Made by a program: the position numbers and the translations under genes
The notes under the pieces: generated by a model
Database searches by the model: none
What the model saw: the letters and a program-made list of their open reading frames with translations, nothing else
Told to the model about the DNA's origin: nothing
Shown here: positions 1-24,354 of the stretch, piece after piece
Position numbering within the stretch: position 1 is the stretch's first letter
Layout: each line of letters starts with the position of its first letter
From: Peptococcaceae bacterium UBA3937
Lineage (GTDB): Bacteria; Bacillota; Peptococcia; DRI-13; DTU073
Direction of reading: 5' to 3'
Assembly: GCA_002385735.1 (NCBI GenBank)
Contig: DGEB01000051.1
Location: 1-24,354 of the forward strand
Length of the DNA stretch: 24,354 nt

Positions 1-90
1 ATTTTCACAAACTATTGACAGATGGATCAAATAAGCATCTTCATTCTGAAAAAACGCTCCACATATTGAACATTTATGTGCGTACTCCAT
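1..90 (-). CDS. Possible zinc-finger-like small protein, truncated by window edge
   Basis: The first 30 codons of a possible gene run off the left edge. The ATG is at 90 and a GGGGGAG ribosome site lies 11 bases upstream, a rather long gap. The peptide begins MEYAHKC and carries C7-x2-C10 followed by H23 and C28, spaced like a C2H2/C2HC zinc finger. It lies downstream of yerC and beyond the terminator at 147-174, so it would need its own promoter, and I see no clear one. Thirty codons cannot establish a family. It could be a regulatory protein or a chance open frame. Confidence 0.4.
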   Translation of the reverse strand, partial: MEYAHKCSICGAFFQNEDAYLIHLSIVCEN

Positions 91-146
91 GAATTTTTCA
101 ACTCCCCCATCGGTAAATGACAAAAATACCATCAATGTATTACAAG

Positions 147-174
147 CGAAAAGCCGGCAAAACCGGCTTTTTCG
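147..174 (-). terminator. Intrinsic terminator after yerC (works on both strands)
   Basis: A perfect 9-bp stem, AAAAGCCGG with CCGGCTTTT, has a 5-base loop and T-rich flanks on both sides. It lies about 37 bases past the yerC stop and should end the coaD-mtrB-DUF2007-yerC transcript. Its symmetry would also stop plus-strand transcription. Confidence 0.8.
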
Positions 175-210
175 TTGGTCATCATCGTATCCCACTGTCG
201 AAAGCAGCGT

Positions 211-519
211 TTATCGCTTATTTTTTTGTTCCTTCAACCGATCCAAGATGGTCCGGTAGCCGTCCGCGCCAAAATACAAGCATCGTTTCACCCGGCTGAT
301 GGTAGCCGTACTCGCCCCTGTTCTTTCCGCAATATCCGTATATGTATAGTTCTGGTCCAGCATTTTCGCCACTTCCAAGCGCTGGGCCAGCGCTTTTATT
401 TCCGCCACCGTACAGATGTCCTCAAAAAAACGATAACAATCTTCTTTATTTTCCAAAAGCAAGATTGCTTCAAATAGGTCTTCCGTGAAATCGTCCTTTA
501 ACCGGCTATCATAGGTCAT
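211..519 (-). CDS. yerC: YerC/YecD-type TrpR-family transcriptional regulator
   Basis: A 102-residue protein of the YerC/YecD branch of the Trp repressor superfamily. These are small all-helical DNA-binding proteins; the role and ligand of YerC are poorly defined, and it should not be assumed to bind tryptophan. The C-terminal half has a clear helix-turn-helix around residues 60-85 (YTDIAERTGASTATISRVKR). The ATG at 519 follows GAGGTGG at good spacing. It is the last gene of a probable coaD-mtrB-DUF2007-yerC unit, about 104 bases below DUF2007, and a terminator follows at 147-174. Its closeness to the tryptophan sensor MtrB is notable. The family call is firm; the function is not. Confidence 0.88.
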   Translation of the reverse strand: MTYDSRLKDDFTEDLFEAILLLENKEDCYRFFEDICTVAEIKALAQRLEVAKMLDQNYTYTDIAERTGASTATISRVKRCLYFGADGYRTILDRLKEQKNKR

Positions 520-623
520 GGGATCGCCACCTCTTCACATTGTCCAGGATAGGCCTTGTCTGTCTGCAATCATTTGATTAATTAAAGCTGACTGAATCCT
601 TTCCTTTATTTTGGCAAGAGGAA

Positions 624-824
624 TTATAAAGGAGCCTTTTCCGTCAAGATCTGGCTGGCTTCTTCCGCTTCCGTCTCTGGAACGAGTACCTCCACTGCCC
701 CGGAATCCCCCAAATGAGGCACCCCGATGGGACGAAGCATCACCAACAGCCCTTCATTGGTGAGCAAACTTTTGATCTGCTCCGCCACAACCCTGTTCGG
801 TGAGATATAGACGACCTGCCACAT
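624..824 (-). CDS. Small DUF2007-like putative signal-transducing protein
   Basis: A 66-residue protein starting MWQVVYISPNRVVAEQI and ending near EKAPL. The ATG at 824 is chosen because GGAGGG lies just upstream; a longer in-frame extension has no ribosome site. The pattern (beta strand, helix with AEQIKSLLTNEG, strand, GVPHLGDSGAVEVLVPE, then helix) fits the DUF2007 fold, a ferredoxin-like domain of unknown function. Related clostridial genes are sometimes labelled glutamate decarboxylase, which is implausible at this size. It sits 37 bases below mtrB and upstream of yerC, presumably in the same transcript. No catalytic residues are apparent. The gene is well supported; the family name is from memory. 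Confidence 0.75.
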   Translation of the reverse strand: MWQVVYISPNRVVAEQIKSLLTNEGLLVMLRPIGVPHLGDSGAVEVLVPETEAEEASQILTEKAPL

Positions 825-861
825 GAGAAACCCTCCTTCAAACACTGAATCAGAAAGTACA

Positions 862-1107
862 TTAATCACCAGACTCCAATGTCCCTTGCTTGGTGAAAAT
901 CTGAGCTTTTCCCCTGATTTTAATGGCTGATGTGTACTGGGTAAATTGAGCAATCATAACCTCACCCCGATCCAGCTTTTCGGTGTGGTGAAATTTCGTA
1001 TCTTTGCCCCGGGTCAATCCAATGATCGTGACCCCGTTATCCAAGGCCTTAACTACAATATAATCTTCAGCACAAGGTTTTTCAACACCATGATCCGTTT
1101 TTTCCAT
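862..1107 (-). CDS. mtrB: TRAP, trp RNA-binding attenuation protein (MtrB)
   Basis: An 81-residue homologue of TRAP, the ring-forming 11-subunit protein that binds tryptophan and then wraps RNA carrying repeated (G/U)AG triplets, causing attenuation or translational block. It shares long blocks with the Bacillus protein: IIGLTRG, TKFHH, EKLD, GEV, IAQFT and TSAIK. The RNA-contact residues are kept as K44, K63 and R65 (B. subtilis K37, K56, R58), and the tryptophan-pocket residues T32, Q54 and T56 are present. The N-terminus is about 7 residues longer than in Bacillus. The ATG at 1107 follows a GGGGGGAG ribosome site; an upstream in-frame ATG is less well placed. It lies 47 bases below coaD, and no anti-TRAP gene is visible. 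This is a strong family call. Confidence 0.93.
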
Positions 1108-1127
1108 GTGACTCCCCCCATCACAAT

Positions 1128-1145
1128 CCACTACCCAGGTAGTGG
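1128..1145 (-). other. Small hairpin just upstream of the mtrB ribosome site
   Basis: CCACTACC and GGTAGTGG form a near-perfect inverted repeat (7 bp with a 4-base loop) between the coaD stop and the mtrB ribosome site. No T-run follows on the minus strand, so it is not a standard terminator. It could shape mRNA stability or mtrB translation. That is inference from position only. Confidence 0.45.
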
Positions 1146-1154
1146 CATTCTTCT

Positions 1155-1649
1155 TTAGCTATTTTGATGCGATGCCTGATACTTTTCCTTCAGAAAACGG
1201 TCCACAACCGCCGGCACCATGTCCGAGACACAGCCGCCAATCAAAGCGACCTGCTTGATCATGGACGAACTGAGGAAAGCATAATCGCCCTCCGCCATCA
1301 AAAAGATCGTTTCCAACTCCTGATTCAGGTGTTTGTTCATTGCAGCCATCTGCATTTCATATTCAAAATCGGAAATCGCCCGCAAGCCCCGGATGATGGC
1401 CCTGGCCTGCTTTTCCCTGGCAAAATCCGCAAGTAACCCGCTAAAGCTTTCCACTACGGCATTCGGCAAATGTTTGGTGCTTTCACCCAACATGGTCATC
1501 CTTTCCTCGAGGGAAAAGAAATTATCTTTATAGTTGTCATTAGCCACGGCAATAATAACCTGATCAAATAATTTGCAGGCTCTTTCGGCGATGTGAAGAT
1601 GCCCGTTGGTAACGGGATCAAAGGTTCCTGGATAAATTGCGATGTTCAT
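1155..1649 (-). CDS. coaD: Phosphopantetheine adenylyltransferase
   Basis: A 164-residue CoaD, the cytosolic enzyme that joins AMP from ATP to 4'-phosphopantetheine to give dephospho-CoA in coenzyme A synthesis. The nucleotidyltransferase motif [10 protein letters not shown] is at residues 8-17, and the C-terminal region has IIRGLR and SSSMIKQ, as expected. Length is standard. The ATG at 1649 follows AAAGGAG at ideal spacing. It heads the probable coaD-mtrB-DUF2007-yerC unit, 177 bases downstream of dnaE. The gap before it has no convincing terminator or promoter, so read-through from dnaE is possible. Confidence 0.95.
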
Positions 1650-1826
1650 TTTTATCTCCTTTACTTTTTCCTTTCTTGAAATCTTGTCCTGTTTAAAACT
1701 CCTTCTTTGCTACTTTTCTAATCTAAACTGTTTATTCGTGAGATTTTTCGGTAATCCTGCTATTTTATCAAAAAATCTTTTCTCCTCCCTCCTATTCTGC
1801 CCTGCAAAATATAATCCTACACCCTG

Positions 1827-4800
1827 CTAGCCCACACTAACCGCCCCTTCGCCCAGGATGTTTTTCAACTCCTGCAGCAAAAGCGGCGTGACTTCCACCC
1901 AATACTGCTCGTTGCTTTTAATTAACTTGTTCTTCTCCGGATAATAAAGATAAAGCGGTGTCTCCCCCCGGTATAAACCAAGCACCGGCCGCAATTTTTG
2001 CCACAGCTCTTCCTCATTGACGGAACCGGAGATTTTCAAAAAAAGCTTGCCCGGCCGCTGGGTATTGTCATTCTCGAGCGGCTGGATTCGGTCCACAAAG
2101 AATTTGGGCTCGTCTTCCTGCAGACTTAAGCGACCGGTCACTAAAACAGGCAAATCCTCCTTGAGCAGTTGATTGTACTTCATCAGATTCCGCGGAAAGA
2201 GCATGGCGTCAAGGCTAGCCGTCAAATCTTCCAGGACAAAGTAAGCCATGGTTTGCCCCTTTTTAGTGACCGAACGACGCAGGGCCGTAATCATCCCCGC
2301 CAAAGTCACCGCATCCCGGTCTTCCCCCGCCGCAACCAAATCCGCAATCGAGCCGTTGGTCCGGCGCGCCATAACCTCCTTATACTCGGCCAGAGGATGC
2401 CCGCTTAAATAAAGCCCCAGCACCTCCTTTTCCATCTGCAGGATTTCCTTTTCCGTAAACTCCCGCACGTCCGGGAGCGGGATGGGCGGACAGGCGAAAG
2501 CTTCCTTCTCGGCCGCATCCGTGGCTAAATCAAAGAGCGAAAGCTGGTTGGAGTTTTTCTGTTTCTGCCAGGCCAAAGCCTGGTCAAGACAGGCCGGCAA
2601 AACCATGAGCAGTTGAGCTCTTCCTTTGTGCACGGAACTAAAGGCGCCGGCCTTGATTAGGTTTTCAATCACGCGCCGGTTGATATGAGTAAGCTCCACC
2701 CGCTCACAAAAATCCTGCAGACTCTTAAAGGGGCCATTGGCCCGTTCTTCCAAAATCGCCTCAATGGCCTGATAGCCCACCTGCTTGATCGCCGCCAGCC
2801 CAAAGCGGATTTTGTTTCCGCTCACGGTAAAGCTCTCCCCGCTCTCGTTGACATCCGGCGGTAAAATCTCAATCTTACGCTGCCGGCATTCTTCAATATA
2901 GAAGGGGACCCGGTCCTTGGTTTCAATCACGCTGGTCAAAAGAGCCGCCAGAAATTCCACCGGATAATGGGCCTTCAGATAGGCCGTTTGATAAGCCAAT
3001 AAGGCGTACGCCGCGGAATGGCTCTTGTTAAAGCCGTAACCGGCGAAAAACTCCATTAAATCAAAAATCTTGCCGGCAATCTCGGCGGGAATCTCTTTTT
3101 TCCCTGCCCCCTCCACAAACTGCTGCCGCAAGCCGGTGATAATCTCCAGCTTTTTCTTACCCATGGCGCGGCGCAACAAATCCGCCTCGCCCAGGGTAAA
3201 ACCGGCCAATTCGCTGGCGATGCGCATGACCTGTTCCTGATAGAGAATGACCCCGTAAGTATTCTTTAAAATAGGTTCCAACGCCGGGTGGAGGTAAGTA
3301 ATCTCTACCTCTTTGTGTTTCCGCCTGATAAAGTCCTCGACCATGCCGCTACCCAGCGGCCCGGGACGGTAAAGGGCCACCAGAGCGATGATGTCTTCAA
3401 AAGTGCGGGGCTTTAATTCCCTTAAAATCGCCCTTAGCCCGGAACTCTCCAGTTGGAACACTCCAATCGTATCACCCGCCGAGAGCAAATCATATACCGC
3501 GGCATCATCCAGCGGGATGCTTCCTAAGTCAATTGCCTTGCCCTGGCTCTGTTGCACCAGGGCCACGGTGTTATTAATCACCGTTAAGGTGCGCAGCCCC
3601 AACAAATCCATTTTCAACAGGCCGATTTCTTCCACGGTTTCCTTGGCAAACTGGGTGCAGACCAGCCCTTCGGAAGTCCGCTGGAGCGGCAGATAATGAT
3701 CCAACGGCTCCTCGGAAATAACGATACCGGCGGCATGAATCCCCGAATGCCGGGGCATCCCTTCCAGGGCCCGGGATATCGTCAGCAACTCTTTCACGGT
3801 AGGATCGGTCTCCTGCAGCGCGGCCAGTTCAGGGGCAACCTCCAGGGCCCGGGCAATGGTCATTCCCGGTTCCATCGGCACCAGTTTAGCCACTTTATCC
3901 ACTTGATAAAGCGGAATACCCATCGCCCGTCCCGTATCGCGGATCGCCGCTCGTGCCGCCATAGTTCCGAAAGTAATAATCTGCGCCACCCGGTCCTTCC
4001 CGTATTTTTCCATTACATAATCAATGACCTCGCCCCGCCGTTCGAAGCAAAAGTCGATATCAATATCCGGCATACTTACCCTTTCGGGATTCAAGAACCG
4101 CTCAAACAGCAAATCATATTTCAAGGGATCGATATCGGTGATGCCCAGACAATAAGACACCAGGCTCCCGGCCGCCGATCCCCGGCCCGGTCCCACAAAA
4201 ATGCCGTTGGTCTTGGCAAAACGGATAAAATCCCAGACAATCAGGAAATAACTGCTGTAGCCCATTTTCTCAATCACGGACAGCTCATAGTCCAACCGTT
4301 CCTGGTGCCTGGCCTCGATTTGGGAATACCTTTTCGCAAGGCCCTTTTGACACAACTCCCGTAAATAGCTGTCGGCCGTGTGCCCCGCCGGAACCTCGAA
4401 AGGCGGCAGGTGGTTTTCCCCAAAAGTAAAGTCTACCTGGCAACGCCGCGCAATTTCCGCCGTATTTTCCAGCGCCTGCGGATAGTCGCCGAAAAGCAGC
4501 CGCATTTCCTGTTCATTCTTTAGATAGAATTCCTTCGTTTCAAAATGCAGTCGTTCCTCGTCATTAATCGTCTTCCCCGTCTGGATACATAAGAGGATAT
4601 CCTGCAGGAAGGCATCCTCATGCCGCAGATAATGAACGTCATTGGTGGCCACCAGGGGGATCCCGGTTTCTTCTGCGATTTCCACCAAAACCGCATTAAC
4701 CTGGCGCTGCTCCGCCAGACCATGATCCTGCAGCTCCAGGAAGAAGTTATCAGCCCCAAAAAGCTCCCGGTAAAAAAGGGCCTTTTGTTGGGCCTCCTCC

Positions 4801-5252
4801 TCTTTGTTTTGCAGAATCAAGGAAGGAATCTCCCCGGCCAGACAGGCGGAAAGGGCAATCAGCCCCTTGTGGTATTTTTGCAGCAGCTCCACATCCACCC
4901 GGGGTTTATAATAAAAGCCTTCCAGCCAGGCCGCGGAAACCAGCTTTAATAAATTGGCGTAACCCTCCTGATTTTCGGCTAAAAGCACCAGATGATAGGG
5001 CGTTTCATCCACCCCCGCCGCTTTGTCAAAGCGGCTGCGCGGAGCCACATAAACCTCACAGCCAATGATGGGGTGGAGCCCCGCCTTTTTAGCCTCTTTA
5101 TAAAACTCGATCACACCGTACATCACGCCATGATCGGTAATGGCCAGGGCTTCCATTCCCGCTTCCCGGGCTTGCGTCACCAGCTCTTTAATTTTACTTG
5201 CCCCGTCCAGGAGACTGTAGCAGGTATGATTATGCAAATGAACAAAAGCCAC
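1827..5252 (-). CDS. dnaE: DNA polymerase III alpha subunit, DnaE type
   Basis: An 1141-residue replicative polymerase alpha subunit, DnaE rather than PolC: there is no inserted DEDD exonuclease domain. The N-terminal PHP domain opens with HLHNHTCYSLLDG (residues 5-17), which keeps metal-binding histidines. The polymerase core has FVGPGRGSAAGS and the catalytic aspartate cluster MPDIDIDF at 394-401. Fingers, helix-hairpin-helix and a C-terminal OB-fold (around VTLAGMITALRR) follow. The start is GTG at 5252, eight bases after GGGGG, 15 bases below the ytoI-like gene, so the two are probably co-transcribed. In Bacillota that also have PolC, DnaE extends primers; PolC is not in this window. Confidence 0.97.
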   Translation of the reverse strand: MAFVHLHNHTCYSLLDGASKIKELVTQAREAGMEALAITDHGVMYGVIEFYKEAKKAGLHPIIGCEVYVAPRSRFDKAAGVDETPYHLVLLAENQEGYANLLKLVSAAWLEGFYYKPRVDVELLQKYHKGLIALSACLAGEIPSLILQNKEEEAQQKALFYRELFGADNFFLELQDHGLAEQRQVNAVLVEIAEETGIPLVATNDVHYLRHEDAFLQDILLCIQTGKTINDEERLHFETKEFYLKNEQEMRLLFGDYPQALENTAEIARRCQVDFTFGENHLPPFEVPAGHTADSYLRELCQKGLAKRYSQIEARHQERLDYELSVIEKMGYSSYFLIVWDFIRFAKTNGIFVGPGRGSAAGSLVSYCLGITDIDPLKYDLLFERFLNPERVSMPDIDIDFCFERRGEVIDYVMEKYGKDRVAQIITFGTMAARAAIRDTGRAMGIPLYQVDKVAKLVPMEPGMTIARALEVAPELAALQETDPTVKELLTISRALEGMPRHSGIHAAGIVISEEPLDHYLPLQRTSEGLVCTQFAKETVEEIGLLKMDLLGLRTLTVINNTVALVQQSQGKAIDLGSIPLDDAAVYDLLSAGDTIGVFQLESSGLRAILRELKPRTFEDIIALVALYRPGPLGSGMVEDFIRRKHKEVEITYLHPALEPILKNTYGVILYQEQVMRIASELAGFTLGEADLLRRAMGKKKLEIITGLRQQFVEGAGKKEIPAEIAGKIFDLMEFFAGYGFNKSHSAAYALLAYQTAYLKAHYPVEFLAALLTSVIETKDRVPFYIEECRQRKIEILPPDVNESGESFTVSGNKIRFGLAAIKQVGYQAIEAILEERANGPFKSLQDFCERVELTHINRRVIENLIKAGAFSSVHKGRAQLLMVLPACLDQALAWQKQKNSNQLSLFDLATDAAEKEAFACPPIPLPDVREFTEKEILQMEKEVLGLYLSGHPLAEYKEVMARRTNGSIADLVAAGEDRDAVTLAGMITALRRSVTKKGQTMAYFVLEDLTASLDAMLFPRNLMKYNQLLKEDLPVLVTGRLSLQEDEPKFFVDRIQPLENDNTQRPGKLFLKISGSVNEEELWQKLRPVLGLYRGETPLYLYYPEKNKLIKSNEQYWVEVTPLLLQELKNILGEGAVSVG

Positions 5253-5267
5253 CTTGAAAGCCCCCTT

Positions 5268-6716
5268 TTACCGTTTTACAATGCGCGCACTTACCACGGC
5301 CTTGGCCTTGAGCAGTTGGTCCTTCGCCCCAAAAATCGAGACATCCGCCAGACAAAACTTCTTCCCCAAATGGATAATCCGCGCCCGAACCTCGATGACA
5401 TCCCCCACCGCCAGCGGCTGGAGATGCTGCAGGGACAGATTGTCCACCACTGTATCCAGGCGGTATTGTTTCCGGGCCGCAATATAGGCCGCCGTGGAAA
5501 CAATGGTCGTCAAAATGCCGGGGCTGGCGGTCCCGTCTTCATTAATCATAAAGCGAGTGATTTCGCCGGAAAGCATAATCCCGTCCGCGCTTTCACCGCT
5601 TTCCGTTCCTTCCGCCCCCTTGCTAAGCATAGTTCGAAAAGCTCTGGTCGCTTTCAGTGTTTCCGCTTCTTTGAGGCGCTGTTTCTCCGGCAGGTCTTCC
5701 AGCTTAAAGCCGCTCATCACCAGGTTATCGATGGTTTCGCCCACATGGGGCTGTTTTTGCGTCTGCTGAAAAGCTTTGATAATATCCTGACGGCTGACTA
5801 CTCCGACCAGTTTGCGCCGTTCTACAATCGGCACCAGCTCAAAGCCTTCCCAAACCAATAGCCGCGAAAGATGAGACACCAGCATTCTGGGTTCCACCAT
5901 CAACACATTCTTCGTCATCACGGATAATATACTGGCCTGGGGATCTTTGCCCGCCACATCTACCGCCGTCACAATCCCCACCACCGCACCATTCTGGTCC
6001 ACCACCGGAAAACGGCTAAAGTGGCTTTCCGCCGCCAGACGGTGCCAATCGGCAACCGTAGCCTCCATCGGCAAAGACCGGACGTCCCGCACCATAATAT
6101 CCGACACCTGGAGTAAAGCTTTGTCCGTAAAACAATGATCAGCGGCCCGATTCAGCATGGAAACCGCTTCAAAACTGTCATAGGGGCTGGAAATAACCGC
6201 AACCCCTTTCCTTTCCGCTTCCCGGATGATCTCTTCCGAAACATCAAATACCGCCGTAATCAGCAAGTGGGCACCCATCTCCACCGCTAAGGCCTGTAGC
6301 TCCAGCCGGTCCCCCACCATCAACAAGGAGCCCCGGCCTAAAAACTGTCTTAAAGTCGCCGGTTTATAACTGCCAATCACAAAACTAAGGGGAGCCGTCC
6401 CCGCTAAATCCTGTCCGGTCAAAAACTCTCCCTCGACAATTTTTGCAATCTCCTGCAAGGTTAATTGTTCAATCTGGCGTTCTTCTTTTTGCTCAATCCG
6501 GATCGTGCCTACTTTGGGAATGGAGCAGACCAGCCCTTGCCCTTCGGCTTCCTTAATCGCCCGGTAAGCCGTGCCTTCGCTGACCGCCAGCTCTTTAGCA
6601 ATCTGCCTGACGGAAACTTTCGTCCTAATCTCCAATGCCTTAATATAACGAATAATCTGTTCATGTTTGGTCAAACCGTTTGCGAGGCTCTCTCCCGCCA
6701 CTTTTGTCCAACCCAT
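5268..6716 (-). CDS. YtoI-like HTH-DRTGG-CBS-hotdog protein
   Basis: About 482 residues with the architecture of Bacillus YtoI: an N-terminal helix-turn-helix (SVRQIAKELAVSEGTAYRAI), a DRTGG domain, two CBS domains (ligand-sensing, usually adenine nucleotides; note FPVVDQNGAVVGIVTAVD and FELVPIVERRKLVGVVS), and a C-terminal thioesterase-like hotdog domain. Function is unknown; the layout suggests a nucleotide-sensing regulator that also binds or hydrolyses an acyl thioester. The start is uncertain. ATG 6716 has a weak AAGGA; ATG 6743 has no ribosome site; a TTG further in matches where YtoI begins. A good promoter lies at 6811-6839. In Bacillus the homologue also sits near dnaE, so this neighbourhood is conserved. 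Confidence 0.88.
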   Translation of the reverse strand: MGWTKVAGESLANGLTKHEQIIRYIKALEIRTKVSVRQIAKELAVSEGTAYRAIKEAEGQGLVCSIPKVGTIRIEQKEERQIEQLTLQEIAKIVEGEFLTGQDLAGTAPLSFVIGSYKPATLRQFLGRGSLLMVGDRLELQALAVEMGAHLLITAVFDVSEEIIREAERKGVAVISSPYDSFEAVSMLNRAADHCFTDKALLQVSDIMVRDVRSLPMEATVADWHRLAAESHFSRFPVVDQNGAVVGIVTAVDVAGKDPQASILSVMTKNVLMVEPRMLVSHLSRLLVWEGFELVPIVERRKLVGVVSRQDIIKAFQQTQKQPHVGETIDNLVMSGFKLEDLPEKQRLKEAETLKATRAFRTMLSKGAEGTESGESADGIMLSGEITRFMINEDGTASPGILTTIVSTAAYIAARKQYRLDTVVDNLSLQHLQPLAVGDVIEVRARIIHLGKKFCLADVSIFGAKDQLLKAKAVVSARIVKR

Positions 6717-6810
6717 CTTATCCTTTTCACCCCATTTTGCCATGTTTCACTCGCTGCTGCCGTCTTACACTGGCACACCAGCCTTGTTTCATCCCTGTTT
6801 AACTGATTCC

Positions 6811-6839
6811 AGTATAACAGAACGGGCGGGCTGTTACAA
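6811..6839 (-). promoter_or_regulatory. Sigma-A type promoter for ytoI-like gene and dnaE
   Basis: TTGTAA (6834-6839), a 17-base spacer and TATACT (6811-6816) read on the minus strand, about 70-100 bases above the candidate starts. It lies downstream of the terminator at 6889-6919, so it starts a new transcription unit. Confidence 0.7.
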
Positions 6840-6888
6840 TGAGCATCAGCAATCGCCGGGGAGTGTATTAGTACAGGCAGAAAAAACC

Positions 6889-6919
6889 ACAAAAAAAATA
6901 CCGCCTCCTCCGGCAGTAT
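6889..6919 (-). terminator. Strong intrinsic terminator after the spore protein gene
   Basis: On the minus strand ATACTGCC pairs with GGCGGTAT (8 bp with one G-T), loop GGAGGA, followed by eight T. It is about 45 bases past the spore-protein stop and separates that gene from the ytoI-dnaE unit. Confidence 0.88.
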
Positions 6920-6963
6920 AGTCCAGTGCAGTATAGCACAGTAATGCAGAAAACGCCTTACGC

Positions 6964-7134
6964 TCATTTTTTTCTCATTTGACGGGTCATCAATCCCCCG
7001 ATCCGGCCCGATTCCTCCGCCGTTAACTCTGCCCAGCCATGCTTATTGATTTTTTCCCAGAGCCCCAGCTCTTTGGCAATTTCGATTTTCAACAGATCCT
7101 TTGCGGTAGGCTCTTTCCTCTTTTTCCTGGACAT
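6964..7134 (-). CDS. Small acid-soluble spore protein, alpha/beta-type family
   Basis: A 56-residue basic protein (MSRKKRKEPTAKDLL...). It contains KIEIAKELGL, then GWAELTAEESGRIGGLM, the hallmark C-terminal pattern of minor alpha/beta-type SASPs (SspF and clostridial relatives), which coat spore DNA. The EIA sequence matches the position where the germination protease usually cuts. ATG 7134 follows AGGGAG at 9 bases. A sigma-G-like promoter is at 7219-7249 and a strong terminator at 6889-6919, so it is probably monocistronic and expressed in the forespore. It implies a spore former. It lies between a metabolic oxidoreductase pair and a replication unit, with no obvious functional tie to either. 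Confidence 0.88.
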   Translation of the reverse strand: MSRKKRKEPTAKDLLKIEIAKELGLWEKINKHGWAELTAEESGRIGGLMTRQMRKK

Positions 7135-7218
7135 AGTTCGATACTCCCTGCTTTCTTTTTCTTTTGTATTCCCTCATATTATGTAGCGCTCACCCATCAT
7201 GTGTGCGTGTCTGCTATT

Positions 7219-7249
7219 TAGAATGAAACAGCGAACGCGAAAATATGCG
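7219..7249 (-). promoter_or_regulatory. Sigma-G-like forespore promoter
   Basis: On the minus strand CGCATA (7244-7249), 18 bases, then CATTCTA (7219-7225), close to the sigma-G -10 pattern CATnnTA. It lies 85 bases above the spore-protein start, which fits the gene's expected timing. The match is by eye only. Confidence 0.5.
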
Positions 7250-7269
7250 TGGCGGTCTTGCCAAGCGGT

Positions 7270-8550
7270 CTAAAGGAATTTTTCGGCAAAAATCCGCCCC
7301 AGCCCCACCCGGTTGATTCTTTCTTGAATCGCCTCCACATCCGTGGTGTAAAGATCCTTTTCCTGCATATGGGTAAAGTATTTTCCGCCGGAAAAAGTAT
7401 AACGGTTTTTCAAGCCGTCCGGCCTGTTAATCATTTCATTGGCATAGGCAATTAAATCCCCGATGGCCGTCATGCGGGGCAACTCCAGCAAAGGCATCCC
7501 CAGACAATGGCGCACACTGTTGTGCCCTGCCAGGCTGCCGGTGGACATCGCTTCCGTATGCCCCACGAAAAGCCCGGCCTTCTCCCCGGCACAGAACAAA
7601 TTATCCAGACCCAGCACTTTTAAAGCATTATTCCGGGGGGCCATGGACAAATAACGAATGGAATTCCCTTTGCCTCCGGAATAGGGATCATCATAACGGG
7701 CATGTTCAAAGCCCGGGATCCGGCGCAGTTTTTCCAGCGGGTAATAGGAAGTCATTAGTTTGACATAGCCGGTATCCAGCAAGACCAGATTTTCCGCATA
7801 CTCCTTCAAAGCATACTGTTGACACACCTTGTAATCCAATTTCTTTAAATTGACGTCCTCCACCGGAACCGGGACCACCACTACTCCTTCCTTATCCAAC
7901 TGCTCCACAATTTCAGACCCGAGGGAATGCTTCGCCAGTTTGCACGAACCGCTGAAAGCCCCGTACAACTCATCGCCCCGTTGCCCCAGCAAATCCTCCA
8001 CACCCGCCCGCTGACTGATACTAATCCGCGGCCCATAGGAGGGGCATCTTAAAATACACATGCAACAGCCGTTCCCATAGCGCAGGCAATTGCCCATCGG
8101 TCCGGTCGAACCGGTCGCTTCGATAAAAACATCCCCTTCGATCACCTTTTCATCGGCCAGAACAATCCTTTTTAGGGCGGAACCTTCCTTCTCCACGTCC
8201 ACCGCCCGCGTTTCCAGCCGGATGTTTACCCCGAGCTCCTTCAGTTTTTTACGCACCATCGGCTCCACTTTGGTTACATCATATAAAGAGGCATGTCGAT
8301 GTCCCGGAAAGTGTACGTTTTTATGCCGGGCGACCCGGTCGGTTATTTCAATTAAATCTTCCGCGCCCAAAGCTTTCAGTTCCTCCGCAGCAGTGTAACG
8401 GCCGTTATTCCGCATAATCCCGCCCACATTCCCTAAGCCCAGCAACAAATCCGTCTTTTCCAGGACGGTCACCTCGGCTCCGGCTTTGCGGGCAGTGATG
8501 GCTGCGGCACACCCGGCCCATCCACCCCCAATGATGACAACCTTGACCAC
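7270..8550 (-). CDS. FAD-dependent oxidoreductase with central cysteine cluster
   Basis: About 426 residues. A Rossmann FAD motif, VVIIGGGWAG, opens the protein, followed by an acidic ADP-ribose site (VTVLEK). The C-terminal NLFCAGEKAGLFVGHTEAMSTG resembles the FAD-binding end of GidA/TrmFO-like flavoproteins. A striking cluster, GNCLRYGNGCCMCILRCP, could hold metal or an iron-sulfur cluster, or be redox-active. The start is set at GTG 8550, nine bases after a perfect AGGAGG; longer versions lack a ribosome site. It lies 58 bases below a PyrK-like iron-sulfur flavoprotein with its own cysteine-rich N-terminus, suggesting the two form an electron-transfer pair. The substrate is unknown. No clear terminator lies between it and the spore-protein gene. 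Confidence 0.82.
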   Translation of the reverse strand: MVKVVIIGGGWAGCAAAITARKAGAEVTVLEKTDLLLGLGNVGGIMRNNGRYTAAEELKALGAEDLIEITDRVARHKNVHFPGHRHASLYDVTKVEPMVRKKLKELGVNIRLETRAVDVEKEGSALKRIVLADEKVIEGDVFIEATGSTGPMGNCLRYGNGCCMCILRCPSYGPRISISQRAGVEDLLGQRGDELYGAFSGSCKLAKHSLGSEIVEQLDKEGVVVVPVPVEDVNLKKLDYKVCQQYALKEYAENLVLLDTGYVKLMTSYYPLEKLRRIPGFEHARYDDPYSGGKGNSIRYLSMAPRNNALKVLGLDNLFCAGEKAGLFVGHTEAMSTGSLAGHNSVRHCLGMPLLELPRMTAIGDLIAYANEMINRPDGLKNRYTFSGGKYFTHMQEKDLYTTDVEAIQERINRVGLGRIFAEKFL

Positions 8551-8608
8551 TCTACCTAACCTCCTCTCCATATCCGGCATCTCCGTAAACAGCACGCCGC
8601 TGGACATC

Positions 8609-9592
8609 TCACCGGTAGACCTCCCACGGGTCAATTTGGGTTTTACAACTCTTCACCCGGGTTCCGTTTTTTAATCTGGTCTGGCAACTGCCGCAAACTC
8701 CTTCTCCGCAGCACAATTTGGTATTATTCGAACACACTAAAGCCACCTGACTGCGCAGCTCTTGCAGTAAGTTGCTCACCCCCTGGGTTAAAAAAACAGG
8801 CCCCCCGCAGTAAATCAGCTTTACGCCGTCGGTTAAGATTTTTTCCCTGAGGTAAGCGAGAACATCCGCCCGGAGGGTCAGCTTTTCGAGATCCAGGATT
8901 ATCTTCGGCAGAACCCGGCAGCCCATCTCCTGAAACAAAGCAGTGGTAAAGTTCTTAATCCTGCCCGGATCCAACAGAACCTCCACCTCATTCCCGCCCT
9001 GCCTTAGCTTTTTGGCCACCGGCACGGCCGGCGCCTGCCCGATGCCTCGCAAAAGCAAGAGTGCCTTGGCATGGTGCAAGCCCTTTAAATGACGCAACCC
9101 CAAAATCCCGTTCCAATAAGGACCGCGCAAAAGAATTTCCTGGTCCGCTTTCTCTGTCCGCTGTTTGAACAAATACTTGGTTTTCACACCCCGTTGCTGC
9201 AAGGCAAGGACAATGGTTTCCAATCTTTCGTCGGCGCGCATCACCGACGTGGGGATATCAAAATATTCCGCGGTGCCCGGCGGCCGTAAAAAAACATAAG
9301 CCCCCGGTTGATTGAGCTCTCGGGCCAAAGTCCGGTTCACCTGTAAGGTTAAAAGCAGCACGTCCGCAGCGACTTCCTCCGCCCCCAGGATTTGCCCCCG
9401 GAACAAGCCGCGACTGGGTTTGGACCGGGCATGATTCCAAACGTATTCCTGCAGGATGCACACGCCCTTCCAGTTGGTGCAATCACAAAAAACCTTCCCC
9501 TGCAGCTGAGAACACATGATACATTCGCCTACCTCCGCCAAATAGCAAGGGCAGTATTCGGTGCCGGCATCAATGCAGTCTGATCTGTTCAT
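8609..9592 (-). CDS. PyrK-like FAD/[2Fe-2S] reductase with cysteine-rich N-terminus
   Basis: A 327-residue electron-transfer protein. Residues 1-45 hold eight cysteines (C6, C14, C16, C24, C27, C36, C38, C45), not part of classical PyrK. A ferredoxin-reductase-like FAD/NAD region follows, with a nucleotide-binding stretch near LLLLRGIGQAPAVPVAKKL and a CGGP motif. The C-terminus has the PyrK-type [2Fe-2S] pattern C295-x4-C300-x2-C303-x12-C316. Relatives are annotated as sulfide/dihydroorotate dehydrogenase-like FAD/NAD-binding proteins. No pyr genes are near, so a role in pyrimidine synthesis is unlikely; its partner is probably the adjacent FAD oxidoreductase. ATG 9592 follows GAGGGG at about 9 bases. 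Confidence 0.85.
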   Translation of the reverse strand: MNRSDCIDAGTEYCPCYLAEVGECIMCSQLQGKVFCDCTNWKGVCILQEYVWNHARSKPSRGLFRGQILGAEEVAADVLLLTLQVNRTLARELNQPGAYVFLRPPGTAEYFDIPTSVMRADERLETIVLALQQRGVKTKYLFKQRTEKADQEILLRGPYWNGILGLRHLKGLHHAKALLLLRGIGQAPAVPVAKKLRQGGNEVEVLLDPGRIKNFTTALFQEMGCRVLPKIILDLEKLTLRADVLAYLREKILTDGVKLIYCGGPVFLTQGVSNLLQELRSQVALVCSNNTKLCCGEGVCGSCQTRLKNGTRVKSCKTQIDPWEVYR

Positions 9593-9660
9593 CCTTGTAA
9601 CACCCCTCTTTTCATTACTTAGCTTATTAATTCCGCCGGCAAAGGGTGCATTTCGTCACA

Positions 9661-9689
9661 AGAAAAAAAAAGAAGCCTTGCGGCTCCTT
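9661..9689 (-). terminator. Intrinsic terminator after the 185-residue hypothetical gene
   Basis: On the minus strand GGAGCC-GCAA-GGCTTC forms a 6-8 bp stem with a GNRA loop, followed by nine T. It ends the 10892-9719 unit, so the oxidoreductase pair below it probably has its own promoter; I saw none that was convincing. Confidence 0.85.
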
Positions 9690-9718
9690 GACTCTTACTT
9701 TACTCTTACTTCTTCAGT

Positions 9719-10276
9719 TTACTCTTTTTGCTCTTCAGCAAACAAATCGGGGTAGCAATACAGCGTTTGCGGGTGATTCACCACGTCCTGGAAGTCGGAG
9801 AGGATCTTGGAGTATTTAAAGGAGAAATTAAAGAACAGATGGATTTCCGGCTTGCTTTGGTCGACCGAGCGCAGGATAACTTTATCCGGGTAGAATAAAT
9901 ACTGGTAGTCCTGGTCCCGCCAGCAAAGACGGAAGTTGCCGATCATCATACTCACATTGCCCCATTCATGGATGTAAATGTTGTTCAGCGTGCCCCGCCC
10001 TAATTCAAACTGCTGGCCCCAACTAAAACCCACGGTATGGTCAAGTCTGCCAAGGAAAGTGCTGAAATGCTCAAGAATAAAGCGGCAGGGCAGGCTAACC
10101 TCCTCGATGAGCCTTCTTTCCGTGGTGATTTTTTCCTCTACGATTTTCAGTCGGATCGCCGCCGGGGTATTGTCCTCTTTGTCCAAGGCATATTTTTCTC
10201 TAATCCGCCAAAGATTCTGAGTAATCTCTTCAAGTGCTTCCAGATACCTGGCATCGCGCTCACGCCGTTTTTCCAT
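9719..10276 (-). CDS. Uncharacterised protein, 185 residues
   Basis: I do not recognise this protein. It starts with a charged, probably helical and coiled-coil segment (residues 1-60), followed by a strand-rich region with many aromatic residues (residues 70-175, including YIHEWGNVSMMIGNFRLCW). There is no signal peptide, membrane segment or cysteine motif. ATG 10276 follows GAGGGA at 6 bases. The stop of the upstream gene is 13 bases away, so the two are co-transcribed, and the strong terminator at 9661-9689 ends the unit. It is a real gene by spacing and ribosome site; function is unknown. Confidence 0.7.
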   Translation of the reverse strand: MEKRRERDARYLEALEEITQNLWRIREKYALDKEDNTPAAIRLKIVEEKITTERRLIEEVSLPCRFILEHFSTFLGRLDHTVGFSWGQQFELGRGTLNNIYIHEWGNVSMMIGNFRLCWRDQDYQYLFYPDKVILRSVDQSKPEIHLFFNFSFKYSKILSDFQDVVNHPQTLYCYPDLFAEEQKE

Positions 10277-10289
10277 TCTTAATCCCTCG

Positions 10290-10892
10290 CTATTCTACTT
10301 TGGCAAAGGCAACCACGTAGTTATGTCCGCGTTCCTTTGCACATTTTGGACAGGTTGGATAGTAATAATAAATGGCTTGGACGTTCTTTCCTTTATATTG
10401 TGCATACTCCTTCATTTCTTTAGTCCATAGAACAACATTGGCCTTAGGTTCATCAAAAACCTTACTTAAAAAAGTTCCGGTTATTTTCACATTTTCCACA
10501 CCGGGTATTTCCGAAGTAACGGCCAGATAATACTCGCATCTCCATCGGGAGGGGGTATAGGATAGCAACAGAAAATCCTCCTCTTCAGGAGCAGCTTCAG
10601 CGTCCACCGCTTGCTTCCACATCCTTTGTCTGATGCGGCTAAAACCCTGCAACGGTTCAGGTAGATAATCGGAAAGATCAAAGTAAAGAACGGAGAATAA
10701 TAGTTGAAGCAATCTTATGGGGATTAAATAATATTGAGGTAACTTTTCCTTGATAAAAAGCTTATCCTCCCAAGCAAAAGTCTTTTCGTCCCAGAAAGCT
10801 TTATCAAACCTGGGACAACAGACTTCTGTATCCTGTTTTCCCCACAACCTCGCAATACCTCCTTCTCCAATCATATCATCTTTCCAATTCAT
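10290..10892 (-). CDS. Conserved hypothetical protein often labelled hydrolase
   Basis: About 200 residues. The pattern CCPRFDKAFWDEK, then WEDKLFIKE, a central SRWRCEYYLAVTSEIPGVE with TGTFLSKVF, and a C-terminal PTCPKCAKERGHNYVV recalls a conserved family in clostridia and Bacteroidetes often annotated merely as hydrolase. I know of no demonstrated reaction. The paired CC near residue 25 and the terminal CxxC could bind metal. The start is uncertain: ATG 10892 has no good ribosome site, and an ATG six codons later has a modest GGAAAG. It is co-transcribed with the 185-residue gene below. A tRNA terminator lies just upstream. Confidence 0.72.
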   Translation of the reverse strand: MNWKDDMIGEGGIARLWGKQDTEVCCPRFDKAFWDEKTFAWEDKLFIKEKLPQYYLIPIRLLQLLFSVLYFDLSDYLPEPLQGFSRIRQRMWKQAVDAEAAPEEEDFLLLSYTPSRWRCEYYLAVTSEIPGVENVKITGTFLSKVFDEPKANVVLWTKEMKEYAQYKGKNVQAIYYYYPTCPKCAKERGHNYVVAFAKVE

Positions 10893-10969
10893 ACTACCAT
10901 GATTTTAGGACGCAAGCAACTAAAACTGGTTTTCACAACCCGCCTGTATTCCGGTCTCAAATTATATGT

Positions 10970-10991
10970 AAAAAAGAGCCTGCCTGGGCTC
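10970..10991 (-). terminator. Intrinsic terminator after tRNA-Pro
   Basis: On the minus strand GAGCC-CAGGCA-GGCTC is followed by six T. The stem is short (5 bp) but GC-rich. It lies about 65 bases past the tRNA 3' end and above the next minus-strand gene. Confidence 0.75.
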
Positions 10992-11055
10992 GGTTCTGCT
11001 TTGAGAATTATTAGCTGCTTAGTCTTGTCATCATGGGATCATCATAGGCAAAAAA

Positions 11056-11132
11056 TGGTCGGGATGACAGGATTTGAACCTGCGGCCTCTGCGTCCCGAA
11101 CGCAGCGCTCTACCAAACTGAGCCACATCCCG
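11056..11132 (-). tRNA. tRNA-Pro (anticodon CGG)
   Basis: A complete 77-base cloverleaf with CCA encoded. The acceptor stem is CGGGATG with CATCCCG and discriminator A. The D arm has GCTC...GAGC, the T arm has GGTTCAAATCC. The anticodon stem CTGCG/CGCAG holds the loop TTCGGGA, giving anticodon CGG (plus strand 11096-11098), which reads proline codon CCG. It has its own promoter (11145-11173) and terminator (10970-10991), so it is a single-gene unit. Confidence 0.97.
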
Positions 11133-11144
11133 ACAACATTATAT

Positions 11145-11173
11145 ATATTAACATCTAATGCTAAATTATGCAA
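11145..11173 (-). promoter_or_regulatory. Promoter for tRNA-Pro
   Basis: On the minus strand TTGCAT (11168-11173), 17 bases, TAATAT (11145-11150), ending 12 bases above the tRNA 5' end. A perfect TATAAT overlaps slightly downstream, so the exact -10 is ambiguous. Confidence 0.65.
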
Positions 11174-11218
11174 CCACCAGCTTCTGCAAGTATTACGGAA
11201 TATTTTTCCATTGGCCGG

Positions 11219-11240
11219 ATCAGGCCATCGGCGGCCTGAT
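11219..11240. repeat. Perfect inverted repeat between tRNA-Pro and the zinc-ribbon gene
   Basis: ATCAGGCC and GGCCTGAT form a perfect 8-bp stem with a 6-base loop (ATCGGC). Neither side has a T-run, so it is not a standard terminator. It lies in the divergent space between the tRNA promoter and the plus-strand gene and could be an operator or an RNA hairpin. Confidence 0.5.
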
Positions 11241-11380
11241 TTGACTTCTCCTGGCCGCACCCATATAATTAATTACGAAGGCAAAAAAGAAAAGACCTTG
11301 AAAGGATTTTCGTCGCTTTTAGAGAATTACTCTTGATAATTATATGAAATTATATGAATGTTTGACCAGGAGGGAAAAGT

Positions 11381-11665
11381 ATGGCTAAAAAGTTGACCTG
11401 TCCGGAATGTAACCAACCAATAACCCCCAAAACCACCAAATGCCCGCACTGCAAAAGAAAAGTATCGCAAAAATACCTGCATAATTATCTAAAAATTGTC
11501 AGCATCTCTTGGTTTGTTGGACTGGGATGCTTTCTGTTGTTCTTAATCATACCTTTTATCTTCTATGATTACATCGGAGGAAAATGGACCGGGATTATTG
11601 TCCTTTCGGGCATCCCCATTTCCATTCTCGTCGGCTACCTGACGAGAAAGCTGATGTTTAAATAA
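11381..11665 (+). CDS. Zinc-ribbon two-helix membrane protein
   Basis: A 94-residue protein, one of only two plus-strand genes here. Residues 7-24 form a zinc ribbon (CPECNQPITPKTTKCPHC, two CxxC knuckles) followed by a basic linker. Two hydrophobic helices follow, about residues 44-66 and 71-88. Such proteins are common in Bacillota and usually unassigned. ATG 11381 follows AGGAGGG at ideal spacing. It is convergent with the aro operon, and both end at the hairpin at 11711-11735. A repeated AATTATATGA lies just upstream; a weak promoter may overlap it. The gene is well supported; the function is unknown. Confidence 0.82.
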   Translation: MAKKLTCPECNQPITPKTTKCPHCKRKVSQKYLHNYLKIVSISWFVGLGCFLLFLIIPFIFYDYIGGKWTGIIVLSGIPISILVGYLTRKLMFK

Positions 11666-11710
11666 CCTCCCCCTTGGAGGAATTTGTATGTAGGAAATCC
11701 TTGAAGCAAG

Positions 11711-11745
11711 AAAAGTCTCCGCCCGGGAGGCTTTTTTATTTTTCC
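11711..11745. terminator. Shared bidirectional terminator between zinc-ribbon gene and aroB
   Basis: AAAAGTCTCC and GGAGGCTTTT form a 10-bp stem (one G-T) with a 5-base loop. A long T-run follows on the plus strand, and CTTTTCTTG follows on the minus strand. It serves the plus-strand gene well and probably also ends the aro operon immediately past the aroB stop. Confidence 0.85.
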
Positions 11746-12971
11746 GCCAACTCCTCCAGAACCTGCATAAGGATTTCTTCCGCTATCCCTTTTTGCACCG
11801 TCACCTTGCCGATGGCCACCGGTAAAACAAAAGCAACTTCCTTGTTCGCGACTTTTTTATCCAGCTTAATCTGCTCCGGGATTTCCCTGACGGTAGAACC
11901 GGACAGATTCATCGGTAATCCCCACTCTTGCATCAGTTTTTCCACCCGCGCCAGCTTCGCTGCACTAAACAACCCGAGCTTAACGGCCAGCATCCCGGCG
12001 GCCCGCATTCCAATCGCCACGGCCTCCCCATGCCGGTACTGCTGAAAACCGGTGGCCTTTTCCAGAGCATGCCCAATCGTATGCCCCAGGTTCAAGATGT
12101 GCCGCAAGCCTTCATCCCGTTCATCGCGCCGGACGATTTCCGCCTTGATTTGCACACAGCGCTCAATCATCGCCGCCAACACCGGCGGGTTGTCCCGGGC
12201 GATGATCTCCCGGGCGTGGGTCTCCAGAAAAGTAAAAAAGCCGGCATCCCACAACAAGGCGTATTTCAACACTTCCGCCAAACCGGCTTGCCATTCACGC
12301 TCATCCAGGGTGTCCAAAGTGCGCAAATCCGCCCACACCGCCCGGGGTTGGTAGAAGGTCCCCAGCATATTTTTGCCCCGCGGGTGGTTGACCGCCACCT
12401 TGCCTCCCACACTACTGTCCACCTGCGCCAAAAGGGTGGTCGGGATTTGAATGAAGGGCACGCCCCTCCGGTAAAGAGCCGCCACAAAGCCGGCCAGATC
12501 CCCCACTACCCCGCCGCCTAAAGCTAGCAGAGGCACCTGACGGCTGAAATTCCTGGCCAGCATCGAATCAAGAATCTTCTCCGCATTGACCCAGGTTTTT
12601 GAAGCTTCCCCCGCTTCCAAAATATATGTAAAGGGACGATAACCCGCTTCTTCAAGCAGTCCGGTTAACTCTTCTCCGTAAAGGCGATGGACCCGTTCAT
12701 CGGTGACCACAAACACCTCTTCTTCCGGAGAAAAGCGCTGTAACTCCGCCACGCCGGCAGGCCAAATCTCCGTACCCAAAAGAACCTCATAGCTTCTTTC
12801 GGCAAGTCTCACCTTCACCCGACGGCAACTTACCCCGACCGCCGGGTTTGTTTTTCCTTGTTCAAGGGCCTCCTGTCCTCCAACTCCTTTTGCAAGGGCA
12901 GCCGGCTCCAGGGCATCCTCTGCCCTAACCCCTTGTCCTATGGCATTGTGCTCCGTTCTTTCTTTTTTCAT
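11736..12971 (-). CDS. aroB: 3-dehydroquinate synthase
   Basis: A 411-residue AroB, which cyclises DAHP to 3-dehydroquinate with NAD and a divalent metal in the cytosol. The NAD-binding GGGVVGDLAGF, the motif PTTLLAQVDSSVGGKVAVN, and the metal-site region HILNLGHTIGHALE with RHGEAVAIGM are all present. The enzyme is usually about 360 residues. The excess is an N-terminal stretch of about 48 residues, low in complexity and containing an imperfect internal duplication (QGVRAEDALEP and KGVGGQEALEQ). ATG 12971 follows AAGGAG at 11 bases; a later GTG near residue 53 could be the true start. It is the last gene of the aro operon, 28 bases below aroC. Confidence 0.94.
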   Translation of the reverse strand: MKKERTEHNAIGQGVRAEDALEPAALAKGVGGQEALEQGKTNPAVGVSCRRVKVRLAERSYEVLLGTEIWPAGVAELQRFSPEEEVFVVTDERVHRLYGEELTGLLEEAGYRPFTYILEAGEASKTWVNAEKILDSMLARNFSRQVPLLALGGGVVGDLAGFVAALYRRGVPFIQIPTTLLAQVDSSVGGKVAVNHPRGKNMLGTFYQPRAVWADLRTLDTLDEREWQAGLAEVLKYALLWDAGFFTFLETHAREIIARDNPPVLAAMIERCVQIKAEIVRRDERDEGLRHILNLGHTIGHALEKATGFQQYRHGEAVAIGMRAAGMLAVKLGLFSAAKLARVEKLMQEWGLPMNLSGSTVREIPEQIKLDKKVANKEVAFVLPVAIGKVTVQKGIAEEILMQVLEELAEK

Positions 12972-12999
12972 GGGCGCCTGTTCTCCTTGTATTGCTTTC

Positions 13000-14154
13000 T
13001 TAACACTTGCTCAGATAATCAAGATAATGGTGGTAGTTGAGCAAAAGCTCCTCCAGATGGTCTCCGCCAAATTTCCCGACCACCGCTTCGGCTAACACCC
13101 AGGCCGTTACCGCCTCCCCCACAACGGCCGCCGCCGGAACCGCACATACATCCGAGCGTTCCACCACTGCCGCGGAGGCTTCTTTGCTTTCCAGATCCAC
13201 ACTGGCCAGGGGTCGTCGCAAAGTGGGAATCGGCTTCATCACCGCCCGAAGGACCAATAGTTCGCCGTTGGTCATGCCTCCTTCCAGGCCACCGGCATGG
13301 TTGGTCCGGTGGTGGAAGCGTTTTTTATCCACATCATACGATATTTCATCATGAACGGCGGAACCCGGCAAGGCTCCGGCCACAAAACCGGCCCCGATTT
13401 CTACCCCTTTTATGGCCGGAATGCTCATGACCGCCTGCGCCAGCCTGCCGTCCAGGCGACGGTCCCACTGCACATGGGAGCCGAGCCCTACCGGCAATCC
13501 CTCGGCGACAATCCGGATCACCCCGCCTAAGCTATCGCCTTTTTCCCTGCTTTCGTCAATCAGCCGCAGCATCGCTTCCGTGGCGTCGGGGTCCGGACAA
13601 TACAAGGGCGTGGCAAATAACGCCGGGCCCCAAATCCTTTCTTCGGCCACCGCCTGTACCCCGCCGATGGCCATGACCTGCCCCTCTACCCGGATGTTCA
13701 AGGCACCCAAAAGCTCTTCGGCAATAGCTCCAACGGCCACCCGGACCGCCGTTTCCCGGGCGCTGGCCCTTTCCAGGATGTTGCGCATATCCCGCTGCCG
13801 GTACTTCAGCCCCCCGGCCAAATCCGCATGCCCCGGGCGTGGCCTGCTGACCATCCTTTCCGTTAGTATTGCTTCCGGGCCGCTGGCCATTATCTCCTGC
13901 CAGTTTTCCCAGTCCCGGTTGTAGATGGCCATTGCAAGGGGACTGCCTAAGGTCTTTCCTCCCCGCACCCCACTTAAAAACTCCACCCGGTCTTCTTCCA
14001 GGGCCATCCGCTGCCCGCGACCGTATCCCCCCTGCCGCCTTTTTAACAAGGCGTTAATCCGTTCGAAATCCAGTTTTAAACCGGCCGGCAGCCCTTCAAT
14101 AACTGCCAGCAGGGCCCGCCCGTGGGATTCTCCCGCCGTAAGAAAACGCAGCAT
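13000..14154 (-). CDS. aroC: Chorismate synthase
   Basis: A 384-residue AroC, which converts EPSP to chorismate using reduced FMN without net redox change. It starts [12 protein letters not shown], the typical opening, and contains the signature region [20 protein letters not shown] plus [21 protein letters not shown] 14154 follows AAAGGTGGG at 6 bases; a longer in-frame version would lie wholly inside aroE and is rejected. It starts one base beyond the aroE stop, so translation is probably coupled. Its FMNH2 source is not encoded in the operon. Confidence 0.96.
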
Positions 14155-14155
14155 T

Positions 14156-15079
14156 TTAAACCCACCTTTCCAGTTCTTTCCACATCGCTTCCACCGGGGC
14201 ATCCGTCCCTGCCCACCTTTGGAAAGACAGGACGCCCTGCTCCAAAAGCATGGGCAGCCCATTCATGACCCGGCAGCCTCTGGCTTTAGCCTGCCGTAAA
14301 AACAGGGTCTCTTTCGGCCGGTAGATTAAATCCACCACCAGTTGCCCGGGATGCAGCAAGGCCAAGTCCAGCGGGGGACAGGCTTCTTCATGGGGAGCCA
14401 TCCCCAGCGGCGTGGTGTTGACCACGAGCCCGCTTCTTTTAACCAGCTCTTCTAAGTCCGCCCCTGTTTCGCTTCTTCCGGTGGGCTTTTCTTCCGTCGC
14501 GGCCCTTTTTACCGCTTCCCCCTTGGGCCACGACCGGACGTAAACCTTCGCCCCTAGCTTTTCCAACTGCTCCGCTAAGGTCACTGCCTTTTCCAGGTTG
14601 CGATTGACAAGGGTCAGTTCTCCCATCCCCGCCCGGGCCAAAGCCACCGCCACCGCCCGCGCCGCTCCCCCGGCCCCTAAGATGACCGCACTTTTTTCCC
14701 GCAAAAGCTGCGGCTCAGCTTTCCGTCCCGCCGCCAGGAAACCGGCTCCGTCCGTATTGTCGCCCCAGAGTTTTTCCCCTTCTTTCCAATAGAATGTATT
14801 CACCGCCCCGATCAGGCGGGCTTCTTCCGTGATTCCATCCAGGTAAGGAATAATCGCTTCTTTCAAGGGGATGGTCACATTCCCTCCTTGCATTCCCAAA
14901 GCTTTGATTCCCTTCACCGCTTCCTCCAGCCGGTCCTTTTCGACATCCAAAGCCACATAAATGCTGTTCATCTTTAATTCCCGAAAGGCCGCGTTATACA
15001 TGACGGGCGAAAGGGTATGCCCGATGGGATGGCCTAATACCGCAAACACTTTCGTCGTCCCCTTTACTCCCGGCTGCAT
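14156..15079 (-). CDS. aroE: Shikimate dehydrogenase (NADP)
   Basis: A 307-residue AroE, which reduces 3-dehydroshikimate to shikimate. Residues [16 protein letters not shown] bind substrate; NVTIPLKE carries the catalytic lysine; DNTDGAGF, the glycine-rich [12 protein letters not shown] and VNRN form the NADP site. It is some 25-30 residues longer than common forms because of a basic insertion near residues 185-212 ([13 protein letters not shown]). ATG 15079 follows GGTGGTG at 8 bases, three bases below the aroA stop. Confidence 0.95.
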
Positions 15080-15082
15080 CGA

Positions 15083-16429
15083 TTATTCACCACCTTTTAA
15101 TTCCTCGAGCAACTGCCAAAAACCGGGGAAAGATACATTTACCGCCTCGGCTCCTTCCAGCACCGTCTTTCCCTGGGCACCCAACGCCGCCACCGCTAGC
15201 GCCATGGCGATCCGGTGGTCGCCAAAACTCCGGCAGGAAACTCCTTTTAAAGCGTGTCCGCCGGAAATGCGCAGCCCGTCCGGCAGTTCCTCGATGCGTC
15301 CCCCCATCCGGGAAAGCCCTTCGGCAATCGCCGCCAGCCGGTTGCTTTCCTTGACCTTTAATTCCGCCGCATCCCGGATCTCCGTAACTCCCTCCGCAAA
15401 CAGCGCCGCCACCGCGAGTACGGGAATCTCGTCAATCAGGCGGGGAATCATGGCGCCGCCTAAGGAAATCCCTTTCAGACTGCTGCTTTCCACTTCAACG
15501 GTGCCGATTAATTCACCGGCGATTTTCTGCTTTTCCGTAATCCGAAGTTTTGCCCCCATCGCCTGCAGAGCCTCGATAATCCCATCCCGGGTCGGGTTTA
15601 ACCCTACCGACTTTATGGTGAGCTTGCCGTGGGGGGCAATCAAGGCCGCTACAAGCAAAAAAGCCGCTGAAGAAAGGTCCCCCGGAACAAGCACCCGTTG
15701 CGCCTTAAGCGTAGGAAATCCTTTGACTGCCACTTCCTTTTCGGTCCCCTTGCCGCTAGCTTCCAACTCCGCTCCAAAGGCCTTGAGCATTAGCTCGGTA
15801 TGATTACGCGAAGACCCCGGCTCAAGGACGACCGTCCAGCCCGGGGCATACAGACCGGCCAACAAGAGCGCTGATTTGACCTGGGCGCTGGCCAGCGGCA
15901 AACGGTAATAAAGGGCGTGCAGGTTCCCGCCGGTAATGGCTAAAGGAGCATATTTTCCTCCCTGACGACCAATGATCTGGGCGCCCATCTTCCGCAAGGG
16001 AACGGTAATCCGGTCCATCGGCCGTCGGCACAGGGATTCATCCCCGCTCATAAAAGACGTAAAGGATTGTCCGGCCAATATGCCGCTGAGTAGCCGCATG
16101 GTAGTTCCGGAATTACCGGCATCCAATACTTTCTCCGGTTCCTGTAGGCCGGATAAACATTTGCCTTCGATGGTCACCCTGGCGCTACCGTGCTCCTGCC
16201 TTCCTTCTTGCGTGGCCGCTTCTTCCACCCGGACCGGAACGCCCAAATGCCACAGACACTTTAATGTATGCAAACAATCATCCGCCACAAGGAATCCCTC
16301 GATTACGGTTGTCCCTTCGGCTAAAGCACCCAGCATGGCCGCCCGATGGGAAATGGATTTATCCCCCGGAACGCGGACGCTCCCCTTTATTTCAGCAACC
16401 GGCACGATTTCTTTTTTCAACCTGGCCAC
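15083..16429 (-). CDS. aroA: 3-phosphoshikimate 1-carboxyvinyltransferase (EPSP synthase)
   Basis: A 448-residue AroA, which transfers enolpyruvyl from PEP to shikimate-3-phosphate. It has GDKSISHRAAML (residues 22-33), LDAGNSGTTMRL, RPMDRI, the catalytic region PRLIDEIPVLAVAA, and RDAAELKVKESNRL. The start is GTG at 16429 with a modest GGAAAG; a nearby TTG is an alternative. It lies 28 bases below tyrA. Its substrate requires shikimate kinase, whose gene is not in the operon. Confidence 0.95.
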   Translation of the reverse strand: MARLKKEIVPVAEIKGSVRVPGDKSISHRAAMLGALAEGTTVIEGFLVADDCLHTLKCLWHLGVPVRVEEAATQEGRQEHGSARVTIEGKCLSGLQEPEKVLDAGNSGTTMRLLSGILAGQSFTSFMSGDESLCRRPMDRITVPLRKMGAQIIGRQGGKYAPLAITGGNLHALYYRLPLASAQVKSALLLAGLYAPGWTVVLEPGSSRNHTELMLKAFGAELEASGKGTEKEVAVKGFPTLKAQRVLVPGDLSSAAFLLVAALIAPHGKLTIKSVGLNPTRDGIIEALQAMGAKLRITEKQKIAGELIGTVEVESSSLKGISLGGAMIPRLIDEIPVLAVAALFAEGVTEIRDAAELKVKESNRLAAIAEGLSRMGGRIEELPDGLRISGGHALKGVSCRSFGDHRIAMALAVAALGAQGKTVLEGAEAVNVSFPGFWQLLEELKGGE

Positions 16430-16457
16430 CCCGACTTTCCATTATACATTTTTTACA

Positions 16458-17633
16458 TTATGGTAAAAAATACCGCACGGCATAGCCCTTGCCGGTTAAA
16501 ACCCGCACCGCTTCATCACAGGCTTCCTTACTTTCAAAGCCCAGGCGGACGGTGCCTTCAATCCCTTCCCGGACCGGCCGGATTTCGATATCACTGATAT
16601 TGATCCTTTTTTCCTTCAGTACCCCGGTGAGCTCCGCAAGAACCCCCGGCTCATCCGGTACGGTCACCGTCAGTTCAAAGACTTGCGGTAAAATCCCTTT
16701 CAACCCGACGGGCACCTGCTCCCGCCAACGCCTGGAGCGTTCCAGAATCTCCGCCAGCGCCACCTCGTCGTTTCCGGCCAAAGCTGTTTCGTACTCCGCC
16801 AGCACCTGCCGGAATTCACCCAATAAAACAAGGAGCGTTTCTTTATTCTGCAGCAGAATATCGCGCCATAAACCGCTGGGGCTGCCGGCAATCCTGGTCG
16901 TATCACGGAATCCTCCTGCCGCCAGAGCAAAAAACCCGCCTTCCTGCTCCTCCAGTTTTCCTACCGTATTGACCAGCGCGCCGGCCAAAAGGTGGGGCAA
17001 ATGACTGATGGCCGCCACCTTCCGGTCATGTTCGGCCGGAGAGAGCAGTCTAATCCGTGCCCCCAGTTTTTCCAAAAAGCTGCCGACCACCTGCACCGTT
17101 TCCATCGTAGTTTTCTCCGTAGGCGTCAACAGGTAAACAGCGTTTTCCAAAAGCTCCCCATGGGCTTGTCTAATCCCTGTTTTCTCCGAGCCGGCCATGG
17201 GATGGCCGCCCAGAAAGGACACCCCATCGGGCAAATGAGTCTCCATATACTTTACAAGCTTGGCTTTCGTACTGCCCGTATCCGTCACGGTCATCCCTGC
17301 CGAAAGGTAGGGAGACAACTGTTCACAAAGGCGGGGCATGTCCGGTACCGGAACGGCCAGAAAAACCAGCTGCGCATCGCACAGGGCTTCTTCAAGCTGC
17401 CGCAAAGTGCCGGCGGCATCCACAGCGCCCAGCCGCACCGCCTCCTCTGCCGTTTCCGGCCGCTGATCAATTCCCCAAACTAAAAGATCAGGCATTTTCC
17501 TTTTCATCGCCAGACCCAAGGAACCGCCGATCAAGCCCAGCCCAACGATGACGACCTTTTTGATCGCCCCAAGGCTTTGCTCACGAGAAGCGTGGCTTTC
17601 GCTTAAATTTGGCACCTGGTTAAGAACCTGCAT
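16458..17633 (-). CDS. tyrA: Prephenate dehydrogenase with C-terminal ACT domain
   Basis: About 391 residues. Prephenate dehydrogenase makes 4-hydroxyphenylpyruvate for tyrosine synthesis. The NAD site is VVIVGLGLIGGSLG; the catalytic region includes TDTGSTKAKL, GGHPMAGSE and AISHLPHLLA. The last 70 residues (VTVPDEPGVLAELTGVLKE...) form an ACT domain, likely for tyrosine feedback. ATG 17633 is preferred because AGGGG lies 8 bases before it; GTG 17642 is nearly on top of that site. It follows aroF by a few bases. No pheA is present in the window. Confidence 0.94.
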   Translation of the reverse strand: MQVLNQVPNLSESHASREQSLGAIKKVVIVGLGLIGGSLGLAMKRKMPDLLVWGIDQRPETAEEAVRLGAVDAAGTLRQLEEALCDAQLVFLAVPVPDMPRLCEQLSPYLSAGMTVTDTGSTKAKLVKYMETHLPDGVSFLGGHPMAGSEKTGIRQAHGELLENAVYLLTPTEKTTMETVQVVGSFLEKLGARIRLLSPAEHDRKVAAISHLPHLLAGALVNTVGKLEEQEGGFFALAAGGFRDTTRIAGSPSGLWRDILLQNKETLLVLLGEFRQVLAEYETALAGNDEVALAEILERSRRWREQVPVGLKGILPQVFELTVTVPDEPGVLAELTGVLKEKRINISDIEIRPVREGIEGTVRLGFESKEACDEAVRVLTGKGYAVRYFLP

Positions 17634-17644
17634 TTTTTCCACCC

Positions 17645-18661
17645 CTACAGGGTGCGCCCCATTACGGCCGCAATTTTCCCGATTTCTACTATGATATTGC
17701 TCAGCCTTTCCGGCTTGATGCTCTGAGGCCCGTCACAAATGGCTTCACCGGGCCGGGTATGCACTTCGATGATTAAACCGTCGACCCCGGCCGCTACGGC
17801 CGCCCGGGCCATCGGCTCCACTAAGGGCCATTTCCCGGTGCCATGGCTGGGATCCACAATCACCGGCAAATGGGTCAACTGTTTGAGAATCGGCACGGCG
17901 GAAAGGTCCAGCACATTCCGGGAATAGGTATCATCAAAGGAACGAATTCCCCGTTCGCACAGAATGACCTGGTGGTTCCCGCTTAACATAATATATTCCG
18001 CGGCCATCAGCCATTCATCAATGGTGGCGGCCATACCCCGTTTTAGCAGCACTGGTTTTTTCGCTTTCGCCACTTCCTTCAGGAGCGGAAAATTCTGCAT
18101 GTTTCTCGCCCCTATTTGCAAAATATCCGCGTACTGGGCTACCAACTCCACCTTTCGGGTGTCCATTACTTCCGTGACAATGGATAAACCGGTTTTTTCC
18201 CGGGCTTCCGCCAAATATTCCAGGCCCTTTTCCTCCATCCCCTGGAAGGCATAGGGCGAGGTCCGGGGCTTATAGGCGCCGCCCCGCAGGATTTTGGCGC
18301 CACTTTCCTTCACCATGAAAGCAATTTCCAGGAGTTGTTCCCGGCTTTCCACCGCACAGGGGCCCGCCATTACCTGCAGTTGGGGCCCGCCAATCGTCAA
18401 CTCCCCGACCCTGATGACGGTGTCCTCCCGGTGAAACTCCCGCCCGGCCAATTTATAGGGGGCCAAAATGGGGATGACCTTTTCCACCCCATCCAAGGCC
18501 TCGATGGCCATATTCACATTATCGGATTTTTCCCCGACCGCGCCGATTAGAATTTTCTCTACCCCACGGGATTCGTGAATCTGATAGCCGTTTTTTTTCA
18601 GCTTCTCTACTACTTTTTGGACCGCCTGTTCTCCGGCGTCCGGACGCATGACAATAATCAT
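17645..18661 (-). CDS. aroF: 3-deoxy-7-phosphoheptulonate synthase, type I-beta with regulatory N-terminus
   Basis: A 338-residue DAHP synthase, the entry enzyme of the shikimate pathway (PEP plus erythrose 4-phosphate). Residues 1-90 form a ferredoxin-like regulatory domain seen in type I-beta enzymes, where aromatic amino acids give feedback control. The barrel follows with MAGPCAVESREQ, ILRGGAYKPRTSPYAFQG, IGARNMQNF and VDPSHGTGKW. ATG 18661 follows GGAG at 9 bases. It is the first gene of the operon, below a 338-base leader that contains an intrinsic terminator, so control is likely by both feedback and transcript attenuation. Confidence 0.95.
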   Translation of the reverse strand: MIIVMRPDAGEQAVQKVVEKLKKNGYQIHESRGVEKILIGAVGEKSDNVNMAIEALDGVEKVIPILAPYKLAGREFHREDTVIRVGELTIGGPQLQVMAGPCAVESREQLLEIAFMVKESGAKILRGGAYKPRTSPYAFQGMEEKGLEYLAEAREKTGLSIVTEVMDTRKVELVAQYADILQIGARNMQNFPLLKEVAKAKKPVLLKRGMAATIDEWLMAAEYIMLSGNHQVILCERGIRSFDDTYSRNVLDLSAVPILKQLTHLPVIVDPSHGTGKWPLVEPMARAAVAAGVDGLIIEVHTRPGEAICDGPQSIKPERLSNIIVEIGKIAAVMGRTL

Positions 18662-18720
18662 TTTTTTCTTCTCCTTTCCTTAAACAACCTCACGGTTTAC
18701 GTAGGTTTGAAAAAGAGAAT

Positions 18721-18750
18721 TGAAAAAGGCACCAGAAGATCAGGTGCCTT
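18721..18750 (-). terminator. Intrinsic terminator inside the aroF leader
   Basis: On the minus strand AAGGCACC and GGTGCCTT form a perfect 8-bp stem with a 9-base loop (TGATCTTCT), ending in five T. It lies about 60 bases before the aroF ATG and after the operon promoter, so it must be bypassed for expression. Its loop can pair instead with AGAAGAT at 18760-18766. Confidence 0.88.
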
Positions 18751-18768
18751 CAATACTGCATCTTCTTC

Positions 18769-18784
18769 CTACCATCCTACCGTG
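18769..18784 (-). repeat. Second short octamer array (two units) next to the antiterminator segment
   Basis: Plus-strand CTACCATC CTACCGTG repeats the octamer seen at 18900-18950. In RNA it gives GGUAGGAUGGUAG directly 5' of AGAAGAU, the segment that can pair with the terminator loop. A protein bound here could control terminator folding. Confidence 0.6.
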
Positions 18785-18899
18785 ATCTTACTTCCCATTC
18801 CAAGTTTTCCCGGCAACCAAGGGGACTCTCCAGCCCCGCCTGCCCACTCTTTTGCAGTTTTAACGGTTCAACTGTTTTCTGTTGCCACCTTCTGCCCTG

Positions 18900-18950
18900 C
18901 TACCATCGTACCGTTCTACCATCCTACTATTCTACTATTATTCTACTATT
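18900..18950 (-). repeat. Tandem octamer array carrying UAG triplets in the aroF leader RNA
   Basis: Six degenerate units of plus-strand consensus CTACYATY: CTACCATC, GTACCGTT, CTACCATC, CTACTATT, CTACTATT, then ATT and CTACTATT. On the transcribed strand this is a series of (G)AUGGUAG / AAUAGUAG units, with UAG in all but one. Phase is 8 bases, broken once by three extra bases. Confidence 0.8.
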
Positions 18951-19005
18951 CACGATTCTTGCCTATTATTATATGCTTCTCCACTGCTCCTGCCACTTTT
19001 TATTC

Positions 19006-19034
19006 ATTATATGCAGTCCGTTCTGAAAAAGCAA
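19006..19034 (-). promoter_or_regulatory. Promoter of the aroF-tyrA-aroA-aroE-aroC-aroB operon
   Basis: On the minus strand TTGCTT (19029-19034), exactly 17 bases, perfect TATAAT (19006-19011). The transcript would start near 18999. No other strong promoter is seen down to aroB. Confidence 0.78.
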
Positions 19035-19076
19035 GATTTTTGCCGTAAATGATGAAAACTTTTCAAAAGCAATCGC

Positions 19077-20243
19077 TCAGGACTTTTGCTCCATCCTAAG
19101 TTTTTGCTCCGTATCGGAAGCGTCTTCCCGCTCCAGCAGCGACCAAAGGTGCTCCCACAGCAGCTTGCTGGAATGCGGGGAAGCCAGGTGGGCCGCCGCC
19201 GCGCTCATCCGCGCCAGCCTGACCTTATCCTCCCACAGAACCTGCAACTCGGGGATTAACTGCTCGCGCTTTTTAATCTTTACGGCTGCGCCCCGGTTTA
19301 AGAGGTAATCGGTATTCCGGTCTTCCTGCCCCGGCAAGGAAGAATAGATAACCAACGGCTTGCCCATCGCCATTACCTCTGCGGTAGTAACTCCGCCCGG
19401 TTTGGAAACCACGATATCACAAGCCGCAATCACCTCCGCCATATTCTCCACGTAGCCATACACCCGCAACCTGGGATTATCCCGTTTTTGCAAGCTTTCA
19501 TAAAGCCGCCGGTTTTTACCGGAAATCACCACTACTCCGTATTGCCCGGTTTCCAGAAGTTGCTTGGTGATCGTCTCGATTTTCCCCAGACCCAAACCAC
19601 CGCCCATGATCAACACCACCGGTTCACCGGCAAGCTGCAATTTCTGCCGTGCCGCCGCCATTTCGATGACCTGCCCGAACTGCATCCGGATGGGAATCCC
19701 CACCGGCTTAATTTTTCTAGCCTCAATTCCTTCCTGCAGCAAGGCATAATCCAAATCAGGCGAGGGAATGAAGTATAAATCCACGCCTGGACTGATCCAG
19801 ATGGGATGAATATGGTAATCGGTAACCGCCGACGCCAGAGGCACCTTAATCCGCCCTTTTTGTTTCATCGCCCCCAGCATACCGGTGGGAAAAGCATGGG
19901 AACAGATAATCACCTGCGGGTTGAATTCATTGATGAGCTGCTCCATTTTCGGGGAAAGGATTTTCGCGGAAATCCGGCTTATATCCACCAGCTTTTCTCC
20001 CCCCTCGGCCTGGTCGTATAAATAGCCCCAAACCTTGGGCGTAAGCCGGATTGTTTCCATATAGCTGCCCACCACGACTTTATTCAAAATGCTGTTGATG
20101 TAGCGAAAAGTGTCTATGATTTTCACTTCCGAACCCGGTGCCTCCACCGTAAGCCGTTCGGCAACCGCATGGGCCACCGAATCATGGCCGGCCCCAATCG
20201 ACACAGAAAAAATCAACGCTTTAATCGGATCCCTTTTCATCAT
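19077..20243 (-). CDS. GT28-family diacylglycerol glucosyltransferase / MGDG synthase-like
   Basis: A 388-residue protein of the MGDG synthase/UgtP group, which transfers a sugar from a UDP-sugar to diacylglycerol at the inner face of the membrane to make glycolipids. The N-terminal acceptor-side motif is FSVSIGAGHDSVAHAV; the C-terminal nucleotide-sugar site is VVSKPGGVTTAEVMAMGKP; GGGLGLGKIE is the linker glycine loop. ATG 20243 (followed by a second ATG) has GAGAGGA 9 bases upstream. It is probably monocistronic: a promoter lies at 20324-20352. Specificity (glucose or galactose, number of sugars added) cannot be read from sequence. Confidence 0.88.
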   Translation of the reverse strand: MMKRDPIKALIFSVSIGAGHDSVAHAVAERLTVEAPGSEVKIIDTFRYINSILNKVVVGSYMETIRLTPKVWGYLYDQAEGGEKLVDISRISAKILSPKMEQLINEFNPQVIICSHAFPTGMLGAMKQKGRIKVPLASAVTDYHIHPIWISPGVDLYFIPSPDLDYALLQEGIEARKIKPVGIPIRMQFGQVIEMAAARQKLQLAGEPVVLIMGGGLGLGKIETITKQLLETGQYGVVVISGKNRRLYESLQKRDNPRLRVYGYVENMAEVIAACDIVVSKPGGVTTAEVMAMGKPLVIYSSLPGQEDRNTDYLLNRGAAVKIKKREQLIPELQVLWEDKVRLARMSAAAAHLASPHSSKLLWEHLWSLLEREDASDTEQKLRMEQKS

Positions 20244-20323
20244 GCACGTTTATCCTCTCTTGATTTTTCTCCATGCCCTTCTTTCTCGCTGCAGTCTTGC
20301 TGTTTGTCTTTTCCTTTATAGAT

Positions 20324-20352
20324 ATTATAACTTGAGAGCCGCCCAATGGAAA
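20324..20352 (-). promoter_or_regulatory. Probable promoter for the glycosyltransferase
   Basis: On the minus strand a perfect TATAAT (20324-20329) with a weak TTTCCA at 17-base spacing (20347-20352), about 80 bases above the ATG. The -35 is poor. Confidence 0.5.
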
Positions 20353-20361
20353 CATTTAAAT

Positions 20362-20406
20362 TCAAAATTAAGCAGCCGCTCTTCGCCCGCTGCGAATCGC
20401 GACTGC
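20362..20406 (-). terminator. Terminator-like hairpin after mecA
   Basis: On the minus strand GCAGTCGC pairs with GCGGCTGC (one G-T), a symmetric GA/GA internal loop follows, then TTCGC with GCGAA around a 5-base loop. TTAATTTTG follows. The hairpin is strong but the T-run is imperfect. It is 57 bases past the mecA stop. Confidence 0.65.
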
Positions 20407-20462
20407 CTAATCCTCTTTGTTACTTTATCAAGTTCTTTTCCTTCACCGGAACAACAGTTTCT

Positions 20463-21068
20463 TTACCTAACCAGTCCGGCCAGATTAGTTACCGCTTCCC
20501 GCTGGATAATGGTTTGGCCGTGTTCCTTAAAGAAAACTTCATCTACCGGAATCCAATCAGCGTATTCCCCCAGAATGGCCGCGACGTCCTCAACCCCCAG
20601 AGGTAATGTATTCACCGCCAAATAATAGCCCTCCAGATACTTATACAAGGCACTCTTTTCCAGTAAGTCGGGGTCCAATCGATGACAGGCCTGGATGCAG
20701 GTTTCCAAATCGGCAAAACCCCAAACCTGGCCGGTTCCTCTTTCAAAACAGGGTTCTTCGTCAAAATCTTCTTCCTCGTCATGATGAGTAAAGGTGAAAA
20801 GATTGTTATCCGCACCCCTCGAATGAACCTTGGTCATGATAACTGCGATGCTGTCTACTGATAAAGGATACGCTTCCACCATGAGTTGTGAGTCTTCCTC
20901 GATCTGAAAACCACATTCATGATAAGCCATGTCAAGCAAGTCCTGAAACAGTTCCTGGGCTTTCGGGCCTATGGGCATAAATTCCCATTTTTTAAAGTCT
21001 CTTTCCTCTAAATCCTGATTGGTAATAATGATCTGGACCTTATCTTCGTTGATCTTCTTGATTTTCAT
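20463..21068 (-). CDS. mecA: Adaptor protein MecA
   Basis: A 201-residue MecA, the adaptor that delivers substrates to the ClpC chaperone-protease and helps assemble its hexamer; in Bacillus it controls competence and other regulators. The N-terminal substrate-binding domain MKIKKINEDKVQIIIT...DLEERDFKKWEFMP and KAQELFQDLLDMAYHECGF are typical. An acidic linker (EEEDFDEEP) leads to the C-terminal ClpC-binding domain, with FADLETCIQACHRL and SALYKYLEGYYLAV. ATG 21068 follows AGGAGGTGGG. It has a strong promoter at 21116-21143, and the upstream ACCTCC can pair with its ribosome site. clpC is not in the window. Confidence 0.93.
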   Translation of the reverse strand: MKIKKINEDKVQIIITNQDLEERDFKKWEFMPIGPKAQELFQDLLDMAYHECGFQIEEDSQLMVEAYPLSVDSIAVIMTKVHSRGADNNLFTFTHHDEEEDFDEEPCFERGTGQVWGFADLETCIQACHRLDPDLLEKSALYKYLEGYYLAVNTLPLGVEDVAAILGEYADWIPVDEVFFKEHGQTIIQREAVTNLAGLVR

Positions 21069-21115
21069 AAGCCCACCTCCTCTATCTCCTCTGGGTATGG
21101 AGGTAACGTAACACC

Positions 21116-21143
21116 ATTATAAAGTATAGAAAATAATTGTCAA
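21116..21143 (-). promoter_or_regulatory. Strong promoter for mecA
   Basis: On the minus strand perfect TTGACA (21138-21143) and perfect TATAAT (21116-21121) with a 16-base spacer. An overlapping TTGACC-16-TATACT is shifted six bases upstream. Confidence 0.88.
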
Positions 21144-21214
21144 GGGTCAACACCTTACTAATACTATTCGATTTTCCGGTAATAAATCCCTTTAGACAAT
21201 AAATAAAAAAGTCG

Positions 21215-21403
21215 TCACACCTCAGCGATGGCATCCGTAGGACAGTCCTCGATACTTTCCTTCACTTCGTCCTCCATCTCCACCGGCACTTCATCCTCCA
21301 CCGCCACGGCCTTGCCGTCGTCATCCCAGTCGTACACCTCCGGAACCAAACTGACGCAAGCACCACAAGCAATACATAGTTCAGGATCAACCCGCACTTT
21401 CAT
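21215..21403 (-). CDS. Single-cluster [4Fe-4S] ferredoxin
   Basis: A 62-residue acidic ferredoxin, a soluble low-potential electron carrier. Cluster ligands are C10-x2-C13-x2-C16 and C54-P. The usual fourth cysteine of the first motif is V20, so there is one cluster only, as in Thermotoga and Bacillus-type ferredoxins. ATG 21403 follows GGTGGG at 7 bases; an upstream ATG adds ten residues without a ribosome site. Its partners are not shown; the flavin/iron-sulfur pair at 7270-9592 is one possibility but is 12 kb away. No clear terminator follows before the mecA promoter. Confidence 0.93.
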   Translation of the reverse strand: MKVRVDPELCIACGACVSLVPEVYDWDDDGKAVAVEDEVPVEMEDEVKESIEDCPTDAIAEV

Positions 21404-21497
21404 AAGAAATCCCACCTTTCCATGTTCTATCATAGAAGGATTTCCGTGGAAAGGTCTTTTTATACCTCTTTGATTTTTTCGTCAGTCCTTTTTAGCC

Positions 21498-23201
21498 CTA
21501 AAAATTTTTTTGCACTAAACGGGAAATTTCGGCCCAGGTGTCGTTATTTTCGAATCCCCGGCGCCACGCGGCTATCCCGGCCAAATGATATTTTTTCATT
21601 AACTCAATCCGCTTGGCCAGGGAATGACTGTCCTCCAGCCACATCCGGTATTTTACCCCCTCCTCCCGCACTTCGGCATAATTCTGCCCACTCTTTTGAT
21701 CAAAAGTAACCTGTGCGCCTCTTTCCTTCAGCCATTTTTCAGCCGCCGGCATGGAGTAGGCCCGCGAAGTTACTTTAATTGTTCCGTCCCCCCCGGCCTT
21801 TTCGGTCCAAATCCGCGTATAAAAAGGAATCCCCAGAAGTAATTTATCCGCCGGCACTTCCTCCAGCATTCTTTGCAGACCACTTTCCACCCACGGCAAG
21901 GAGGAAACAGAGCCCGCCACAGGACTGCTGCCGCCATGTTCATCATAGCCCATTACAATAATATAATCGGCGGCTTCGGCAAGCTTTTTCCGGTCGTAAC
22001 ACAGCGACCAGGTTTCGCTCTGAGAATGAAAAGTAACATCCACCGAAAGCACCCGCCCCTTTTCGTGAAGGAGCGGCGCCAATTCCCGCACAAAAGCCAC
22101 AAAGGCTTCCTTATCCTCTAAATACATATTCTCAAAGTCGAGATTAATACCATCCAGTTCATAGAGGTCCACATAGCTTAAAAGCTGCCTGATGACCTTG
22201 ATTCTTAAAGCGGAGCTCCCCAAAAACTCCCTGGTCAGGTCTTTATCGAAGCTGTTGGAAAAGAGCCCCCAGACTTGCCGACCATTCTGATGCGCCCAGT
22301 CCACCAGTTTTTTGTCCGCTTTATTCTGGACCATCCCGTTCTTTTGCAAGGCAAACCAGGTGGGGGAAAGCACTTCCACCCCCGGTAACTCGCCGATTTT
22401 TTCCGGACTGGCCGTAACTTGTCCCACATACTCCCAGGTGAGAATAATCGGACGGCCCAAAGGGTTCCAGGGCGTATAAACCTCCGGCTGGGGCACCTCC
22501 CTCGCCTTAACGCCGACTAAGGCCACCTTGTCTTTAGCGATGTAACCGGCTTGGCCGGCCTCCGTTTCTACCCAATACCAGCCCTTTTCTTCTCTCAGAA
22601 TCCGCACCTCTTCCTCCAGGGACAGTTCGTCCACCCAGGCCGAACGAAGACTGGGCGCCAGCCGGATTTTCCCGGCTTTCACCATCTTGCCCATCTGCAG
22701 GGGCTGCTTTAAGCTATAGAGACTCGCCGTTTTCCGTACCGGATTGGCGAGCAGTTCCAAATGGTAGATCTCCTGCAAGGGATCCACGGGTAAATAAAGC
22801 TGCCCTTCTTTTTCCCGTACCGGATAAGTAAATTCATAGGGTTCCAAATTTAACAACCCTTCTTTGATGCCAAAGGGGAAATGGTAGAGCTTTTCGGTGG
22901 TGGTGATAATGACCACTTCCCCGGTATCATCCTTTCTTACGGACGGGTCTATGTATTTTTGCACAAAAGAAAGCGGCAGATAGAGCATGTCCTCCAGATA
23001 AATACCCTTCTCCATGGTCCTGTGGCCCATATAGTAAAGCTCCACATCCTGGGAAGCCGGAAGCGGGGCCTGCAAAAAGCCCGGAAAATAATAAAGCAAA
23101 ACGGCAAGAAGAAAGGCAAAAAACAGCGCAAAGAACAGTTTGCCCTTGAATAAGGGCCGTTTTTGCCTGGTTTGCGTCCTGCTTAACGGTGCCAGCGACA
23201 T
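21498..23201 (-). CDS. Membrane-anchored glycoside hydrolase family 18 protein with SH3 and copper-amine-oxidase-like domains
   Basis: A 567-residue envelope protein. Residues 21-40 form one transmembrane anchor after a basic N-terminus, so the rest is extracytoplasmic. Residues 50-160 resemble the copper amine oxidase N-terminal-like domain (a repeated wall-associated fold), residues 170-230 an SH3-like domain (EEVRILREEKGWYWVETEAGQ), and about 245-567 a GH18 barrel. The catalytic motif DGINLDFE is at 350-357 with E357 as acid and D355 kept; VMGYDEHGG and a C-terminal GIAAWRRGFE also fit GH18. Relatives are spore-cortex or peptidoglycan N-acetylglucosaminidases. The likely substrate is peptidoglycan, possibly in sporulation; chitin is less likely given the anchor. 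ATG 23201 follows GAAGGGGAAG. Confidence 0.88.
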   Translation of the reverse strand: MSLAPLSRTQTRQKRPLFKGKLFFALFFAFLLAVLLYYFPGFLQAPLPASQDVELYYMGHRTMEKGIYLEDMLYLPLSFVQKYIDPSVRKDDTGEVVIITTTEKLYHFPFGIKEGLLNLEPYEFTYPVREKEGQLYLPVDPLQEIYHLELLANPVRKTASLYSLKQPLQMGKMVKAGKIRLAPSLRSAWVDELSLEEEVRILREEKGWYWVETEAGQAGYIAKDKVALVGVKAREVPQPEVYTPWNPLGRPIILTWEYVGQVTASPEKIGELPGVEVLSPTWFALQKNGMVQNKADKKLVDWAHQNGRQVWGLFSNSFDKDLTREFLGSSALRIKVIRQLLSYVDLYELDGINLDFENMYLEDKEAFVAFVRELAPLLHEKGRVLSVDVTFHSQSETWSLCYDRKKLAEAADYIIVMGYDEHGGSSPVAGSVSSLPWVESGLQRMLEEVPADKLLLGIPFYTRIWTEKAGGDGTIKVTSRAYSMPAAEKWLKERGAQVTFDQKSGQNYAEVREEGVKYRMWLEDSHSLAKRIELMKKYHLAGIAAWRRGFENNDTWAEISRLVQKNF

Positions 23202-23282
23202 AAAATCTTCCCCTTCGTCATTTTTTATTCTTTTTAATCATACCAATTATCGACATTTTAGGGAAGAACTCAATTATTGGGA

Positions 23283-23321
23283 GAAAAGAAAAGAGGAAAG
23301 GGCACCGCTTGCTCTTTCCTC
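23283..23321 (-). terminator. Intrinsic terminator between the membrane protein and the GH18 gene
   Basis: On the minus strand GAGGAAAG and CTTTCCTC form a perfect 8-bp stem, with a further GCA/TGC inside, followed by TTTTCTTTTC. Confidence 0.82.
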
Positions 23322-23334
23322 ATGGGCAAAATAT

Positions 23335-23844
23335 TTATTTTTTCTCTGATTCCACTTTCTTGACCAGGCGCCGCTGACAGAAGAGGAAAATCGGAAAAGG
23401 AATGATGATCCAGCCCAGACTCTTAACTAAGTTGTGTTTGGCCCGGGCATTCTCCCGGTCATAATAATCTTTCACTAAGGCATCATAGTCCGCCCGTAAT
23501 TCTTCCTCAGACTTCTCAGGTTGTGATGTCTCGCTTCCCTCACTTCCCTCAACGGCCGGCCGGTCATATTTCCCAAATCCTTGTTTAAAATCCTCAAAAG
23601 ATTGATAATACGGCGACGGATTAACAAGATTGGTTACCTCATGATAAACAGAGATACAGCCGCCTAACATCATCATCAAGGTGACAAACAACACCAAATA
23701 AAGATAGATCTGCTTAATCATGTCTTCTTTATCGCCCTCCTTTTGAGCCCCGCCTTTAACGGCAGCCGCGATACTAAATACCAGAAAAATAAGTGCGAAC
23801 AGAGAAAGCAACAACAAACCTACAGCATTCAACAGCAGCCTCAC
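23335..23844 (-). CDS. Uncharacterised three-helix membrane protein
   Basis: A 169-residue protein I do not recognise. Hydrophobic helices lie at about residues 3-30, 44-65 and 142-157. Between the second and third is an acidic, serine-rich stretch (residues 95-115) and a charged, probably coiled segment. The tail is basic. The start is GTG at 23844, after AGGA. It has a candidate promoter at 23954-23982, a terminator right behind it, and a divergent gene at 24176. It is probably monocistronic. Confidence 0.72.
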   Translation of the reverse strand: MRLLLNAVGLLLLSLFALIFLVFSIAAAVKGGAQKEGDKEDMIKQIYLYLVLFVTLMMMLGGCISVYHEVTNLVNPSPYYQSFEDFKQGFGKYDRPAVEGSEGSETSQPEKSEEELRADYDALVKDYYDRENARAKHNLVKSLGWIIIPFPIFLFCQRRLVKKVESEKK

Positions 23845-23953
23845 CGCCTTCCTGCAATTTTTAGCTGTTGGGGTTAGAAGTTACCACCTCCCCTTTCTTG
23901 CATCAGACGAAAAATACTGCAAAATGTTCCATCTCTGTCCTGTAATTAAGAAT

Positions 23954-23982
23954 ATTATACTCTACTTTTTTTCTATGGTTAA
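23954..23982 (-). promoter_or_regulatory. Candidate promoter for the membrane protein, overlapping a GTTAACAT motif
   Basis: On the minus strand TTAACC (23977-23982), 17 bases, perfect TATAAT (23954-23959). The -35 overlaps the first of three GTTAACAT copies, where a bound protein could block it. Confidence 0.55.
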
Positions 23983-24140
23983 CATCATAACACCGTCTAT
24001 ATCGATTGTTAACATATTTTTATCGTTATTCGATAAGGAAGGTTTAAATTCGCCCCTCGGGACAAATTATAAGATGATGAAACTCCCCGAAAAGGAATGT
24101 TTAACCAAGACTTTACAAGCCGGACCTTGTTAACATGGTC
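23978..24140. promoter_or_regulatory. Three GTTAACAT motifs and an 18-bp near-palindrome in a divergent region
   Basis: GTTAACAT occurs at 23978-23985, 24008-24015 and 24129-24136. The last is inside a near-perfect palindrome at 24123-24140 (GACC, TT, GTTAAC, AT, GGTC), just above the ribosome site of the exported repeat protein. The first two are exactly 30 bases apart. I see no gene in 23845-24175. An operator role is inferred. Confidence 0.5.
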
Positions 24141-24175
24141 ATGGAGGACCGGTTAGACTTAGGAGGTTCTGTAGT

Positions 24176-24354
24176 TTGATGACCGTCCTTGCTTTTTTGC
24201 GCTATCTTGGCCGCTTATCCTTTCTTCTGCTTTTCTGCTTGTTTCTCCCTCTTCCCCATGTGACAAAGGCAGCCGCCGCAACAAGCGCTACACAGAGTGC
24301 TGCACAAAATGCTGCACAGAATGCTGCCGAGAATGCTGCACAAAATGCTGCACA
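24176..24354 (+). CDS. Exported Ala-Ala-Gln-Asn repeat protein, truncated by window edge
   Basis: About 59 codons run off the right edge. AGGAGG at 24161-24166 precedes TTG 24176 by 9 bases and ATG 24179 by 12; either may start. A short basic N-terminus and a long hydrophobic stretch (about residues 12-26) form a signal peptide, with likely cleavage after VTKA. The mature part begins AAATSAT and then repeats A-A-Q-N (A-T-Q-S, A-A-Q-N, A-A-Q-N, A-A-E-N, A-A-Q-N). No lipobox cysteine lies at the right place. The downstream domain is outside the window, so function is unknown; a surface or sporulation-coat linker is a guess. Confidence 0.75.
   Translation, partial: MMTVLAFLRYLGRLSFLLLFCLFLPLPHVTKAAAATSATQSAAQNAAQNAAENAAQNAA
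24287..24354 (+). repeat. 12-bp tandem coding repeat
   Basis: Units of consensus GCTGCACARAAT: five full copies and one partial to the window edge, the first (GCTACACAGAGT) most diverged. Each encodes A-A-Q-N or a variant. It is in frame with the exported protein, so copy-number change would not shift the frame. Confidence 0.9.

What the first reader, a model, noticed from the sequence alone, without database searches (positions are those of the whole stretch)
18900..18950. UAG-bearing octamer array in the aroF operon leader, in a genome that encodes TRAP
Seen: the first 110 bases of the aroF leader RNA contain 11 (U/G)AG triplets (9 UAG, 2 GAG), where about three would be expected by chance; 8 of the 9 UAGs fall in the tandem octamer array or its first junction. 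Known: TRAP has 11 subunits, each binding one (G/U)AG triplet, and controls trp genes. mtrB lies about 17 kb away. Inference: TRAP or another RNA-binding protein reads this array to control the whole shikimate operon, which would be an unusual target. Against it: spacers between triplets here run 0, 2, 5, 13 or 14 bases, not the classical 2-3. The 8-base phase may mark a different protein.
Basis: partly seen in the sequence, partly recalled or inferred. Interest (0 to 1): 0.75.

Follow-up and report, generated by a model that had tools for sequence, protein, structure and literature searches.

The report
HutP-type RNA switch for aromatic amino acids
The UAG repeats ahead of this bacterium's aromatic-amino-acid genes look like landing sites for a relative of the RNA-binding protein HutP rather than for the tryptophan sensor TRAP, and the same kind of site recurs before aromatic genes in many related anaerobic bacteria.

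Summary
The array is real and its 8-base phase is conserved. It is half of a two-cluster leader: promoter, 5' UAG cluster (expanded here, 18900-18951), linker, 3' UAG cluster (18769-18781), terminator (18723-18750). In 30 unselected aroF leaders, UAG-UAG distances peak at 8 (54 seen, 4.2 expected), with no excess at TRAP's 5. A model of 3' cluster plus terminator finds the element before aroF, TrpX-like transporter genes, aroE, hisC-like and tryptophanase-like genes and hutP itself. Strong elements track HutP (124 of 131 genomes) better than TRAP (107 of 131); 21 of the 24 TRAP-less ones have HutP. hutP precedes a chorismate mutase gene in 30 of 31 fetched hutP loci. The window's genome has such a hutP, no histidase or trpE hit, and separate classical-looking TRAP arrays at TrpX-like and TrpB-like genes. 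Best reading: a HutP-family protein, probably sensing an aromatic amino acid, binds the octamers (UAGNAYGG), masks an antiterminator strand and lets the terminator form. TRAP is not supported. Binding, ligand and sign are inferred, not shown.

The parts
18968..18996 (-). putative promoter: -35 GTGGCA (18996-18991), 17-nt spacer, -10 TATAAT (18973-18968)
   Evidence: 10 of 12 consensus matches; 2 promoter-like sites found in the region, 0.6 expected from shuffles; many relatives show TTGCA...TATAAT at the same place before the 5' cluster (read by eye)
18900..18951 (-). 5' UAG cluster, expanded in this genome: 8 UAG in two interleaved 8-nt registers plus one decayed octamer (UAC at 18910)
18769..18781 (-). 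3' UAG cluster GGUAGGAUGGUAG (UAGs at 18779 and 18771), the part captured by model R1
   Evidence: R1 match 18721-18793, E 2.1e-16 (this sequence is one of the 21 the model was built from)
18760..18766 (-). putative antiterminator 5' strand AGAAGAU, pairing with AUCUUCU (18740-18734)
   Evidence: fold of the transcript truncated before the terminator's 3' arm, -9.1 kcal/mol
18723..18750 (-). intrinsic-terminator-like hairpin AAGGCACCUGA/UCUGGUGCCUU plus U tract
   Evidence: inverted repeat I1; folds; the consensus scanner listed no terminator here; a hairpin plus U tract stands at this place in the 21 aligned leaders
17645..18661 (-). aroF, DAHP synthase, first gene of the presumed regulated operon
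   Evidence: NF006421 508 bits, TIGR01361 401 bits
11736..17642 (-). rest of the run of aromatic genes: tyrA (16458-17642), aroA (15083-16429), aroE (14156-15079), aroC (13000-14262), aroB (11736-12971)
   Evidence: a single operon is inferred from strand and spacing
   Evidence: PF02081 134 bits

Best explanation
The array is the 5' half of a two-cluster, single-stranded RNA binding site with octamer unit UAGNAYGG, read by a HutP-family protein (here encoded at contig C25:11065-11445, next to a chorismate mutase gene) that probably senses an aromatic amino acid. When loaded it grips the UAG triplets of both clusters; the last UAG and its tail are then unavailable to pair with the 5' arm of the downstream hairpin (the antiterminator), so the terminator forms and the aroF-tyrA-aroA-aroE-aroC-aroB operon is shut off. 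When the amino acid is scarce the antiterminator forms and the operon is read. Shown by computation: conservation, phase, gene targets, co-occurrence and synteny with hutP, HutP fold, complementarity of antiterminator and terminator in many elements. Inferred: direct binding, ligand and sign of control.
Against: No binding, ligand or expression data. 7 of 131 strong-R1 genomes have no HutP hit, including same-family G001, which has the best R1 score (its leader is in the model); completeness of the 7 is 80-98%. 132 of 256 HutP genomes have no strong R1. Same-family G005 has no array before its aroF (L015), although R1 occurs elsewhere in that genome. HutP and TRAP co-occur, so the contrast rests on 21+4 genomes; relatedness was not removed from the Fisher or permutation tests, and at least 10 of the 131 genomes contributed a sequence to the model. 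The window's own hutP leader has no R1 match. The window's own element did poorly in the pairing test (-3.7, rank 0.81); its antiterminator helix starts 2 nt after the last UAG and pairs with the loop and top of the hairpin. The two clusters are about 118 nt apart in the window. The leader as a whole does not fold unusually well (z -1.75). Two of the five structure models were poor (pLDDT 49-50). Classical HutP causes antitermination, the opposite sign. The recalled B. subtilis spacing is UAG-N4-UAG, here N5.
Confidence: 0.75

Rival explanations
1. TRAP (MtrB) wraps the UAG array and controls the operon in response to tryptophan.
For: mtrB is in the window; UAG excess; R1 and TRAP are also associated across genomes (odds ratio 8.3 against 18.1 for HutP at E<=1e-5; at E<=1e-9 and 1e-11 the two are alike), which may come from their shared distribution with HutP.
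Against: No excess at the TRAP distance of 5 nt (3 vs 4.2); 21 TRAP-less genomes in 9 families carry strong R1 with HutP; R1 in 4 of 37 TRAP-only genomes; own genome has classical-looking TRAP arrays with 2-3 nt spacers before a TrpX-like gene (10-11 triplets) and across the start of a TrpB-like gene.
Confidence: 0.07
2. HutP reads the clusters but acts as an antiterminator, as in the B. subtilis hut operon: bound protein keeps the operon ON.
For: Known sign of HutP action (passages of PMC8934654 and PMC7430163).
Against: The UAG clusters lie before the terminator and, in many elements, overlap the strand that pairs with its 5' arm; many targets are biosynthetic or uptake genes, for which end-product repression is the expected sign.
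Confidence: 0.15
3. Chance tandem duplication in a non-coding stretch, without function.
For: The window's 5' cluster is longer than in the relatives read and has a decayed unit; simple tandem arrays arise by slippage.
Against: The same octamer phase recurs before aroF and other aromatic genes across many families.
Confidence: 0.03
4. A protein-free RNA switch (riboswitch or T-box variant).
For: Four relatives have T-boxes above Rfam's threshold before aroF (L035, L054, L057, L058, the last with an array-like stretch as well), so amino-acid-sensing attenuation at this gene is usual.
Against: Clusters are repeats with linkers variable in length; the consensus fold holds only the terminator stem; no Rfam family at gathering score in the window leader or in any R1 element of 20 R1 loci; strong association with hutP.
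Confidence: 0.04

Closest known systems
HutP and the hut operon antiterminator of Bacillus subtilis
   Different: Protein about 23% identical; 8-nt phase (7 recalled for hut); clusters before the terminator, whereas HutP is said to bind terminator-hairpin repeats (PMC8934654 passage); aromatic rather than histidine genes; probable sign reversed; residues aligned with B. subtilis H73, H77 and H138 are G, G and L (their role in metal binding is recalled)
TRAP (MtrB) attenuation of the trp operon
   Same: Logic: protein on (G/U)AG repeats would mask an antiterminator strand so that a terminator forms (TRAP mechanism recalled)
   Different: Spacing 8 nt instead of 5-6; two clusters instead of about 11 triplets in one run; occurs in TRAP-less genomes
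T-box leaders of aromatic genes
   Same: Transcription attenuation of aroF in related genomes
   Different: T-box senses tRNA through conserved structure (recalled); none found in the window leader

Membership tests
TRAP target leader | run of about 9-11 (G/U)AG triplets with 2-3 nt spacers (recalled) | tested here: not met
   spacers 0, 5, 0, 2, 0, 5, 13; conserved distance 8, none enriched at 5, over 30 leaders
TRAP target leader | element occurs only where mtrB does | tested here: not met
   mtrB absent from 24 of 131 strong-R1 genomes; it is present in the window's own genome
TRAP target leader | tryptophan-dependent MtrB binding | not testable with these tools
   needs a gel shift
HutP protein family | HutP sequence family and fold | tested here: met
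   PF09021 160 bits, cut-off 25; PDB HutP entries rank 1-9 by Foldseek and 1-6 by Z
HutP-type target RNA | two clusters of NAG triplets separated by about 20 nt | tested here: inconclusive
   two clusters: met in the window (gap about 118 nt) and in 65 of 110 R1 elements (about 10 expected); a gap near 20 nt: 29 of those 65 at 16-30 nt, not in the window; three hutP leaders printed (L215, L226, L257) show one cluster
HutP-type target RNA | triplet spacing identical to hut (UAG-N4-UAG, recalled) | tested here: not met
   distance 8 (N5): 54 pairs; distance 7: 0 pairs
hut regulator (histidine utilisation) | genome has a histidase / hut operon | tested here: not met
   PF00221: no hit in the window's genome (93.8% complete)
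HutP-type target RNA | ligand-dependent HutP binding | not testable with these tools
   needs protein and RNA
T-box leader | Rfam RF00230 match | tested here: not met
   4 of 6 T-box-like relatives do match

The most novel reading that the evidence does not exclude
Many proteins annotated 'hut operon positive regulator HutP' in anaerobic Bacillota are not histidine regulators but aromatic-amino-acid sensors that read an 8-nt UAG code (UAGNAYGG)n in two clusters and attenuate a phylum-wide regulon (DAHP synthase, transporters, aminotransferase, tryptophanase-like enzymes, hutP itself), mostly at a terminator and perhaps in some genes at the ribosome-binding site. Two RNA-binding proteins with different UAG spacing codes, HutP and TRAP, would then work side by side in one genome.
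Probability: 0.6. Interest if true: 0.85.

Novelty: new variant of a known kind. Interest (0 to 1): 0.78.

Why it matters
HutP is known to me from one catabolic operon in Bacillus. A second, far more widespread role as an aromatic regulator would re-annotate a large family (5836 homologues at E<=1e-10), give a candidate control mechanism for aromatic synthesis in many anaerobes, and offer a clean case of how one UAG-binding fold and TRAP stay apart in one cell through triplet spacing.

Tried and rejected
TRAP as reader: rejected on spacing, co-occurrence and separate classical-looking arrays. Rfam: no family at gathering score in the window leader, only chance-level matches with lax thresholds, and in 20 R1 loci one match, a c-di-GMP-I riboswitch in L215 outside the element. 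A covarying RNA fold for the clusters: RNAalifold finds only the terminator stem, covariation term -0.04. Direct sequence match of this HutP to PDB: none by phmmer or profile (only sigma-factor noise at E about 0.04) and a weak hhalign score (probability 3.5); settled by predicted fold instead. Octamer pattern in the own genome: 7 hits at up to one mismatch, 3 in the window array, exact ones at a symporter and an AMP-ligase leader, two others not followed; the reversed-pattern control gives 2.

Selection and rows left out: the 33 leaders were chosen after seeing the arrays; the unselected 30 loci give the same peak, plus a smaller excess at distance 3 (12 vs 3.6). The strong-R1 set (E<=1e-5) was typed by hand; one row at exactly 1.0e-5 (G334, HutP+ and TRAP+) was missed. 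At least 10 of the 131 genomes (G000, G001, G003, G004, G025, G029, G030, G031, G047, G055) gave sequences to the model; without them HutP is in 115 and TRAP in 98 of 121. HutP counts use E<=0.001 (256 genomes; 254 over the curated cut-off). The 110 loci for target genes are well-scoring places's list, which is cut; rare targets are undercounted, and weaker R1 hits (E 1e-4 to 1e-2) may often be chance. The 29 R1-hutP pairs were picked by eye because they were close. Of 37 further downstream ORFs at hutP, 32 were scanned. Of the 80 named aroF loci, 16 have UAG-N5-UAG pairs in 700 nt upstream, several in the same genomes as the unnamed ones; among the 57 weakest (L063-L119) only 2 do. L263 was first given a PaaK-like ORF and later counted as SSF.

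Paper searches (one search listed 40 of 45 HutP papers) showed nothing, judging by titles and abstract starts, that ties HutP to aromatic genes or describes this leader; subscription papers are mostly missing, so 'not in print' is not claimed. Passages on HutP were seen in PMC8934654, PMC7430163, PMC4448311 and PMC12456014; no paper was read whole.

Full report
What was checked. The array lies in the leader of aroF (17645-18661 minus; DAHP synthase), the first of a run of shikimate genes (aroF, tyrA, aroA, aroE, aroC, aroB). Read as RNA, 18951-18900 is a tandem array of octamers with eight UAGs. Total (U/G)AG is within chance (p 0.23), UAG is not (p 0.001), and UAG pairs 8 nt apart are far beyond chance (4 vs 0.08, 0 of 5000 shuffles). 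mtrB is real.

A second UAG cluster, GGUAGGAUGGUAG at 18781-18769, stands before a terminator-like hairpin (18750-18723), about 118 nt after the first cluster. When the transcript is cut before the hairpin's 3' arm, the stretch that begins 2 nt after the last UAG pairs with the hairpin's loop region (AGAAGAU with AUCUUCU).

Conservation. The 30 best whole-genome aroF loci were oriented and read. 25 of 30 have a UAG pair 8 nt apart in the last 320 nt (3.9 expected). Misses: L016 has the CAG form; L035, L036 and L038 show T-box-like leaders; same-family L015 has neither. Rfam confirms T-boxes in 4 of the 6 T-box-like loci tested (L035, L054, L057, L058; not L036, L038). The common plan, read by eye, is promoter, 5' cluster, linker, 3' cluster, terminator. 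Over the 30 loci UAG-UAG distances peak at 8 (54 vs 4.2) and 16 (25 vs 3.3), with a smaller excess at 3 (12 vs 3.6); at the TRAP distance of 5 there are 3 vs 4.2 and at 7 none vs 3.9; without the window the peak stays (49 vs 3.7). The unit is UAGNAYGG.

Who reads it. A model (R1) of the 3' cluster and terminator was run on 398 genomes of the phylum: 250 match at E<=0.01. HutP (PF09021) is in 256 of 398, TRAP (PF02081) in 200 of 398. With strong R1 (E<=1e-5, 131 genomes): HutP in 124, TRAP in 107. R1 rates: 103 of 163 genomes with both, 21 of 93 with HutP only, 4 of 37 with TRAP only, 3 of 105 with neither. The 21 strong-R1 genomes with HutP and no TRAP span 9 families. The seven without HutP have completeness 80-98%. 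At stricter R1 cut-offs (1e-9, 1e-11) HutP and TRAP do about equally well in the simple 2x2 test. Relatedness inflates these p-values, and at least 10 of the 131 genomes are in the model; the TRAP-less cases are what tells the two apart.

Gene neighbourhood. From the listed rows I picked 29 close R1-hutP pairs on one contig and strand: R1 is 42-132 nt before the HutP domain in 8 (hutP's own leader) and 76-2551 nt after it in 21. In the own genome hutP (C25:11065-11445) overlaps a type I chorismate mutase gene; in the 31 fetched hutP loci (own plus the 30 best-scoring) such a gene follows hutP in 30 (the exception, L159, ends at a contig end). Among 32 of 37 further downstream ORFs there are anthranilate synthase I (15) and DAHP synthase (5). 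First gene classes after 110 R1 elements: aroF 59, TrpX-like substrate-binding protein 24, sodium symporter 7, Peripla_BP_6 6, hutP 6, hisC-like 2, tryptophanase/TPL-like 2, aroE 1, other 3 (names from single members). The two TrpX-like members scanned score below NF041285's cut-off (335 and 324 vs 390). The own genome has no hit for histidase or anthranilate synthase I.

TRAP in the same genome. A KAG-N2 pattern search finds classical-looking arrays at C6:14950 (10-11 triplets, then a hairpin read by eye and a TrpX-like gene) and C16:28957 (across the start of a TrpB-like gene). The search itself does not beat its control (7 hits, 10 for the reversed pattern, at up to one mismatch); the case rests on the length of the C6 array and the genes that follow. 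TRAP thus appears to have its own targets with its own spacing.

Mechanism. In many elements the last UAG and its tail pair with the terminator's 5' arm: own pairs average -8.75 kcal/mol, against -7.56 for pairs with other elements' arms (0 of 5000 permutations as low) and -5.96 for shuffled arms (106 elements); in 75 of 107 elements at least 4 nt pair when the 3' arm is absent. The window's own element did poorly in the first of these tests (-3.7, rank 0.81), but shows the helix. So bound protein should favour termination, which gives end-product repression of synthesis and uptake (inference). The own genome's two further arrays (symporter, C14; AMP-ligase, C24) sit at the start codon region without a terminator seen, which suggests translational control there (inference). 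Ligand: an aromatic amino acid is likely; phenylalanine or tyrosine seem likeliest here because TRAP already senses tryptophan and hutP travels with chorismate mutase (inference).

Verdict. Real, conserved and probably a HutP-type attenuator; TRAP not supported. Binding, ligand and sign remain to be shown.

Noticed in passing
window 211-519 minus: A TrpR-family protein (Trp_repressor, PF01371, 109 bits) lies close downstream of mtrB.
   Followed up: no
window 24287-24354: A 12-base tandem repeat (5.7 copies, GCTGCACAGAAT) runs off the window end; open in more than one frame.
   Followed up: partly
L268 (G000:C6:14950-14982) and L271 (G000:C16:28957-28984): Classical-looking TRAP arrays before a TrpX-like transporter gene and across the start of a TrpB-like gene, in a genome without a trpE hit.
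   Followed up: partly
L185 and L183 (own genome, C14:15468-15540 and C24:15054-15111): Octamer clusters abutting the start codons of a sodium symporter and an acyl-CoA ligase gene, without a terminator seen, as if for translational control.
   Followed up: partly
L058, upstream of aroF: Seems to carry both a T-box (Rfam, 130 bits) and a UAG-type array (by eye) before aroF.
   Followed up: no
L120 1345-1385: A strong terminator-like hairpin, seen by eye, lies just upstream of the own genome's hutP; no R1 match there.
   Followed up: no
L215 2689-2773: A c-di-GMP-I riboswitch aptamer (46 bits) lies on the other strand near hutP.
   Followed up: no
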